The notes under the pieces: model-generated
Told to the model about the DNA's origin: nothing
Database searches by the model: none
The model's input: the letters and a program-made list of their open reading frames with translations, nothing else
In this document: positions 1 through 64,000 of the stretch, piece after piece
How the letters are laid out: each line of letters begins with the position of its first letter
Numbering within the stretch: the first letter of the stretch is position 1
Source: Bdellovibrio bacteriovorus str. Tiberius
Lineage (GTDB): Bacteria > Bdellovibrionota > Bdellovibrionia > Bdellovibrionales > Bdellovibrionaceae
Assembly: GCF_000317895.1 (NCBI RefSeq)
Contig: NC_019567.1
Coordinates: forward strand, 1,922,001 to 1,986,000
Reading direction: 5' to 3'
DNA length: 64,000 nt
Program-made: the position numbers and the translations under genes

Positions 1-11
1 AAGATAGGGGA

Positions 12-1109
12 ATGCCTCAACGTTTCATTTTCGAATCATCTATTTTAGACTCCGTTGTCGGAGGACATTCAGCCATCGATATTCCAAGGCTGAATATTCA
101 TTCCCTCGAGGCTGCCAGTTCCTTCTTATTAAGCTATGGCTTTGATATCACCCGCGAAGACGACCTGGAAAGGTTGTGGTACTTCCATCGTCGTGCTTTG
201 GTGTTGATGCTGGAAAAGCTGGGTTTTCAGGACACCGATCTTCCTGAAGTATTCCGTGACCGCAAAAAACTGGGCGACATCCGCCAGCTTCTGATTTTTG
301 CAAGTTCCCAAAATCCGGAAGAACAACAGCTGCAGCGCTGGGCCTGTGCGATCATCCGCTGCATGCACGTCTTTGTGCATGCGGAAAATGACCTGTTCAG
401 TTCATTTTCTGAAGAAATCCAGTCCCAGATCCTGACGCCTTTCCAGAACTGCATCCTGCATGACGGAAACACCCATCGCACCTTTATGAAAAGCCCCACC
501 GACCAGTTGGATCAGGTGGAGCTGATGGGCTTTGAAGTAAAACCCTTCAAAACTTCATCCAGCACCGTGATCAAACTTTTGGCCAAGCCCGATGCGCTGG
601 CAATGAAGATCTTTGACAAGCTGGGGGTTCGCTTTGTGACCCGCAATCTGTTTGATTCCTTCCAGGTCGTGCGCTTCCTGATCAAAGAAGACATCATCAG
701 CTTTCCGCACATCATGCCGGATCAAAGTTCGAACAATCTTTACCCGGTGAATCTGTTCATGAGCGTGTGTGATGATCTGTCCCACCGTCTGGACACCCTG
801 GATGAAAAAAGCATTCAGGAAGCCTTTGACCAGAAACTGGCCGAAGAAGGCGAGAACGTAAAGTTCCTGCGCAAGGAAAACTTCTTCTCGGGTGAAGACT
901 ATAAATTTATCAAATTCATTTCCCGTAAGCTGGTTCATATCAAACCTCAGGGGGGCAAAGAGGCCTTTAGCTTCTTCTATCCATTCGAGGTTCAGATCAT
1001 GGATAAGTCCGCTCACGATCGCATTTTGTCCGGTCCCAGCGAACATCAGGCTTACAAGGAACGTCAACGAACAGCCGCGAGAAAACGCCTGTTCCCGGAT
1101 CCAGGTTAA
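12..1109 (+). CDS. Conserved hypothetical, TIGR04552-like
   Basis: A 365-residue soluble protein with no signal peptide or membrane segment. It resembles, from memory, the TIGR04552-type family of unknown function found in deltaproteobacteria and Bdellovibrio; I cannot confirm this without a profile search. The sequence is mixed alpha/beta with many charged residues, and a Lys/Arg-rich tail (RQRTAARKRLF). The ATG at 12 follows AGGGG at 6-10. The stop is two bases before the start of the acyltransferase gene, so the two are probably co-transcribed. The window begins only 11 bases upstream, so the promoter is not visible. Confidence 0.75.
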   Translation: MPQRFIFESSILDSVVGGHSAIDIPRLNIHSLEAASSFLLSYGFDITREDDLERLWYFHRRALVLMLEKLGFQDTDLPEVFRDRKKLGDIRQLLIFASSQNPEEQQLQRWACAIIRCMHVFVHAENDLFSSFSEEIQSQILTPFQNCILHDGNTHRTFMKSPTDQLDQVELMGFEVKPFKTSSSTVIKLLAKPDALAMKIFDKLGVRFVTRNLFDSFQVVRFLIKEDIISFPHIMPDQSSNNLYPVNLFMSVCDDLSHRLDTLDEKSIQEAFDQKLAEEGENVKFLRKENFFSGEDYKFIKFISRKLVHIKPQGGKEAFSFFYPFEVQIMDKSAHDRILSGPSEHQAYKERQRTAARKRLFPDPG

Positions 1110-1111
1110 TT

Positions 1112-1849
1112 ATGTTTTTAAAACTTCTTTCTTATCCTCGTTCTTTGCTGGGTGCGATTCTGCTGCCGATTCACACGGTGTTGTGTTCAGCGGCGATGGT
1201 CATCTGCAATATTCTGTTTAACAACCGCAAGCTGGAAGACCACATTGTCGAGTTCTGGACCCGCAACTGCTGCCGCATGTTCAATGTGAAAGTGGAAGTT
1301 AAAGGCCTGGAAAACCGTCCTGATGGCGGATTCCTGTACGTCTTTAATCACACCAGTTTCTTCGACATCTTTGCCATGAACGGCTGGTTGGGATCTTTCC
1401 GTTTCGGGGCTAAAATTGAACTTTTCAGCATTCCGGTGTTTGGCGCCGGCATGAGACGCGCGGGCATTTTGCCGATTGCAAGAAATCGCCGTGATGAAGT
1501 TTTCAAAGTCTATCAGGCCGCCGAAGCCCGCATTAAGGCCGGGGAGCGTTTTGCCCTGGCGCCGGAAGGCACCCGTCAGAAAACTGAAACTTTGGGATCA
1601 TTCAAATCCGGTCCGTTCATCTTCGCTATCAGCGCCAAGGCACCCATCGTGCCGGTGATCGTGAAGGGGGCGGCAGCGATCATGTCCAAGGGGCAGCTTG
1701 TGCCTAACTGGGGCGTGTGGAGTCGCACAATAACGCTCGAGGTCCTTCCTCCGGTCAGCACCGAAGGATACACTATTGAAGATCGTCCTATTCTGCAGGA
1801 AAAGGTTCGCAAGATGATGGAGCCGTACTTCGCAGTGGATAACTTCTAA
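1112..1849 (+). CDS. 1-acyl-sn-glycerol-3-phosphate acyltransferase family (PlsC-type)
   Basis: A 245-residue acyltransferase expected to move an acyl chain from acyl-CoA or acyl-ACP to lysophosphatidate or a related lysolipid at the inner membrane. The HX4D catalytic motif is visible as NHTSFFD at about residues 79-85, and the second block APEGTR at about 150-155. A hydrophobic N-terminus (residues 5-35) should anchor it to the membrane. Length is normal for PlsC. It starts two bases after the preceding gene and is followed by two small genes on the same strand, forming a likely four-gene unit. The exact acceptor lipid cannot be read from sequence. Confidence 0.9.
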   Translation: MFLKLLSYPRSLLGAILLPIHTVLCSAAMVICNILFNNRKLEDHIVEFWTRNCCRMFNVKVEVKGLENRPDGGFLYVFNHTSFFDIFAMNGWLGSFRFGAKIELFSIPVFGAGMRRAGILPIARNRRDEVFKVYQAAEARIKAGERFALAPEGTRQKTETLGSFKSGPFIFAISAKAPIVPVIVKGAAAIMSKGQLVPNWGVWSRTITLEVLPPVSTEGYTIEDRPILQEKVRKMMEPYFAVDNF

Positions 1850-1888
1850 CGTCCAATTTCGAATTTCCAATTTCCAAACGGGGGTTTG

Positions 1889-2182
1889 GTGAAAAGCTTT
1901 CAGGAGTTCTGGCCTTTTTATCTGCAAGAGCATTCCAACCCCTTCAATCGTCGTCTGCATTTTGTCGGGACGCTGCTGGTACATCTTCTGATTCTGGCAG
2001 CTGTTCTGACTAAGCAATGGAACCTGCTGTGGTGGCTTCCGGTGATTGGCTATGGCTTTGCCTGGGTTGGTCACTTTATCGTCGAGAAAAACCGTCCGGC
2101 GACGTTTAAACACCCTTTGTGGTCCCTGTGTGGGGATTTTAAAATGTTCTATCAGATGTGTTCAGGAAAGCTTTGGTCATGA
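1889..2182 (+). CDS. DUF962 / Mpo1-like membrane protein
   Basis: A small membrane protein (97-98 residues) with two hydrophobic segments. It carries the hallmarks of the DUF962/Mpo1-like family: an N-terminal HSNPFNRRLHFVGT block and a C-terminal ENRPATF-type block (EKNRPATFKHP). Yeast Mpo1 is a 2-hydroxy fatty acid dioxygenase; the activity of short bacterial members is not established, so a lipid role is inference. I chose GTG at 1889, four bases after a G-run at 1880-1884; TTG at 1886 is the alternative. It overlaps the next gene by ATGA. Confidence 0.8.
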   Translation: MKSFQEFWPFYLQEHSNPFNRRLHFVGTLLVHLLILAAVLTKQWNLLWWLPVIGYGFAWVGHFIVEKNRPATFKHPLWSLCGDFKMFYQMCSGKLWS

Positions 2183-2562
2183 GCAAGTTTCGTCTGGCGC
2201 TGGGATCAGCCTCTTGTCGTGATAACAAAAGCAAAGACCCTCAAGTGCAGGAAGTCTGCCGCATCCTTTTGGAAAAGCTGGAGGCCTTGAAATCGTCTGA
2301 TCCGATTTTCCTAAAAAGCTTCCCATTGGATCACAGTGAAATCATGGAAATCAACGGACGTGAAGTACTGATGACCGTCTTTCATGATCGTCTGCCGCAG
2401 GAAGAATCCCTTCTGGTGATTCAGGCGTATTATTCAACGTGGAAGTTTCCAAATTTCATTTCTATGGGCGGGGTCGGAAAAGTCTTTGCTGAAGGCTTTT
2501 TGCTGGATAAAACCGGCGAAGTGAAAGAGGCCCCTGAATCCCTTTTGTGGGATTATCGCTAG
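2179..2562 (+). CDS. Hypothetical cytoplasmic protein
   Basis: A 127-residue protein I do not recognise. The start is ATG at 2179, which overlaps the stop of the preceding gene (ATGA), indicating translational coupling. A longer reading from 2158 would lie inside the previous gene. No signal peptide or membrane segment is visible. A Gly-rich turn (SMGGVGKVFAEGF) lies near residue 100 but is not a P-loop. It is the last gene of the run starting at 12 and ends 9 bases from the convergent stop of the next gene. Confidence 0.65.
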   Translation: MSKFRLALGSASCRDNKSKDPQVQEVCRILLEKLEALKSSDPIFLKSFPLDHSEIMEINGREVLMTVFHDRLPQEESLLVIQAYYSTWKFPNFISMGGVGKVFAEGFLLDKTGEVKEAPESLLWDYR

Positions 2563-2571
2563 GGGCTTGTC

Positions 2572-3948
2572 TTAGTTGCGGACCACATTCCAGGTCGTGC
2601 CTTCCAGTGAGCTTCGCAGTTTCACGCGCGAGCTTCCGGTGTCGACAGAAATCTGAATCTGGGAATTAGGCAGAGCTTCAATCTGCGTCAGACGCAGGAT
2701 TTTTGGATTGCGGTGATAGGCGGATTCAATGGCTTGGGCCAGTTTGTCCCAGCGGATAAAGGGCTCAAAACTTTTTCCCTGGTTTGTGGACTTGAAAGAT
2801 CCCACAAACCACACACCACTTGGATGAATGCTCACAGGATAATTCTGTTTTCCAAACTGGGGAATGGCGGTCCAAGTCAGGCCATCATCCGTGCGATAGA
2901 TTCCTTCTGAAGACACCAGGCCGCGGACCGAGGTTTTGCTTTCAAAAGCGATGGAATAGATTTCGCGCTTAAGAAGCGTGTCGGTCAGAATTTGTTTTGA
3001 TGGCTCCACAACGGGGTTTTGCGGCAGCAGCAAATCTGTTTTCTTCCACCAGACTTCACCATGACCGTCCACGCGGCTGACACCCCAGATAACGGCTTCA
3101 GGTTTTTGAATCTCCACACGGGCGCGCAAAGGCGGGCCGTAGCTTGTGGAATCAGGTCGGATCACAATCGCACGCAACGGGCTGGTCACGTAACCCAGCA
3201 CCTCGGACATGTCGACGTTTTCGCCTTTTTTAGTCAGGATCTTGTTGTTGTTTCTAAACGCCACGGTCAGCCAGTTTTTTTTTGGATGATAAGCCAAAGT
3301 TGCAAAGTCAGCGCGGTTCACAAAGTGCGTGATGTCCACGAAGCCCACTTTGCCGTTGTATTGAATTTTCAAAAAGCTCGCAGTTACTTCCAGCGGAATC
3401 ACGCGTTTCAGGCGTGGCAATGTGGTCAGAACTTTTCCGAAACTGGAAGGTTCGGTGCGCACATAAGTGTCGATCAGATTCATGTACACACCGGGATCAT
3501 CATGGCGGGTGGTCAGCAGATGCAAAGGCAGCCAGCCTTGCGTGTTAGAGTTTTTCTCTTTCACTCGTGCCCAGTAATCATCACATTCCAAAAGTTCCAG
3601 TTGGTGACCGCCAGGAACGGATTTCACCAAAGAGGAATCACTGCGGTTTAGGCTGAGCAACGTGACCGGGGTGCGGGTTTCCACGAAACGAGCCACCTGA
3701 ATGTCGCGAATCAGGCGATCCCCCGAAAGGGAATAGCTCTTACGGTCCCAGGACACGGTAAAGGAAGCTTCCATTTCGGTGCGACGAAGAGAGTTTTCAA
3801 GGGATGTTCGACTCACCTGGCCAGAGGGAAAAGCGCTGGTTTTACTGCGATAGAACGACATGGCCTTAGAGGCATCCGTGGCTAAAGCCGCAAAAGTGCT
3901 GGGAGAGCTGAAAATGAACGACAACGAGAGAAAAAAGGCTGACCGCAT
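2572..3948 (-). CDS. Exported SH3b-domain protein with BNR-like C-terminus
   Basis: About 458 residues from ATG at 3948; an upstream ATG at 3984 would place 12 charged residues before the signal peptide, so the inner start is preferred. Residues 1-22 form a signal peptide ending near FAALA. The middle holds two bacterial SH3-like segments, each ending in a GWLPLHLL- or GFVDITHF-type strand, typical of peptidoglycan- or surface-binding modules. The C-terminal third has BNR/Asp-box-like features (TDDGLTWTAI, STNQGKSFEP), suggesting a short beta-propeller or a photosynthesis-stability-like repeat. No catalytic site was recognised. It is divergent from hbd across a region with an inverted repeat. 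Confidence 0.75.
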   Translation of the reverse strand: MRSAFFLSLSFIFSSPSTFAALATDASKAMSFYRSKTSAFPSGQVSRTSLENSLRRTEMEASFTVSWDRKSYSLSGDRLIRDIQVARFVETRTPVTLLSLNRSDSSLVKSVPGGHQLELLECDDYWARVKEKNSNTQGWLPLHLLTTRHDDPGVYMNLIDTYVRTEPSSFGKVLTTLPRLKRVIPLEVTASFLKIQYNGKVGFVDITHFVNRADFATLAYHPKKNWLTVAFRNNNKILTKKGENVDMSEVLGYVTSPLRAIVIRPDSTSYGPPLRARVEIQKPEAVIWGVSRVDGHGEVWWKKTDLLLPQNPVVEPSKQILTDTLLKREIYSIAFESKTSVRGLVSSEGIYRTDDGLTWTAIPQFGKQNYPVSIHPSGVWFVGSFKSTNQGKSFEPFIRWDKLAQAIESAYHRNPKILRLTQIEALPNSQIQISVDTGSSRVKLRSSLEGTTWNVVRN

Positions 3949-3983
3949 ATGCTTATTTTGAGGCTTTAGGCTCAGTGCTCTCA

Positions 3984-4009
3984 AGGCCAGAAGTTTTGAC
4001 CTCTGGCCT
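3984..4009. promoter_or_regulatory. Inverted repeat in the divergent promoter region upstream of hbd
   Basis: Arms AGGCCAGA (3984-3991) and TCTGGCCT (4002-4009) are perfectly complementary across a 10-base spacer. The site lies between the divergent starts of the SH3b protein (3948) and hbd (4065). There is no T-run, so an operator is more likely than a terminator. The binding protein is unknown. Confidence 0.45.
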
Positions 4010-4064
4010 AAAGTAAAGTATCTAATTCAGGCTGTTTTAAATACAAATTAACGCGGAGTGATAA

Positions 4065-4925
4065 ATGAATATCAAAACGATCGGCGTCGTAGGCGCAGGA
4101 CAGATGGGCAATGGTATCGCACAAGTGGCGGCAAACTTTGGTTTTAACGTCATCATGATGGACGTAAACGGGGCTGCTCTTGAAAAAGGGATCGCAACCA
4201 TCTCTGGAAGCTGCGATCGTCTTATCAAAAAAGGCACTATGGCAGAGGCCGACAAGGCCACTTTGCTTGGTCGTATCAAGACCGTTCAGGAAACTGCAGG
4301 CTTGAAAGATTGCGATATCGTGATTGAAGCCGCGACTGAAAACATCGACCTGAAACTCAAGATCTTCAAGGATCTGGACGCGACCGTAAAACCGGAAGCA
4401 TTGTTGGTGTCCAATACATCTTCCATCTCCATCACTAAAATTGCGGGTGTGACCAAGCGTCCAACAAAAGTCGCTGGTATGCATTTCATGAATCCTGTTC
4501 CGTTGATGAAATTGGTGGAAGGTATCCGTGGTCTTCAGACTTCGGATGAAACTTTCGCGACTGTTAAGGCTTTGGCAGAAAAAATGGACAAAGTGTTCGT
4601 TGAGTCCGTGAAAGACATGCCAGGCTTCATCGTGAACCGTGTTCTTATGCCGATGATCAACGAAGCGGTTTACACTCTTCACGAAGGCATTGCTTCCGTG
4701 GATGCTATCGACAACGCGATGAAATTGGGAACAAACCAGCCAATGGGTCCTTTGACTCTGGCGGATTTCATTGGTTTGGACACCTGCCTAGCGATCATGA
4801 ACGTACTGCATGATGGTCTGGGTGATTCCAAGTATCGTCCGTGTCCGCTGCTGGTGAAATACGTTGAAGCAGGCTGGTTGGGTCGTAAAACAGGTCGTGG
4901 TTTCTACGACTACAGCGCGAAGTAA
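4065..4925 (+). CDS. hbd: 3-hydroxybutyryl-CoA dehydrogenase
   Basis: A 286-residue NAD(P)-dependent dehydrogenase expected to interconvert 3-hydroxybutyryl-CoA and acetoacetyl-CoA. The N-terminal Rossmann motif is [12 protein letters not shown] with the acidic MMDV strand end. The family signature [14 protein letters not shown] (about residues 142-155) holds the catalytic His, and ATENIDLK supplies the family Glu region. The C-terminal domain includes [19 protein letters not shown]. Length matches the single-function enzyme. A GGAG ribosome site precedes the start. It is the first gene of a three-gene unit with enoyl-CoA hydratase (13-base gap) and IcmF (5-base gap). Confidence 0.95.
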
Positions 4926-4938
4926 TTGAGGTCTGATA

Positions 4939-5736
4939 ATGGCAAGCAATTATAAAACAATTCTTCTTGAACAAAAAACACACGGGGTCTGGGTTCTGAC
5001 GATCCATCGTCCGGAATCTTTGAACGCTCTGAATTCCACCGTTCTGAACGAAATGGGCGAAGCCCTTCGTCAGATCGGTGAAATGGACTATTCCGATGCG
5101 CGCGCTTTGATCATCACAGGTTCTGGTGAAAAAGCTTTCGTGGCGGGTGCTGACATCAAAGAAATCCATGACCTGGATGAAGAAAAGGCGCTGGTCTTTG
5201 CTCAGCGTGGTCAGAGCATCTTCCATGAGCTGACACTTTTGAAAATACCAGTGATCGCTGCGGTGAACGGTTTTGCTCTGGGGGGCGGCTGTGAACTGGC
5301 TTTGGGTTGTGATTTCATCTATGCCGCGGAAAATGCAAAATTCGGTCTGCCGGAAGTTTCTTTGGGATTGATCCCGGGCTTCGGTGGGACGGTTCGCATG
5401 GCGCGTGCAGTGGGTTCCCGTCGTGCGCGTGAGCTGACTTACACTGGTGGCATGCTGACTGCCGCGGAAGCTCATGCAGCAGGTCTGGTGAACAAAGTCG
5501 TGCCTCAGGCAGAACTGATGAACACTGTGATGAAAACTGTAGACGCTATTTTGGCCAAAGCTCCGATTGCCGTGGGTTCTGCGAAGTTCTCCATCAATCA
5601 GGCCTGGGACATGGATGTTGAAGAAGCTCAGAAAAACGAAGCAAGAATCTTTGCAGAGTTGTTCTCTTCTGAAGACGTTAAAGAAGGCACTGGTGCCTTC
5701 ATCGAGAAACGCAAAGCTGAATTTAAAGGTCGATAA
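4939..5736 (+). CDS. Enoyl-CoA hydratase (crotonase family)
   Basis: A 265-residue crotonase-fold enzyme likely hydrating crotonyl-CoA to 3-hydroxybutyryl-CoA. The oxyanion-hole strand [10 protein letters not shown] is followed by the [13 protein letters not shown] block. The two catalytic glutamates of hydratases match GGGCELAL and [16 protein letters not shown]. The substrate range cannot be read from sequence, but its place between hbd and icmF argues for short-chain C4 substrates. A GAGG ribosome site sits just before the ATG. Confidence 0.93.
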
Positions 5737-5741
5737 GACAT

Positions 5742-8700
5742 ATGGCATACACACCGAAGAATCCGATCCGAATTGTCACTGCAGCCGCTCTATTTGACGG
5801 GCATGACGCCAGCATCAATATCATGCGCCGTATCCTTCAGGATATGGGTGCTGAAGTCATTCACCTGGGGCACAACCGCTCGGTGAGTGACGTGGTGAAG
5901 GCCGTGTTGCAGGAAGGCGCCCAGGGCGTCTGCATCAGCTCCTATCAAGGGGGCCACATGGAGTACTTCAAGTACATGAAGGATCTTCTGGATGAAGCTG
6001 GTGCCGGTTACGTGAAAATCTACGGCGGCGGCGGCGGTGTGATTGTCTTTGACGAGAAAAAAGAACTTGAGGCCTATGGTATCGCCCAGATCTTCCACCC
6101 GGAAGACGGTCGTCGCATGGGTCTTGAGGGCATGATCGAAATGATCATCAAGGGTTGTGATTTCGACCTGCTGGAAAAGCAAAAAGAATTCAAAACCAAA
6201 AAGAACATCTTTAACGGCGACACCGTTCCTTCGGTGGAACTGGGTGTGGCTTTGACCGCCATTGAAAACGGTCACAAGGATTTCTCTTTGAACGCCTTTG
6301 GCCTTGAGTCCTTCAAGGCCGGTAAAGAACCTCTGGTTCTGGGTATCACCGGTACTGGTGGTGCGGGTAAGTCCTCTTTGATTGATGAAATGGTGCAAAG
6401 ATACCTGAATGCGTATCCGGACAAGAAAATCGCCGTGGTGTGCGTGGATCCATCCAAGCGCAAAACCGGTGGCTCCCTGCTGGGGGACCGTATTCGTATG
6501 AACTCTTTGTCCCGCAACCGTGTGTACATGCGCTCTGTGGCGTCCCGTGGTTCAGGCCGCGAGATTGCTTCTTCTTTGCCGGATATTTTGAAATTCATCC
6601 GTCAGCTGGACTTTGATTTTGTTATCGCTGAAACCTCGGGTATCGGTCAGGGTAATATGGCGATCACTGAAGTCAGTGACATGTCCATGTACGTGATGAC
6701 ATCTGATTTCGGTGCGCAATCCCAGCTGGAAAAAATCGACATGATCGATTTCGCGGATCTGGTGGCGGTGAATAAAGCCGACCGTCGCGGGGCGCTGGAT
6801 GCTCTTCGTGATGTGACCAAGCAATACAAACGCTCGCGCAAGATCTTTGATGAAAAGGTCGAGGTGCCGGTCTTCCTGACTCAGGCCTCCCAGTTCAATG
6901 ATGGGGGAGTGAACAAGCTCTTCTTCCGTTTGGCTGACATTCTTGAAAGCAAGCAGGCGGGTCGCTGGGTTGTAAATGCCCAGTACAAGAACAACATCCT
7001 GTCCGCGGAAGAGCATGTGATCATTCCGGCAGATCGTCAGAACTATTTGGCGGAAATCACTTCGACAATTCATAAATACAAAAAACGCACAGAAACTCTG
7101 GCGGAAAAAGCATCCCAATTGGGTGGCTTGCAAAAAGTCGCGCCTTTGTTGAATGCAGATCCTGCGACTGTGAAAAAAGTGGAAGCAGACCTGAGCTCTG
7201 ACTTTACTGCGGAAGAACTGGATCAACTGAAAAATTTCGATGGTCTGATCAAGACCTATTCCGGCGATGAGCTGGTGTTCAAAGTCCGTGACAAAGAACT
7301 TCGCCAGCCCATGGTGCGTGAATCCCTGTCCGGCACTAAAATTCGCCGTGTGGTGGTTCCTAAGTTCAAAGACTGGGGCGATCGCTTCCGTTATTTGAAA
7401 CTTGAAAACGTGCCGGGTGAATTCCCGTTCACGGCCGGTGTGTTCCAGCTAAAACGCGCCGATGAAGATCCTAAGCGTATGTTCGCGGGCGAAGGAACTC
7501 CAGAGCGCACGAACCGTCGTTTCCATTACCTGACAAAAGGCGAAACAGCACACCGTCTTTCCACGGCGTTTGATTCCGTGACCTTGTACGGGCAGGATCC
7601 AGATCAGCGTCCGGATATCTTCGGTAAAGTTGGGGAGTCCGGCGTTAGCATCTGTACTTTGAACGACATGAAAAAGCTGTATGCGGGCTTTGATCTGATC
7701 AATCCAAATACATCTGTATCTATGACTATCAACGGTCCGGCGCCAATGATTCTGGCGTTCTATTTCAACACGGCGATTGATCAGCAGGTTGAAAAGAAAG
7801 AAAAAGAACTGGGTCGTAAGCTGACTGAAAGCGAGTGGACAGATCTGGCGATCTGGACCCTGCAGCAGGTTCGTGGAACGGTTCAAGCTGACATCCTGAA
7901 AGAAGACCAGGGTCAGAACACGTGCATCTTCTCTATTAATTTTGCGTTGAAGATGATGGGTGACATTCAAGAGTACTTCGTTCGCAGCAAAATCCGTAAC
8001 TTCTATTCTGTCAGTATTTCCGGGTACCACATTGCGGAAGCGGGTGCGAACCCGATCTCTCAATTGGCCTTCACGCTGTCCAATGGTTTCACGTTTGTTG
8101 AATACTATCTGGCGCGCGGTTTGAAAGTGGACGACTTTGCTCCGAATCTGTCCTTCTTCTTCTCTAACGGTCTGGATCCGGAATATTCCGTGTTGGGCCG
8201 TGTAGCTCGTCGTATCTGGGCAGTGGCGATGCGTGACCTTTACAAAGGTAATGATCGCTCTCAGAAGTTGAAGTACCACATTCAGACTTCCGGTCGTTCT
8301 CTGCATGCGCAGGAAATTGACTTCAATGACATCCGTACGACTTTGCAGGCTTTGATTGCTCTTTATGACAACTGCAACAGCTTGCACACGAACGCGTACG
8401 ATGAAGCAATCACCACACCGACGGAAGAATCTGTTCGCCGTGCGATGGCGATTCAGCTGATCATCAACCGTGAATTCGGCATGACCATGAATGAAAACCC
8501 AATGCAGGGTTCTTTCTTCATCGACGAGCTGACCGATCTGGTTGAAGAGGCGGTCTTGAATGAGTTCAAAAAAATCAACGAGCGTGGCGGTGTCTTGGGT
8601 GCAATGGAAACGCAGTATCAGCGTTCCAAAATCCAGGAAGAGTCTCTGTACTATGAGCGCCTCAAACATGACGGCACTTTGCCAATTATTGGTGTGAACA

Positions 8701-8981
8701 CCTTCATCGATCCAAAAACGATGGCGGCAGACTACGTTCCGCCAAAGATTGAACTGGCCCGTGCATCCTACGAAGAGAAAAACGCTCAGTTGGACAACGT
8801 TCACAAGTATCAGGGCGATCACGCTTCTGAAGGTGCCAAGTCGTTGCAAAACCTGAAGGACACCGTTCTGAACGGCGGCAACATCTTCGGCGCTCTGATG
8901 ACAGCCGCAAGATACTGCAGTCTATATCAAATGACTCAGGCGTTATACGAAGTCGGCGGCCAATACCGCCGTAATCTGTAG
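5742..8981 (+). CDS. icmF: Fused isobutyryl-CoA mutase (IcmF)
   Basis: A 1079-residue adenosylcobalamin enzyme expected to interconvert isobutyryl-CoA and n-butyryl-CoA. The N-terminal B12-binding domain (about 8-145) has the DxHxxS ligand region FDGHDAS with His21, and the later SSYQGGH and YGGGGG motifs. A MeaB/MeaI-type chaperone GTPase follows, with P-loop [12 protein letters not shown] near 201-212 and NKAD near 344. The mutase barrel occupies about 520-1079. This order (B12, G-domain, mutase) and the length are diagnostic of IcmF rather than methylmalonyl-CoA mutase. It follows crotonase by 5 bases. It should link valine-type branched acyl-CoA to the butyryl-CoA oxidised by its two neighbours. 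Confidence 0.95.
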
Positions 8982-8991
8982 TCGGCGGCTG

Positions 8992-9097
8992 AAAAAGGTC
9001 GATCTGACTTCGTTGTCGGTGGACCTTCTCGCTACGACGTGCTTGGAGCACGCCTGCGCTGCGAGGGTCCGCCTCCGCCTCGCATCTGGACCTTTTT
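8992..9097. repeat. Long structured inverted repeat after icmF
   Basis: AAAAAGGTC at 8993-9001 pairs with GACCTTTTT at 9089-9097, enclosing about 87 bases with further internal pairing. One internal hairpin is GTGCT-TGG-AGCAC, and GGTGGACC...CTCGC is imperfectly complementary to GCGAGGGTCCGCC. The inner part is GC-rich compared with the flanks. It could be a dispersed intergenic repeat or a folded 3' UTR. Its copy number is not visible here. Confidence 0.5.
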
Positions 9098-9098
9098 G

Positions 9099-9130
9099 AG
9101 CCACCTTGAAAGGGTGGCTTTATTTTTTTT
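9099..9130 (+). terminator. Intrinsic terminator of the hbd-ech-icmF operon
   Basis: The stem AGCCACCTT / AGGGTGGCT (one G-T wobble) with a GAA loop is followed by TTATTTTTTTTT. It lies directly before the convergent stop of the histidine kinase gene. Confidence 0.85.
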
Positions 9131-10701
9131 TATTTGGAAGTGGGCAGGGTGATCTTGAGAATGGCGCCTTTGATTTGACCGTCATTGGTGCGGTTTTCGA
9201 TGTTCAGAACACCGTTGTGAAGATCGGTGATGGCTTTCATGATCACAGAACCCAGTCCCAAAGAGAAATGACCGTTCTTGGTGATCTTTCTTCCGCGGAA
9301 TTCGCGGCGCTGACCGAAGCTTTTCAGTGCTTCCGCATCCAGTCCTTGGCCATTGTCAGAAATCTCGATAGTCAGGGAATCAGAACCTTCGTGGACGCGC
9401 ACGTCCACCGTGGAATCCGCATAGCGTTCCGCGTTTTCAAGTCCATTGCGAATCAGGCGTTGAATCAGATGGCTGTCGCCTAAAACTGCAGGCACGGTGC
9501 CGCCGTCAAGGCTCCATTTGATTTTCGTGTCGCTGTGCTGGCGATGACGGACTTCCTGGGTCAGCAGGTTCATCACGTCAATGCGTTCGGTGCTGGCCTT
9601 GAAGTGCGGTTCATCCAAAGACGCAATAGTCATCAGTTGCTCAATCAGATCCTTGAAATAATCAATTTCGCGAATCAGGACATCAAACAGTTCGCCGCGT
9701 TTTTCGGCTGACAGTTTGTCGTGATGGATCTGCAGGGTCTCAAAAGAGGTCTTAAGACTTGTAAGCGGTGTGCGCAGGTCATGACCCATTTCCTGCAGCA
9801 ACTGCTTGCGGGTTCTTTCGGTGGCGTGGATACGGCCCACCAGTTTTTCGATTTCTTCGGCCATGCGGTTGAAGTCCAGCATCAGGCCGCCAAATTCATC
9901 CAGACGGTGAATTTCAAAGCGCGCTTTAAGATCACCCTCTTCCAGTCGGCGCAGGACCGAGCGGGCTTCCAGGGATTTCTTGCGCATATAGAAAAAGATC
10001 GCGGCAATGGCCAGAATTAAAGCAATCACAATCATCGCCGCCGTCAGTACAGCCTGGGTGATGATCAGATTTCCCAGCATCGGGCGGACCGGTTCTTTGA
10101 TCACCAGATAAAGTTCGGCCTCAGTGTCCAATCTGATTACGATTGTTGGATTGCCAATGCGGAAGAAGTTCTCTGTTGTCAGGATCTCTTTACTGACTTT
10201 TGGATGTGGAAGTGTCTTCCAGTCTTGCACCAGCTTTGGCAGGTTCTTGAAAATCAGAACGTCGCCTTGGGAATTCACAACCCAGGATTCCATATCCATG
10301 TGTGGAGGTCGGTGTCCAGGACCGCGCGGGCCACCAGGACCACCAGGTCCACCGGGGCCTTTGAACGGCGGGCGCGGACGGTCTTCGCCGCGCGGAGGTG
10401 GTGGCATCATTCCACTCATCGGTGGCGGAGGTCCCATCATCGCTCCGTTCGGAGGCGGCGGCATCGGAGGTCGGAAGTCTTTGTCCATGCGGAGCAGGTC
10501 TTTTTGCTGAGAAACCTGATCCAGTGGAACTTTGTGAAGTTTTTGTTCGATGGAGGAAGCATAGAATCTTAGGAAATCATCACGGAATCTTGCGCCCTGA
10601 ATATTCATGAAACGGTTCATGAACAAAAGCGAAATCAGGCTTAGGATTACTGCAACTGTAACGCCGAAAATTGAAGCTTTGATTAATGCACTTTTGTTCA
10701 T
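9130..10701 (-). CDS. Orphan sensor histidine kinase with Pro/Gly-rich periplasmic segment
   Basis: A 523-residue inner-membrane histidine kinase. TM1 spans about residues 8-28 and TM2 about 212-240, bracketing a periplasmic domain. A HAMP-type linker follows (LEARSVLRRLEEGDL). The HisKA H-box GHDLRTPLTSL has the predicted phospho-acceptor at His307. The HATPase domain shows the N-box region GLENAERYA and G-boxes DNGQGLD and FSLGLGSV. Residues about 75-135 are unusual: PPMPPPP, GPPPPM and MPPPP runs, then GPGGPGGPGGPRGPG, which is collagen-like. No response regulator adjoins it, so its partner is elsewhere. Confidence 0.92.
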   Translation of the reverse strand: MNKSALIKASIFGVTVAVILSLISLLFMNRFMNIQGARFRDDFLRFYASSIEQKLHKVPLDQVSQQKDLLRMDKDFRPPMPPPPNGAMMGPPPPMSGMMPPPPRGEDRPRPPFKGPGGPGGPGGPRGPGHRPPHMDMESWVVNSQGDVLIFKNLPKLVQDWKTLPHPKVSKEILTTENFFRIGNPTIVIRLDTEAELYLVIKEPVRPMLGNLIITQAVLTAAMIVIALILAIAAIFFYMRKKSLEARSVLRRLEEGDLKARFEIHRLDEFGGLMLDFNRMAEEIEKLVGRIHATERTRKQLLQEMGHDLRTPLTSLKTSFETLQIHHDKLSAEKRGELFDVLIREIDYFKDLIEQLMTIASLDEPHFKASTERIDVMNLLTQEVRHRQHSDTKIKWSLDGGTVPAVLGDSHLIQRLIRNGLENAERYADSTVDVRVHEGSDSLTIEISDNGQGLDAEALKSFGQRREFRGRKITKNGHFSLGLGSVIMKAITDLHNGVLNIENRTNDGQIKGAILKITLPTSK

Positions 10702-10860
10702 GGCTGAGACACCTTCATGAAGAGTATCGGATGAAAAGTCATTCCACTCATCATAAATTTAAAGCCACAATTGTTGAGTGTTTGTGGAATGCCCCGAACT
10801 TCCCCTGAAGAGAGGCCTTAACCAGAGTCTTTGTCTTGTTTTGAGATGAAAAGGTCCAGT
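10702..10860. other. Gap upstream of the histidine kinase gene
   Basis: No open reading frame of note. This 160-base stretch must hold the promoter of the kinase on the minus strand. I see no convincing operator, and I cannot assign a -35/-10 pair with confidence. Confidence 0.4.
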
Positions 10861-10910
10861 GTTAAAAATAAAAACGGCCCCGTTCCCATAGGTGGAGGAA
10901 CGGGGCCGTA
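10861..10910 (-). terminator. Strong intrinsic terminator of the Tyr/Arg-repeat protein gene
   Basis: A perfect 13-bp stem, ACGGCCCCGTTCC (10874-10886) with GGAACGGGGCCGT (10897-10909), is followed on the minus strand by TTTTTATTTTTAAC. It lies just after the stop at 10924. Confidence 0.92.
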
Positions 10911-10923
10911 ACCTTCAGGACCG

Positions 10924-12537
10924 TTAGAAGGTTTTATTCACGATAAATTGAACTTTTTGAGAACCCAGGTACTGAGCGCTGTCACGACGAACCACAAGGT
11001 CCATGTAAAGCTTCGTGCCTGCTGCCGGATTCACCGGGATGGCTTTCAGGGCAATGCTCAGTTCGCCGTTAGCCAAAGTGATGGCTTCACGGGTGAAGTT
11101 CTTTTCAGCCAGCCATTCGATTTTGCCGTTGGAAAGTTTTTTCCACACAACCAGTTTGTATTGGGACTGGATTTCTTCCATCGCAGCCGTCTGATCGCGG
11201 ATGATCACCATGCGCTCAGCGCCAGCACCATCAATGCGAACCAGTTGAACCATGGCAGAATTTTTCAAAGTCTGAACCTCATCCCGATCCAGCTCTTTTT
11301 TCTCGTAGCTGGAAGTTTGGTCAAAGCTCAATGCACCTGAAACCACGTTGGCGCCGTGGCGTTCAACATGCAATTGCACGGTGTATTTGCCCTCGCGAGC
11401 CAGACCCGGAGTGGCGATTGCAAATGCTTTCGCTTCTGTGGACTGCAGACGGTGTTCGAACAAAACGGCCTGGCTTTGCTGATCGCGAACTTCCAAAGTA
11501 TACACGGAAGTCACGCGAGGAGCGGCCACGGTTTCAGTGAACAGAATCTGTCCCTGACCTTTGGTGAATTGCAATTTCAAACCTTGCACAGTGCTTGTGC
11601 CGGCATTGGTTTCATTCCACTTTGGGGACGTTTTCAGAACGAAGACTTTTTCGCGACCATCCTGACGAACTTCAGCAATTTCATAAGCAAAGATGGCAGA
11701 GTTCACTTTAATCTGAACCTCGGGAGCCGCCTCAGTGCCGCGCAGAACAACTTGAACGGTTTCTTTTTCTCCAGCCAATAGTGCCGCTTCCTGAGGGAAG
11801 ATCACAGCCACGGGTTGAGTGTACTGATGATCAAACACATCACGGTAACGAGTCACGCAGCAACGAACTTCGTCACGGTATTTAGTGACAGTGCGGGTGC
11901 GGGCTTCAGAACGGTACTTGGTCACAGTGCGAGTGCGCTGTTCTTGACGGTAGTGAGTTTCGTCGCGCCACTTGGTCACAGCACGGGTCTTACGAACGCG
12001 CTCGTATCCGCATTCACGGTCTGTGTATGGAACTTGACGGCAGGAAGGAACATCACGGCAAACGCGTGGGCCTTCAGTGCATTCGTTGCGGGTTTTGCAG
12101 ATGCGCTCACCGTGGGCGTTGGTGCCACACTCAGTGATCGGTTGGCAGGTGCGGCCACCTGGTTCACAAAGTCTTTGGTTGGAGCATTCCTGGCGGTATT
12201 TTGTGACGTTTTTGCACTGGTATTCAGAGTCCCAGTATTCCTCATAGTCGGTATAGGAAACACGCTCCGTGTAAGGAACCTGTTCGTAGTACGTTTCAGT
12301 CGTTTGATAAGGAACGTCTACATAATAGGTTTCTTCAGCCTGATACGGAACTTGCTCAGTATAGTTGTCCTGATAAGGCTCCTGGCGATAAACGTTTTTA
12401 GAAAGTTCACCGCGAACAGTCAGGGCAGTGTCAGATGTGCGGGTCAGTAGATCTTGAGTCTTTTCTTGCGGAGCCGCAAACGCGGAAACTCCGATCATCA
12501 GAGTCACAATGACTCCAATTAGTGGTTTAAATTGCAT
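10924..12537 (-). CDS. Exported Tyr/Arg-repeat, Cys-rich protein
   Basis: About 537 residues from ATG at 12537, which has a textbook GGAGGAGGG ribosome site; an upstream ATG at 12576 lies before that site. A signal peptide covers residues 1-21 (ends VSAFA). Next come tandem segments built on YxExVPYQ/T (five copies), then a block with about 12 cysteines, then RTRTVTKYR-type repeats. The C-terminal 300 residues look like beta-sandwich material without repeats. Related Tyr-Val-Pro-Tyr repeat proteins occur in other bacteria with unknown function. It is probably periplasmic or surface located, with disulfides likely. No enzyme motif was seen. Confidence 0.8.
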   Translation of the reverse strand: MQFKPLIGVIVTLMIGVSAFAAPQEKTQDLLTRTSDTALTVRGELSKNVYRQEPYQDNYTEQVPYQAEETYYVDVPYQTTETYYEQVPYTERVSYTDYEEYWDSEYQCKNVTKYRQECSNQRLCEPGGRTCQPITECGTNAHGERICKTRNECTEGPRVCRDVPSCRQVPYTDRECGYERVRKTRAVTKWRDETHYRQEQRTRTVTKYRSEARTRTVTKYRDEVRCCVTRYRDVFDHQYTQPVAVIFPQEAALLAGEKETVQVVLRGTEAAPEVQIKVNSAIFAYEIAEVRQDGREKVFVLKTSPKWNETNAGTSTVQGLKLQFTKGQGQILFTETVAAPRVTSVYTLEVRDQQSQAVLFEHRLQSTEAKAFAIATPGLAREGKYTVQLHVERHGANVVSGALSFDQTSSYEKKELDRDEVQTLKNSAMVQLVRIDGAGAERMVIIRDQTAAMEEIQSQYKLVVWKKLSNGKIEWLAEKNFTREAITLANGELSIALKAIPVNPAAGTKLYMDLVVRRDSAQYLGSQKVQFIVNKTF

Positions 12538-12627
12538 TTTCCCTCCTCCAATTTGGACAATCGAAGGAGTTTGCAATCATCAAGCCAACCCAAAAGGTGC
12601 CTGGTTGTTTTTTCTGGCAACGACGCG

Positions 12628-14172
12628 TTATAGTTGTGCGATGATTTTTTCGGCGATGCGGATGCCGTCGCAGGCTGCCGAGGTGATTCCTCCGGCGTAA
12701 CCAGCGCCTTCACCTGCAGGGTAAAGACCCTTGTGTGATACGCTCTCCAAAGTTTCATCGTCGCGGGTCACACGAACCGGGCAACTGGTGCGGGATTCGA
12801 TGCCGTACACTTGAGCCTCTTCAGTTAAGAAGCCTTTCATGCTGCCTTGGAATTTTTCAAAGCCTTCACGCAGACGAGTCACCATGTTCTTTGGCAGCAG
12901 CTCATCCAGGCGAATGTTCAATGCTCCCGAGGGGGAAGAACCCGGGCGCAAAGCGCGGGGACCTGTCTTGGAATTGGTCCCTTGCAGGAAGTCCAACAGG
13001 TTCTGAGCAGGAAGCTCACGTGTTCCACCAGCGGCAACAACGGAGTTAAAGGCTCGGGTTTCAAGTTCACGGCGCATCTTCATGCCCCCGAACACGTCAT
13101 CTCCAAAGTTCTTATCGTGATCAATACTGATAACAATCGCGGCATTTGCGTAAGGCGAGTTGCGATTGTAGTTACTCATCCCGTTGCAGACGATGCCATC
13201 GGCTTCAGTGCCGGAAGAAAGTACGTAACCACCCGGGCACATACAGAAGGAATAAACTCCGATGCCGGTTTTGTTGTCGTGATGAGCCAGTTTATAGTTG
13301 GCGGCACCCAGTTTAGGATGTTCCGAGAACTGGCGGTATTGAATCTTATTGATGGAGGCTTGGGAGTGCTCCACACGAAGCCCCATGGCGAAGGACTTGC
13401 CATCCAGTTTCACGCCAAGGTCACGCAGGTGATTGATCATGTCTTCGGCCGAATGGCCCGTTGCCATCACCACATGCGGGGATCTGAATTCAGTGCCGTG
13501 TTCGGTGCGCACACCAACAACTTGGGAGCCTTCGGTCAGGACCTCAGTCACTTGAGTGTTAAAATGAATTTCGCAACCATTGGCGCGCAGGAATTCACGC
13601 AGTTTTGGAATGACTCGGCGGATACGGTCAGAGCCCACATGGGGATTTGACAACCACTGGATTTCTTCCGGAGCGCCGAATTGCACAAGGCGGTTCATCA
13701 CATAAGGAATGTGCGGGGACTTGATACGGGTGATCAGCTTGCCGTCAGAATAAAGACCCGCACCGCCTTCACCGAAGCAGACGTTATTGCGCGGATCAAG
13801 CTTTCCATAACGCCAGTATTGATTGATCCCTTTGATGCGCTCGCCGCTGTCAGAGCCACGCTCAAACAGCACACAAGGAACGCCTCTTTCTACAAATCGC
13901 AGCGCCGCAAATAGACCTGCGGGACCTGTGCCGACGATCAGGGGCTTTTCTTTGGGATTTTTGATTTTCTCCAGCTTGAATTCTGGCAGCTCCAAAGTTT
14001 CGCCTTTTTCGGCGACCTCAACGGTATAAACGAAATGCGGGGAGTGGGAACGGCGGGCATCCACGGATTGGCGCAGAATGCGATAAGGACCATGTTCAGG
14101 GACAAGCCACTGCAATTTTTCTTCAAGGTCGTTATCAATAGGGATTTCAAGATTCTGAATAATCTTGGACAT
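12628..14172 (-). CDS. FAD-dependent dehydrogenase, COG2509 type
   Basis: A 514-residue flavoprotein. The N-terminal 75 residues resemble the small extension typical of this family (KLQWLVPEHGPYRILRQ). The dinucleotide-binding motif VGTGPAGLFAALRF starts near residue 81, with the acidic LFERG strand end. A long substrate domain follows, and the C-terminal FAD-closing motif is GLYPAGEGAGYAGG. Family members are annotated only as uncharacterised FAD-dependent dehydrogenases; the substrate is unknown. It is a single gene, divergent from psd. Confidence 0.88.
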   Translation of the reverse strand: MSKIIQNLEIPIDNDLEEKLQWLVPEHGPYRILRQSVDARRSHSPHFVYTVEVAEKGETLELPEFKLEKIKNPKEKPLIVGTGPAGLFAALRFVERGVPCVLFERGSDSGERIKGINQYWRYGKLDPRNNVCFGEGGAGLYSDGKLITRIKSPHIPYVMNRLVQFGAPEEIQWLSNPHVGSDRIRRVIPKLREFLRANGCEIHFNTQVTEVLTEGSQVVGVRTEHGTEFRSPHVVMATGHSAEDMINHLRDLGVKLDGKSFAMGLRVEHSQASINKIQYRQFSEHPKLGAANYKLAHHDNKTGIGVYSFCMCPGGYVLSSGTEADGIVCNGMSNYNRNSPYANAAIVISIDHDKNFGDDVFGGMKMRRELETRAFNSVVAAGGTRELPAQNLLDFLQGTNSKTGPRALRPGSSPSGALNIRLDELLPKNMVTRLREGFEKFQGSMKGFLTEEAQVYGIESRTSCPVRVTRDDETLESVSHKGLYPAGEGAGYAGGITSAACDGIRIAEKIIAQL

Positions 14173-14280
14173 TCTGCCTCCGGGACCTTTTTAGGGTCCA
14201 AATTAGGGTCTGATTTCAATACACTGTACTAGAAAGTCCTTTAGGTGACAAAGGGGTCTATTGCAGATATAAAGATTTCT

Positions 14281-15114
14281 ATGTCAGCAATTACCAGAAT
14301 TCTACCAAAACGTCGTCTTAGCCGCTGGGTCGGTCACTTTATGCACTGGAAGGGGCCTTCTTTGTGGGCACGCCTGTCTATCCGGGGCTTTGCGTGGCTT
14401 TATAACATCGATCTGGCCGAGGCTGAAAAATCCTATGACCAGTATCCTTCCATTGGCGAGTTCTTCGTTCGCCGCCTGAAAGCAGGCATTCGTCCGGTGG
14501 GCACGGGCTGGGCGGTTCATCCGGCAGACAGTAAAATCACTCAGGCTGCGGCTATTGATAATGGCACCCTGATTCAAGCCAAGGGTCTGACTTACAAGCT
14601 GAAGGACTTCACGCAAGATCCGGACTGCGATAAGAAATGGGCTGGCGGCTTCTTTATGACCTACTATCTTTGCCCGACAGACTATCACCGCGTGCATTCC
14701 CCGGTGGACGGCAACATCACGGATGTGCGCTATATGCCAGGCGAACTGTGGCCGGTAAATGAGTGGAGCACCACGAACGTTCCGGATTTGTTTTCGGTGA
14801 ACGAGCGTGTTCTGGTGGAGATTGAAACAGATCTGGGCCCGGTGGGTGTGGTCTTTGTGGGTGCTACCAACGTCGGTCACATTGTGCTGAGCTTTGATGA
14901 AAGAATCCGCGGCAATCAAAAAGGCCCTCATATCTTTGAGCATAAACACTACAGCCCTGAGATCCCGGTTCACAAAGGATCCGAGCTGGGCATGTTCCGC
15001 ATGGGTTCCACCGTGGTGATGTTGTATCCTCCAAGCTTCCGTCAGAAGTTTGAAGGTCACATGAACCTGGGGCCTTCTGTGCGTGTGAATGCGGATCTGA
15101 TCAAAAATCCATAA
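14281..15114 (+). CDS. psd: Phosphatidylserine decarboxylase proenzyme
   Basis: A 277-residue enzyme making phosphatidylethanolamine from phosphatidylserine at the inner membrane. The self-cleavage motif near the C-terminus is MGSTVVML (canonical LGST), where cleavage between Gly and Ser creates the pyruvoyl cofactor. Upstream hallmarks include the SIGEFFVRRLK block near residue 56 and DYHRVHSPVDG containing the catalytic His. I prefer ATG at 14281; reading from 14245 adds 12 residues without family features. Single gene, with a lipoprotein hydrolase gene 27 bases downstream. Confidence 0.95.
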   Translation: MSAITRILPKRRLSRWVGHFMHWKGPSLWARLSIRGFAWLYNIDLAEAEKSYDQYPSIGEFFVRRLKAGIRPVGTGWAVHPADSKITQAAAIDNGTLIQAKGLTYKLKDFTQDPDCDKKWAGGFFMTYYLCPTDYHRVHSPVDGNITDVRYMPGELWPVNEWSTTNVPDLFSVNERVLVEIETDLGPVGVVFVGATNVGHIVLSFDERIRGNQKGPHIFEHKHYSPEIPVHKGSELGMFRMGSTVVMLYPPSFRQKFEGHMNLGPSVRVNADLIKNP

Positions 15115-15140
15115 AACTCTCAAAATTATCAAGGATGGTA

Positions 15141-15923
15141 ATGATGAAAAAGTTAAACGTTTTGATTTCTTTGGCAGCCCTGGCGGTTTCAGCGGGCTGC
15201 TCGCACACTCCGAAAAAAGCGGAAGTGGTTGAAGTGACTCCAACGCTTGTTCTGATTCATGGCTCGCACTTTGATGGCAGCAGCTGGGATCAGGTTAAGG
15301 CTCAGTTGGGGGATAAGTACAAAGTTCTGACCCCGGATCTGCTGGGTCGCGACCCAAAACAATCAGCGACACTGATGGAAATGGCTCAGGATGTTTGTGC
15401 AAAGATCCCGGAAAAATCCGTGGTTGTCGGGCACAGCTTCGGTGGGGCCGTGATCAACCAGATGGTGGGTGTGTGTCCCGAGAAAATCATGCGCATTATC
15501 TATTTGGCGGCTTTGGTTCCATTGAAAGGCGAAAAACCGTTTGATTCTTTGGAAAAGTCTGACGGAAAAGTCTATGCGAAGGCTGTGACCTTCGGTAAAG
15601 AGCGCATCACTCCTAAAAAGCCAAAGCAGTTCTTTAAAAACATGGATTCCACTCTGGATCAAAAGAATCTGCCTCAAGTGAAGCTGTATTCTGAGTCCTT
15701 CGCGGCGGGCGCAAATCCGGTGACATATGACGAAGTGATTTTTGCAAAGATTCCTAAATTCTATATCTTTACGACTCAGGATAAAATCGTCAGCCTGGCT
15801 TCTCAGAAAAAATACGTAAAACGCACTGACATGGCAAAGACCGGCGAAATCGCCAGCGGCCATCTGCCGGCCCTTTCCAAGCCGGCTGAAGTGGCGCAGG
15901 CCATCTTGCAGTCCTTCCAGTAA
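15141..15923 (+). CDS. Alpha/beta hydrolase lipoprotein
   Basis: A 260-residue lipoprotein. The signal peptide ends in lipobox VSAGC, so acylation is expected at the Cys near residue 20 and the enzyme should sit on a membrane facing the periplasm. The hydrolase fold shows the oxyanion region HGSHFDGSSW and the nucleophile elbow VVGHSFGGAV. The late SGHLPALSKP region supplies the likely catalytic His. It resembles salicylate esterase/hydroxynitrile-lyase-like hydrolases; the substrate is unknown. An AAGG ribosome site precedes ATG-ATG at 15141/15144. Confidence 0.85.
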   Translation: MMKKLNVLISLAALAVSAGCSHTPKKAEVVEVTPTLVLIHGSHFDGSSWDQVKAQLGDKYKVLTPDLLGRDPKQSATLMEMAQDVCAKIPEKSVVVGHSFGGAVINQMVGVCPEKIMRIIYLAALVPLKGEKPFDSLEKSDGKVYAKAVTFGKERITPKKPKQFFKNMDSTLDQKNLPQVKLYSESFAAGANPVTYDEVIFAKIPKFYIFTTQDKIVSLASQKKYVKRTDMAKTGEIASGHLPALSKPAEVAQAILQSFQ

Positions 15924-16871
15924 TCACGGGCATTTTTGAAAATTGCGACAAGTTTTAGAGGAGGTGTTTTGCACCTCCTCTTTTGTTAGAAGCCTTCGAC
16001 GATTGTCGAAATGATATTGCACGGTGTTTTCAAACACCTCGCGTGACCAGGGCAAAAGGGGTTTGGTCGGGGAGGCGTGACCCCGAACATCCCATTCACG
16101 ATAAGCGCCACCCACCCAGTGAAACATTTTTTCCGGATCCCAGAACCTCAGAACAATATGTTCTTCCTGAGGTGAAGCCCAGGGGCGGTCTTTTCCGCGC
16201 AAGTATCCCAGAAAGCTGATGCGGGCCCGGTCGTATTTTACGCTTAATAGTTCTAAAGGCATGTGCAGGGTTCGCTGCCAGGCTTTGCGCAGGTCTGCTG
16301 ATTCCAGCCCCAGAATGCGCAGGAAGCTCACGGCAAAGGCCGAACATCCGGCGCCTTGTCCCAGCAAAGGATCGGACCTTAATCCGCCGTAAATGTTAAT
16401 TAAACCCGTAGATTGATAAAGATCCACATAACGGCGCAGGCGTGCGCATTGGTCTGAATTCAGAAGCAATCGAAGCTGTCGGACATAACCTTTTTCCGTC
16501 AACGGCTTTAGCCAAGTCAGGATCTCTTGTTCTGAATAGCTGCGCCCGGTTTGATTAATCAGCATCGTGTCCAGCGAAACGCCTTTCACCATAAAGTCCC
16601 ACAGATAAGCGCCATTGGATTTAATTGAAGTCATGCCTCGATAGACAGGCTTTTCCCGGCCACATTGCAGACGGATGTTCACATGGGAAATCGGGTGAGG
16701 ATAGTCTTTGCCGCTGACTTTGGCGCTGAGATTCCTGGTCATACTGCGCACCAGGCGTCCCGGGCTTTGCCAGTTTAAAGGTTCCGGCGCGCGGTAAATT
16801 AGCAGATCCAGATGATCTGCGAAGCTTGGAAATGGAAAAAGGAATAAAATCAAAATCAGAAATCCCGGCAT
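15924..16871 (-). CDS. Exported protein with possible Cys-His (papain-like) site
   Basis: About 315 residues from ATG at 16871; GTG at 16901 would add 10 residues. A strongly hydrophobic signal peptide (FLILILFLFPFPSFA) is followed by a soluble domain. HVNIRLQCG near residue 68 and GAGCSAFAVSFLRILG near 180-195 have the order His then Cys seen in circularly permuted NlpC/P60-LRAT-like folds; this is inference only. The gene abuts the convergent hydrolase stop with no gap. Its last 20 codons contain that gene's terminator hairpin, so the true C-terminus may once have been shorter. Confidence 0.65.
   Translation of the reverse strand: MPGFLILILFLFPFPSFADHLDLLIYRAPEPLNWQSPGRLVRSMTRNLSAKVSGKDYPHPISHVNIRLQCGREKPVYRGMTSIKSNGAYLWDFMVKGVSLDTMLINQTGRSYSEQEILTWLKPLTEKGYVRQLRLLLNSDQCARLRRYVDLYQSTGLINIYGGLRSDPLLGQGAGCSAFAVSFLRILGLESADLRKAWQRTLHMPLELLSVKYDRARISFLGYLRGKDRPWASPQEEHIVLRFWDPEKMFHWVGGAYREWDVRGHASPTKPLLPWSREVFENTVQYHFDNRRRLLTKEEVQNTSSKTCRNFQKCP
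15957..15985 (+). terminator. Terminator of the lipoprotein hydrolase, inside the opposing coding region
   Basis: The stem AGAGGAGGTG / CACCTCCTCT with loop TTTTG is followed by TTTTG. It ends the plus-strand hydrolase gene but is also read as the last codons of the minus-strand gene. Confidence 0.8.
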
Positions 16872-16917
16872 AGGCCCCAGTATTTCATGGGGCGATTTCA
16901 CCGGGACAGAGGGGTGC

Positions 16918-17280
16918 TTAAATTACAGGGTAAGAGCACTCGGTGGCTGGAGTTTCCGCCACTGTGACTTTCACCAGCGTCGGCAGAACCGGGCGGGCCT
17001 TGTCATACAGCCATTTTGCCAAAAGTTCGGAAGTCGGGTTTTCAAGGCCCGGAACTTCGTTCAAAACGCGATGATCAATCTGGTCCAAGAAAGGCTTCAT
17101 CACGGCCTGGATGTCGTTGTAATCGATCACCCAGCCAATTTTGGGATCGAGGTCGCCCACCAGAGTCAGAATCAACTTAAAGCTGTGCCCATGCATACGA
17201 GAGCACGGATGGCTTGCCGGAAGGTGAGGCAGGAATCGCGCCGATTCAATTTGAAAATGCTGTTTCAGTTCGAATTTCAT
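16918..17280 (-). CDS. PTPS/QueD-family protein, Cys-bearing paralogue
   Basis: A 120-residue member of the 6-pyruvoyl-tetrahydropterin synthase / 6-carboxytetrahydropterin synthase family. The CxxxHGH motif is present (PCSRMHGHSF), with the QueD catalytic Cys and two Zn-binding His. The usual first Zn ligand, His16 in E. coli QueD (AAHRLPH), is replaced by Arg in SARFLPH. Late family residues AETPATECSY are kept. The start is ATG at 17280, giving normal length. It is divergent from the second PTPS gene with only 29 bases between starts. A queuosine-pathway role is possible, but the Zn ligand change makes this uncertain. Confidence 0.85.
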   Translation of the reverse strand: MKFELKQHFQIESARFLPHLPASHPCSRMHGHSFKLILTLVGDLDPKIGWVIDYNDIQAVMKPFLDQIDHRVLNEVPGLENPTSELLAKWLYDKARPVLPTLVKVTVAETPATECSYPVI

Positions 17281-17309
17281 GCTAATACTATAGTCATTCC
17301 GAGGTGAGT

Positions 17310-17804
17310 ATGTCCACGACCACATTGCATTTGGCAAAACAAAATTTCAAGTTCTCTGCCGCGCACTTTCTGATCTTTGATGAAACACACGCAGAGCGCC
17401 TGCATGGTCATAACTACCAGGTCAAAGTCGACATCAAAACGCCTTCCGAAGAAGAACTGCATTCTGACGGTTACTTCATTGATTTCAATGTGTTTAAAAA
17501 ATACATCAAAGCCCGCCTGGATCAGTGGGACGAAATGGTGCTGTTGCCAGAAAATCAAAAAGACATGAAATTCAAAAAAAACGGCAATTCGCTGGAAGTG
17601 ACTTTCCGTGATCGTTTTTATGTGTTCCCGGTCAAAGAGGTGTCTTTACTGCCGGTGACCAACACCAGCGTGGAGCAACTGTCCCGCCTGCTGGCTGAAG
17701 AATTCCATGCGGAGTTCAAACAGTATGGTGTGAAAAGTGTGCGCGTCTATGTCGCAGAAACCGCAGGGCAGGGTGCCTCTACGGTGGTGCCGTCCAGGGC
17801 TTAA
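17310..17804 (+). CDS. PTPS/QueD-family protein, Cys-less paralogue
   Basis: A 164-residue PTPS-fold protein. It keeps all three Zn His: FSAAHFLIF and RLHGHNY. At the position of the QueD catalytic Cys (CxxxHGH) it has Ala (AERLHGH). An insertion of about 40 residues (about 75-115) makes it longer than QueD. The C-terminal VAETAGQGAS matches the family's active-site Glu region. The start is ATG at 17310, after GAGGTGAG at 17301. It is head to head with the other PTPS gene and overlaps the next convergent gene by 26 bases. It may act on another pterin or pair with its neighbour. Confidence 0.85.
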   Translation: MSTTTLHLAKQNFKFSAAHFLIFDETHAERLHGHNYQVKVDIKTPSEEELHSDGYFIDFNVFKKYIKARLDQWDEMVLLPENQKDMKFKKNGNSLEVTFRDRFYVFPVKEVSLLPVTNTSVEQLSRLLAEEFHAEFKQYGVKSVRVYVAETAGQGASTVVPSRA

Positions 17805-18852
17805 GTTTGCCGCTGGAAACTTCGCTGGCGGTCAGCTCGCGCACCACACGGTAGCGCCAGAAACAAATACGTCCGCCTTCATTCAGCTTCTGTTCCAGAC
17901 GTTCTTCGGTCAATTCAGGACTGCCATCACAATCGATATGTGCAAAGTCTGCAAAGGCGTCCACGCGGTTCACCGACCATGAATAAGGGGCCTTGTCGCG
18001 GGAAAGAAACGCTCGGTTGAATCCGCCATTTCCCAGTTCAATTCCCGCCACCACAATTTTTTCCAAATTCGGATTGCGAATCTGTTCGCGAGCCGTGGCG
18101 ATGGTTTCAGGTTTGTCCAAAGCAATCACAAACGCTTCATCCGCTTGGGGGTCTTTGGTTGAAACCAGGAAGTAAGTTTTTGCGGTATCCACCGGCAACA
18201 TCACAGGTTTCAGCGCCACCGAAGGGCTTACTTGTTCGCCCGAGCCATTGTCGTAACTAAGCACTGAGTGCAGTCGTTCTGCGCCCCGAACTTCAATACG
18301 GGCTACGGATTGGTCCAAGCTCCATTTGAACGCTGATGTATCATAATACTTCTCAAGCTTAAGTTCTTTTTCGCCAATCACGGCGCCCAGGCGGTTGAAG
18401 GCTTTCAGGCGAACAGTGTTGGGTTTCAAGTAAAGGTTCAATAAATGAAGTTTCACACTTTGTACCGAAGAGGGCAGCCAGTGCGTGATTTCTGGGGATG
18501 TCGTATCAGTTAAAGGAGTACTGAAAGAATCCGCGCAAGAGCTGGTGACGTGAAGGACATTTTTGTCCCAGGCTTTGACGGAAAAGGCCTGAGCTTCCGG
18601 CAAGAAGCTGGTGCCGCGAATTTTGATCTGAGCTTTGGCTTCCAGGTCGTGGTGTCGTTCGTCGATTTCGGCGCCGTAGCGCACTTGGGTCCACACACGC
18701 TGAGGTTCGTTGGTGTTGTTGGTGACAAACAAGGTCAGGTGCTCCGGGGCGCACAGCGACGGGCTGTAAAACACCTGCGAGGCTTCCGCCGTGAAGGAAG
18801 TCATAAGGATCAAGCTGCCAATACCGATTGAAGTCTTAATACCAAAATCCAT
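17779..18852 (-). CDS. Exported hypothetical protein
   Basis: A 357-residue protein with a signal peptide (residues 1-25, ending TAEAS). The remainder looks like beta-rich sandwich domains (LHLLNLYLKPNTVRL, DTAKTYFLVSTKD) with two Cys in the mature N-terminal half. I recognise no family. The 3' end overlaps the convergent PTPS gene by 26 bases. It is divergent from feoA across 185 bases. Likely periplasmic. Confidence 0.65.
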   Translation of the reverse strand: MDFGIKTSIGIGSLILMTSFTAEASQVFYSPSLCAPEHLTLFVTNNTNEPQRVWTQVRYGAEIDERHHDLEAKAQIKIRGTSFLPEAQAFSVKAWDKNVLHVTSSCADSFSTPLTDTTSPEITHWLPSSVQSVKLHLLNLYLKPNTVRLKAFNRLGAVIGEKELKLEKYYDTSAFKWSLDQSVARIEVRGAERLHSVLSYDNGSGEQVSPSVALKPVMLPVDTAKTYFLVSTKDPQADEAFVIALDKPETIATAREQIRNPNLEKIVVAGIELGNGGFNRAFLSRDKAPYSWSVNRVDAFADFAHIDCDGSPELTEERLEQKLNEGGRICFWRYRVVRELTASEVSSGKLKPWTAPP

Positions 18853-19037
18853 ATAGATTTCGGATCGGTAGGCTGGTTTTGAACTTAACCAAAGGTCCTA
18901 AAAACCAGACTTAAGGCGGAATAAAGTGAGGCTATTTTGGACTTATTTTCAATTGGCTTTCAATGATAAAGGGGGTGGTCAAAGGACTTCCCTTTAGTTC
19001 CTAGACCCCGTAACTAAGCATATCGTCAGGGGAAAAC
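18853..19037. promoter_or_regulatory. Divergent regulatory region between the exported protein and feoA
   Basis: This 185-base AT-leaning region must contain the feoA promoter. I looked for a Fur box (GATAATGATAATCATTATC-like) and found only weak partial matches such as CAATGATAAA near 18961. No clear terminator or riboswitch is visible. Iron control is expected from the function but is not shown by the sequence. Confidence 0.4.
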
Positions 19038-19268
19038 ATGAATTTACACGACATGACAATCAAGTCAGGCCAGTCCGTCGAAATCACCGGTTTTGCTGGT
19101 GAGGACATTTTGCGTGAACGTCTGCACGAAATGGGTTTAAGAGTCGGCTCTATCATCACTATTTTGGGGAAAGCTCCGTTTGGAGGTCCCTTGCTGATTC
19201 GTTTCAACACCAGTTTCCTGGCTTTGAGAAAAGAGGAGGCGGCATGCGCTCTGGTGACGCTGAAGTAA
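19038..19268 (+). CDS. feoA: Ferrous iron transport protein FeoA
   Basis: A 76-residue SH3-like cytosolic partner of FeoB. Family features are visible: ERLHEMGLRVGSIITI followed by APFGGPLLIRF and a late ALRKEEAACALV strand. Length is normal. An AGGGGAAAAC stretch precedes the ATG. The 3' end overlaps feoB by 25 bases, which indicates strong translational coupling. Confidence 0.95.
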   Translation: MNLHDMTIKSGQSVEITGFAGEDILRERLHEMGLRVGSIITILGKAPFGGPLLIRFNTSFLALRKEEAACALVTLK

Positions 19269-21160
19269 CTTTGGCTAATAAATGTGTGGCTCTGGTTGGG
19301 GCTCCAAATTCTGGTAAAACAACTCTTTATAACTGGCTGACGGGTTCTCGTTTTAAAACCGTGAACTATCCGGGCGCCACGGTCGAGTTTTCCTTGGGGC
19401 ATCTGGCTTCTCACTTGGGTGAAGGTCTGCAGGCCATGGACACTCCGGGCACTTACAGTCTGCACCCGAAGAGTGCTGACGAATGGGTGACTCTTCGTTC
19501 TATCTATGAAAATCCGAAGGTCGATAAAATCGACGGCATCATCGTGGTGGTGGACGGCACTCAGCTGTCCCGTCACTTGCAACTTGTGATGCAGATGAAG
19601 GAAACCGGATTCCCGATGATGGTGGTTGTGACCATGTCGGATCTTTTGCGTCGTGAAGGTGTCGAGCTGGATTTGACTTATCTTGAAAAAACCTTCGGCT
19701 GTCCGGTATTGACCTTTGATGGTTTGCTGGCTGGCGGATTGCTTGAGATCGTGTCGGCAGCCGGGAAGCTGGGGTCTTCCCAGAAACCATCCCGTCCTGT
19801 GCCATGGGGCTTTGCTCAGCAGGAAGAAAAACTGAAAGAGTGCGAGCGCATTGCGCAGGAAGCTCTTCAGCATAAAACTGATCATGCGCAGGAACGTTTG
19901 AATCGTATCGTGGCCTCGACGGAAAAGATCGATCGCGTGTTGTTGCATCCGTGGTTTGGTATTTTGTTCTTTATTCTGATCATGGGCGGATTGTTTGCCA
20001 GTGTGTTCTGGCTGGCAACACCTTTCATGGACTTGATCGACGGCTGGTTCACGGGCTTTGCAGAAACAGTGGCAGCCTGGGGGCCGGGCACTTTGTGGGC
20101 GGATTTCCTGGCTAACGGTGTGGTCACAAGCTTTGCGGCGTTCATGGTCTTTGTTCCGCAGATCTTTATTTTGTTTGTGGCTATCGGATTGCTTGAAAGC
20201 ACTGGCTATCTTGCCCGTGCGGCGACGTTGATTGATCGTCCGTTCTCGGCTTTGGGTATGAGCGGTCGTTCGTTTGTTCCGTTGCTGTCAGGCTTTGCCT
20301 GTGCGGTGCCGGCGATCATCGCCACTCGCAATATCCCGTCCACCAAGGATCGTCTGATCACGGCCTTTGTGGTGCCTTTGATGAGCTGCTCGGCACGTTT
20401 GCCGGTCTATGCTCTGTGTATTGCGTTCTTGTTCCATGGTGAATCGGCACTTTATGCCGGTCTTGCGATGGCGGCGCTTTATCTGGGTTCTATCGTGGTT
20501 GGGGCATTTGCTGCAGGTATCATCAGCAAATTCATTCCGCGCACGGAGCCGTCCTTCTTTATGATGGAGCTTCCGATTTATCGCCGTCCTAAGCTGCGCG
20601 TGATTTTACGTCAGGCGTGGACTCGTACTTTATCTTACGTGAAACGTGCCGGTCCGATCATCTTCACTTTCGCGGTGATCATCTGGGTGGGAACGACCTT
20701 CCCGAATTATCAGACCGAAGACGCGCATCAGAAGCTGGAAGAAAGCTATGTGGGTCGCGCGGGTAAGTTCATTGAGCCCGTTGTGCAACCGATGGGTGTG
20801 GACTGGCGTGTGGGTGTGGGCTTGATTTCAGCCTTTGCCGCACGTGAGGTGTTTGTGTCCTCTATGGCGGTGACCTTCAATATCACGGACACTGATGAGG
20901 ATTCCCAGCAGCAGGCGTTGTTGACTCAGATGAGCACAGCCACGAACTCGGCCGGTGAAAAGATCTTCACGGTCAGCTCGGTTATTGGTCTTATGATCTT
21001 CTTCCTGATTGCCCTTCAATGCATGTCCACCGTGGGTGTCCAGATTCGTGAATCCGGTTCCTGGAAATTTGCGATGATGCAATTGGTGGTCTTTAACGTC
21101 GCGGCCTACGTTTTGGTCGTTGTCGTGGTTCAGTCTTTGAGATTCCTGGGCGTACCTTAA
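19244..21160 (+). CDS. feoB: Ferrous iron transporter FeoB
   Basis: A 638-residue GTP-dependent Fe(II) uptake protein of the inner membrane. The N-terminal G domain has G1 GAPNSGKTT, G2-region YPGATVEF, and G3 DTPGTYSL. The G4 position reads TMSDL instead of the usual NxxD, so the guanine-selecting Asn is Thr. The membrane part has the paired Gate motifs (SFVPLLSGFACAVPAI and the later GLISAFAAREVF). At 638 residues it is a short-type FeoB, and there is no feoC downstream. It ends 6 bases from the convergent glycosyltransferase stop. Confidence 0.95.
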   Translation: MRSGDAEVTLANKCVALVGAPNSGKTTLYNWLTGSRFKTVNYPGATVEFSLGHLASHLGEGLQAMDTPGTYSLHPKSADEWVTLRSIYENPKVDKIDGIIVVVDGTQLSRHLQLVMQMKETGFPMMVVVTMSDLLRREGVELDLTYLEKTFGCPVLTFDGLLAGGLLEIVSAAGKLGSSQKPSRPVPWGFAQQEEKLKECERIAQEALQHKTDHAQERLNRIVASTEKIDRVLLHPWFGILFFILIMGGLFASVFWLATPFMDLIDGWFTGFAETVAAWGPGTLWADFLANGVVTSFAAFMVFVPQIFILFVAIGLLESTGYLARAATLIDRPFSALGMSGRSFVPLLSGFACAVPAIIATRNIPSTKDRLITAFVVPLMSCSARLPVYALCIAFLFHGESALYAGLAMAALYLGSIVVGAFAAGIISKFIPRTEPSFFMMELPIYRRPKLRVILRQAWTRTLSYVKRAGPIIFTFAVIIWVGTTFPNYQTEDAHQKLEESYVGRAGKFIEPVVQPMGVDWRVGVGLISAFAAREVFVSSMAVTFNITDTDEDSQQQALLTQMSTATNSAGEKIFTVSSVIGLMIFFLIALQCMSTVGVQIRESGSWKFAMMQLVVFNVAAYVLVVVVVQSLRFLGVP

Positions 21161-21166
21161 GCTTTT

Positions 21167-22333
21167 TTAAAGCGCGCCCTTCATCAAATCTTTGTACAAT
21201 TTAAGTGTCTGTTCTTGGGTGCTTTGCCAGCGATGCTGGTTCAGTGTCCAAGCGCGGGCCTTTTGGCCCTGTTCGCGGGCCATATCTGGGTTCCGAATAT
21301 AGAACCTCAGGGCCTCGGACAAACTCTTGGGGTCTTTCGGCTGAACCAGATAGCCGCGTTCGTTCTTTCCGACCTGTTCGGTCGTTCCGCCAGCGTCAGT
21401 GCCAATCACAGGCTTTTCCATCAGCATGGCATCAAGCACACTCAACGAATAGGTTTCGTTGTAAGAGGCCAGAATAAACACGTCCAAAGCATCAATGTAC
21501 GGGATGTAGTCGCGCTGGAATGGAATGCGATGCAAATGCCCTTTCAGGCGAGGTTCTTGCTGCTTTTGTTCAATCCAGTTTTTTAGCTCCAAGGACTGCG
21601 CTTCATAGGTGACTTGACCGTTGCTGTCGCGGCTTTCAATTGTCGGGTCACCCACAATCACCATGTGAATTTTTTGAACTTCGTCGTCCGTCAGGTGATC
21701 CAAAGCTTCGACCAGTTCACGCACGCCTTTACCGGCATCCAGGCGGCACAAAGTTCCGAACGCCAATTCGGAAGGTTTCAGGCCCAGCTTTTCACGCAAG
21801 GCCAGGCGGGCTTCGGGGTTGGAATTAAACTCTTCAGTTTTTCGTCCATAGCGCATCAGAGTCAGTTTGGATGGATCAATCGGGAAATTCTTGCTGGCTT
21901 CGCTCAGTACAAATTCAGACGATGAACACAAGGCATCGACTTTGGAAAACATCCAGCGATGGAATAAATCATTTTTCGCCGGGGCGTTCATGTACAGATT
22001 GTAGACGTGCTTGGGGGTGGATGAATTCCAGCGCGCCAGCACGCAAGCCCACATATCCAGACGGGTGTGGGACTGCAGGTGAGTGATCCCGTGTTCGCGC
22101 ACAATCCTGCGAATCAAACGGGCTTCCTGCAGTTTCGAGATTTTTTTTTCGGGAAAGGTGATGACTTCCACCGGGGTCTTTTTCAGTTCTTCGGCCACAC
22201 GCGAGTGGGCCGAGCACAGCACGCGCTGATTCAGGCCGGTTTCAGCCAGCTTCTGAATCAGTTCCGTGGTGTATATTTCAAGCCCGCCCCAGCTGAGGGA
22301 CTGGATGCAGTGAAGAACCTTTATTTCGCCCAT
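21167..22333 (-). CDS. GT4 family glycosyltransferase
   Basis: A 388-residue GT-B fold enzyme, likely adding a sugar to an envelope glycan from a nucleotide donor. The N-terminal Gly-rich segment SLSWGGLEIYTTEL and the C-terminal donor-site block ASYNETYSLSVLDAM, then KPVIGTDAGGTTE, are typical of GT4. The EX7E motif appears as EX7D (Glu then Asp). It overlaps the 3' end of rfbB by 13 bases and is the last gene of the dTDP-sugar operon, so a dTDP-linked donor is a reasonable guess. It is probably cytoplasmic and membrane-associated. Confidence 0.88.
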   Translation of the reverse strand: MGEIKVLHCIQSLSWGGLEIYTTELIQKLAETGLNQRVLCSAHSRVAEELKKTPVEVITFPEKKISKLQEARLIRRIVREHGITHLQSHTRLDMWACVLARWNSSTPKHVYNLYMNAPAKNDLFHRWMFSKVDALCSSSEFVLSEASKNFPIDPSKLTLMRYGRKTEEFNSNPEARLALREKLGLKPSELAFGTLCRLDAGKGVRELVEALDHLTDDEVQKIHMVIVGDPTIESRDSNGQVTYEAQSLELKNWIEQKQQEPRLKGHLHRIPFQRDYIPYIDALDVFILASYNETYSLSVLDAMLMEKPVIGTDAGGTTEQVGKNERGYLVQPKDPKSLSEALRFYIRNPDMAREQGQKARAWTLNQHRWQSTQEQTLKLYKDLMKGAL

Positions 22334-23307
22334 AGGGATTTGAAGTGCTCAATGGTCTTGCCAAGGCCTTCTTCTTCAAAACGCACCGTTGGCTGCCAGT
22401 TCAGTTCTTTTTGTGCTTTGGAGTAATTGATCGCATAGCGGAAATCATGTCCCTTACGGTCCGTCACAAAGCTTAGCAGGGATTCCGGTTTGCCCAGATG
22501 TTTTAGAATCATCTTGGCAACATCCAGGTTCTGGCGTTCCGAGTTTCCACCCAGATTATAGACTTCACCAGCTTTGCCTTTAGTGAAGGCCAGCCACACA
22601 CCTTCATTGTGATCATCCACATAGATCCAGTCGCGAATATTCATGCCGGTGCCATAGATCGGCAATTTTTCATTGGCCAAAGCGCGTTTGATCATCAGCG
22701 GGATGAATTTTTCTTCGACCTGGTAAGGGCCATAGTTGTTGGAACAACGGGTGATCACCACTGGCATTTTATAAGTTTCAAAGAACGCACGGCACATCAG
22801 GTCCGCACTGGCTTTGGAGGCGCTGTACGGGCTGTTCGGCGTGATCGGGGTTTCTTCAGTGAAGGCCGGATCTTCCATTTGCAAAGTGCCGTAAACTTCG
22901 TCTGTGGAAACTTGCAGGTATTTGAAAGACGGATTCTTTTCAAAAAGATTCAAGCTTTCTTTCAGCAGATTCAAAGTGCCCAGAACATTCGTCTCAACGA
23001 AGATGTTCGGATTTTCAATAGAACGGTCCACGTGGGATTCGGCTGCGAAATTCAAAACACCGCTGAAGTTGTATTTTTGGAACAGGTCATGAACCAGCTT
23101 CGTGTCGCGGATATCGCCTTTAACAAAAGTCAGGTGTTTGTGTGCATCCAGTTCGGCTTGAATATTTTCCAGACGGCCGGCATAAGTCAAAGCATCCAGG
23201 ATGACAAAGTCATACTGAGCCTTGATGCTGTCTCGGCAGGTGATGGTCTTGATAAAGTTGGATCCGATAAAGCCGGCACAACCGGTCAGTAGAACTGTCT
23301 GTTTCAT
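22321..23307 (-). CDS. rfbB: dTDP-glucose 4,6-dehydratase
   Basis: A 328-residue extended SDR enzyme converting dTDP-glucose to dTDP-4-keto-6-deoxyglucose. The NAD motif is GCAGFIGSNF at the N-terminus. STDEVYG carries the catalytic region, and YSASKAS is the YxxxK site. FIPLMIKRAL and NIRDWIYVDDH are RmlB-specific. It lies 3 bases downstream of rfbA and overlaps the glycosyltransferase gene. No rmlC or rmlD is in the operon, which argues against dTDP-rhamnose as the product. Confidence 0.95.
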   Translation of the reverse strand: MKQTVLLTGCAGFIGSNFIKTITCRDSIKAQYDFVILDALTYAGRLENIQAELDAHKHLTFVKGDIRDTKLVHDLFQKYNFSGVLNFAAESHVDRSIENPNIFVETNVLGTLNLLKESLNLFEKNPSFKYLQVSTDEVYGTLQMEDPAFTEETPITPNSPYSASKASADLMCRAFFETYKMPVVITRCSNNYGPYQVEEKFIPLMIKRALANEKLPIYGTGMNIRDWIYVDDHNEGVWLAFTKGKAGEVYNLGGNSERQNLDVAKMILKHLGKPESLLSFVTDRKGHDFRYAINYSKAQKELNWQPTVRFEEEGLGKTIEHFKSLWAK

Positions 23308-23310
23308 AAA

Positions 23311-24198
23311 CTAGATTTCCTCAGAGATGATTTTTTCAAGGTAGCTGCGGTAAGAACATTTCGGCAAATCAGCCGTGATCTTCTGCAGTTGTTCCAGAGT
23401 GATGAATTTCATACGGTAAGCGCATTCTTCCAGGCAGGCCACTTTCATGCCCTGGCGTTCTTCGATGGCGCCGATAAAAGACGCTGCATCCAGCAGTGAA
23501 CGCGGAGTGCCCGTGTCCAGCCACGCCAGACCACGATACATCATTTCCACACCCAGAGTGTCTTCGTTGTGATAACTCAGGATCAGGTCCACGATTTCGG
23601 TTTCACCACGCGGGGAGGGTTTCAGGGATTTCGCACGTTTGGCCACAGTTTTGTCAAACAGGTACAGACCCGGAATGGCGAACTGGGATTTTGGAACTTT
23701 TGGTTTTTCTTCGATGGATTTGACTTTTTTGGTGTTCTTGTCGAATTCAACCACGCCGTAAGCAGACGGATCCGCCACATAGTAAGCAAACACACGTCCA
23801 TTCAGGCCACCGGCTTTTTCTTTTTGGGCCTTGATCGCCTCGCGGAAGAAAGTCAGATCGCCATAGAACAAATTATCACCCAGCATCAGACAGACATCGT
23901 CATCACCAATGAAATCTTCACCCAGCACAAAGGCTTCAGGCAGTCCATTTGGCTTTTCCTGAACTACGTAAGAAAGGTTGATGCCGAATTGAGAACCATC
24001 ACCCAAAAGTTTTTTAAACAGGGGCTGGTCGTCAGGTGATGTGATGATCAGAATGTCTTTGATCCCACCCAGCATTAAAATACTCAGCGGATAATAAATC
24101 ATCGGCTTGTCATAGATGGACTGAAGCTGCTTGGTCATGACCCGGGTCATTGGGTAAAGGCGAGAACCGGCACCTCCGGCAAGAATAATACCCTTCAT
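23311..24198 (-). CDS. rfbA: Glucose-1-phosphate thymidylyltransferase
   Basis: A 295-residue nucleotidyltransferase making dTDP-glucose from dTTP and glucose-1-phosphate. The signature is GGAGSRLYPMT, with Ser in place of the common Thr, followed by QLQSIYDKPMIYYPLS. LMLGDNLFYG holds the metal-binding Asp, and RGLAWLDTGTP is RmlA-specific. Length is normal. The start touches the stop of the aminotransferase gene directly (24198/24199), so the two are co-translated. Confidence 0.95.
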   Translation of the reverse strand: MKGIILAGGAGSRLYPMTRVMTKQLQSIYDKPMIYYPLSILMLGGIKDILIITSPDDQPLFKKLLGDGSQFGINLSYVVQEKPNGLPEAFVLGEDFIGDDDVCLMLGDNLFYGDLTFFREAIKAQKEKAGGLNGRVFAYYVADPSAYGVVEFDKNTKKVKSIEEKPKVPKSQFAIPGLYLFDKTVAKRAKSLKPSPRGETEIVDLILSYHNEDTLGVEMMYRGLAWLDTGTPRSLLDAASFIGAIEERQGMKVACLEECAYRMKFITLEQLQKITADLPKCSYRSYLEKIISEEI

Positions 24199-25335
24199 TT
24201 ATTTCCCCTTAAAAAATTTATTAACTTCGTCCAGGACGAACTGCGCATCCGCCGCTGTCATATCCGCCCACAAAGGCAGGCGCAGCAAGCGGGCCGAGTG
24301 ATCATCAGTGACAGCCATGCTGCCGCTGACTTTTCCATATTTCAAACCCGCAGGCGCGGAATGCAAAGGCACGTAATGGAACGTGGACTGGATTCCGGCA
24401 TCTTTCAGGTAGGACCAGAGCTCAATGCGGGTCTGCATGGTCGGCAGCAGGAAATAGAAAATATGCGCGTTGGCTTTGGCATCTGCCGGAACAGTCATGC
24501 GCTGAACTTTGCCAGCGGCTTCAAGGTCTGCCATGCCGTCATAGTACTGTTTCCAGATGGCCATACGGCGAGCGGTGATTTTTTCACCCTCTTCCAGTTG
24601 GGACATCAGGAACGCAGCGGATAGCTCAGAAAGCAGATAGGAAGATCCCTTGTCCTGCCAGGTGTATTTGTCCACTTGGCCATTCAGGAACTGCTGACGG
24701 TTGGTCCCTTTATCGCGCACGATTTCAGCGCGAGCCACCAGGCGGGGGTCATTGATGGTCAGTGCACCACCTTCGCCGCAGACGATGTTCTTGGTTTCAT
24801 GGAAACTGAAGGCCGCCATGTGGCCCCAGGCTCCCAGTGCTTTGCCTTTATAGGAAGCAAAGATACCCTGAGCGGCGTCTTCCACCACCCAGATGTTGTT
24901 CTTGTTCGCAAGCTCCATGATTTTGTCCATTTCGCAGCCCACGCCCGCATAGTGCACTGGCATGATCACACGCGTGCGTGCGGTGATGGCTTTGGCAATG
25001 GCATCAACATCGATGTTCATGGTCTTGGGATCCACATCCACGAAAACCGGGATGGCACCATAAAGGGCCACGACGTTGGCGGTGGAGGTGAAGGTGAAAG
25101 ATGGCAGAATAACTTCATCACCCGGGCCGATGTCAGCCAAAACCATGGCCATTTCAAGGGCGGAAGTACAAGACGGGGTGATGACGGTCATCAGGGTGGG
25201 AAGATTCTTGTTGAACCATTCCGTGCATTTTTTGTTGAACTGACCTTCTCCGCTGAGTTTTTTATTGGAGATGGCTTGAGAAATGTACTTCTCTTCGTTC
25301 GAGCTTTTAGGCGGTAAATTGAATGGAATTTTCAT
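24199..25335 (-). CDS. wecE: dTDP-4-amino-4,6-dideoxygalactose transaminase-like (WecE/RffA type)
   Basis: A 378-residue PLP-dependent DegT/DnrJ/EryC1 family aminotransferase. The PLP lysine is in FHETKNIVCGEGGA, and VEDAAQGIFASYKGK holds the PLP-contacting Asp. The HETKN-CGEGGA wording is characteristic of RffA/WecE enzymes, which aminate C4 of dTDP-4-keto-6-deoxyglucose. As the first gene of the operon, with rfbA and rfbB after it, it likely makes dTDP-Fuc4N or its C4 epimer. No N-acetyltransferase gene is next to it. A short gap separates it from the chemoreceptor gene. Confidence 0.9.
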   Translation of the reverse strand: MKIPFNLPPKSSNEEKYISQAISNKKLSGEGQFNKKCTEWFNKNLPTLMTVITPSCTSALEMAMVLADIGPGDEVILPSFTFTSTANVVALYGAIPVFVDVDPKTMNIDVDAIAKAITARTRVIMPVHYAGVGCEMDKIMELANKNNIWVVEDAAQGIFASYKGKALGAWGHMAAFSFHETKNIVCGEGGALTINDPRLVARAEIVRDKGTNRQQFLNGQVDKYTWQDKGSSYLLSELSAAFLMSQLEEGEKITARRMAIWKQYYDGMADLEAAGKVQRMTVPADAKANAHIFYFLLPTMQTRIELWSYLKDAGIQSTFHYVPLHSAPAGLKYGKVSGSMAVTDDHSARLLRLPLWADMTAADAQFVLDEVNKFFKGK

Positions 25336-25376
25336 GCTCCCCCATAGTAGCGCAAGGGGTATGGGGGAGCAAAGAA

Positions 25377-27029
25377 TTAAAAGCCGTCGGTTGTGCCGAC
25401 TTTGCCACGTGGTTCGTCGTCATCAAAGGGGATGACCGAGTTGCTCTGTGACTTTTTCTCCACGCGTGGGGTCGGACTGGCTGGGCGGGTTGTTTTCTTC
25501 GCAAATGGAATGACTTTTTTGTCAGCAGACGGGCGAACGGGTACAGCCGCAGCTGGTGCTGGTTCGTGTTGTCCAGACCCTTGGATGACCTCGTTCAGAC
25601 TGACAACCATGCTTTGCATCTGCTGGGCCTGGGCGCTGATTTCTTCGGAGGAAGCCGCAATTTCTTCAGAAGATGCCGCATTCGCCTGAGAACCCTGATC
25701 CAATTGGTTCATGGCTTTGCTGATTTGCTGGATACCGGTGGTTTGCTCAGAGCTTGCCGCTGCAATTTCGTTGTTCAGATCTGCGACCTTTTTCACGGAG
25801 GTCACGATGGTCTGCAGAACTTCGCCAGAACGGTCGGCGATTTGTGAGCCACGGTCTACTTTTTCAACGCTGTCTTTGATCAAAACATTGATGTCTTTTG
25901 CTGCAACTGCGGAGCGTTGCGCCAGCGCGCGCACGGCCTCTGCCACGACCGCAAAGCCTTTGCCTTGTTCGCCGGCACGAGCGGCCTCGACTGCCGCATT
26001 CAGAGCCAGAAGGTTGGTCTGGAAGGCGATATCGTCAATAACGCTGATGATTTCCTCAATCTTTTTAGAAGAATGGGAAATATCGTTCATGGAAGAAATC
26101 AGCAAAGTGATTTCGTTCTGACCCTGTTCCGCAGAATCTTTGGATGACTGAGACAGGGAGGCTGCTTGTTTCGCGTTGTCCGAATTCATCTTTACCATGG
26201 AAGACATTTCTTCCAGTGACGCGACAGTTTCTTCCAGAGAAGCGGCAGCTTCGGTAGAGGACTGTGAAAGCGTCTGACCTGCGGCGGTCAGCTGAGTGAT
26301 CGCGCCGGAGACCTGAGTGCCAGCCTCGGAAAGACCGGTGGCAATAGAGCTCACGGTGTTGGAAACACGATAAGCGATCCACATTAAAATACCGAACACC
26401 AGGGTCGCGCACAGGGCTGAGATCAGCATTAGTAGTTGCGTCTGAAATTTACGTTCGTCTTGTTGTACCTTGTCATTGGCAGCAGAAATTTCACGGTAAA
26501 GCTTCATGTTGGCGGCGATAGCATCCTGATAAGCGATGGCCATCACATGCCATTCACCACCGTTCATTGCGGTGTGAACTTGTTTGTTGGCGACAGCATT
26601 ATTTTGATCAAGCAGATAGATCATCTGTTCTGTTAACTTATAGAAGGAGTCCTGGATGGATTTTGGTTTTGCCCAGTTTTTGGCTTCGTCTTCAGTGAAC
26701 TTGGTGCTGGCGTAAACCTCTTCGAACTTTTTGAATTCGTCAAAGGCACTGCGGGCGCGCTTGATAAAGCCTTCGCGGGATTTTTGGTCTTCATCGTTGG
26801 CCAGGGCGGCCCAGATGAAATAGCCAATACGAGCCCGCTGCATGCCCAGCTGACCCAGAGCGTCCATGTTCGGAACGACCTCGGTGTAAGCGCCTGTCAG
26901 CATGGATCCAAGACTGTCCATAGAACGCCAAGAAATGGTAGTGAGGACAGCGAATGCGATCACTGGCAAGATTGCAGAAAACAACAAACGCCCGCGCAAA
27001 CCGCGGAACCAAGACGAGGACGAACTCAT
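25377..27029 (-). CDS. Methyl-accepting chemotaxis protein
   Basis: A 550-residue chemoreceptor. TM1 spans about residues 14-33. A periplasmic four-helix-type sensor of about 160 residues follows, then TM2 at about 196-220. The cytoplasmic signalling tip is intact (QTNLLALNAAVEAARAGEQG, then FAVVAEAVRALAQRS). The Ala/Ser/Glu-rich adaptation helices are recognisable. The C-terminal tail is Pro- and charge-rich and ends VGTTDGF; the NWETF-type pentapeptide for CheR/CheB is absent. The ligand is unknown. There are no che genes nearby. Confidence 0.95.
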   Translation of the reverse strand: MSSSSSWFRGLRGRLLFSAILPVIAFAVLTTISWRSMDSLGSMLTGAYTEVVPNMDALGQLGMQRARIGYFIWAALANDEDQKSREGFIKRARSAFDEFKKFEEVYASTKFTEDEAKNWAKPKSIQDSFYKLTEQMIYLLDQNNAVANKQVHTAMNGGEWHVMAIAYQDAIAANMKLYREISAANDKVQQDERKFQTQLLMLISALCATLVFGILMWIAYRVSNTVSSIATGLSEAGTQVSGAITQLTAAGQTLSQSSTEAAASLEETVASLEEMSSMVKMNSDNAKQAASLSQSSKDSAEQGQNEITLLISSMNDISHSSKKIEEIISVIDDIAFQTNLLALNAAVEAARAGEQGKGFAVVAEAVRALAQRSAVAAKDINVLIKDSVEKVDRGSQIADRSGEVLQTIVTSVKKVADLNNEIAAASSEQTTGIQQISKAMNQLDQGSQANAASSEEIAASSEEISAQAQQMQSMVVSLNEVIQGSGQHEPAPAAAVPVRPSADKKVIPFAKKTTRPASPTPRVEKKSQSNSVIPFDDDEPRGKVGTTDGF

Positions 27030-27088
27030 GGATGACTCCTTAAATATGGAAAAACTTTGATATGTTTCTGTTCGTCAAATGGATTGCA

Positions 27089-27107
27089 GTTCTTTAATCA
27101 AAAGAAC
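27089..27107. promoter_or_regulatory. Inverted repeat upstream of the chemoreceptor gene
   Basis: GTTCTTT-AATCA-AAAGAAC is a perfect 7-bp inverted repeat about 60 bases upstream of the chemoreceptor start. It also lies upstream of the divergent zincin gene. Spacing and lack of a T-run fit an operator. No FliA-type promoter was recognised. Confidence 0.4.
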
Positions 27108-27220
27108 TTGTTGTAATACTCGACTAAGGTGCAGTGCTTCATAACTTATTTAAATGTTTGAGTTTGTCCGCATCATGTTGATACGCTTTTTGAACGTCTA
27201 GACTCAAGGAGGGGAAAGTC

Positions 27221-28117
27221 ATGACAAAATCGACACTACGTCGTGCGTTGGCCGTTGTTGCATTGGTTGCAACTGTAGGCTTTACACACCAAACAGCTAC
27301 ATCTGAATCTGTGACACTGTGCTCCGGATTCGTTCCTGAGAACAATTTGTACATCCCAGCTGGTGTTTTCACCGTGGGTGGTATCACTGAACAACAATTC
27401 AACATGGTTTTGGACCGTCTTGAAAGATTGTTCGCTAAAGACGTTGAAGCGATGGGGGATCGCTTGAAAATCAACCGTCTTTGGAATGATGGTACTGTAA
27501 ATGCTTCCGCACAAAGATCCGGTAACACACAAGTGTTGAACATGTACGGTGGTTTGGCTCGTCACGCGGCGACGAACATCGAAGGTTTCGCATTGGTTGC
27601 GTGCCACGAGTTCGGTCACCACAACGGTGGCGCTCCAAAAATGCAAAGCTGGTTCGGTGGCGCTTGGGCGACCAACGAAGGTGGCTCTGATTACTACGCT
27701 TCTTTGAAATGTCTTCGCCGTTTCTTTGCTGAAGACGACAACGCAGCTATCCTGAAAGATCTTGATTTGGATCCAAATGCTGAAGCAGCTTGTACTGCTC
27801 AGTTCCCGGACGAACAAGATCGTCTGATCTGCCTAAGAACTTCTTTGGCTGGTCAATCTGTAGCAAACCTGTTCCAGGCTTTGCGTAAAGAAACTTCCGC
27901 TCCAACATTCGGTACTCCGGATAAGAACGTGGTTTCCCGCACTGACGACAGACACCCAGCGACTCAGTGCCGTTTGGACACTTATTTCGCAGGTATGTTG
28001 TGTGTGGCTAAAGAAAGCGAAAAACTAAGCAATTCCGACTACAAGTCTGGTTCTTGCTACGCACCTCGCGACACAGCGGGTGTTCGTCCTCGTTGCTGGT
28101 TTGCTCCAACCAACTAG
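27221..28117 (+). CDS. Secreted zincin-type metalloprotease, putative
   Basis: A 298-residue protein with a signal peptide (residues 1-30). HEFGHH at residues 129-134 is an HExxH zinc-protease motif. NEGGSDYYA follows, with Glu153 twenty residues after His133. This ExxxD arrangement resembles the third zinc ligand of M48-like gluzincins. The mature protein has about 10 cysteines and a Cys-rich C-terminus (CYAPRDTAGVRPRCW), so disulfides are likely. It could act on prey proteins or the cell's own periplasm; this is inference. A strong AAGGAGGGG ribosome site precedes the ATG, and a terminator follows. It is a single-gene unit. Confidence 0.8.
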   Translation: MTKSTLRRALAVVALVATVGFTHQTATSESVTLCSGFVPENNLYIPAGVFTVGGITEQQFNMVLDRLERLFAKDVEAMGDRLKINRLWNDGTVNASAQRSGNTQVLNMYGGLARHAATNIEGFALVACHEFGHHNGGAPKMQSWFGGAWATNEGGSDYYASLKCLRRFFAEDDNAAILKDLDLDPNAEAACTAQFPDEQDRLICLRTSLAGQSVANLFQALRKETSAPTFGTPDKNVVSRTDDRHPATQCRLDTYFAGMLCVAKESEKLSNSDYKSGSCYAPRDTAGVRPRCWFAPTN

Positions 28118-28140
28118 GAATTACGAGATTTTCGTAAATG

Positions 28141-28168
28141 AAAAGCCGGGTGACCCCCGGCTTTTTTT
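28141..28168 (+). terminator. Intrinsic terminator of the zincin gene
   Basis: AAAAGCCGGG and CCCGGCTTTT pair around a TGACC loop, followed by a T-run. It is 23 bases after the stop codon. Confidence 0.9.
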
Positions 28169-28229
28169 ATTTCCGCAATCCACCCGGGTCGGCATTGACC
28201 CGGATCGCGAGGCTGTCTAGGCTTTTTCT

Positions 28230-28964
28230 ATGTCTAAGAAAAAGCTGATTCCTCTTGTAGCAGTTCTTCTTATTTTGCTTCTGGCATATCTGGCCAAGAC
28301 CTTCCTGTTTCGATCTGAATTTTCCTATGCAGGCACTGTCGAAGTGACCAAGGTGGATATCCCTGCCAGGGTGTCTTCGGTCATTTCTGAATTTCCGGTC
28401 AAAGAAGGACAGATCGTTGAAAAAGGTCAGTCCCTGGTCAAACTTGACTGCGAAGAGATCCGCTTGGGTTATGATCTGGCAAACAAGAACTATGACCGTG
28501 CGGTGAAGCTTTATCGCGGCGGCAGTATCGCTCAGGAAAGTTACGATCAGATCAAAAACCGCAAGGATGAAATTGAAACCCGCTTTAAGTGGTGCGAGGT
28601 TTCAGCTCCGATCAAAGGCACGGTGCTGACCACCTACTTCGAACCCGGGGAAATGGTTTTGCCCGGGGCGAAGCTTTTGACCCTGGGGGATCTTTCCGAG
28701 GTTTATGCCTATTTCTATCTGCCCCATGATCAGATATCGCCCCTGAAGATGGATCAGAAAGTTTCAGCTCGTCTGCCTGAAATGGACGATAAAAATTTTT
28801 CGGGTGTGATTGCCTATATCAATCCGGAAGCCGAGTTCACGCCTAAAAATGTACAGACCCGGGATGAACGAACAAGACTGGTTTACGCTGTGAAGATCCG
28901 CTTTGAAAACCCCGAGGGCATTCTGAAGCCAGGAATGACTCTGGAATGGGTGGCGGAGGACTGA
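28230..28964 (+). CDS. HlyD-family membrane fusion protein
   Basis: A 244-residue periplasmic adaptor anchored by an N-terminal TM (about 6-26). The barrel-sandwich/lipoyl half-motifs are visible as GTVEVTKVDIPARVSG-like sequence near residue 35 and SAPIKGTVLTTYFEPGE near 130. A very short alpha-hairpin (about 75-115) separates them. Beta-barrel sequence follows to the end. It is the first gene of a five-gene export operon and overlaps the next gene by TGATG. It is comparable to YbhG of E. coli. The substrate is unknown. Confidence 0.9.
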   Translation: MSKKKLIPLVAVLLILLLAYLAKTFLFRSEFSYAGTVEVTKVDIPARVSSVISEFPVKEGQIVEKGQSLVKLDCEEIRLGYDLANKNYDRAVKLYRGGSIAQESYDQIKNRKDEIETRFKWCEVSAPIKGTVLTTYFEPGEMVLPGAKLLTLGDLSEVYAYFYLPHDQISPLKMDQKVSARLPEMDDKNFSGVIAYINPEAEFTPKNVQTRDERTRLVYAVKIRFENPEGILKPGMTLEWVAED

Positions 28965-29707
28965 TGCCAGGAACAGTCGCCATCGCCGTCGAAAGCTTAA
29001 CTAAAAAAATGCGTACGACGGAGGCCCTCAAAGGTCTGACGATGAGCTTTTCCCCGGGGGTCATCCACGGGGTGATTGGGCCCGAGGGTGCCGGTAAAAC
29101 CACCTTCCTGCGCCATTTGATGGGGCTTTTAAAGGCTGACAGCGGCAAGATCGTGTTTTTGCGCGAAGGTCAGCCGGTTCTTTTTTCGGATTTGCGTGAA
29201 AATATCGCCTATATGCCTCAGACCCAAAGTCTTTACCCGGAGCTGAGCATTCATGAACACCTTGAATTCTTTCGCACCCTTTTTCAGGTTCCGGATCAGC
29301 TGTATCACTCGCGCCGGGAAAAACTTCTGCGCATGGCAAGACTTGAAGAATTCACAGACCGTCTGGCTTCGCAATTGTCCGGAGGAATGTATAAAAAGCT
29401 GGGTTTGATCTGTTCATTGCTGTCTTCGCCCAAGGTGCTGCTGCTGGACGAACCCACCAACGGGGTGGATCCCTTGAGTCGCCGGGATTTCTGGGAACTT
29501 CTGCATGAACTGATTCAGGAAGAAGACATTCTGATTCTGGTTACGACCTCGTACATGGATGAAGCCTTGAAGTGCGATGAAGTGCATCTGCTTTTTGATG
29601 GAAAGTCTTTATTGGAAGGAACTCCCGATCAGATTTTAAAAGATCGTCAATGCAGCACCTTTGATGAGGTGTTCTTGCAGTACGACGCCATCGAGGAAGC
29701 GCCATGA
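28964..29707 (+). CDS. ABC transporter ATP-binding protein 1
   Basis: A 247-residue nucleotide-binding domain from ATG at 28964, which overlaps the stop of the adaptor gene and has GGAGGA before it. Walker A is GPEGAGKTT, the signature is LSGGMYKKL, and Walker B is VLLLDEPTNGVD. A His switch is not obvious: the H-loop position reads LVTTSYMDEA, with Ser-Tyr where TTHYMDEA is usual. This could make it the catalytically weaker partner of the next gene. It probably pairs with NBD2 as the two halves of a YbhF-like ATPase. Confidence 0.9.
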   Translation: MPGTVAIAVESLTKKMRTTEALKGLTMSFSPGVIHGVIGPEGAGKTTFLRHLMGLLKADSGKIVFLREGQPVLFSDLRENIAYMPQTQSLYPELSIHEHLEFFRTLFQVPDQLYHSRREKLLRMARLEEFTDRLASQLSGGMYKKLGLICSLLSSPKVLLLDEPTNGVDPLSRRDFWELLHELIQEEDILILVTTSYMDEALKCDEVHLLFDGKSLLEGTPDQILKDRQCSTFDEVFLQYDAIEEAP

Positions 29708-30444
29708 ATTCAGTCGAGGTGCAGAATTTGTCCGTTAAATTCGGGGACTATTACGCCGTGAAGGACATAAGCTTTTCGGTTCAGAAGGGCGAGATCTTTG
29801 GTTTTCTGGGGGCCAACGGCGCGGGGAAGACGACGACGATTCGTGTGCTTTGCGGACTGTTACTGCCATCGCATGGCGAAACCCGGGTTTGTGGTCTGGA
29901 TGTGCAACAGCAGGCCTTTGAAGTGAAAAAGAAGGTCGGGTACATGTCCCAGAAGTTCACCCTGTATGATGATATGACCGTGGCGGAAAATCTGGCCTTC
30001 ACTGCGGCCTTACGAAAACTTCCTGATCAGCAGCTTAAAAGCCAAAAAGAACGATTGCTTGATTTCATTCGCTTTAAAGCCTCGGAAAAAACTTTGGTGA
30101 AAGATCTGCCGGGCGGGATCAAGCAACAAGTCAGTCTGGTGTCGTCACTATTGCATGATCCCGAGATTGTGTTTTTAGATGAACCCACGGCGGGTGTCAG
30201 TCCGGCCTATCGGCAGCGATTCTGGGCGCTGATTCGTGAACTGGCCAAAGAAGGCAAAACCGTTTTTGTCACGACTCACTATATGGATGAAGCCGAACAC
30301 TGTGGCCGGATTGCTTTGATGAGATCCGGGGAGCTGATAGCCCTGGATTCACCTGACGGGCTGAAGTCTGCGAACTTCCCTGATCGCAAGTCCGCTGAAG
30401 TCAGTTTGGAAGAGGTCTTTATTGCGGAAGTGGAGGGACGATGA
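29704..30444 (+). CDS. ABC transporter ATP-binding protein 2
   Basis: A 246-residue nucleotide-binding domain. Walker A is GANGAGKTT and Walker B IVFLDEPTAGVS, with a proper H-loop VTTHYMDEAEH. The signature is degenerate: DLPGGIKQQ instead of LSGGQ. NBD1 has the good signature but no H-loop His, so the two look complementary and should form a heterodimer with one dominant site. It overlaps both neighbours by ATGA. Confidence 0.9.
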   Translation: MNSVEVQNLSVKFGDYYAVKDISFSVQKGEIFGFLGANGAGKTTTIRVLCGLLLPSHGETRVCGLDVQQQAFEVKKKVGYMSQKFTLYDDMTVAENLAFTAALRKLPDQQLKSQKERLLDFIRFKASEKTLVKDLPGGIKQQVSLVSSLLHDPEIVFLDEPTAGVSPAYRQRFWALIRELAKEGKTVFVTTHYMDEAEHCGRIALMRSGELIALDSPDGLKSANFPDRKSAEVSLEEVFIAEVEGR

Positions 30445-31547
30445 AAATTCGTTCCATCTGGGCCATTGCGCAGAAAGAAGTTTTTCATATTGTACGGGAC
30501 CCCTTCACGCTGGCGCTGGCTTTGGGGATGCCGGTTATTATGGTGCTCTTTTTTGGGTTTGCCATTGAATTCAATATGGAACGCATTTCATTGGCGATTC
30601 ACGATGCCAGTAAAACCCCAAACTCGCGTCTGTTGGAACAAGCGTTTACCAGTTCTGATTACTTTCAGTCCCGCTATGTGCACAGTCCGGCCGAGGCCCT
30701 GCAATATTTGGATGAAGGCCGGGCGCATGCCGCTCTTTTGGTGCCGCCGGCATACGCGCGGGATCTGAAGCCCCTGCAGGAAAGTGCGGTGCAGATTCTG
30801 ATCGACGGGGCGGATAATTCTTCAGCCGGATCAATTCTTGGGTACCTGGGCGGGGTTCAAAAGCGGGTGTTGCAAAATGAATTTGGTGAATTTCGCGAGC
30901 CCATTGAAATCAAAACGCGGTATTTATTTAATCCAGAGCTTAACAGCCGCTGGTTTGTCGTGCCGGGGTTGGCGGCCGCGATCATCGCCATCTTGTCTAT
31001 TTTACTGACGGCCCTGACCGTGGCACGCGAATGGGAAAATGGTTCGATGGAATTATTATTGGCTACACAGGTGCGTCCCATTGAAATCATTCTGGGAAAG
31101 CTTTTGCCTTATTCAGTGATGGGAATTATCGCCGTGTTTTTTGTTTTTCTGATGTCGCAGGTGGTGTTCTCGGTCCCGTTCCGGGGGAATTTCATTTTGT
31201 ACCTGCTGGCGTGTTTGATCTTTCTTTCGACCTATCTGGCGCAAGGGTTGCTGATTTCAGTGGTCACCCGAAAACAGCAGCTGAGTATGCAGTTTGCGAT
31301 GCTGTCGGGACTTTTGCCGACGATTCTGCTTTCAGGTTTTATTTTTCCGGTGGAACATATGCCAAAATTCTTTTTCTATTTCACCATGCTTTTGCCCGCG
31401 CGGTGGTTTATTGAAATCAGTCGTGCGCTGTTTTTGCAAGGCGCAGGGTTTTTCAGCATTCTGCCGTCATTTTTGGCGCTTTGTGCGCTTTTCACGTTGA
31501 TGATCACTCTGGCCACCAAAAAATTTAAAAGAGACGTCGAACCATGA
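30441..31547 (+). CDS. ABC-2 type permease 1
   Basis: A 368-residue inner-membrane permease. One N-terminal TM (about 25-45) is followed by a large extracytoplasmic domain (about 45-175) and five C-terminal TMs, the ABC-2 layout. ALTVAREWENGSMELLLATQ is the conserved segment before TM3 of the family. Overlaps by ATGA on both sides show co-translation. It is comparable to YbhS/YbhR. It likely heterodimerises with the next gene's product. Confidence 0.92.
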   Translation: MKIRSIWAIAQKEVFHIVRDPFTLALALGMPVIMVLFFGFAIEFNMERISLAIHDASKTPNSRLLEQAFTSSDYFQSRYVHSPAEALQYLDEGRAHAALLVPPAYARDLKPLQESAVQILIDGADNSSAGSILGYLGGVQKRVLQNEFGEFREPIEIKTRYLFNPELNSRWFVVPGLAAAIIAILSILLTALTVAREWENGSMELLLATQVRPIEIILGKLLPYSVMGIIAVFFVFLMSQVVFSVPFRGNFILYLLACLIFLSTYLAQGLLISVVTRKQQLSMQFAMLSGLLPTILLSGFIFPVEHMPKFFFYFTMLLPARWFIEISRALFLQGAGFFSILPSFLALCALFTLMITLATKKFKRDVEP

Positions 31548-32620
31548 AAACACTGCTGGGGTTTATCCGAAAAGAATTTCTTCAGACCCTGCGGGATCCG
31601 CGCATGCGTATTTTACTTTTCCTGGCGCCCTGTGTGCAGCTGACCATCTTTGGCGTGGCCTTGTCCACTGAAGCCAAAAACATCCGTCTGGGGATTTTTG
31701 CGGCCCCCAACGACAGTGCCTTGCAGGAAATTCACCGCAAAGCTTTAGCCTCGGGCTGGTTCATTCCGGCCAAGACCCGGACGACGGATCCTTATGAACA
31801 AATTCAAAAAGGTGAAGCCGACGCCGTCTTGGTGGCGCCAACCGGGGGGCTTGATCGCAGCATGGGTCGGCGCGAGGGCGAAGTGCAGCTTCTGATCAAC
31901 GCCACCAACGTCACCCGGGCCCAGGGGATCGAGCGCTATATGGGAAGCATTGTACGATCGCTGTACCCGCAGGATCCGCCTTTGCGTTTTGATGTGCGGG
32001 TTTTGTACAACCCGGCGATGCGTTCGGCTTTGTTTCTGGTGCCGGGTGTGATGAGCATGCTGGTGTGTCTGATCACAATTTTGCTGACCAGTATGTCGAT
32101 CACAAAAGAAAAAGAGATGGGCACATTTGAAACTCTGATTGCGGCCCCCGTGTCGCCCGAGGAAGTCATTCTGGGTAAAACCGTGCCGTTTGTTTTGCTG
32201 GGGTTAAGCAATATTCCTTTGATTGTCGGCGTGGCCATGGCGTTGTTTGATATGCCTTTGCGGGGAAGTTTATGGATGCTGCTGCTGGCGGCGGTGGCCT
32301 TTGTGTTTTGCACGGTGGGGATCGGATTATTTATTTCTACGATCGCCAAGAACCAGCAGCAGTCGATGATGGGTGGTTTCTTATATCTGTTCCCGTCGGT
32401 GCTTTTGTCCGGAATGGTCTTTCCGGTGGAAAACATGCCGTGGGTGATGCGGATTTTTTCTTACATCAATCCGCTGACATATTTCATTGAGCTTCTGCGA
32501 AACATAATGCTTAAGGGTGGGGATCTGCGCCTGATAACGACGAATGTTCTTATTTTGGTGGTGATGGCGGTGATTGCCATCACCGCCAGCTGGCGTCGCT
32601 TTAAAACGACTCTGTCGTAG
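31544..32620 (+). CDS. ABC-2 type permease 2
   Basis: A 358-residue permease with the same topology as its upstream paralogue. The family segment is SITKEKEMGTFETLIAAPVS. The final TM region includes NPLTYFIELLRNIMLKG, typical of ABC-2 exporters. It is the last gene of the operon. Its end overlaps the convergent gene's 3' end by 20 bases. No outer-membrane TolC-type gene is in the operon. Confidence 0.92.
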   Translation: MKTLLGFIRKEFLQTLRDPRMRILLFLAPCVQLTIFGVALSTEAKNIRLGIFAAPNDSALQEIHRKALASGWFIPAKTRTTDPYEQIQKGEADAVLVAPTGGLDRSMGRREGEVQLLINATNVTRAQGIERYMGSIVRSLYPQDPPLRFDVRVLYNPAMRSALFLVPGVMSMLVCLITILLTSMSITKEKEMGTFETLIAAPVSPEEVILGKTVPFVLLGLSNIPLIVGVAMALFDMPLRGSLWMLLLAAVAFVFCTVGIGLFISTIAKNQQQSMMGGFLYLFPSVLLSGMVFPVENMPWVMRIFSYINPLTYFIELLRNIMLKGGDLRLITTNVLILVVMAVIAITASWRRFKTTLS

Positions 32621-33101
32621 GCCCTGGTGCTGTATCGGGTGCTGGGCGGGACATGGTTGTCAGGCGCTCTAAATCCATTTCAATCACATCCAGAGTGCCA
32701 TAGTTGTCAGCGCGTAAGTGGATGGACAGGTGATACAGGTCATCTGTGGTGCGCTTCATGATCATGACTTCACCTTGGCCTTGAGAGACGCGTTCATAGG
32801 CTGCATACACGTCGCCCTTTTCGCAGTAACGGCTTTGCGGGTGGTGACGGGTCGAAACAGGCAGACCGAAAGAGCGGACATGTTCCTGTTCGCCTTCCCA
32901 GCGCGAGAAATAAATCGCGGTGGCATCGCTCATCGGATGCACGCTCACCTGGGAATACTCGCACAGGGATTCGTGGGGCTTGGCGCCCAGGTTTTCACAG
33001 GAAAGCATGCGATAGGTGCCTTCCATGTTGGAAAAAAGCGCCGCGTTTGCCGACGGGACGGCAGACAGAAGGGTCAAAGTGCAGAGCCAAAGCTTCAACA
33101 T
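32601..33101 (-). CDS. Exported hypothetical protein
   Basis: A 166-residue protein with a signal peptide (residues 1-20, ending SANA). The mature part has four Cys and looks beta-rich (MEGTYRMLSCENLG start, a lipocalin-like opening). I recognise no family. It converges on the permease gene with a 20-base overlap. Confidence 0.65.
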   Translation of the reverse strand: MLKLWLCTLTLLSAVPSANAALFSNMEGTYRMLSCENLGAKPHESLCEYSQVSVHPMSDATAIYFSRWEGEQEHVRSFGLPVSTRHHPQSRYCEKGDVYAAYERVSQGQGEVMIMKRTTDDLYHLSIHLRADNYGTLDVIEMDLERLTTMSRPAPDTAPGPTTESF

Positions 33102-33194
33102 GGGGTCTCCTAAAATGTGTTTAGGGACCTTTTATGCGATTAAATGCGAGAGTCATCTTTTAAGCAGGTAACCTAGATGACGTTTTCGACAGGT

Positions 33195-33341
33195 CTATTC
33201 AGGATTACTCAGAACTGGTGGCGGCGGTGGAGACTTTTGTTTTTGATGTTGCCCCCAAATATAGCCTGTAAAATAGGCAACGCAGCCTATGAGAGCAAAA
33301 ACCATCCATTTTTTGATGCGACCAACCAACAAAGTTTTCAT
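33195..33341 (-). CDS. Small single-TM protein, 48 aa
   Basis: A 48-residue frame from ATG at 33341 to TAG at 33195. A basic N-terminus (KTLLVGRIKKW) precedes one hydrophobic helix (MVFALIGCVAYFTGYIW). A short tail follows with a PPPPP run and the end VLSNPE. The positive-inside charge pattern suggests a real membrane protein with the C-terminus outside. No good ribosome site is visible upstream, only an A-run, which lowers confidence. It sits between the exported protein gene (33101) and tRNA-Gly. Confidence 0.5.
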   Translation of the reverse strand: MKTLLVGRIKKWMVFALIGCVAYFTGYIWGQHQKQKSPPPPPVLSNPE

Positions 33342-33406
33342 TTTTTTGATTTTTACCCGTTGACAATAGGGTCAGGCAACAGTAATTTTGTGTCTCTCGA
33401 AACGAT

Positions 33407-33482
33407 GCGGGAGTAGCTCAGTTGATAGAGCGATGCCTTGCCAAGGCATAGGTCGCGGGTTTGAGCCCCGTCTCCCGCTCCA
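33407..33482 (+). tRNA. tRNA-Gly (GCC)
   Basis: Full cloverleaf: acceptor GCGGGAG pairs with CTCCCGC, the D-arm is AGCTCAGTTGATAGAGC, and the anticodon stem ATGCC/GGCAT encloses TTGCCAA, giving anticodon GCC. The T-arm is GCGGGTTTGAGCCCCGT. CCA is encoded at 33480-33482. Confidence 0.97.
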
Positions 33483-33533
33483 ATTTTTCTTTAAATTGGA
33501 GTGACCGCATCCGAGATATTCTAAAAAATTTAA

Positions 33534-33564
33534 AACCCCTGAAGGAAACTTCAGGGGTTTTTTT
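33534..33564 (+). terminator. Terminator after tRNA-Gly
   Basis: AACCCCTGAAG pairs with CTTCAGGGGTT around a GAAA tetraloop, followed by a T-run. It would end the tRNA transcript before the small membrane protein gene at 33611. Confidence 0.88.
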
Positions 33565-33610
33565 ATTCCCAAAATCCCGTATTCTTACAAACAACAAAGG
33601 AGCCTCTGTC

Positions 33611-33919
33611 GTGGGACTTTTTTCAGTGATCTATGCGGTGATATTCAGTGTTGCGGTTGTGATTTATATCGCCTCCACGATTCAATACCAGCGCCTTATG
33701 CGCAATATGGAAAAGATCGCTCAAAGATCCGGCCTGCGGGTGGATGATTCCCTGCAGGGCGTGAAAAGAGCTCACGAAATCCATGCTCGCGTCGGAACGG
33801 CCGACTCTAAACAGGTGCTGGATAGAATTGAAGCCATCATTCCGGCCTTCATGATGCGTTTTCGTGTGGTTGTAGGTCTTGGGGTGGTCGGTTTGGTTCT
33901 GGTTCTGTTTGAAATGTAA
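33611..33919 (+). CDS. Small membrane protein, 102 aa
   Basis: Start chosen at GTG 33611 because AAAGGAG at 33597-33603 is well placed; the open frame upstream runs through the tRNA and cannot be coding. Two hydrophobic helices lie at residues 3-24 and about 80-100, with a charged amphipathic middle (QRLMRNMEKIAQRSG). I recognise no family. Likely a two-TM inner-membrane protein with the central loop in the cytoplasm. Confidence 0.65.
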   Translation: MGLFSVIYAVIFSVAVVIYIASTIQYQRLMRNMEKIAQRSGLRVDDSLQGVKRAHEIHARVGTADSKQVLDRIEAIIPAFMMRFRVVVGLGVVGLVLVLFEM

Positions 33920-34013
33920 AATCCCCGGCTGCCAAAGAAAAGTTGCCTCCAGGTGAAGTGTCAGACACCCTGATAAAGATTCTGTTTCAATAATCTGATG
34001 AAGGAGAGTTCCA

Positions 34014-34490
34014 ATGACTGAGTTAGTGACTTGTGTTTGGTTCGATCACGGCGAAGCCAGTAAGGCTGCCGCATTTTATGCAAAGACTTTTCCCGGCAGT
34101 GAAGTGGGGCGTGTGAACACAGCTCCGGGTGATTTTCCTGGTGGCAAGAAAGGGACCGAGTTGACGGTGGAGTTCACCGTGATGGGGCGCAAATTTGTGG
34201 GCCTGAATGGCGGTCCGATCTTTAAGCCCAATGAATCGGTCAGTTTCATGGTTATCACCGAAAATCAGGCTGAAACCGACCGCCTTTGGAATGCCATTAT
34301 CGAAAACGGTGGCGCGGCCAGCGACTGCGGATGGTGCAAGGATCGCTGGGGGTTCTCGTGGCAGATCACGCCTAGAATTTTGCTGGATCTGACGACCAGT
34401 AAAGATGCAGACAAAGCCAAGAAGGCTTTTGAATCCATGATGACGATGCAAAAGATTGATATCGCCAAACTGGAAGCCGCAGTTAAATAA
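34014..34490 (+). CDS. VOC superfamily protein, PhnB-like
   Basis: A 158-residue glyoxalase/bleomycin-resistance fold protein of the PhnB-like group (once labelled 3-demethylubiquinone methyltransferase). Typical wording is visible: [20 protein letters not shown] at the start, then [18 protein letters not shown] and [11 protein letters not shown]. The function of this group is not established. It is a single gene with a GGAGAG ribosome site, and ends at a bidirectional hairpin shared with the next convergent gene. Confidence 0.88.
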
Positions 34491-34519
34491 TAAATTTTAA
34501 GTCGGAATGATTTGAAAAA

Positions 34520-34551
34520 GAAAAAGGCGCAGTCTCCTGCGCCTTTTTTAT
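34520..34551. terminator. Bidirectional terminator between VOC and TIGR02147 genes
   Basis: AAAAAGGCGCAG and CTGCGCCTTTTT pair around TCTC, with A-run before and T-run after, so it works for both converging genes. It ends one base before the stop of the minus-strand gene. Confidence 0.88.
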
Positions 34552-35355
34552 TTAGTGCGGTTGTACGTCCGTCATTTCAAAGAAGCTGGTGGACAGGGCG
34601 AACAAAGAGTCTTTGTTTTCGCTGTTTTGCAGATCGGCCATCACTTCCAGACGGAACTGGCGAATCTTGGCAGCGATCTCTTTGGCTTTCTCGCGGCTGG
34701 TGGGAACCATGGTGCAACCCATGTCCCAGCGACGTTTGTTTTCGCCACTCATCGCTTCTGTCGCCTTGGTCTGCATCTGCAGGAAATAGTTGCGGGCTGC
34801 CACGGAAGAACCGCCATAGCTTGAAGAGTACTTCGCATCACTGGAAACCCATTTGCCATCAGCAGTTTTTTCAACCAGCTTCATGGCTTCCAGGCGCTCC
34901 AGGGCTTTTTCAGTCACATCCGTCAGAAGGCCCAATCGGCGGGAGATGTTTTCAGCAGTAGGCTCGAAGTCTTTCAATTGCAGAATCTGAGTGATGGCTG
35001 TGTAGTACCAGTCAGAGATAACCGCGAATTGGTCTTCACCGATTTTTTCAAACGCTTCTTCACGGGCATTCACACGTTGCAAAGCCATTTCACGAAGAAC
35101 GGCGCTGCGGGCGTGTTCAGACAAAGCCAGATCCACGAAGAATTCACGCTCGGACGGGGAAAGGTTTAGTTTTGTTGCCAGATTCACCGCACGGCTTTCA
35201 GACAAGCCGACTTTGCCGTTTAGAATCTCAGACAGACGAGAGCAAGGAACTTCCAGGTCACGGGAAAACGCGCGAAGAGAATAGGAAGGATTTTTGCGCT
35301 GGCGACGCTCAAGTTCTTTCAGGATAAAGTCTCTGTAATGATGCTTTTTGGTCAT
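34552..35355 (-). CDS. TIGR02147-family regulator, copy 1
   Basis: A 267-residue protein of the TIGR02147 family. The N-terminal 70 residues hold an HTH-like segment (SLRAFSRDLEVPCSRLSEIL, then GKVGLSESRAVNLATKL) of XRE flavour. Residues about 110-200 look like a winged-helix segment (ISDWYYTAITQILQLKDF; ISRRLGLLTDVTEKALERL). The family is unstudied as far as I know. The DNA-binding role is inferred from the HTH. It is divergent from an exported protein gene at 35581, across a region with a 9-bp inverted repeat. Confidence 0.85.
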   Translation of the reverse strand: MTKKHHYRDFILKELERRQRKNPSYSLRAFSRDLEVPCSRLSEILNGKVGLSESRAVNLATKLNLSPSEREFFVDLALSEHARSAVLREMALQRVNAREEAFEKIGEDQFAVISDWYYTAITQILQLKDFEPTAENISRRLGLLTDVTEKALERLEAMKLVEKTADGKWVSSDAKYSSSYGGSSVAARNYFLQMQTKATEAMSGENKRRWDMGCTMVPTSREKAKEIAAKIRQFRLEVMADLQNSENKDSLFALSTSFFEMTDVQPH

Positions 35356-35436
35356 AAGAGCTCCTCTTTTGTGACGCCCTTTATATATCTGAATTTCGCT
35401 GTGTCATCTAGAGGAGTGACTCTAATCCTGCAATTT

Positions 35437-35472
35437 GTTCCAAAAGTTTCCACGAGATTCCGATTTTGGAAC
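35437..35472. promoter_or_regulatory. Inverted repeat between TIGR02147 copy 1 and the exported protein gene
   Basis: GTTCCAAAA (35437-35445) and TTTTGGAAC (35464-35472) are perfect 9-bp arms separated by 18 bases. They lie in the 225-base divergent region. A candidate binding site for the adjacent regulator. GAGTGACTC just upstream is a second short palindrome. Confidence 0.45.
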
Positions 35473-35580
35473 CTGTCGTGAATCTAGACACTTAAGTAAG
35501 AATTGCAAGGACGGCTCGTTTGCGTGGTGAGGACCCTTTAAATGCGATAAGAAGGTGTTTTCACTTCCCAGGGGTGGCTT

Positions 35581-36159
35581 ATGAATTCGTTAAAATCGAG
35601 TGTTTGTGTTGCTGTGGTTTTGTTTTTGTCTTCGCTGGCGTTTGGTAAAGATTGCACAGTTTTGGTGTCCTCCCATTATCGTGATGAGCTTCGCGAAGTC
35701 ATCCGCACAGAACTTTCCGGTCACGGAGTGACGGCGCTTTTTGCTGATGAACTTCAGGTGCATGATCTGGACACGCCCTTTGAAGAAGTGCCACCTGAAA
35801 TTCTGCCGGGTCAGGAATTCAGTTATCTGTATCTGCCAACGCCCAAAGCCCTGCCTTCGCTTTATCTGGGGCAGCTTTATACAAGTTATGAAGAAGGTCT
35901 TTATAATATCACCACCATCACCGAGTTTACTTTCGGAGTGGGGCGCATTGGTTCTTGCAAAAGCACCAAGCATGAAGGTGTTCGCTGTTCAGTCAGGCTG
36001 GTGGAGCCGGGGTTGACTTATGAGCGAGTGGTGGCTGAATCCACGCGCGACCTGGTGGTGGTGGATGGGCGACTGAAAAGTCTGGATCGCACCAAGGCCA
36101 CTTCGGCTGACGTGCGAGAGTATTTACGTCAGTTTGCCACGCGCGCCTGTCAGAAATAA
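35581..36159 (+). CDS. Exported hypothetical protein
   Basis: A 192-residue protein with a signal peptide (residues 1-22, ending LAFG). The mature domain has four Cys and an N-terminal CTVLVSSHYRDELREVI strand-helix start. No family recognised. A GGGGTGGCTT sequence precedes the ATG. The neighbouring divergent TIGR02147 gene may control it. Confidence 0.7.
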   Translation: MNSLKSSVCVAVVLFLSSLAFGKDCTVLVSSHYRDELREVIRTELSGHGVTALFADELQVHDLDTPFEEVPPEILPGQEFSYLYLPTPKALPSLYLGQLYTSYEEGLYNITTITEFTFGVGRIGSCKSTKHEGVRCSVRLVEPGLTYERVVAESTRDLVVVDGRLKSLDRTKATSADVREYLRQFATRACQK

Positions 36160-36229
36160 TGCTGAAAAACCTCTTCCTCTGATGGCGCTTAAAGCATATC
36201 CTGTTTGTAAATTCAAACCGGGGATATGA

Positions 36230-37696
36230 ATGAAGTTACCGCATGTGAAGATTGTACCGGCCGTTATCGCTTTTTTTGTGACCTGTCTTTTCTGGTTCGT
36301 GATTTCTCCGCCGGAAGGGGTCGACATCAATGCCTGGCGTTTGCTGGGGATCTTTGTAGGCACCATCACCGCCATCATCGGTAAAGCGCTTCCAATCGGG
36401 GGTGCTGCCATGATCGGGATCCTGCTGGTGGGTATCACGCAAGTCACCAATCCCGGAAATCCCGGCAAAGCCATGGGTGATGCACTCAGTGGATATTCCA
36501 ACACCCTGATCTGGTTGATTGGTATTTCGTTCTTTATTTCCCGCGCTTTCATTAAGACCGGCCTTGGTTCCCGCGTGGCATATTACTTTGTTCGCGCCAT
36601 TGGGAAAAAGACTTTGGGTATCAGCTACGGACTGTCTTTTGCCGAGTTGGTGCTGTCTCCGGTCATGCCAAGTAACACTGCTCGTGGTGGTGGCGTGCTT
36701 TATCCGATCAATCGCTCCATCTCAGAATCCATGGGATCACTTCCGGATGAGGCCACTCGATTGAAGGTCGGTGCGTTCCTGACTTTGGTGGCCTATCAGA
36801 TCAACGTGATCACTTCGGCGATGTTCATCACTGCGACTGCGCCCAATCCTTTGGTGACAGCTGGGATTCGTGACATCGCCAAGATCGATGTGTCTTGGGC
36901 ACAGTGGGCGATGGCGGCATTTGTGCCGGGCTTGCTGGCGATTCTGATCATCCCGTGGGTGTTGTTTAAGCTTTATCCGCCGCAAATCAAAGAAACTCCG
37001 GATGCTGCGGGTTATGCGAATAAAAAATTGCAAGAACTGGGGCCGCTCAGACTGGATGAAAAAATTCTGATCGGTGTCTTTTTCCTGCTTCTGTTTATCT
37101 GGGCAGGTGGACCTGAGTTGTTGTCGTCAGATCCTTTGTTCAAGGTGGATGCAACTGCTGGCGCATTTGTGGGGCTGGGGGTGCTTCTGTTCAGTGGGGT
37201 GCTTACTTGGGATGACCTGTTGAAAGAAAAGGGCGCCTGGGACACGGTAACGTGGTTCTCGTCCCTGGTGATGATGGCGACGTTCTTAAACAAGCTGGGC
37301 GTCGTGGCGTGGTTTTCTAAAACCGTGGAATCCTCGATCGCACATTGGGATCTGGGGTGGATGCAGGCAGCCGCTATTTTGGTTCTGCTTTATGTGTTCA
37401 TTCATTATTTCTTTGCCAGCAACACGGCCCATATCTCGGCATTGTTTGCGTCGTTCTTTGGAGTGGGTGTGGCCTTGGGGGCTCCGCCATTGATGTTTGG
37501 TCTGTTCCTGGGCTTTGCATCCTCGTTGTGTGCGTCCTTAACCCACTATGGAACGGGGTCGGCTCCGGTGCTGTTTGGAGCTGGATATGTGACGATGGGA
37601 GAATGGTGGAAGTGGGGCTTTGTGGTGACGCTTCTGAACCTGCTGATTTTCGCTGGCGGCTGTGCCATTTGGTGGAAGGTTTTGGGGTATTGGTAA
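36230..37696 (+). CDS. DASS-family anion:sodium symporter
   Basis: A 488-residue inner-membrane transporter with about 12 TMs of the divalent anion:Na+ symporter (SLC13/CitT-like) family. The two SNT motifs that bind Na+ and substrate are present: PVMPSNTARGGG and FFASNTAHIS. The wording is closest to the chloroplast 2-oxoglutarate/malate translocator branch, so a dicarboxylate substrate is likely. Single gene, with tRNA-Leu downstream. Confidence 0.92.
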   Translation: MKLPHVKIVPAVIAFFVTCLFWFVISPPEGVDINAWRLLGIFVGTITAIIGKALPIGGAAMIGILLVGITQVTNPGNPGKAMGDALSGYSNTLIWLIGISFFISRAFIKTGLGSRVAYYFVRAIGKKTLGISYGLSFAELVLSPVMPSNTARGGGVLYPINRSISESMGSLPDEATRLKVGAFLTLVAYQINVITSAMFITATAPNPLVTAGIRDIAKIDVSWAQWAMAAFVPGLLAILIIPWVLFKLYPPQIKETPDAAGYANKKLQELGPLRLDEKILIGVFFLLLFIWAGGPELLSSDPLFKVDATAGAFVGLGVLLFSGVLTWDDLLKEKGAWDTVTWFSSLVMMATFLNKLGVVAWFSKTVESSIAHWDLGWMQAAAILVLLYVFIHYFFASNTAHISALFASFFGVGVALGAPPLMFGLFLGFASSLCASLTHYGTGSAPVLFGAGYVTMGEWWKWGFVVTLLNLLIFAGGCAIWWKVLGYW

Positions 37697-37801
37697 GTTT
37701 AAAAGCCTAAAACTTGGGCAACTTGTAAATCCTTTTATGACCTTCTGCGAAAACTGTTTTCAAAGCGGGGGAAAGCGTACAAGATAGTTCTTCATTCCAG
37801 C

Positions 37802-37888
37802 GCGCGGGTGGTGGAATTGGTAGACACGCAGGTCTCAGAAGCCTGTGGCCGAAAGGCTGTGGGGGTTCAAGTCCCCCCTCGCGCACCA
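37802..37888 (+). tRNA. tRNA-Leu (CAG)
   Basis: An 87-base class II tRNA: acceptor GCGCGGG pairs with CTCGCGC, anticodon stem CAGGT/GCCTG encloses CTCAGAA, giving anticodon CAG. It has a long variable arm and the T-arm GGGGGTTCAAGTCCCCC. CCA is encoded at 37886-37888. Confidence 0.97.
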
Positions 37889-37889
37889 A

Positions 37890-37921
37890 ACAAAAAAGCC
37901 GACTTTGTCGGCTTTTTTTGT
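37890..37921 (+). terminator. Terminator after tRNA-Leu
   Basis: The stem AGCCGAC / GTCGGCT with loop TTT is flanked by an A-run and a T-run. It lies directly after the tRNA. Confidence 0.92.
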
Positions 37922-37934
37922 TTTATCTGTTAGC

Positions 37935-38020
37935 ACTCCAGCTTCGCTGGAGTAGTTTCTGAAGTTTCCCGCCTTCGATTTTCGTTTTGGGTTTTGTCGT
38001 TTTCTGCCGATGGCAGAAAA
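37935..38020. repeat. Two perfect hairpins between tRNA-Leu and an exported-protein gene
   Basis: Hairpin 1 is ACTCCAGC-TTC-GCTGGAGT (37935-37953). Hairpin 2 is TTTTCTGCC-GAT-GGCAGAAAA (38000-38020). Neither is followed by a proper T-run on the plus strand. They resemble a palindromic intergenic repeat unit, but copy number cannot be judged here. Confidence 0.5.
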
Positions 38021-38062
38021 CTCCGGTCGCTCGTTTGGAGCGGATTCAGTTTTTTTGCCTTT

Positions 38063-38479
38063 TTATTTCTTCTCAATCGCGAGAACGAGACCTGAAATTC
38101 TGCTGTCGTCGCTGTAGCGGATAATTATGTTTGATTTCGGGGACGTTGCTTCATTCAGCAGATCGCCCATGGTCATACCCAGGCGAAGAGCACTTTCCTT
38201 TGTCAGAACGATCTTGCCTTTTTCGGTGACAATGACGATGGCGGGAGAGGCGTTAATCAATTCTCCGGACTTGTTGTAAAAGTCGGCGTTGCTGACCAGC
38301 GTGGCGCTTTTGATTTTTCCGTTCAGGTATCCAGAATTGGGCTTCTTGGCCTGCTCCAGGCAAAAAACATCAGAAACGGAAGGTTCGCAATTGAACCCCA
38401 GATCCATGACTTTCACAGTGGCAGCCAGGGATGTAGAAGAAATAGCCAATAGACAAAAAGCGGCAATGGACGCTCTCAT
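38063..38479 (-). CDS. Exported hypothetical protein
   Basis: A 138-residue protein with a signal peptide (residues 1-19, ending SLA-AT). The mature domain has two Cys close together (CEPSVSDVFC), then beta-strand-rich sequence. No family recognised. Likely periplasmic. Confidence 0.7.
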   Translation of the reverse strand: MRASIAAFCLLAISSTSLAATVKVMDLGFNCEPSVSDVFCLEQAKKPNSGYLNGKIKSATLVSNADFYNKSGELINASPAIVIVTEKGKIVLTKESALRLGMTMGDLLNEATSPKSNIIIRYSDDSRISGLVLAIEKK

Positions 38480-38540
38480 AAGACAACCTTTGTTTTAATT
38501 TAAAACTATTCAGTCACCTAAAGTGCATGAACCGTGCTCG

Positions 38541-38723
38541 TTATTTGGCCTCTAAGGCAATCAGGAACTGCTTCTGTTTTTTGTAGGCTTTAAACAGTTC
38601 ATAGTATTGCTTCAGCTTCCTTTCTTTGATGCTTTCAACGGTTTCTTCGTGGGCTTCCTGCCACAGAAATCTCAGTTCGCGGTCCATGCGATCCAGTTGT
38701 TGGGGGATGTTTTCTTTGCTCAT
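38541..38723 (-). CDS. Small helical protein, 60 aa
   Basis: A 60-residue, highly charged, probably all-helical or coiled-coil protein (QQLDRMDRELRFLWQEAHEE; KERKLKQYYELFKAYKKQKQ). There is no membrane segment. A GGAC(T) sequence precedes ATG at 38723. It may be co-transcribed with the exported gene downstream. Composition and codon pattern look like a real gene, but the function is unknown. Confidence 0.6.
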   Translation of the reverse strand: MSKENIPQQLDRMDRELRFLWQEAHEETVESIKERKLKQYYELFKAYKKQKQFLIALEAK

Positions 38724-38823
38724 ATTTAGTCCTTTTGTTTATTTCCAAAGTTTCATGAACTTAAACTGCTATTCCCGGGCCGGGGTGTAAGGGCTTGAAA
38801 ACTTTTAGGTCTTAAAATGGAAC

Positions 38824-38838
38824 GCCAACAATTGGTGG
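38824..38838 (-). promoter_or_regulatory. Operator-like palindrome, copy A, upstream of the sigma54 activator gene
   Basis: On the minus strand this reads CCACCAATTGTTGGC. It matches 13 of 15 positions of the site at 40448-40462 (CCACCAACAGTTGGC) on the other side of the gene. The shared core is CCACCAANNGTTGGC. The position just upstream of the gene suggests autoregulation. Confidence 0.6.
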
Positions 38839-38902
38839 CTTAAATGTGGAAAGTGCAGTTGGCAGCCTACTTTGGTTGGCAAAACATACCGATATCAAGA
38901 AC

Positions 38903-40444
38903 ATGTCAAAATCACATGACCTTCTTAAATTTATCGGCGACTCTGCGCAAATTTTCTTTGAGCAGCAGGCGGGGGAAAGTCTCATTTCGCGAATCCTGGA
39001 TCTGTGTATTCAGGCCACCGGGGCTGATCGCGGAACTATTTTTTTTGATTCCCAAATCAACCTTGAGCAGCATTTCAAATACCTGAACAGCTATATCGCC
39101 ACGGGCATCCGCAATCAGACCATCGTGATCAACACAGATCAGGGGATTGCCGGAAAGGTGTTCCGAACCCGTAAAAGTCATTTTTCCAACTGTGTGGCTC
39201 AGGACGGCGACTTCTATCTGGGGGTCGACAGCAAGACGGGATATCAGACAGAAAAAGTGCTGGCCGTTCCCTTGCACTGGAAGGATGGCAAAGTCATCGG
39301 GGTGATCGAGGTTCTGAATAAGGCCGACGGAGACTTTGATGAATCCGACCAGCATGCGCTGGAGGCATTGTCCATGCTGGCAGCCGTGGCCTTTGAAAAT
39401 TACGAAATTCATCAGAAAAATGAAGATTCTGAATCCGCCATTGAGCATCGCAAGAATATCTGGCGCAAAAGTATTTCTTCCGTCAGCCTGCATTCAAAAG
39501 CCCCGGAACTGCAAAAGATCTATGATCATATTGAAGACTTCGGAAAGTCAGATTCCAATATTTTGATCACCGGCGAAAGCGGTGTGGGAAAAGAAGTCAT
39601 CGCAAGGCTTGCACATCATCATTCCAGTCGTCGCGACGGGCCTTTTATTGCCATTAACTGTGCTGCTATTCCTGAGTCACTGTTTGAGGCCGAGCTTTTC
39701 GGCGTGATGAAGGGGGCTGCGACCGGGACTGTCGCTAGGCAGGGGCAGATTGAACTTGCCCACCGCGGGACCTTGTTCCTTGATGAGATCGGTGAAATGC
39801 CGGTTGAAATGCAGGCCAAGCTTTTGCGTGTTTTGCAGGAAAGAAAAGTGCAGCGACTGGGTTCTACGGAATCCCCGAAAGCGGTGGATTTCCGTTTGAT
39901 CTGCGCGACCAATAAACATATCGATACGCAGATTCAAGAGGAAAAGTTCCGCGAGGACCTGTTCTATCGTATCAATGTCGTGAACCTGCAGATTCCTTCT
40001 TTGCGTGAAAGAAAAGGGGACATCCCGGATCTGGCGCAGGCCATTTTGGAACAACTGCATAACAAACGCGGCTGGAAATTGAAATCGGTCAGTCCCGAGG
40101 CTCTGGAGCGGTTGATTGACTATCACTGGCCGGGGAATATCCGCGAGCTTGAAAATAAAATTGAAAGTGCCTGCCTGTCCGCGGGGGATCGTGCGGTGTT
40201 GATGCCGGATGACTTCCAGTTTAAAGCGCGCACTTCCTTGAGTGTGGTCCCCGCTGCAGAAACACCGGAGGATCATATGAGACGCTATGACAACCTCAGT
40301 TTGCGCGAGGCGCGCGAGGCCTTTGAAACGGAGTTTGTCGACCGGGCTATTCAGGGTTCTTTGGGAAATAAATCCGAGGCCGCAAGGCGATTGGGAGTTT
40401 CCCGTGAAGGTCTTAGAAAGATACTGATCAAAAAGACCGCCTAG
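38903..40444 (+). CDS. GAF-domain sigma54-type transcription activator
   Basis: About 513 residues from ATG at 38903; GTG at 38846 would add 19 residues and crowd the upstream palindrome. A GAF domain (about 20-165) is followed by an AAA+ domain with Walker A GESGVGKE and Walker B TLFLDEIGEMP. The C-terminus carries a Fis-type HTH (KSEAARRLGVSREGLRKIL). The sigma54-contacting GAFTGA loop reads GAATGT in FGVMKGAATGTVARQG. The related GVATGV-type loop occurs in a natural subgroup of these activators as I recall. The ligand of the GAF domain is unknown. A sigma54-like promoter lies just downstream. Confidence 0.9.
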   Translation: MSKSHDLLKFIGDSAQIFFEQQAGESLISRILDLCIQATGADRGTIFFDSQINLEQHFKYLNSYIATGIRNQTIVINTDQGIAGKVFRTRKSHFSNCVAQDGDFYLGVDSKTGYQTEKVLAVPLHWKDGKVIGVIEVLNKADGDFDESDQHALEALSMLAAVAFENYEIHQKNEDSESAIEHRKNIWRKSISSVSLHSKAPELQKIYDHIEDFGKSDSNILITGESGVGKEVIARLAHHHSSRRDGPFIAINCAAIPESLFEAELFGVMKGAATGTVARQGQIELAHRGTLFLDEIGEMPVEMQAKLLRVLQERKVQRLGSTESPKAVDFRLICATNKHIDTQIQEEKFREDLFYRINVVNLQIPSLRERKGDIPDLAQAILEQLHNKRGWKLKSVSPEALERLIDYHWPGNIRELENKIESACLSAGDRAVLMPDDFQFKARTSLSVVPAAETPEDHMRRYDNLSLREAREAFETEFVDRAIQGSLGNKSEAARRLGVSREGLRKILIKKTA

Positions 40445-40447
40445 AAT

Positions 40448-40480
40448 CCACCAACAGTTGGCGCCAACCTGGCAACCAGG
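40448..40480 (+). promoter_or_regulatory. Cluster of palindromes (operator/UAS) upstream of the lipoprotein gene
   Basis: Three overlapping symmetric elements: CCACCAACAGTTGGC (40448-40462, same core as at 38824-38838), GTTGGCGCCAAC (40457-40468, perfect 12-mer), and CCTGG-CAA-CCAGG (40468-40480). They end about 48 bases before the sigma54-like promoter, a usual enhancer distance. Confidence 0.6.
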
Positions 40481-40527
40481 GTGGGCGTCTCATTTTTAGA
40501 TTGTAGTGAAATCGTGGAGTTACCACC

Positions 40528-40543
40528 TGGCCCTGTCCTTGCC
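40528..40543 (+). promoter_or_regulatory. Sigma54-type -24/-12 promoter
   Basis: TGGCCCTGTCCTTGCC matches TGGCACG-N4-TTGCW well. GG at 40529-40530 and GC at 40541-40542 have the required 10-base spacing. It is 56 bases before the GTG of the lipoprotein gene. Confidence 0.7.
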
Positions 40544-40598
40544 TTAAGGAAAGTAGCGCAGACGAAATTGCGTGAAACTTTAAACAAGGAGAGAGTTC

Positions 40599-41825
40599 GT
40601 GTTATTCAATAATGAAATCAGAAAAGTTCTGTCCGTAGCGATCCTGATGCATGTAGCGACCCTGGTGGCCTGTTCTGCCAAGGTGGACGAAGAAGTGATC
40701 GATTCCCCCTCTATTGTTGTATCCTCTGACAAACCATCGACTGTGATGGGAGCTGTTCAAGGAGTGATCGTCGAGGTCGGTAACGGTCTGGTGGCTGACG
40801 GCCAGTCCGCACAAAGCGTGCAGGGAAAAATCCAGGCCTTGAGTAATGTCAATGATTTGTGTAACGAGCACGCCATGCCGCTGGATGAGCAGGGTGGCTA
40901 TATGGACAGTCAGGGGCCTGATTATCCGTCTCGGCTGTTTTACTGTAAGCTTGCTCAAAACAGCGGATCTCCGGATTCGATCCCGGGTTCGTTTCAGCAG
41001 ATTAAAGCGATATCCTGCATGCTTGAAAAGGCGGGTTTGGTTTTCGACAATCAGGACCGTCAGGTCCATCTGACCCCGGATACGAGCTGTTTCACCGCCC
41101 AGCAATTGGCTGACATGAACATTCAGGCCATGACCGTGACGGTGCGGGCCTCAAAACCGGCCTTCTTTAACACGTATTATGACTCAGGGGTTTCTTTGAC
41201 CATTCCGGATATGGGAACCTACCGTATTGCTGCCAAACTTAGCGGTACGAAAATGGAGTTCCTGACTCATGATGACCAGTCGGCCTATAGCCCGAATAAA
41301 TCCGGCACCTATGCGGCAAGTTTTGATGTGCTGACGGGCGAGCTGAAGTACGAAAGCCGTGGTGACCGTTTTCAGTGCTCTGAAAACAGTTCCTGCGGTT
41401 GGTCCCGTCATGATCGTCTGCTGGCGCAGGTGGGTATGACAAACGGGGAAATCACTTCCGTTTCAAAAATTGAGGCCATTGCAGGTGAAATCTACACGGA
41501 CCATAACAATGCTTACTCGGCTCGTGTGTCCACGATCAAAGGCAGTCTTGCAAGTGGCCTGAAGGCTCGCTACTTTATGGTGAACACCAACACCAGCAAT
41601 GATCTGGGTGATGCCACGAAGTATTCTGAGGTTGTGAACAACCGTTGTTATACTCATGCTTCGGATCAGGCGGATTGCAGCACCAACCCGGGAATTGAGC
41701 TGCCGCAGGAAGTGAGCTTTAAGTTCAACCTGCATCCAAGTACGCAGTTTACTTCGACTCAAGACTGGGTTTCTCAGTTGACCGGACTTGGATTCTCAAG
41801 TGTTAACTTCAGCGATGTACAGTAA
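40599..41825 (+). CDS. Lipoprotein under predicted sigma54 control
   Basis: A 408-residue lipoprotein. The signal peptide ends with the lipobox-like TLVAC, so Cys at about residue 25 is the likely acylation site. The mature part contains 8-9 further Cys and beta-rich sequence (GTYAASFDVLTGELKYES). No family recognised. The GTG start at 40599 follows AAGGAGAGA. A sigma54-like promoter and palindrome cluster lie upstream, and the activator gene is next to it, so it is the probable direct target. A hairpin terminator follows. Confidence 0.75.
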   Translation: MLFNNEIRKVLSVAILMHVATLVACSAKVDEEVIDSPSIVVSSDKPSTVMGAVQGVIVEVGNGLVADGQSAQSVQGKIQALSNVNDLCNEHAMPLDEQGGYMDSQGPDYPSRLFYCKLAQNSGSPDSIPGSFQQIKAISCMLEKAGLVFDNQDRQVHLTPDTSCFTAQQLADMNIQAMTVTVRASKPAFFNTYYDSGVSLTIPDMGTYRIAAKLSGTKMEFLTHDDQSAYSPNKSGTYAASFDVLTGELKYESRGDRFQCSENSSCGWSRHDRLLAQVGMTNGEITSVSKIEAIAGEIYTDHNNAYSARVSTIKGSLASGLKARYFMVNTNTSNDLGDATKYSEVVNNRCYTHASDQADCSTNPGIELPQEVSFKFNLHPSTQFTSTQDWVSQLTGLGFSSVNFSDVQ

Positions 41826-41835
41826 GTTCTGTGCC

Positions 41836-41866
41836 AACGAAGGGGGCTTTGGCACCCTTCGTTTTG
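41836..41866 (+). terminator. Terminator after the sigma54-controlled lipoprotein
   Basis: AACGAAGGG (41836-41844) pairs with CCCTTCGTT (41855-41863), followed by TTTG. An alternative GTGCC/GGCAC pairing overlaps it. The T-run is short. Confidence 0.65.
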
Positions 41867-41897
41867 CTCTTTGTGAAAAGGAAAAGGGGCTGATATT

Positions 41898-42203
41898 ATG
41901 GATTCCATGAAAAATTCCCTGATGCAGTTTTTTGTCTTTTGCAGTTTGCTGGCCGGATGCGGTTTGAAAGTCATAAGCCCGGCGGATGAAAATCCGAACA
42001 AAGGAACTTTGGCCGTGGACTGGTCGGGCGATGGTCCGAAGGTTGTGGGGACATTCACATGCCGGATGAAATCCATGGGGAACCGCTTCTTCGGTTTTGG
42101 CAAAAGCGAGGATGAAGCCCGTCAGGACGCCATGGGTAAATGCAAAAGCCACACACTGCTTTCCTTCTGCGAGAAAGAAAAGATCACCTGCGAAAAGAAC
42201 TAA
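41898..42203 (+). CDS. Small lipoprotein, 101 aa
   Basis: A 101-residue protein with a signal peptide and lipobox LLAGC. The mature part is 80 residues with Cys near CRMKSM, KCKSH, FCEKE and TCEK; two disulfides are possible. The SEDEARQDAMGKCKSH segment is helical and amphipathic. No family recognised. A terminator lies 40 bases downstream. Confidence 0.72.
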   Translation: MDSMKNSLMQFFVFCSLLAGCGLKVISPADENPNKGTLAVDWSGDGPKVVGTFTCRMKSMGNRFFGFGKSEDEARQDAMGKCKSHTLLSFCEKEKITCEKN

Positions 42204-42243
42204 GTGTTGCAGACTCAAAAGTTTGCAACGACTTTATTACCTG

Positions 42244-42268
42244 AACCTGCCGCCCGGCAGGTTTTTTC
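42244..42268 (+). terminator. Intrinsic terminator
   Basis: AACCTGCC pairs with GGCAGGTT around GCCC, followed by TTTTCTT. Confidence 0.85.
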
Positions 42269-42322
42269 TTTATTGATTCCTCAATCGTGGTTATTCCTCC
42301 CTTCACATTTTTGGAGGAAACT

Positions 42323-42790
42323 ATGCGTATTCTTGTATTGTCTTTCGTCGCTTTGATTTCTTTATCTGCCCAGGCTCAGACGGTGTCTTTGGATGCTCCA
42401 GAGCATGCCAAATATTACTGCGAAAAACAGGGTGATGCCCAGGATCTTGTGGTTCCATCTGTTTTTATGGTGATCAGAAAAGCTCACACCACCCAGATCG
42501 TTCTTAACGTATTGGATGCCGAGTGCAAAAACCACAAGGTGGTGCCAAAGGCCTCCAATCGCTTCGCAAAGCCTTCACTGACTGATTTGAGCGATGTGCA
42601 CGCGATTGCGGCATCCCCGCGTATCTTCCGTTCCAATGAGGTTTATCACAATGTCGTGCTGGAATTCTATTCTGATGCTTTGGCGGCAGGTGAGCGTAAC
42701 TTCCTTTTGAAGCTTTATTCTCATGACGGGGGCGTTTATCAGATTATCGTGACAGTTCGTAACGGTGCCACATTTCTTCAGGCTTACTAA
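42323..42790 (+). CDS. Exported hypothetical protein
   Basis: A 155-residue protein from ATG at 42323, which has TTGGAGGAAACT just before it; an upstream frame start at 42287 lies before that site. A signal peptide covers residues 1-20 (ending AQAQ). The mature domain has two Cys and beta-rich sequence. No family recognised. A hairpin follows at 42801-42827. Confidence 0.7.
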   Translation: MRILVLSFVALISLSAQAQTVSLDAPEHAKYYCEKQGDAQDLVVPSVFMVIRKAHTTQIVLNVLDAECKNHKVVPKASNRFAKPSLTDLSDVHAIAASPRIFRSNEVYHNVVLEFYSDALAAGERNFLLKLYSHDGGVYQIIVTVRNGATFLQAY

Positions 42791-42800
42791 ATTCGATTGT

Positions 42801-42827
42801 ACCTTGAGCGTGAGGGGCGCTCAAGGT
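42801..42827. terminator. Hairpin between convergent genes
   Basis: ACCTTGAGCG pairs perfectly with CGCTCAAGGT around TGAGGGG. Only TTTC follows, so termination strength is doubtful. It overlaps the last codons of the minus-strand gene. Confidence 0.5.
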
Positions 42828-43897
42828 TTCACGATTTGGGATCCTTCCTGGCTTAAAACCAATGGTCCTGTATATTCAGAGCTTTCAATAGTTCCAGTGT
42901 GCAGTTGACCGTTGGGCCAGAAGGTCACGGCCCCGTTCAGATTGGACAGCAAAACTGTTTTGCCGTTTAAGAGGAACGGGGTCTTGTTTTTTATTGAACC
43001 CGACATCAGCATTCCGTTTTCATGAAATTTCAGCAGAATCATACGTGATAAAGGACCCGCGTAACCGATCGGGAAAATCTGCCCGTTGATATTGAAGGTG
43101 TATTCGTCCGCGCTGGTGTACAGGAAGGATTCGATCTTTCCGCTCGGATAAAAATTGACGTATTTACCGGAGATGTTTTGTCCGTGCAGATTCCCGCCCC
43201 AGACAGTGGCGGTCTTTATGTTCCCATTTTCGTCAAATTGGGCTGCTTCCAGTCCTACGGCAAAGCCATGATAGTCGACATGCTTAAGACCTGCCGTGCG
43301 CACCAGATCCAGCATCATGCGGTTGTCGAAGGTTTTCATCAGGTAAGAGCTGATAACCTGATTGAAATAGCGGACCCCTGGTGAAGAAACAATACCCGTT
43401 TCGATGGCCTCGCGATAGATCAGTTCATGAAGCACCAGTCCGGCTTTATGATCTTCACTGAGTTTTTCAAATAATCGCAAATCAATCACATATCGCTGAT
43501 CCCCGGGCATAATCAAAGCCTTGGGGCGCTGGATGGCGACCTGTTTGATTTCACATTCCTCAGGGATGATGACCACGCCGGAATCGCGAATCGGCAGGAA
43601 CTTGCCAACAAAGAACCACTGGGTTTCTTCATCAAAGGTCCGGAACCATTTTTTATACATTTTAGCGCGGGTTGGATTCACGTCCTCCAGACGGTGCAAG
43701 ACATAGTACACCTTTTGCTGAAAGCTCATGTGTGCGGGGCCCAGCTCCAGTGGAATGCGGCGCTGTTCTTCAGCTTCATAATAATCCAGCAGTCGCAAAG
43801 AATTTCCACAGGAAATCACGTTGCCGCCATTGCCAACCCAGTCACCACCGGCCAAAGACATCGCAGAATAAAAAAGAAGATGAATCAGTGTTGTCAG
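42821..43897 (-). CDS. Exported protein with MORN-like repeats, probable CTG start
   Basis: About 358 residues if started at CTG 43897, or 346 from ATG 43861. From the CTG the N-terminus reads M/L-TTLIHLLFYSAMSLAGGD, a good signal peptide, and AGGAG at 43904-43908 (plus-strand CTCCT) is 6 bases upstream. From ATG 43861 the signal peptide would be lost. The mature protein starts GGDWVGNGGNVISC, a Gly-rich opening I recall from other Bdellovibrio exported proteins. The C-terminal third has three MORN-like units (FYPSGKIES, FHENGMLMSG, FWPNGQLHTG). The upstream TIGR02147 stop (TAG) runs into the ribosome site, so the genes are coupled. Confidence 0.72.
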   Translation of the reverse strand: MTTLIHLLFYSAMSLAGGDWVGNGGNVISCGNSLRLLDYYEAEEQRRIPLELGPAHMSFQQKVYYVLHRLEDVNPTRAKMYKKWFRTFDEETQWFFVGKFLPIRDSGVVIIPEECEIKQVAIQRPKALIMPGDQRYVIDLRLFEKLSEDHKAGLVLHELIYREAIETGIVSSPGVRYFNQVISSYLMKTFDNRMMLDLVRTAGLKHVDYHGFAVGLEAAQFDENGNIKTATVWGGNLHGQNISGKYVNFYPSGKIESFLYTSADEYTFNINGQIFPIGYAGPLSRMILLKFHENGMLMSGSIKNKTPFLLNGKTVLLSNLNGAVTFWPNGQLHTGTIESSEYTGPLVLSQEGSQIVKP

Positions 43898-43906
43898 ATG
43901 AAGCTC

Positions 43907-44671
43907 CTAATTGGATTTCGGGGGAAGGATGGGGAAGCACTGCAGATTCACGCGGTAAAGGTCGCCCTTCTTGGATTTTTCATCCAATTCAAAGACGTCG
44001 TCGCGAAACTTTAGCGTCAGTTTCTTAAGTTTCTTGAATTGTTTTTCGTCCAGGGCCACGGTCAGGAAAGAATAGTCACGTTCTTGCACCGGGACACGGG
44101 AAAGCATCTGCCTTGCCAGTTCCAACGTGTTCAAATGGGCCTGCTGCAGGGATCGGGAAGGGATGTCGTGAGGCGAATACAAGTTCTTGTGGTTGCGCTC
44201 CCATACAGGGCCTTTGCGGGAAATAACCTGCAGGTCTTCCAGATTTTCCAGGCATTCGTTCACGCGGGGCTCGTTGATTCCGGTTTTGGCGGCGATCCAG
44301 GTTGCGGTGCTTTTGAAATCGGCCAGGCGAAACACTGCCAGAATCACAAAGTATTCCCATTCATCAAAGAGCACAGCATAGCGGCTGGGATCCAGTTTGT
44401 ATGAGGATTCGGCCGGTGGTTTGTTGACCCCCAGGCTTAGCAGGAACATTTCCTGATCTTTGGGAGCAAGGGAAAGCTTTTGCATCACTTTGGCAGCTTC
44501 TTGCAGGGGCACCAGGCGTTTGCCTTTGATAATCGAAGACACCGTGCCAGGATTCATTTCCAGAAACTGGGCGTAGGAACGCAAAGAATAGCGTTTGTTT
44601 CGGGCTTTCTTGGCCTGAAACTGTTCCTGAAGTTTGATTGCGAAATAAGGCAGATTCTCAAGTCCCGACAT
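43907..44671 (-). CDS. TIGR02147-family regulator, copy 2
   Basis: About 254 residues from ATG at 44671; a longer start at 44710 adds 13 residues that do not match the family start. The N-terminal HTH-like part (YSLRSYAQFLEMNPGTVSSI, then KGKRLVPLQEAAKVM) and a winged-helix-like middle (TWIAAKTGINEPRVNECLENL) follow the family plan. The C-terminal half has SRSLQQAHLNTLELARQ and a basic KKLKKLTLKFRDD tail. It is followed immediately by the exported MORN-like gene, and the stop overlaps its ribosome site. Confidence 0.83.
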   Translation of the reverse strand: MSGLENLPYFAIKLQEQFQAKKARNKRYSLRSYAQFLEMNPGTVSSIIKGKRLVPLQEAAKVMQKLSLAPKDQEMFLLSLGVNKPPAESSYKLDPSRYAVLFDEWEYFVILAVFRLADFKSTATWIAAKTGINEPRVNECLENLEDLQVISRKGPVWERNHKNLYSPHDIPSRSLQQAHLNTLELARQMLSRVPVQERDYSFLTVALDEKQFKKLKKLTLKFRDDVFELDEKSKKGDLYRVNLQCFPILPPKSN

Positions 44672-44814
44672 AAGAATCGCAGAACTAACAGCCCCCTCAA
44701 GTTCGAGCAAGTTTACATTAGGGAACAGGCGCTTTCATGGGGGCAATTGAAATAATTCGCCACTTCCTTTTGAAAAGAACGATGAAAACGACATTTCAAA
44801 AATGTAAGGAATAA

Positions 44815-45102
44815 CTACTTGGGATTTTTGTCGGTTTCTTCGCCAGTGTTCCATTTCTGATGGGCATTGTAAATAGCATCAGTTGTAGCCTGGCGCACGT
44901 ATTCAGCTTTCATTTCGTCTTCAGGTATGGAGTAAATTTCGCACATCTTCTTCAGTACATCGATTGGCGGCTTGCGATTGCCGCGCTCCAAATTGGAAAG
45001 AAACTGCGGTCGGTTGTAGCCGAGCAATTTTGCGGCGTCTTGTTGGGTTAGAAAAGCGCCGAGTCTCTTTTTTCGGATAAAGTCAGATAAGGACACGTCC
45101 AC
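44815..45102 (-). CDS. XRE-family HTH regulator
   Basis: A 95-residue protein with one XRE HTH (LTQQDAAKLLGYNRPQFLSN, then LERGNRKPPIDVLKKMCEIY). About 25 charged residues follow as a tail. Start is GTG at 45102. The target is unknown. It is a single gene in a regulator-rich stretch. Confidence 0.85.
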   Translation of the reverse strand: MDVSLSDFIRKKRLGAFLTQQDAAKLLGYNRPQFLSNLERGNRKPPIDVLKKMCEIYSIPEDEMKAEYVRQATTDAIYNAHQKWNTGEETDKNPK

Positions 45103-45339
45103 CTATGCATGATTAGTTCAGATTTAAGTTTGTTGCCTTAGTACTGATAATAAAGCGGACTCAAAAAATCCTCATGCGAAATTCAATTTCCTTGGAACTT
45201 GTCATAAATGTAAACCAATGAAGCTGTAAATAAACAACCACCATTGGTTGATAGTCGAAATACAATACAATTGCCAAGGCCCCACTCAATACTGATAAGG
45301 TACATTATAGGTAAAAGCTCGGTAAAAATGGAGTTTTTT
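45103..45339. promoter_or_regulatory. Gap between XRE and PAS genes, with inverted repeat
   Basis: 237 bases without a credible gene. AACCAATG (45213-45220) and CATTGGTT (45242-45249) form an 8-bp inverted repeat, overlapping CAACCA-N4-TGGTTG. It could be the XRE operator or an element of the PAS gene promoter. Confidence 0.4.
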
Positions 45340-46395
45340 ATGTCACTGGTACATCTCATCCGAAATGAGTTTGAAACACCCTCTTACATGACAGATGAAG
45401 AGGGCATTATCCACGTGTGGAGTCCCGCCGCAGAAAAATATTTTGGATTTTCAGAACAGGAAATTCTGGGTTCATCCGAGTATCAGCTGTTTTATGATAC
45501 CGCGGAAGAAGTAAGTCAGGGGGGAATTCGTTTCAGCTGGCGGTATCGCAGGGATGGTGAAGTGCTTTTCGTACAGGAACAGGTCGTGGAAATCTCTGAT
45601 CCGGATGATCACGACATTCGCTTTATGAAAGTGCTTACGGATTACACCGCGCAGTTTACTCCTGCTGAGGAATGTGAGTTGTGGGTTGCACACTATGCAA
45701 AACGCAGGGTCGGAGTGGCGGCCTTTGATTTGCAGTCTCAGCTTTTTTCCAGTCTGAATGAATCGTTCGCCAAAAACTTTGGTTATACTCACGATGAAAT
45801 CAAAGGCGTCAGTTACGGGTCTCTTTTGACCCCTGAATCCAGCAATCTCAGCCCGCGCGTGCTTGAAATCATGGGACGTGATGGGTGGGGAGTTTTCAAT
45901 GTGACTTATCGTCGCAAGGACAATACGACGGGTCTATTCAAGGCCGAGGTTGTTCCGGTGTGGCGTGATGGCCATGTGGTGATGAGTGCCTGCCACGCGA
46001 CCAATGAAGAATGGACTTCGGATATCAGCAAAGCTCTTGCAAAGACTGCCACCTGTGTCGTTGACAATATAGGCAAGGTTCACAGCTGGGGACCCGATGC
46101 CCCGATGTTGTATGGATACAGCGGAGAGGAACTTCAGGACTATTCATTACTGTGCGATGAAGGCAGCAAGGTGGAATGGTCCCCGCAGACTCGTTTTGGC
46201 TGGCGACGCCGCAAGGATAAAAGCCGCCTGTTTGTTCAGGAAACTATTTTGCCATTTGTGGATGATGGCATCGAAAATCAATTCTTGATCTATACCAAGG
46301 ATCTGACGAATCGTCTGTCAGACAGTGCCAAGAACAAAATGATGACCCTTCATCGGGGGAATGTCGTGGGCGCTCACAGTCTCTTGACCCAGTAA
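45340..46395 (+). CDS. Triple-PAS protein without output domain
   Basis: A 351-residue cytoplasmic protein from ATG at 45340 (TGGAG at 45329-45333 fits). Three PAS-like units can be seen: residues about 5-105 (YMTDEEGIIHVWSPAAEKYF), about 125-230 (FSSLNESFAKNFGYTHDEIK) and about 235-340 (VDNIGKVHSWGPDAPMLYGY). No kinase, GGDEF, EAL or HTH follows. It may act by protein-protein contact or as a signal buffer. No partner adjoins it in-operon. Confidence 0.82.
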   Translation: MSLVHLIRNEFETPSYMTDEEGIIHVWSPAAEKYFGFSEQEILGSSEYQLFYDTAEEVSQGGIRFSWRYRRDGEVLFVQEQVVEISDPDDHDIRFMKVLTDYTAQFTPAEECELWVAHYAKRRVGVAAFDLQSQLFSSLNESFAKNFGYTHDEIKGVSYGSLLTPESSNLSPRVLEIMGRDGWGVFNVTYRRKDNTTGLFKAEVVPVWRDGHVVMSACHATNEEWTSDISKALAKTATCVVDNIGKVHSWGPDAPMLYGYSGEELQDYSLLCDEGSKVEWSPQTRFGWRRRKDKSRLFVQETILPFVDDGIENQFLIYTKDLTNRLSDSAKNKMMTLHRGNVVGAHSLLTQ

Positions 46396-46429
46396 AAAAC
46401 AGGACAGAGCAGTCTACATCCCTCTGTCC
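46393..46429 (-). terminator. Terminator of the 60-aa Gln-rich protein gene
   Basis: CAGGACAGAG (46399-46408) pairs with CTCTGTCCTG (46421-46430). On the minus strand a TTTTTT run follows. It sits directly downstream of the stop at 46442. Confidence 0.85.
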
Positions 46430-46441
46430 TGCCTTATAAAT

Positions 46442-46624
46442 TTATCTGTTGGTACTTGTACGGTTGCCTTGTTGTTGCTGTTCCTGCCGGCCGCCGCTGC
46501 TTCTTTCAGAAGTCTGACCACCTTGTTGTGGCTGCTGCTGACGCTGCCCTTGACTGGATTCTCTTTCTTGATCTCTCTGATTTTGTTGCGAGCCTTGGTT
46601 TGGTCTTTGGTTATTGTCGCCCAT
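46442..46624 (-). CDS. Gln-rich disordered protein, 60 aa
   Basis: A 60-residue, entirely hydrophilic protein: Gln, Arg, Ser, Gly and Asn make up almost all of it, with QQNQRDQERE and RQQQPQQGGQ runs. AAGGAGGTATTT precedes the ATG, a near-perfect ribosome site. A proper terminator follows. A real gene despite the low complexity. It is similar in size and character to the 60-aa protein at 57633. The function is unknown; a stress or hydrophilin-like role is a guess. Confidence 0.75.
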   Translation of the reverse strand: MGDNNQRPNQGSQQNQRDQERESSQGQRQQQPQQGGQTSERSSGGRQEQQQQGNRTSTNR

Positions 46625-46727
46625 AAATACCTCCTTGTGGTGTATGGTTTCTGAAGTTAGGCTATTCCTTTTGCTTGGGCAGCGATATAATTACCTTCAT
46701 GATTTCAGACAGAGTCACGACTTTTAC

Positions 46728-46765
46728 TGGACTGTTTTTCACACAGTCCACCAGTTGTGGTGGAC
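46728..46765 (+). promoter_or_regulatory. Two mutually exclusive hairpins upstream of the response regulator
   Basis: Hairpin A: TGGACTG (46728-46734) with CAGTCCA (46744-46750). Hairpin B: GTCCACCA (46746-46753) with TGGTGGAC (46758-46765). They share 46746-46750, so only one can form. They lie 90-125 bases before the regulator's ATG. Could be a leader switch or overlapping operators. Confidence 0.45.
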
Positions 46766-46853
46766 ATTCATTGGTTATATTTAAAACGCGCTTTGAGAAA
46801 CTTGTGTGTAGGCTTCATGCACAGAACGAACGGTCCACATCAGGGAGTTTCGC

Positions 46854-47579
46854 ATGAAGTGTTTGTTGATTGAAGACGATCAGGAAATTGCAGGGCATAT
46901 TATCGAAAGTCTGGTCAGTATTTGTTATGACGTGAAATATGTTGATGATGGGACCAAAGGTCTGCAGGCGGCCCTGGTCGACCGCTACGATATAATTATT
47001 CTTGATATGATGATGCCCGGAATGATGGGCGCTGATCTGATTCAGGCTCTGCGAAAAAATAATATCAGCACCCCGGTTCTCGTTGTCAGCGCACTCAGTG
47101 CGACCAGTGATCGGGTGGAAGGATTAAGCCGGGGCGCAGATGACTATCTGCCAAAACCTTTTTCAATTCTTGAGCTGCAAATCCGGGTCAGAAATCTGGT
47201 GAAACGTTCTTCTCAAGCCGAAGAAATTGAAATTCGCTGTCAGGGGCTGCACTTAAACCGCATCCGTCGCGAGGTTTCCCGGGAAGGCAAAGTGATTGAT
47301 TTGCAGGACCGGGAATACCGCATGGTGGAACTGTTGATGTCCCATCCGGACAAGATCATCAATAAGCAGCTGATTCTGTCCCATATCTGGGGCTATCACT
47401 TTGATCCGCACACCAATATCGTCGATGTTCTGATGTGCCGCGTGCGTGCGAAGATCGACAAGGGATTTAATCAGCGCATGATCTATACAGTGCGCGGCGT
47501 GGGATACACTCTTCGCACCTCAAGCCGCTTGGCCGAAGTGAGCCGAGCTGACGGACGATTTACCTCGTCGTACTTTTAA
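46854..47579 (+). CDS. OmpR-family response regulator, orphan
   Basis: A 241-residue two-domain regulator. The receiver domain has the acidic EDD patch (residues 7-9), phospho-acceptor Asp in IIILDMMMPG, and LPKPF lysine. The winged-helix DNA-binding domain (about 130-225) ends with YTVRGVGYTLR, typical of OmpR/PhoB. No histidine kinase is next to it. Its end overlaps the next convergent gene by 4 bases. Confidence 0.93.
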   Translation: MKCLLIEDDQEIAGHIIESLVSICYDVKYVDDGTKGLQAALVDRYDIIILDMMMPGMMGADLIQALRKNNISTPVLVVSALSATSDRVEGLSRGADDYLPKPFSILELQIRVRNLVKRSSQAEEIEIRCQGLHLNRIRREVSREGKVIDLQDREYRMVELLMSHPDKIINKQLILSHIWGYHFDPHTNIVDVLMCRVRAKIDKGFNQRMIYTVRGVGYTLRTSSRLAEVSRADGRFTSSYF

Positions 47580-48016
47580 TAAGACTGCTCGTGGCAGTCT
47601 TTGAACAGCAAGCTGTGATTGCCCGTGCCGGACTGGTAGTACGAGTTCACAATATAGTAACCGACCTTTTTATCCTGGTCATAACGGAAGTCCACAGTCA
47701 GATAATCAAAACCGTGAGCTTCTTTATCCAGCTGGCAGGTGGTCAGAACCTGGTTGATCCCTTTGAATTCAAAGACGCTTTGGTCGCAAGAATCATTCTT
47801 GGGGTGGATGTTGATGCCACCGACCAGGCCTGCGCCATTTAAGGGCTCGGACTTAAAGATGTTGCCGCTTTCATCATAGATATCATGGCGAAGCTCTTGA
47901 AAATCAGCTGAAAAGACGATTTTTTCGTTATCCCATTTTTCAGATGTGCATACGATATTTGCGGCCCATGTTGCAGGGCTTGCAGTCAATACCAATGCAA
48001 ATAATCTTGATTTCAT
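47576..48016 (-). CDS. Exported hypothetical protein
   Basis: A 146-residue protein with a signal peptide (residues 1-18, ending TWA). The mature domain has four Cys and beta-rich sequence (NIVCTSEKWDNEKIVFSADF). It may be a small periplasmic or surface beta protein. No family recognised. Convergent with the response regulator, 4-base overlap. Confidence 0.68.
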   Translation of the reverse strand: MKSRLFALVLTASPATWAANIVCTSEKWDNEKIVFSADFQELRHDIYDESGNIFKSEPLNGAGLVGGINIHPKNDSCDQSVFEFKGINQVLTTCQLDKEAHGFDYLTVDFRYDQDKKVGYYIVNSYYQSGTGNHSLLFKDCHEQSY

Positions 48017-48156
48017 AGGTCCGCCTTATTTGAAAAGTGCCTCTATGGTTGATGGGGGTGGTCCTAGAGTCAATGTCGAGATATGGTGAGTGACAGAGTG
48101 TCATGGGATATTACCAGCAATTTACAATAAAAACTGTTTCGGCGTACAATGTGAAC

Positions 48157-48963
48157 ATGAAAAATCAGGGATTTTCTTATTTGAAGCGCGTTGTTCGAGT
48201 TGTGGCCATTTCTTATCTGGGAATTGTGTTCTTGTTGTACTTCTTCCAAGAGCGCTTCATCTTTTTCCCTAAAGTTCTTTCTGCGGATTATAAATTTCAA
48301 TTCGCCGGGGATTTTCAGGAAAAAATTCTGACTGTGGGCGATACTCAAGTTCACAGTTTGCTGTTCAAGGTTCCAGCTCCCAACGGGATGATTCTGTATT
48401 TCCACGGCAACGCCGGAGCCATGGACAGCTGGGGGGAAGTCGCCTTGGAGCTGTCGCAAAAATCCGGTTACAATGTTTGGATGGTGGATTACCCGGGATT
48501 TGGCAAAAGTACGGGGTCTGTCCGTTCGCAACAACAGCTGCTGGATGTGGCCCAGGCCTTTGTCAATGAGGCCCGGCGCGAGGGCCCAGAGCAGCGGTTG
48601 TTCATTTATGGCCGCTCGGTCGGTTCAGGAATCGCCGTAAAGACCGCCGCAGAAAATAAAGTTGATGGATTGATATTGGAAACTCCGTACACCAGTTTGT
48701 TTGAAATGGCGAAGCTGCGCTTTTCGTGGTTCCCACAGATTCTGTTGAAGTATTCGATGCCTTCAAGTCAGTGGATACAGAATGTGAACGCACCAATTTT
48801 GATAGTTCACGGCGACGCAGACCAGGTCATCCCGGCAGAGATGGGATACAAACTTTCTCAAGCTTCCAATAGGAGCACATACGTTCTTATTCCGGGAGGG
48901 AATCACAATAATCTCTCTGAATATGGAGCATACTGGGATGCTGTACTCTCTATCCTGAAGTAA
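48157..48963 (+). CDS. Alpha/beta hydrolase, BEM46/ABHD13-like
   Basis: A 268-residue membrane-anchored hydrolase from ATG at 48157; a frame start at 48103 adds 18 residues before the basic-hydrophobic anchor. TM about 12-30. The fold's oxyanion block YFHGNAGAMDSW, nucleophile elbow YGRSVGSG, and late HGDADQVIP and GGNHNNL (catalytic Asp and His) are all present. The BEM46/ABHD13 group has no settled substrate. Single gene. Confidence 0.88.
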   Translation: MKNQGFSYLKRVVRVVAISYLGIVFLLYFFQERFIFFPKVLSADYKFQFAGDFQEKILTVGDTQVHSLLFKVPAPNGMILYFHGNAGAMDSWGEVALELSQKSGYNVWMVDYPGFGKSTGSVRSQQQLLDVAQAFVNEARREGPEQRLFIYGRSVGSGIAVKTAAENKVDGLILETPYTSLFEMAKLRFSWFPQILLKYSMPSSQWIQNVNAPILIVHGDADQVIPAEMGYKLSQASNRSTYVLIPGGNHNNLSEYGAYWDAVLSILK

Positions 48964-49032
48964 GGAACACATTGTTAAGATTCAGAGAGGATTTTAGCTA
49001 AGAAGACTCGTGTTTCATCCGAAAAAAGAAAC

Positions 49033-52000
49033 ATGATCGGTTTTAATCTGGCACGTAATCTGGTGTTAGCCTCTCTGAAGTACGGTATTCCCGTAGCTTC
49101 GGTTGCTGTTGTTGCTCACTTTGTGGCGACTAAGCCTGTATCATCAGTTCAAGTCCAGTCTGAACAAAAGCAAAGAGCCCCGGCATCCGTTGTGATGTCT
49201 CAAGGCGGGACAGCGCCGTCAAATTATCAAAAAGAAAACCGATCCCATGGGTCCCATTTTTATCAGCAGCGTAGCAACCGTCCGGATTCAGGTTCTGCAT
49301 CCAGCGATCTTGGTTATCGGGAGGTGGAGGCTCCGGCTCCACCGCAAGAATCCAGTTTAAATTCTCAAGGGTATAGTTCTTCTGATGGTCAGGACTTGTC
49401 GTCTTACGCCATGAACTCTTCCAGTGCTGGTGGTTCTCGCAGCAGTAACGTGGTGGCGCGTTCGACAGCAGGGAGCTTAAAATCCAGGAAAGATGATGAC
49501 GAAGATGAAGAGTCCAGATCTGCCGAAGTGACGGCGGGGGCGGGTATTTCAACTGAGGCTGTTTCCGCAAAGGCCGAGTCGTCTTCAGGCAGCCGTCCTC
49601 GTGTGGATGTTCTATCGCCGCTGGTGAAGATCGCTTCGGCGCCGGCCTCGGTGGCGGAAACAGATTTTTCTGTGGAGTTTTCAGCCACTGATGATTCAGG
49701 TGTTGTCAGCTATTTCGAATGCCGTTTGAATTCAGAGCTTTGGGCGCGCTGTGAAAGTCCGGTTGTCTATTCTGATTTGGATGAAGGCGCTTACGCGTTT
49801 GCCGTGCGAGCTGCTGATAAATCCGGAAATGTCTCTGTGGCGGTCCAGCATGAATGGAAGGTGGACCTGACAGCTCCGGTCCTGACTATGACTTCTGTTC
49901 CAGCTTTAATGTCTAATTCTTTGATTGGTGTTTTTGGTCTGCATGGTGATGATGGGGTCGGTTCAGGGATTTTGAGATTTGAATGCAGCCAGGACGGAGT
50001 TCTTTATTCTGAGTGTCCCGCGATGGTGAGTATGGCGGTGACTTCAGGGGCGCGCACTCTGACGGCGCGGGCTATAGACAAGGTCGGGCATGAATCTTTG
50101 CCCGTGGCTTATTCCTGGGTGGTTGATATTATCGCCCCAACGTTGAATTTGACTTCAGTTCCAAATGTTCTGACGAACTCGACTTCTGCCACTTTTGATT
50201 TCCTGGGCAGTGACACGGGTGGATCTGACACGATTGCTGGCTATTTCTGTTCTGTGGATTCGGCAAGCTATGCTTCTTGCGTGCCGGGAGTGTCCTATGC
50301 GGCTTTGGCTGCAGGGGCAAAAACCTTTGACGTCTATGCGGTGGATGGGGCAGGCAATACGTCTATAGTTTCTCGTCATTTGTGGAAGATTGATATTGAG
50401 GCGCCGGTTGTAAGTTGGACGAAAGTTCCGGCGGTTCATTCCAATGAAAATCCCACGTCCTTTGAATTTTCTGCTGCTGATACCGGGGGTGGAGTTGTCA
50501 CTGGATTTGAGTGCCGCGTGAACAGTGGTGCTGTTGCTGCTTGTTCCAGTCCGTTTTCTACGGGCGCGCTGGGTGATGCCGCGCACTCATTTGCCGTCAG
50601 AGCTTTCGATTCTGCGGGAAATGTCGGGGCGTTTATAACGCATTCCTGGAGCCTGGATACATCAATTCCAGTTTTGACCGTAACAACGCCAGCTGCCAAC
50701 AATCAGGTAATCCCTGCTGCCAGCGTGGCTAATTTTACATTTGCCGGCAGTTGTTCTGAAGAGGGGCGTGCTGTGAGTCTGTCAGGCGCAGTTGCCGCGG
50801 CGACAACGTGTACTGCCGGTGCCTGGACAGTGTCTTTGGATTTACATTCTTTGACGGATGGTCCGGTTGCAATCGTGGTCAGTCAAACAGATGTGTCTGG
50901 AAATACAGCCACGGCGTCTCGCACAGTTTTGAAAGACACAACAGCGCCGCAAATCAGTCTGGGGACTGTGGCTGCGAAAAAAGGCGGCGATGCCACAGGT
51001 CTGTCATGGACTATGACAGAATATACCGCGCCTGCGGGATCTAATTTCCAGATCGATATCTTTGACGGCAGCAGTTGGTCGGCGTGGGGCAGTAAGGCAG
51101 CTACGGCAGGAGTGAACAGTGCCGTGGCTTACACCGCGTCCAGCCTGACGGTTCCGGTCCTTAATACGACACATGCCCAAGTTCGGGTGTCCTTCACAGA
51201 TGCAGCAGGAAACCACACTGCAGTGACTTCCAGCGATTTCTTGATCGACAGTCTGGGGCCTGTTGTGGGCAGCGTGACGGTGAATAGCGGGGACGGGCAA
51301 AGCTCCAATAACAATATTGCTATTGCGGCAAGTGTTACGGATGTTCTTTCCAGGGTCCTGAAGGTTTGTACAAAAAACACCAGCGTTCAGCCTTTGGTGT
51401 CGGATGGTTGCTGGGTTAATCTGGCAAGTTATGGTGTGACTCCGGCACAAAGTATTTCCACGTCAGACATCTATCATAACGTGGGTCTGGCTTCGGGTTC
51501 TTACAATGTGCATGTATGGTTTATGGACGAGGTCGGAAATATTTCCCCAGCTGGCGGTAATTCGGGTGTTGTGACTTACAATTCTCCGACGCCGCCATTG
51601 ATTGAAAATCTGCAGGTGTCATCGACCGACACCCCTTCGGTGCCTTTAAGCAGCACGGATCTTATGGTCGGGGCTGGGCAAAGCATTTATGTGAAATGGA
51701 AAGTTTCCAGCACCTCGGGTCTGGGATCTGCTCCTGTGAAGATCTCCTATTCTGTTGATGACCTTACCTATTCAGGCGGTCCGGCTTCAGCGCTGGCGAA
51801 TGCTGCCAATGGTGCTTGTGCACTGACGGGCGGATTTACAGGTTGTGCTGTTTTGCCGGCGCCGCAAGGAACGTACTTTAAAACGCGCGTGGAAATCACC
51901 GATACCAAAGGATTTATCAGTGTCAGCGTCAGTAACTCGATGAATGCGGGGGCGGTGCGTTTTGTTGCCGGAAGCACGGATCTGGGGTTGGGCGCCAGTG

Positions 52001-53994
52001 CGAAATCAGCTATTCTGCAGCCTGAATCCACAAACGGCATTGCGGTGCTTGATGATGGGCGCATGTTCCTGATCGACACCCGCGGTTTGACTTGGGTGAA
52101 TCAGGCCACCGGGGTGTACGAGGTGATTGCCAAAAAGACCGGAACCACCAGCGGGGATGGCGGGGCGCTTGCCAGTGCCACCTTCACAACCCTGACGGGC
52201 ATTTATGTTGATAACAACAACAATCTGCTGATTGTGGATGGCAAGCGCGTTCGTCGTGTGAATACCAAATTGGCCAATCTGCCAATTTCCACCATTATTG
52301 GCGGCGGGACCGATGGGGCGGATTCTGTGGCCGTGGCCACGAACTTCCTGGCGCCGAATAATATTGGTCGCATGTTTATTTCTCCGAACGGGGATATCGT
52401 CTTCCGTACTGATGGTACTAATGGAAAGCTTCGCAAGTACACGGCTGCAACCGGCGTGATTTCTGCCATTCAAATGAAAGGGACAGGAAATACCTTCAGT
52501 GCTTCGCAAAACGTGGCTTTGTGTGCGTGGCAGGATTATGCGGTGGCCTTCAAACCAACGGGTGAAATCGAACGTCTGTTATGGAAAGTGGAATCAACAG
52601 GTCTGACCGGAAACTGTCCATTCGGTTCAACGGCGGAATGGAAAGGGTATGCTCAGGTGGATCCAGCGACTGGCGATGCCATGCTGCCAGCGCCGGATTG
52701 GATCGTTCCTTCAGCACAAGGGCGTCGTGAGTACAGTAACTTCTATAACAATAAAAACGGTGACTTGATTGCGGCGGCTTCAAGTAGCGCCTCGTCGTCC
52801 AAGGCCGTTTATAAATTTGATACAACGACCCTGAAGTGGACCACCCTGTACGGAAAGAATGTGCACGGGACCTGTGATGAAGGAACGGATCAGGACAAAT
52901 GTGCGATTGCGGTCAGCAGTCTTTCGTTCAATTCTCAAGGTCAGATTTTCTATGTGGATGCCAAGAATCGCACAGTGCGCACCATTGATGCTGATTCAAA
53001 GATTCGCAATCTTGCGGGGGATCCGCTGGGATCTCCGGATGGAATTCAGCCGGCCTTGGCGCGTTTTGCTGATATTACGGACGTTAAAGAATACGTTCAT
53101 AACGGCATCCGCGATTTCTATGTCTTCGACTTGGGTAATAGCCGCATCCGTCAGTTCCAGGAAGGTGTGGGTCTGACAACCGTGGCCGGAGCACAGGTTT
53201 CCACCGGTGCTGCCAATGGTGATGTCGCGGCGACAACCACAATGAACACCACCGCTGACAGTCAGCCGCATCGTTTCAATGTGGATGCTGCCACCGGGGA
53301 TATTTACTACCCGCGATCTGGTGGGATGCTGAGCCGTATCGTGCGTGCCACGGGATTGTGGGAAGATCTGACAAACTCAGGATTCGGTTATGGACCGGCT
53401 CCTTCCGGGTTGGGGAATGGTCATATTCTTCTTTATACTTTCCATTACAGTCAAACTTTGGGTCATATAAATCCTTCTTTGTCCATCGTGAACCTGACGG
53501 ACAAGTCGCGCACCGTGATCGCAAACCCACCGGCGAACACAGTGGCGACAAACGTGTTTTGTGCTGAAGGTACGACTTTGAAAGGCAGCTGTATTCCTAT
53601 GGGATATCGTAACAACGCCAAACACCAGGGCAAGTATGATGTCGCGACGGGCAAGTGGATGTCCCATGATGGGGATGGGAACGGTCGTTTCGTTCTGGTG
53701 GACTTTGCCGGGGCGGGCATCATGGGCGCAGATCTTGTTAAGGTGAATCGCACGATCATCGGTTTTGATTCCGATCGTAATGTCGGTTTATCCAAAAACA
53801 ACATCTATGCGTGCGCAAGTAATGGGCTTCTATATAAATATGATTTGAATAACAGCAATCAGGAAACAGCGCTGCCTCTGCCGAACACGACTTTTGTGTG
53901 CGAAGGGGCGGTAAACTATTCTCCGGGCCGAAATTCCCTGTTCTTCATCTACAAACAAAATGGTTTGAAGGGTGTTGCTGAATACAAACTGTAG
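49033..53994 (+). CDS. Giant surface protein: Ig-like repeats and NHL-like region
   Basis: A 1653-residue protein. The N-terminus has one hydrophobic segment (about 18-33) that may be an uncleaved anchor or signal. A 150-residue Ser/Gly/Asp-rich linker follows. From about 190 to 560 there are four or five Ig-like units of about 90 residues with the pattern D-x-APV...C-x-(8-12)-C...GxHxFAVRAxDxxGN. A further Ig-like stretch follows to about 960. The C-terminal third has NHL/propeller-like features (GIYVDNNNNLLIVDGKRVRR, TIIGGGTDG, IRNLAGDPLGSPDGI). Likely cell-surface or secreted; an adhesive role is inference. The next gene, on the same strand, is a TIGR02147 regulator. Confidence 0.88.
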   Translation: MIGFNLARNLVLASLKYGIPVASVAVVAHFVATKPVSSVQVQSEQKQRAPASVVMSQGGTAPSNYQKENRSHGSHFYQQRSNRPDSGSASSDLGYREVEAPAPPQESSLNSQGYSSSDGQDLSSYAMNSSSAGGSRSSNVVARSTAGSLKSRKDDDEDEESRSAEVTAGAGISTEAVSAKAESSSGSRPRVDVLSPLVKIASAPASVAETDFSVEFSATDDSGVVSYFECRLNSELWARCESPVVYSDLDEGAYAFAVRAADKSGNVSVAVQHEWKVDLTAPVLTMTSVPALMSNSLIGVFGLHGDDGVGSGILRFECSQDGVLYSECPAMVSMAVTSGARTLTARAIDKVGHESLPVAYSWVVDIIAPTLNLTSVPNVLTNSTSATFDFLGSDTGGSDTIAGYFCSVDSASYASCVPGVSYAALAAGAKTFDVYAVDGAGNTSIVSRHLWKIDIEAPVVSWTKVPAVHSNENPTSFEFSAADTGGGVVTGFECRVNSGAVAACSSPFSTGALGDAAHSFAVRAFDSAGNVGAFITHSWSLDTSIPVLTVTTPAANNQVIPAASVANFTFAGSCSEEGRAVSLSGAVAAATTCTAGAWTVSLDLHSLTDGPVAIVVSQTDVSGNTATASRTVLKDTTAPQISLGTVAAKKGGDATGLSWTMTEYTAPAGSNFQIDIFDGSSWSAWGSKAATAGVNSAVAYTASSLTVPVLNTTHAQVRVSFTDAAGNHTAVTSSDFLIDSLGPVVGSVTVNSGDGQSSNNNIAIAASVTDVLSRVLKVCTKNTSVQPLVSDGCWVNLASYGVTPAQSISTSDIYHNVGLASGSYNVHVWFMDEVGNISPAGGNSGVVTYNSPTPPLIENLQVSSTDTPSVPLSSTDLMVGAGQSIYVKWKVSSTSGLGSAPVKISYSVDDLTYSGGPASALANAANGACALTGGFTGCAVLPAPQGTYFKTRVEITDTKGFISVSVSNSMNAGAVRFVAGSTDLGLGASAKSAILQPESTNGIAVLDDGRMFLIDTRGLTWVNQATGVYEVIAKKTGTTSGDGGALASATFTTLTGIYVDNNNNLLIVDGKRVRRVNTKLANLPISTIIGGGTDGADSVAVATNFLAPNNIGRMFISPNGDIVFRTDGTNGKLRKYTAATGVISAIQMKGTGNTFSASQNVALCAWQDYAVAFKPTGEIERLLWKVESTGLTGNCPFGSTAEWKGYAQVDPATGDAMLPAPDWIVPSAQGRREYSNFYNNKNGDLIAAASSSASSSKAVYKFDTTTLKWTTLYGKNVHGTCDEGTDQDKCAIAVSSLSFNSQGQIFYVDAKNRTVRTIDADSKIRNLAGDPLGSPDGIQPALARFADITDVKEYVHNGIRDFYVFDLGNSRIRQFQEGVGLTTVAGAQVSTGAANGDVAATTTMNTTADSQPHRFNVDAATGDIYYPRSGGMLSRIVRATGLWEDLTNSGFGYGPAPSGLGNGHILLYTFHYSQTLGHINPSLSIVNLTDKSRTVIANPPANTVATNVFCAEGTTLKGSCIPMGYRNNAKHQGKYDVATGKWMSHDGDGNGRFVLVDFAGAGIMGADLVKVNRTIIGFDSDRNVGLSKNNIYACASNGLLYKYDLNNSNQETALPLPNTTFVCEGAVNYSPGRNSLFFIYKQNGLKGVAEYKL

Positions 53995-54126
53995 TTTTGT
54001 TCCGTGAGCATCGTTGAATGAAAAGATGTGTTCCCTCTGAGGGATGCGAGGAACTAAACGATTATATAAGTCTTGCCAGTGCACCCAAAAAAGTTGAAGA
54101 ATTTCTCAAGATTTTTTTGGAGATGT

Positions 54127-54870
54127 ATGTCGAATCCGTTCGGTAATTTTTTGAAAAGCAAACTCGATGAAATTCAAAAACGAAATCCACGTTTTTCTTT
54201 CCGGTCCCTGGCAAAAAAAGTAGCAATATCTCCAGGCTGTTTGAATGAACTTATGCATGGTAAAAGACCTTTGAGTGAATTTTACGCCAGTAAAATTGTT
54301 CTGGGGCTTGAGCTGGGTGTGGAAGAGCGCAATCAGGTTTATTCCATGATCGCCACGCGCTCGCGCAAATTCGGTGTGCAAAAACGATTGACCGAACAGC
54401 AGTTGGAGCTGATTTCCAGCTGGGAGCACTTTGCGATTTTAAATCTGATGCGCATCCCGCAATTTCAATCCAGCGAAAAATGGATCAGCCAGCGACTGGC
54501 GATACCGGTGGAAAAAGTGCAGCACAGTCTGGATTTGTTGATGAATCTTGGTTTTATCAAGATGCAAGGGGCCACCTTTGTGCGCACGGTGGCAAGCCTG
54601 GGGACATCCTCTGATATTCCAAGTCATGCCCTGGTGCAGGCCCACGTATCTGATATGAACAAAGCTATAGAGGTGCTGAAAGTGACAACGACAGACCGCC
54701 GGGACTATTCTGCGATCACCATGGCTTTTAATCCCGATAAAATGACCGAAGTCAAAGCGCTGATCAAAAAGTTCCGTCAGCGCCTGACCTTGCTGGCTGA
54801 AGAAGGCGAGCCCTCCGAGGTCTATAATCTGAATATCCAGTTCTTCCCTTTGACTGTGCCCATTCAATAG
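54127..54870 (+). CDS. TIGR02147-family regulator, copy 3
   Basis: A 247-residue protein from ATG at 54127, with TTGGAGATGT before it; a frame start at 54073 adds 18 residues with no ribosome site. N-terminal family HTH: FSFRSLAKKVAISPGCLNEL, then MHGKRPLSEFYASKI. The middle has the winged-helix-like SSEKWISQRLAIPVEKVQHS. The C-terminal motif DIPSHALVQAH is shared in form with copy 2 (DIPSRSLQQAH). It lies 132 bases after the giant surface protein. Confidence 0.85.
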   Translation: MSNPFGNFLKSKLDEIQKRNPRFSFRSLAKKVAISPGCLNELMHGKRPLSEFYASKIVLGLELGVEERNQVYSMIATRSRKFGVQKRLTEQQLELISSWEHFAILNLMRIPQFQSSEKWISQRLAIPVEKVQHSLDLLMNLGFIKMQGATFVRTVASLGTSSDIPSHALVQAHVSDMNKAIEVLKVTTTDRRDYSAITMAFNPDKMTEVKALIKKFRQRLTLLAEEGEPSEVYNLNIQFFPLTVPIQ

Positions 54871-54882
54871 CGAGTAAGGGTC

Positions 54883-55230
54883 TTACTCGCGCGGGCGGGC
54901 TTCGATCAGTTCAACGTGAAAAATCAGGTTGGAGTGGGGTTTGATAAACTGCCCGATTTGGCGCTCGCCATAGGCCAGGTGGGCGGGCACATAGATCGTG
55001 CGCTTTCCGCCTTCCTTCATGCCTAAAAATCCAAGACTCCAGCCGGCGATCACTTTTTTGGATCCCACCACAAATTCAAATGGGCGGCCGTGGTCATAGC
55101 TTGAGTCAAACTTGGTTCCGTCTTCCAGAAAGCCTTCATAGTGGCAAAACACCAAAGCGCCTTTGCTGGCGGTCTGGCCGGTTCCAATAACGGTGTCGGT
55201 GATTTTTACTTCAGGCAGTTCAGATGTCAT
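54883..55230 (-). CDS. FKBP-type peptidyl-prolyl isomerase
   Basis: A 115-residue single-domain FKBP with no signal peptide, so cytoplasmic. The wording is canonical: HYEGFLEDGTKFDSSYDHG, PFEFVVGSKKVIAGW, GGKRTIYVPAHLAYGER, and a LIFHVELI final strand. It is convergent with the TIGR02147 gene. Length is minimal for the family, so chaperone inserts are absent. Confidence 0.93.
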   Translation of the reverse strand: MTSELPEVKITDTVIGTGQTASKGALVFCHYEGFLEDGTKFDSSYDHGRPFEFVVGSKKVIAGWSLGFLGMKEGGKRTIYVPAHLAYGERQIGQFIKPHSNLIFHVELIEARPRE

Positions 55231-55278
55231 GGCGACATACTACGTAAAGACGGCAAAAGCGGCAATGGGGAAAATAAA

Positions 55279-55307
55279 AAAGGCGCTGACTTCCAGCCAG
55301 CGCCTTT
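55279..55307 (-). terminator. Terminator of the Cys-rich exported protein gene
   Basis: AAAGGCGCTG (55279-55288) pairs with CAGCGCCTTT (55298-55307). On the minus strand T-runs follow (TTTTTATTTT). The stop of the gene is at 55332. Confidence 0.82.
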
Positions 55308-55331
55308 TGGATTCGAATCCAGCAAAGGGTC

Positions 55332-55808
55332 TTATTTGCAAGTTTCGATGTATTTGTTCACAGCAGAGATCGGACGCTCACGTCTCCAGTCAGCCTGCTC
55401 ATATTTGTACTGAGTGTAGGAAGTGGAGAACATAGTGTCTTTCATAACAGAGCTTACGCAACGTGGGTATGCAGAGTCATTGCGGTTCCATTTTTGGCAA
55501 ACTTCTTTTTTTGTGAAAGCAGAAACGGTTTTTGTTGTCGCAGGAACAGTCACCATTTTACGGCCCACGCATACTTTTTTAGGGCGAGTGGAATCAGAGT
55601 AGTCTGTTTTTACAGAATCGCAGGTTTCAACAGTGTGCTGAGCCACGAAGATTTTGAAAGAATCTTTGCCGGCGTTCAGGCAGATTTGCTGAGCTGTAAC
55701 ATAGCCACGAGCTGGGATGTACGGGTTGGAAGAGCTGTTGTAAACGATTTCAGTGGCAGCAGTAGCCAAAGTCGGCAACATCATAAGCATAGCGATCATC
55801 AGTTTCAT
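55332..55808 (-). CDS. Exported Cys-rich protein
   Basis: A 158-residue protein from ATG at 55808, which has AAGGAG just upstream; ATG at 55877 would add 23 charged residues. Signal peptide residues 1-18 (ends ATAATE). The mature part has Cys at about six positions, including CLNAGKD, TCDSVK, VCVGRK, VCQKW and RCVSS. No family recognised. Divergent from TIGR02147 copy 4, 148 bases between starts. Confidence 0.72.
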   Translation of the reverse strand: MKLMIAMLMMLPTLATAATEIVYNSSSNPYIPARGYVTAQQICLNAGKDSFKIFVAQHTVETCDSVKTDYSDSTRPKKVCVGRKMVTVPATTKTVSAFTKKEVCQKWNRNDSAYPRCVSSVMKDTMFSTSYTQYKYEQADWRRERPISAVNKYIETCK

Positions 55809-55956
55809 AAAAACTCCTTTTGTTTTGATGTCGAGATGTTTGACATAGATAATTTTCCAGGACAAGCGGTGCTCCATGAAAACCTTTCACTGCCCTTGTG
55901 AACGTTCACTAAACCTGTGAACGGTTGGTGGGGCCTTGAGGTATAAGGGTCCCACG

Positions 55957-56706
55957 ATGAATAAGTCTGATATTCTGAACTACAAGGATTATCGCGCCTT
56001 TCTGGCGGACTATAACAGTTGGCGCAGTGAAAACCGCGCAGGCTGGAGTCTGTCCGTGTGGACTCGTCATCTGGGTCTTTCCTATCCATCCGCTCTGTCG
56101 ATGATCCTGAATCGCAAAAGACATATCGGCGACAAGCTGCTGGATACCATGTGCCAGTACTTCGAGTTCTCTGAGCTTGAAAAGAATCACTTCGCCAATC
56201 TGGTGAAATACGAAAAATCCATCGAAAGCAGCACACTTCGTATCATGGTGCTGAACCATCTCGACGGGGATAAGAAGAACTCGCTGGCCCGCTATATCGT
56301 GCGCGAAGGTCTGCGCATGCCTCGCTTTGAAGATGCCGAAAGCCTGGCCGAGATGCTGGCGCCGATTCTGGGAATGAAGTCTTCAGAGGTTCTGGTTTTA
56401 GAGCCCGGGGTTCCGGAAAAGCCGGATCCCAAATCCATGCACCAGGAAGTGCTGGGACTGCTGGATCGGTCCTTTGATTTGGTTCCCAAAGAGTCCCGTC
56501 AGTATTCGACAAACTTCATCCGCATGGAGTCTTCGCGTCTGCCCGATGCTATTGCCCGCCTGCGGGCCTTTCAGCGCGAGTTTATCGCAGAGTTTGACTC
56601 CGAGGTTGGGGATTCCCTTGTGTGCTTCCAGAATGCCGTATTTGCAATGCTAAAAGAGTCTGCTCCAAGCCAAGAGACTTTGCCATCTTCCAAAAATCGG
56701 ACCTGA
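55957..56706 (+). CDS. TIGR02147-family regulator, copy 4
   Basis: A 249-residue protein from ATG at 55957. It has the family's own N-terminus NYKDYRAFLADYN, followed by WTRHLGLSYPSALSMILNRK as the HTH-like part. It is the copy closest to the family consensus (YKDYRAFL). The middle segment is winged-helix-like (ESLAEMLAPILGMKSSEVLV). The C-terminus is LPDAIARLRAFQREFIAEFD. Divergent from the Cys-rich exported gene. Confidence 0.85.
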   Translation: MNKSDILNYKDYRAFLADYNSWRSENRAGWSLSVWTRHLGLSYPSALSMILNRKRHIGDKLLDTMCQYFEFSELEKNHFANLVKYEKSIESSTLRIMVLNHLDGDKKNSLARYIVREGLRMPRFEDAESLAEMLAPILGMKSSEVLVLEPGVPEKPDPKSMHQEVLGLLDRSFDLVPKESRQYSTNFIRMESSRLPDAIARLRAFQREFIAEFDSEVGDSLVCFQNAVFAMLKESAPSQETLPSSKNRT

Positions 56707-56832
56707 TCGTTCCGCGAATTTCCGCCTATATTGCGCTTTTCAGAGCTGCGGCATCTATTGAGCCCGGCTTTTTTAGTTCGTATAGTTTTTGGCGTGAAGA
56801 GAGAATTGGAAATTTTAACGAAAGGTTTTCCT

Positions 56833-57216
56833 GTGAAAATGCTTCTGACTGCTTTTGTTTCTTTGTTGTCTTTGTCTGCAACTGCGCAAGCCGCTGTTAT
56901 GCAAGTGGACTGTGTTGGTGCTGACACTCAGATTACTGCAAACCTGATTGTTGAAGGTCGCAAGGTGACAGGTTTTGTGGCAGCGGCGGGTTCTGGCATT
57001 GATGCTTTCCAAGCTGATGCCAATGGTTCTTACATCTTCTATAAAGCGGGCGAGTACTATACAGATTTCGATCTTGAGATCATCGAGTTCTGGGGTATTT
57101 CCGGTGATCAGTCCGTAGGCTACAAATCCTACACTGATAAAAACGGTAAATTTGTTCAGACCGTATTGGTGAATAAAAAAGCGGTTAATGCCCAGTGCAT
57201 GATCGGTAAGCAGTAG
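56833..57216 (+). CDS. Exported hypothetical protein
   Basis: A 127-residue protein. GTG at 56833 has AAAGG with 7-base spacing; the frame from 56731 is open but lacks a signal peptide. The signal peptide is about 18 residues (ends AQA). The mature domain has two Cys that flank the whole protein (QVDCVGAD and NAQCMIG), likely disulfide-bonded. No family recognised. A terminator follows. Confidence 0.72.
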   Translation: MKMLLTAFVSLLSLSATAQAAVMQVDCVGADTQITANLIVEGRKVTGFVAAAGSGIDAFQADANGSYIFYKAGEYYTDFDLEIIEFWGISGDQSVGYKSYTDKNGKFVQTVLVNKKAVNAQCMIGKQ

Positions 57217-57245
57217 TCCTTTCAAATACAAGGATGGCTTTAATT

Positions 57246-57275
57246 AAGGCGCCGGGGAAGTCCCAGCGCCTTTTT
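57246..57275 (+). terminator. Terminator after the 127-aa exported protein
   Basis: AAGGCGC pairs with GCGCCTT, extended inside by GGG/CCC, then TTTTT. Confidence 0.8.
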
Positions 57276-57391
57276 AATTGGTTTTCAGTCATGCAAAATA
57301 CGCATATCTGGATTCCGACTATGCACTCGCTGTTAACGGGCCCTTTGGGTATATTGCCTTCAAGAAGCAATTACGAAAAAAGGAGGCTTCC

Positions 57392-57469
57392 ATGATGGGA
57401 TTTATTGAATCTCTTAAAGTGAAACTGTTCGGACCATCCGTTCTAGAATGCCTGGCACATTTAGACTAG
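57392..57469 (+). CDS. Candidate 25-aa peptide
   Basis: ATG at 57392 (a second ATG at 57395) to TAG at 57467. AAAAAAGGAGG precedes it, a very strong ribosome site with 6-7 base spacing. The peptide is amphipathic-hydrophobic (FIESLKVKLFGPSVLECL) with one Cys. A clean terminator lies 30 bases downstream, so it can be its own transcription unit. No match is known to me. Confidence 0.5.
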   Translation: MMGFIESLKVKLFGPSVLECLAHLD

Positions 57470-57501
57470 GCCCACTTAGGCCGTAGACTGTGGCCGTGAA
57501 C

Positions 57502-57530
57502 AAGCCCGCTAATGCAGCGGGCTTTTTTAT
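57502..57530 (+). terminator. Terminator of the 25-aa peptide unit
   Basis: AAGCCCGCT pairs with AGCGGGCTT around AATGC, followed by TTTTTATTTT. Confidence 0.9.
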
Positions 57531-57632
57531 TTTCTGGACACTGGACTTTCGATATCGCTGCTTTTGCACAGGGGTCCAGTACCATCAGGCCTCCCGGGGC
57601 TTATCATAGGGTAGGTTCAAAGGGAGGTCTTT

Positions 57633-57815
57633 ATGGCTACCAATAAAAACTTTAACGAAAGAAATGCGGATAAAAACAGCAGTGTAAAACAACCTGCCAG
57701 TAAACCCGCTGAAAGAACCGAAAGAACACAGCAGCCTTCCCATACAGAAGGTGACAACAGAAGCTCTCGCTCAACCACAGAAAGATACTCACGCGATGAG
57801 GAAATGGAAGAGTGA
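57633..57815 (+). CDS. Hydrophilic disordered protein, 60 aa
   Basis: A 60-residue protein with almost no hydrophobic residues: Asn/Lys/Ser at the start, then ERTERTQQPSHTEGDNRSS and a YSRDEEMEE end. AGGGAGGTCTTT precedes the ATG. It has the same length and style as the Gln-rich protein at 46442. The function is unknown; it may be a stress hydrophilin. It precedes another small protein by 60 bases. Confidence 0.72.
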   Translation: MATNKNFNERNADKNSSVKQPASKPAERTERTQQPSHTEGDNRSSRSTTERYSRDEEMEE

Positions 57816-57875
57816 TGAACTTGTGATATTTGCAAAAGAGGGGCGTTAAGGCCTCTCTTTTGTTATGGAGGTGTT

Positions 57876-58115
57876 ATGGAAGAGCTTTCGTCAAATATTT
57901 CTCAAACCTCACGACGTTTTCCGCTGACCGCCTTGTTAGGGGTGTTCGGAGGCGCGGCCGTAGGTCTCTATTTCTACAACAGATATAAAAAATCAAACCG
58001 GGACAATACAGGGTTTTTACGAGAACAGCAGGAAGTCGACACTTCTTCAGAGGATTCCTTCCCGGCCAGTGATCCGCCGTCCTGGAGCAGTGGGCATAAC
58101 ACGGACTGGCACTGA
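57876..58115 (+). CDS. Small single-TM protein with SFPASDPPSW motif
   Basis: A 79-residue protein. One TM (about 16-36, LTALLGVFGGAAVGLYFY) is followed by a charged segment and SEDSFPASDPPSWSSG. The (D/E)SFPASDPP(S/A)W motif recurs in short bacterial proteins of unknown function, often in stress gene neighbourhoods as I recall. The 3' end overlaps the convergent amine oxidase gene by 69 bases. The ribosome site is GGAGGTGTT. Confidence 0.75.
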   Translation: MEELSSNISQTSRRFPLTALLGVFGGAAVGLYFYNRYKKSNRDNTGFLREQQEVDTSSEDSFPASDPPSWSSGHNTDWH

Positions 58116-59402
58116 AAGCAGTTCAATGGCCTGTCTGGCGGCCCGTTGACCGCTTTGCAGGGCTCCGTGCACAGTGCCCTGATCTGCCGGGCGAGCCGTG
58201 GCCTCTCCGGCAATGATGATCTTTTGTGCGAATGGCAGGTGCAGGCTGTGCGGGGTGTTTTCTTTTTGCAGGCCAATGTAGGAATAGGCTCCCAGGCTGA
58301 ACGGGTCCGCTGACCAGTTGTGGGTAAAGTGGCGGCTGTATTGGGCGTTTATGAACGTGCTGGTTCGGCGGGTGATAAACGCCAGGGACTTCAGAGCTGC
58401 GGCAACACGTCCGGATTCTTTCCAAAAACTCATTTCGTAAGCGCGGGGGCCGCCTTGCCATGCGACCAGAAGGTTGTTGTGTACGGGCAGTTGAGTCCAC
58501 CAGGTGGGGAAATCAATCCGGGGATCCGCGTGCAGAAATCCTGCGCCCCGGTCGGTCAGGTTTTCCCAAAAACGAGTTTTAAATTCAAAAGTGATGCGCT
58601 GGATGTGACCACAGTGAAGGACGTCCAGGGCCTTTTGCAACGACGGAAGTGGAGGATCCACGACCAGTTTTTTAACAACACCCAAGGGCAGGGTGATGAC
58701 CACGATCGGTGCCTGCAATTTGAAGCGTCTTTTGGAAAGTCGATGATATCCGTGAATCTCGATGCTCTCAGGAGTGTGACATAATTTCTGCACCACGCGA
58801 CCCAGAAGTAAACTCGAGGATTCTTGCACAGCCTGTTTTTTCAAGTTCTCGATAATGAAAGAATATCCCTGCTGGGGACGGAACTCGGTTTTTTCCTTCA
58901 GCTGCGGTTCGTCGACCTGTTCTGATTCGGCCAGATATTTTTCACCAACGAAATTCAGATCCGCCGCCAAAAAGCCTTCTACATAAGAAATGAAATTTTG
59001 TTTTTGAAAGGGGGATTCAAAGGTGTGGCTGTTGATAAATTCCTGGCCGGTCCGGTCGCGTTTTCTTTCTTTTCTCAGGTGCGATGAAACTTTGTCCATT
59101 TCTTCCCAGAACCGGGGCTTTTCGAGAATGCGTTTTTTATGGATCTGGTGCCGATGGTCGGTGACCTCGATAAACGAACCCCCTTGAGGTGTCAGCAGGT
59201 CAAAGATCTCTTTGTGTGCGCCATGAATGAATTCAGCACCGTATTCGATCAGCGGTGACGCTGATGGATGACTCCAGGCGCGTCCTCCGACCCGGTCCCG
59301 CGCTTCCAGAATCACAAAGGGGATATTCTGTTGTCTTAGTTCCCGGGCGCAGCTCAGACCCGCGGCCCCAGCGCCCACAATGATGACCTTGGGCTGCTTC
59401 AT
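58047..59402 (-). CDS. Flavin monoamine oxidase-family protein
   Basis: A 451-residue FAD amine oxidase from ATG at 59402, which has AGGAGGTTCT before it; reading from 59525 adds 41 residues without motif. The dinucleotide motif is VGAGAAGLSCA, then LEARDRVGGRAW. The C-terminal FAD motif is IIAGEATARPADQGTVHGAL. The substrate (polyamine, amino acid or other) cannot be read. There is no signal peptide. The last 23 codons overlap the small protein gene at 57876. Confidence 0.92.
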   Translation of the reverse strand: MKQPKVIIVGAGAAGLSCARELRQQNIPFVILEARDRVGGRAWSHPSASPLIEYGAEFIHGAHKEIFDLLTPQGGSFIEVTDHRHQIHKKRILEKPRFWEEMDKVSSHLRKERKRDRTGQEFINSHTFESPFQKQNFISYVEGFLAADLNFVGEKYLAESEQVDEPQLKEKTEFRPQQGYSFIIENLKKQAVQESSSLLLGRVVQKLCHTPESIEIHGYHRLSKRRFKLQAPIVVITLPLGVVKKLVVDPPLPSLQKALDVLHCGHIQRITFEFKTRFWENLTDRGAGFLHADPRIDFPTWWTQLPVHNNLLVAWQGGPRAYEMSFWKESGRVAAALKSLAFITRRTSTFINAQYSRHFTHNWSADPFSLGAYSYIGLQKENTPHSLHLPFAQKIIIAGEATARPADQGTVHGALQSGQRAARQAIELLSVPVRVMPTAPGRRITGREGIL

Positions 59403-59573
59403 AGAACCTCCTGGGATCAGTTTTTCTTTCTTCGTGGAAAAGTTCAAAATGTATGATCTCACAACAGCAGCGACAATAGGCTGGGTGGGACGCTGTTGTT
59501 TAAAAGTATTCGGTATTTTAAGCACCTTTACGCGGGGCCTTTCGTAAAATCAGGGGATACAAAGGGGGACTCC

Positions 59574-60113
59574 ATGCAGATTTACGAACTTCTGAAAAAG
59601 GACCACCGGGAAGTGAAAAAAATGTTCGAACAAGCGCAAGGCGCTTTGGATGATGGCAACCTGTTTGAGGCGGAAAAAGTGTTTTACAAGATTCGCACTG
59701 AGCTGACTGCTCATGCCAAGTCCGAGGAAGAGGTGTTTTATCAACCCCTGAAAGCTCTGGCGCGTGATGAAAAATCCGAAGAGCTCAGTTGGGAGGGTCA
59801 GGAAGAACATCATGTCATTGCCCTGCTGCTGAATGAGCTGTCACGTCTTGGTGCGAGTGAACCTTCGTGGAAGGCCAAGTTGACCGTTCTGAGTGAGCTG
59901 GTCGATCATCACGTCGAAGAAGAGGAAGGGGAGATATTCAAAGCCGCGAAAAAGCATTTCTCGGATGCCGAGGCGGTGGAGATCGCAGAACAGATGACGG
60001 CACTGAAAGAGCGCTACAAAACCATGATCGATGATGCGCTGGAAGAGGATGTGGAGATATTCACCCATCCGGTGCGCAAGATTCCGTCAGAGGGCTTGCG
60101 TCCATCTGCGTGA
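59574..60113 (+). CDS. Hemerythrin/HHE-domain protein
   Basis: A 179-residue HHE cation-binding protein: KKDHREVKKMFEQA, LTAHAKSEEEVFYQPLK, EEHHVIALLLNEL and HHVEEEEGEIFKAAK supply the His/Glu ligands for a di-iron site. The core is about 1-150 and the C-terminal 30 residues form a Pro-containing tail. Possible roles are oxygen or NO sensing or repair. AAAGGGGGACTCC precedes the ATG at 59574. It is divergent from the amine oxidase. Confidence 0.92.
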   Translation: MQIYELLKKDHREVKKMFEQAQGALDDGNLFEAEKVFYKIRTELTAHAKSEEEVFYQPLKALARDEKSEELSWEGQEEHHVIALLLNELSRLGASEPSWKAKLTVLSELVDHHVEEEEGEIFKAAKKHFSDAEAVEIAEQMTALKERYKTMIDDALEEDVEIFTHPVRKIPSEGLRPSA

Positions 60114-60147
60114 GGTGAGAAGCTGTGGGTCGAAAGAGGGGACGACC

Positions 60148-60456
60148 ATGCGTATCAGGCAAGTGGGTTTTTCGTCACGTCTGAAGGCTCACAGAAAAAT
60201 TCTGACCCTGGAGACGCTGAAATTTATTGTCGAGTTTTTCAAGGACCGCGACGCCCGGATGGCGGCGTTGCGATCGGGTGTGCCTGAAAACTACGCTTCC
60301 CGACAGGGCCAGTGGCTAAAAAAGCATCCGATTGTGCTGGCGGCGATGGAAGCGGATCTGGATGATCGTGAGATGTTAAAGCTTGAAAAGGCTCTGGTCG
60401 AAATTGACCGCCAGATGGAGACCTGCAAAGAAATTCTGGGTCTGCAGGATTTTTAG
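60148..60456 (+). CDS. Small protein resembling a phage terminase small-subunit HTH
   Basis: A 102-residue protein from ATG at 60148. The segment DARMAALRSGVPENYASRQG and then WLKKHPIVLAAME lines up with the AAxRAGYS...A...LLKNPxVxxAI pattern of Terminase_2 small subunits. No other phage gene is near. It may be a domesticated or solitary DNA-binding protein. Basic N-terminus, acidic helical C-terminus. Family assignment is inference. Confidence 0.6.
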   Translation: MRIRQVGFSSRLKAHRKILTLETLKFIVEFFKDRDARMAALRSGVPENYASRQGQWLKKHPIVLAAMEADLDDREMLKLEKALVEIDRQMETCKEILGLQDF

Positions 60457-60530
60457 CAGCTCTTGTATTTTCACCTCGAAGCTACCGTCTGAAAATAATG
60501 TCACTAAACTGAGGGTAAAAGAGGTGACCT

Positions 60531-61196
60531 ATGGCGCACGGTTTTTTCCTTTCAACAACCCTCGGCGTTCTTCTTTTCAGTCTTCAGATATTTGCCGCCA
60601 CTCCGAAAGAGGCAGACCTGGTTTTGGCGCAGGCTCATCAGAAGATGATCCTGCTGGTGGACGGACTTTTTAATTCCGGCCAGATCACTGAAATCGACAA
60701 GTTGCTTTTGGTGTCGGATCTGAATGGCTATAAAACAGCTTATATGGCCTACTCCAATGGGGCAGCGCAAACCCACACGTATCTGAAAAACAAGAAGCAG
60801 CGTGAAGATTATTATGCCAATAAAATTCTGTATGTCTCCAGCCGCCTGGAAAATCTGGCAGCCAATCCGGCGGGCAATATTGCTGATATCACTGAAGAGG
60901 TGACGGATTTTGTTCCGGCGGACAGCAAGTGCGGGGTGCCGGTGGATCTTCCATGTGTGGCCCATGAAGTGGAACTGCGCATGGATATTATTTATCTGAA
61001 TATCAACAAACGCAGCTCCAAGGTGCGGGCAAAGTTTAAAAAGGTGGCCGATCAGGGGCTGCATGCGGCAGAGCTTTATGCCCGCATACTGGCTTCACTG
61101 CGAACTGATAGGGGCGCTTTATACCCGACCGAATACATTTACAATAAAGACCGTCTGGTTATGAGTGTGAAACAGGAAATTGAAGAGGGATACTAG
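60531..61196 (+). CDS. Exported hypothetical protein
   Basis: A 221-residue protein with a signal peptide (about 1-23, ending IFAAT). The mature part is mainly helical (ADLVLAQAHQKMILLVDGLF) with two Cys close together (SKCGVPVDLPCVA). No family recognised. An AGAGGTGACCT sequence precedes the ATG. Its stop overlaps the permease start (TAGTG). Confidence 0.7.
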   Translation: MAHGFFLSTTLGVLLFSLQIFAATPKEADLVLAQAHQKMILLVDGLFNSGQITEIDKLLLVSDLNGYKTAYMAYSNGAAQTHTYLKNKKQREDYYANKILYVSSRLENLAANPAGNIADITEEVTDFVPADSKCGVPVDLPCVAHEVELRMDIIYLNINKRSSKVRAKFKKVADQGLHAAELYARILASLRTDRGALYPTEYIYNKDRLVMSVKQEIEEGY

Positions 61197-62458
61197 TGCA
61201 AAAGTCCCTGGGCCTGATAATGCTGATCTTTTATGCCACGGGTATGATCCTGGGGGCGGGTGTTTATTCGGTGATTGGCAAGGCGGCCGGAGTCGCGCAT
61301 GAAGGATTGTGGCTTAGCTTTTTGCTGGCGGCGGTGGCGGCGCTATTGACGGCGCTTTCTTATGCGGAGCTTTCGACTCTTTTTCCCAAGGCAGGCGCTG
61401 AATATGTTTATATGAAAGAGATCTTTCCGCAAAAAAAGATCCTTTCTTTTTTGTGCGGCTGTTTGATGATCTTCGCGGCGATTTGCACGGCATCAACTGT
61501 GGCACTTTCTTTTGCCGCGTATCTGCAGGATTTTTTCAAAGCACCGGAAGCCTTGGTGGCTATGGCGGTGCTGGCGCTTTTTACCTTGGTGAATATCTGG
61601 GGGGTGCGCGAATCGGGCTGGATGAATATTGCATTCACGCTGGTGGAGTTGTCGGGTTTGGTGATTTTTGTCTATATGGGATTCAAACAGCCGGAATTTG
61701 GCAAAGCGCTTTCGGCTCCGCTTTCCTGGGGGGTGGCGACTGGAGCCTCGCTGATCTTTTTTGCGTATCTGGGATTTGAGAATATGGTGAACTTGGCAGA
61801 AGAGGCCAAAGAGCCTGAAAAGAATATTCCTCGCGCCATCTTAATCAGTCTGGTGTTAACGACGGCAGTCTATGTGGCGGTCAGTCTGGCGGCGCTGGCG
61901 TTGATGAATCCGGAAGATTTGCAAAGTTCAGATGCGGTGCTAAGTGAAGCTCTGCTTAAGCATTCCCCGGAAGCTGCTAAAATGCTGGGAGGTATCGCTC
62001 TGTTTGCTACAGCCAACACAGTCATGATCGCCCTGTTGGCGGCCAGCCGGATCGGTCTGGGGATGGCGCGGGGCCGGGATTTGCCAAAAATGTTTGCAGC
62101 GATCTTACCCAAGCGGCAAAGTCCATGGCTGGCGTCACTTTTGGTGTTTGCCTTGGCTTTGTTGTTTTTGCCACTGAAGAAAATTGAAATTATCGCCAGC
62201 GTTTCTTCATTTGTGACGATTGTGGTTTTTATTGTCGTCAATGCGGCTGTCATATACCTGCGTCGAAAAGAGCCCAAACGAAAAAGACCGTTTCGGGTTC
62301 CGGGATCCGTCGCCGGATGGCCAGTGCTGCCGGTTTTGGCAGCGGGGATTGCTTTGTTCTTTTTATTTAATTTTGAAGAGCAGGTTTACTATGTCGGTGT
62401 GGGTATTGTGATTTTTGTACTGGTGGTGTATCAGGCGCTGCATCGGCGCCGCGCCTGA
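61196..62458 (+). CDS. APC-family amino acid permease
   Basis: A 420-residue inner-membrane transporter with about 12 TMs. TM1 has the unwound GAGVYSVIGKAAG motif of the APC superfamily. TM6 region FFAYLGFENMVNLAEEAKEPEKNIPRAI is typical. GTG start at 61196 overlaps the preceding stop by one base. The substrate is likely an amino acid or amine but not identifiable. Confidence 0.92.
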   Translation: MQKSLGLIMLIFYATGMILGAGVYSVIGKAAGVAHEGLWLSFLLAAVAALLTALSYAELSTLFPKAGAEYVYMKEIFPQKKILSFLCGCLMIFAAICTASTVALSFAAYLQDFFKAPEALVAMAVLALFTLVNIWGVRESGWMNIAFTLVELSGLVIFVYMGFKQPEFGKALSAPLSWGVATGASLIFFAYLGFENMVNLAEEAKEPEKNIPRAILISLVLTTAVYVAVSLAALALMNPEDLQSSDAVLSEALLKHSPEAAKMLGGIALFATANTVMIALLAASRIGLGMARGRDLPKMFAAILPKRQSPWLASLLVFALALLFLPLKKIEIIASVSSFVTIVVFIVVNAAVIYLRRKEPKRKRPFRVPGSVAGWPVLPVLAAGIALFFLFNFEEQVYYVGVGIVIFVLVVYQALHRRRA

Positions 62459-62466
62459 TAGATGAA

Positions 62467-62838
62467 CTACTTGGCTTTTTCTTTTTTGCAGGTTGGGTAA
62501 ATGGCCTGACCAGACCATGTGCCGTCTTTGCAAGTCAAAGTGTCGGAAATGCAGATTTCATCCGCAGGAACGGAAGGTTTCAGCCAGCCTGTGGCTTTGC
62601 CGCCGTCCGGGATTGTTCCCAGCGGGGTATCACAGCTTCTTTTTTCGCTGACCACCGGGGCTGCTTTGGAAGGGGAAGCTTCAATGGCCGTTGGGGCCGC
62701 ACCTTCGTACAAGCGTGTCCCGCCGCCCGGAGGCGGGGATGCTTTAGGCAGCTCGGCTTCAGCAGATGGAGTGGCTTTTGGCTGACTGGAGCAGCCTGCA
62801 ACAAGAATCAGGGTGGCAATCATGATGAGTGTTTTCAT
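62467..62838 (-). CDS. Lipoprotein, 123 aa
   Basis: A 123-residue lipoprotein with lipobox LVAGC (Cys16). A Pro/Ala/Glu-rich linker (TPSAEAELPKASPPPGGG) is followed by a small Cys-containing domain with four Cys (RSCDTPL, EICISDTLTC, TCKKE). No family recognised. Convergent with the permease. Confidence 0.75.
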   Translation of the reverse strand: MKTLIMIATLILVAGCSSQPKATPSAEAELPKASPPPGGGTRLYEGAAPTAIEASPSKAAPVVSEKRSCDTPLGTIPDGGKATGWLKPSVPADEICISDTLTCKDGTWSGQAIYPTCKKEKAK

Positions 62839-63019
62839 ATTCTTAGTTTGCTTTCAATAGTAACCAATTAACAAGTTCCAATTTGTATTTTTGCCTGGAT
62901 CACAGGTCCAAGGTTTGAGTCTGGCCGCGAAGTTTGTCTGAGAGCTGACAGAGGGAATTCTTGTCTCTTGGTGTTCGCAGAAAAATGGCATGTACTCAAA
63001 GGCAACAAGAGAGGTTTTT

Positions 63020-63367
63020 ATGGTTCAGTGTGCACTGTTGGTTCGCTTTGAGGCCAAGCCCGGGAAAGAGGCTGAGGTGGAAAGATTTCTAAAAAATGGT
63101 CTGGCGCTGGTGGAAGATGAACCAGAAACCACGGCATGGTTCGCCTTAAGATTGAATTCTCACGAGCTCGGGATTTTTGATGCGTTTCCGGATGAATCGG
63201 GGCGAAAAGCGCACTTGGCGGGAAAGGTGGCTGAAGCCTTGTTTGCGCAGTCGCCTGATTTGTTTGCGGCCGAGCCCCGCATCGAGCAGATTGACGTGAT
63301 TGCCGACAAGCTGCCGGGCTCCGGAAAAAGTGCGCGAGAACTTCCTCCGGAAGCTTACGCACCTTAA
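63020..63367 (+). CDS. Antibiotic biosynthesis monooxygenase (ABM) domain protein
   Basis: A 115-residue ferredoxin-like single-domain protein: MVQCALLVRFEAKPGKEAEV, then ETTAWFALRLNSHELGIFDA and DESGRKAHLAGKVAEAL. ABM proteins act as small monooxygenases or in heme/quinone chemistry; the actual role is unknown. AGAGGTTTTT precedes ATG at 63020. It overlaps the convergent deaminase by 4 bases. Confidence 0.9.
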   Translation: MVQCALLVRFEAKPGKEAEVERFLKNGLALVEDEPETTAWFALRLNSHELGIFDAFPDESGRKAHLAGKVAEALFAQSPDLFAAEPRIEQIDVIADKLPGSGKSARELPPEAYAP

Positions 63368-63837
63368 GTTTTTTGCTGCAGCCTTTTCCAGCCTTCGTAA
63401 AGTCGGTCCCTGGCGCCGACCAGCGGGGTGTGGGTGATCTTGATGGATTGTTCGGGAAGGGCTTTTTGCATTTGTTCATAGATGCGTGCCGTGGAAAGTC
63501 CCACGGCTTCGCCATCGTCGTTTGAAAGCGCGTAATACACTTCCTTGATGCCGGTCATATGCATCGCTGCCAGGCACATCGGGCAGGGTTGGCCGCTGGC
63601 ATAAATCACGCAGCCATCCAAACGCGGGCTTTCCAGCACCTGACTTGCGGCCCGAATGGCAGAAAGTTCGGCGTGAGAGGTGGGATCTTGTGTCAGCAGG
63701 ATCTGATTCACTCCGGTGGCGATGACTTCATTGTTTTTAACCAGCACGGCTCCAAAAGGACGGCCATGGTGTTCTTGCAGGTTTTCTGCGGCAAGATTCA
63801 CGGCCATTTCCAAAAATCTGATTTGATCGTTGTTCAT
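63364..63837 (-). CDS. Guanine deaminase-like nucleoside/base deaminase
   Basis: A 157-residue cytidine-deaminase-fold enzyme. Zinc-site motifs are HAELSAI and PCPMCLAAM, with the catalytic Glu in HAE. FGAVLVKNNEVIATGVNQ and the C-terminal DRLYEGWKRLQ fit bacterial GuaD better than TadA (which has a shorter C-terminus). It likely turns guanine into xanthine. The start is ATG 63837 with GGAG upstream. Confidence 0.88.
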   Translation of the reverse strand: MNNDQIRFLEMAVNLAAENLQEHHGRPFGAVLVKNNEVIATGVNQILLTQDPTSHAELSAIRAASQVLESPRLDGCVIYASGQPCPMCLAAMHMTGIKEVYYALSNDDGEAVGLSTARIYEQMQKALPEQSIKITHTPLVGARDRLYEGWKRLQQKT

Positions 63838-63850
63838 GAAGAACTCCTTC

Positions 63851-64000
63851 TTAAGTAAGAAGTTTTGGCAGGATTTCTTTCAGCAGGTCTTTGTCTTTTT
63901 TGGACAGGGGCGAAAGGAATTCGTCTTCCACCTGTCTTTGCGTTTTGGCGATGGTGTCAAGGTCCTTCGCCCCTTTCGGGGTCAATTCAATGACCTTGAT
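63851..64000 (-). CDS. MarR-family regulator, C-terminal part (cut by window end)
   Basis: The last 49 codons of a minus-strand gene that runs off the window. The reading IELTPKGAKDLDTIAKTQRQ, then VEDEFLSPLSKKDKDLLKEI and LPKLLT, matches the wing and final helices of MarR regulators. The stop is 14 bases before the deaminase start, so the deaminase is likely in the same operon. Confidence 0.75.
   Translation of the reverse strand: MKVIELTPKGAKDLDTIAKTQRQVEDEFLSPLSKKDKDLLKEILPKLLT

Follow-up and report, generated by a model that had tools for sequence, protein, structure and literature searches.

A conserved head-to-head pair of PTPS-family genes with altered active sites in Bdellovibrio bacteriovorus

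Architecture and conservation of the gene pair

The window, the whole 64,000-nucleotide stretch of the Bdellovibrio bacteriovorus str. Tiberius genome analyzed here, contains two divergently oriented genes of the PTPS family. The minus-strand gene (16918..17280) encodes a 120-residue protein resembling QueD (6-carboxytetrahydropterin synthase), whose translation includes IESARFLPHLPASHPCSRMHGHSF. The plus-strand gene (17310..17804) encodes a PTPS-III-like protein of 164 residues, counted from the ATG at 17310, whose translation includes SAAHFLIFDETHAERLHGHNY; an alternative GTG start at 17304 is possible. Both products exceed the Pfam PTPS (PF01242) cut-off of 22.4 bits, with scores of 102.8 for the minus-strand protein and 70.8 for the plus-strand protein, confirming the positions and family membership proposed in a preceding sequence-only reading. 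The gap between the two ATG codons (17281..17309) is 29 bp, again as proposed, and overlaps a promoter-like element on the minus strand (TGGACA-18 nt-TATAGT, 17316-17287) recognized by consensus match only. The two proteins share approximately 31% identity, a value that applies only to the stretch aligned by BLAST. In addition, an ORF for an exported protein (17779-18852, minus strand) runs convergently and shares 26 bases with the plus-strand gene at the 3′ end of the latter.

A survey of co-occurrence, suggested by the same reading, located both genes in 46 of 49 Bdellovibrionaceae genomes, immediately head-to-head in 44. The other two genomes carry the pair divergently but ~800 bp apart (G037) or split over different contigs (G044), and neither gene was found in three genomes that are 81–92% complete (G013, G036 and G043). 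For most Bdellovibrio genomes the start-to-start gap measures 28–34 bp; outside this genus it is mostly 10–38 bp and reaches about 104 bp. In a close relative (L139), the QueD is 92% identical to the minus-strand protein. Both genes evolve under purifying selection (dN/dS 0.03–0.08), and two of the exchanged active-site residues described below, the Arg of the minus-strand protein and the Glu of the plus-strand protein, are invariant in the family sequences examined. Selection together with invariance argues that these exchanges did not arise by chance. Recent duplication of one gene was ruled out, since the two proteins fall in different PTPS subfamilies.

The minus-strand protein and the Arg-type QueD clade

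The minus-strand protein scored only just above the cut-off of the QueD equivalog profile TIGR03367 (90.6 versus 89.25 bits), and its predicted structure superposed on Escherichia coli QueD (PDB code 4ntm) with a Z-score of 20.9 and an rmsd of 1.2 Å over 120 residues. Fold searches were read from two lists, and the absence of a family from a list was not counted as exclusion. In E. coli QueD, the established assignments are His16, H31 and H33 as Zn ligands, Cys27 as the catalytic cysteine, D70-H71 as the dyad and E110 as the pterin-binding glutamate. Alignment to this enzyme showed that the minus-strand protein retains C27, H31, H33, D70, H71 and E110, such that the catalytic Cys, the Asp-His dyad and the pterin-binding Glu of QueD are all present. 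The His16 column is occupied by the Arg of the motif SARFLPH (Arg15, codon 17236..17238, minus strand), in agreement with the earlier claim that this copy keeps its Cys and exchanges the first Zn-ligand His. A three-His zinc site is considered characteristic of PTPS/QueD proteins; the minus-strand protein departs from it at this column and is accordingly filed here as a QueD-like variant. We also considered a neighboring His as a substitute Zn ligand and rejected it, as the loop holds no conserved replacement and many Arg-type sequences read ARRLPALPESHPC.

The genome encodes three PTPS proteins, namely the members of this pair and one PTPS-II-like protein, and because the other two are of other types, the minus-strand protein is its only QueD-type candidate. 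FolE, queC and queE (268 bits to TIGR04349) are also present, the latter two away from the minus-strand gene. The protein is thus the QueD of this organism, most likely converting dihydroneopterin triphosphate supplied by FolE to 6-carboxytetrahydropterin for queuosine. The metal would be held by two His together with substrate or water; alternatively, the Arg may assume part of the electrostatic role of zinc.

To describe the distribution of this variant, we scanned 84,980 species with a pattern demanding the Arg and obtained at least 120 matches. Those listed come from Bdellovibrionota, Thiobacillaceae, Hydrogenophilaceae and other Pseudomonadota, Neomarinimicrobiota, Planctomycetota, Gemmatimonadota, Myxococcota-like metagenome-assembled genomes (MAGs) and marine Euryarchaeota. 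Every Bdellovibrionaceae QueD examined carries Arg at this column. In Neomarinimicrobiota the Arg-type gene lies within a queC-queE-queD operon, and in 11 of 26 tested genomes, these 11 lying outside the family, its product is the sole PTPS protein found. The alignment set held 143 Arg-type and 11 His-type sequences, most of the non-family Arg rows having been collected with the Arg-demanding pattern. In the resulting tree, the Arg types cluster inside the His types (support 90/91), except for a single outlying row, probably of a protein other than QueD. The support for the clade is only moderate, and the wide sample was picked with a pattern that demands Arg. Pro26, immediately before the Cys, accompanies Arg16 in 138 of the 143 Arg-type sequences, and Lys or Arg26 accompanies His16 in the small His-type set of 11. 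The phylogenetic spread, the operons, the genomes with a sole PTPS protein, the tree grouping and the Pro26 covariation mark the Arg as a trait inherited within the subfamily and not as damage in this genome. A phage or plasmid origin was considered and set aside: such elements yielded only distant QueDs, and among eight regions inspected, the seven that were aligned were all His-type. A QueD clade that spans several phyla and misses one zinc His offers a natural test of the metal requirement of the family.

The plus-strand protein and the folate genes

The best PDB sequence matches of the plus-strand protein are the Plasmodium PTPS structures 1y13 and 2a0s. Its predicted structure gave a Z-score of 19.8 to both 2a0s and 3lze, and the model aligns with Plasmodium PTPS over 157 residues, including the insert relative to QueD (ENQKDMKFKKNGNSLEVTFRDRFYVFPVKEVSLLPV, approximately 17550..17657, plus strand) that the Plasmodium enzyme also has. 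The three zinc His are present in the motifs SAAH and HGH. The Cys column holds Ala, and the residue that follows is a Glu aligned with the catalytic Glu of Plasmodium PTPS (HAERLHGH in the plus-strand protein, FRETLHGH in Plasmodium); this Glu is invariant across the family. The sequence-only reading was thus right about the zinc His, the Ala and the insert, but its description of a simple active-site loss did not hold: the catalytic residue has been exchanged in a known way, and the insert likewise matches Plasmodium. Glu38 of P. falciparum PTPS is needed for the formation of 6-hydroxymethyl-dihydropterin (PMC2229834), and the FolB-bypassing function of PTPS-III has been tied to a Glu that replaces or accompanies the Cys (PMC5615194; PMC5041015).

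A further active-site change, absent from the earlier reading, concerns the dyad. Where Plasmodium PTPS retains Asp-His, the plus-strand protein has Asp-Glu (WDEMVLLP), and the dyad is Asp-Glu or Asn-Glu in all Bdellovibrionales sequences examined. From the residues it keeps, the protein would bind Zn and a pterin, with the Glu acting as base; the exchange of the dyad His for Glu, however, has probably altered what the protein makes or what it acts on.

The most serious competing explanation is that the plus-strand gene encodes an ordinary PTPS-III that makes 6-hydroxymethyl-dihydropterin and thereby bypasses FolB, so that the pair would place a queuosine gene beside a folate gene. This is in keeping with the catalytic-type Glu, the insert and the Plasmodium PTPS fold, and with the profile searches, in which FolB was found neither in this genome nor in any of 24 genus genomes. 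Moreover, in four MAGs of other lineages (L091, L102, L141 and L154), an Arg-type QueD gene is directly followed on the same strand by a PTPS-III gene with an Asp-His dyad; FolB is absent from all four, and FolP is present in both of the two tested. The enzymes that would use the product were, however, not found in the Tiberius genome: the same type of search detected no FolK there or in any of the six genomes tested, and no FolP there or above cut-off in any of the 24, and a simple folate bypass was downgraded on this result. The weak FolP matches seen in relatives sit in ORFs of about 1200 residues that are probably MetH. The exchange of the dyad His also speaks against an ordinary PTPS-III, as do three pair-bearing genomes (G025, G044 and G039) that have FolB near FolP and nonetheless encode the Glu-dyad form. 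The occurrence of the Asp-His form without FolB and of the Asp-Glu form beside FolB suggests that the former is the folate bypass and the latter something else. Since the searches recovered none of FolB, FolK and FolP from this genome, we judge folate bypass by the plus-strand protein unlikely, although very divergent FolK or FolP proteins would escape profile searches.

A degenerate FolK (HPPK)-like ORF that lacks the two catalytic Asp lies elsewhere in the genome (G000:C1:42526-43149; L252:2526-3149, plus strand). It is kept in 18 of 23 neighborhoods examined, ~7 kb from queE, and in G030 it stands beside dapB and a transaldolase-like gene; the genomes that carry it mostly have no recognizable FolK and FolP. 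Given its conservation and the limits of profile searches, an unrecognized folate route is possible. The literature we consulted held nothing specific on queuosine or folate in Bdellovibrio.

Because FolB, FolK and FolP were not found, the most likely use of the plus-strand protein lies in pterin metabolism outside folate synthesis, such as an aromatic amino-acid hydroxylase cofactor or pterin salvage, a role that we favor but regard as unproven. The cofactor option is suggested by the distribution of the hydroxylase, which was present in 13 of 14 tested genomes. These include G003, G026 and G040, in which the PTPS proteins found were limited to the QueD and plus types and no match to FolB was detected (the Pfam family searched also covers FolX). 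The remaining genome, G030, has the plus-strand gene and gave no hydroxylase match, which argues against a strict link between the two. The third PTPS gene of the Tiberius genome, of PTPS-II type, lies beside a short-chain dehydrogenase gene (G000:C1:2039034-2039411; L002:1495-1884, minus strand), and a Biopterin_H protein is encoded at G000:C1:3662655-3663458; together they may constitute a tetrahydrobiopterin route.

Roles of the pair and comparison with known systems

We consider it probable, overall, that the pair encodes two different, non-redundant pterin enzymes of the T-fold, conserved and divergently arranged, both with altered active sites and with the roles proposed above, and not duplicated and decaying copies. 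Subfamilies, residues, conservation and gene content are observed here, whereas metal states, reactions and roles are inferred. The suggestion of two different pterin reactions is supported, as one protein belongs to the QueD subfamily of PTPS and the other to the Plasmodium/PTPS-III group. Within the family, the pair also withstood the co-occurrence check proposed in the sequence-only reading. More tentatively, as a possibility we rate below the general reading, the plus-strand protein may represent a new functional class of COG0720, defined by a zinc site, the Glu and an Asp-Glu dyad and acting in a non-folate pathway of Bdellovibrionales, next to a QueD operating with a changed zinc site or with none.

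The sequence-only reading had also raised complementary losses in a mixed hexamer, whose composite inter-subunit sites would combine the zinc site and Glu of the plus-strand protein with the Asp-His dyad of QueD. The residues are complementary on paper, 44 of the 46 pair-bearing genomes keep the tight head-to-head linkage, and the PTPS active site is inter-subunit according to the title of Burgisser 1995, a reference of PMC2229834. Each type nevertheless occurs without the other. Besides the 11 genomes in which an Arg-type QueD is the sole PTPS protein, six genomes from other families of the order (G051, G053, G060, G063, G067 and G078) lack an Arg-type QueD yet have the Glu-dyad protein, in some cases alongside a His-type QueD of the ordinary kind. 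This independent occurrence led us to downgrade an obligate heteromer, and with identity between the proteins as low as ~31% over the BLAST-aligned stretch, we regard a mixed hexamer with composite sites as very improbable, although a facultative mixed oligomer may occur. Least credible of all is the idea that the two genes are catalytically inactive remnants in decay, for although zinc-site and dyad residues are altered and folate pathway genes are missing, the low dN/dS, the invariant active-site columns and the retention of the pair in nearly all family genomes are hard to reconcile with decay.

Two of the six genomes, G063 and G067 (L065, L066, L071 and L072), gave queC and queE matches and no recognizable QueD among the PTPS proteins seen; there, a PTPS-II-like or Glu-dyad protein might substitute for QueD.

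Under the preferred reading of two distinct enzymes, the plus-strand protein is a PTPS-III relative maintained by selection in predators apparently unable to complete folate synthesis, and it points to an unrecognized use of pterins. A Glu in place of the Cys is, by itself, insufficient for annotation as a folate bypass. Rickettsia stands as a published warning against mistaking a PTPS gene for a folate bypass (PMC5615194).

Among characterized systems, E. coli QueD (4ntm/4ntk; PTPS-I) is closest to the minus-strand protein, with 45–48% identity, the same fold, shared catalytic, dyad and pterin-binding residues and two shared zinc His, and a queuosine-pathway genome context; it differs in its His16 ligand and in Lys26 preceding the Cys, which are Arg and Pro, respectively, in the minus-strand protein. 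Acinetobacter baumannii QueD2 (7v0f), a second QueD, is also a QueD paralogue and shares this fold, but the match is weak (Z-score 10.7–11.3). PTPS-II of biopterin synthesis, represented here by the third PTPS, shares the superfamily and the predicted substrate pool with the pair, and differs in its Cys-type motif CYTQYGHGHNY and its separate location. Plasmodium PTPS and other PTPS-III enzymes resemble the plus-strand protein in the Glu for Cys, the insert of ~40 residues, the three zinc His and the fold. They differ from it in the dyad, where the plus-strand protein has Glu in place of His, and in genomic setting, since a folate-bypass role in Bdellovibrio would stand without recognized downstream enzymes.
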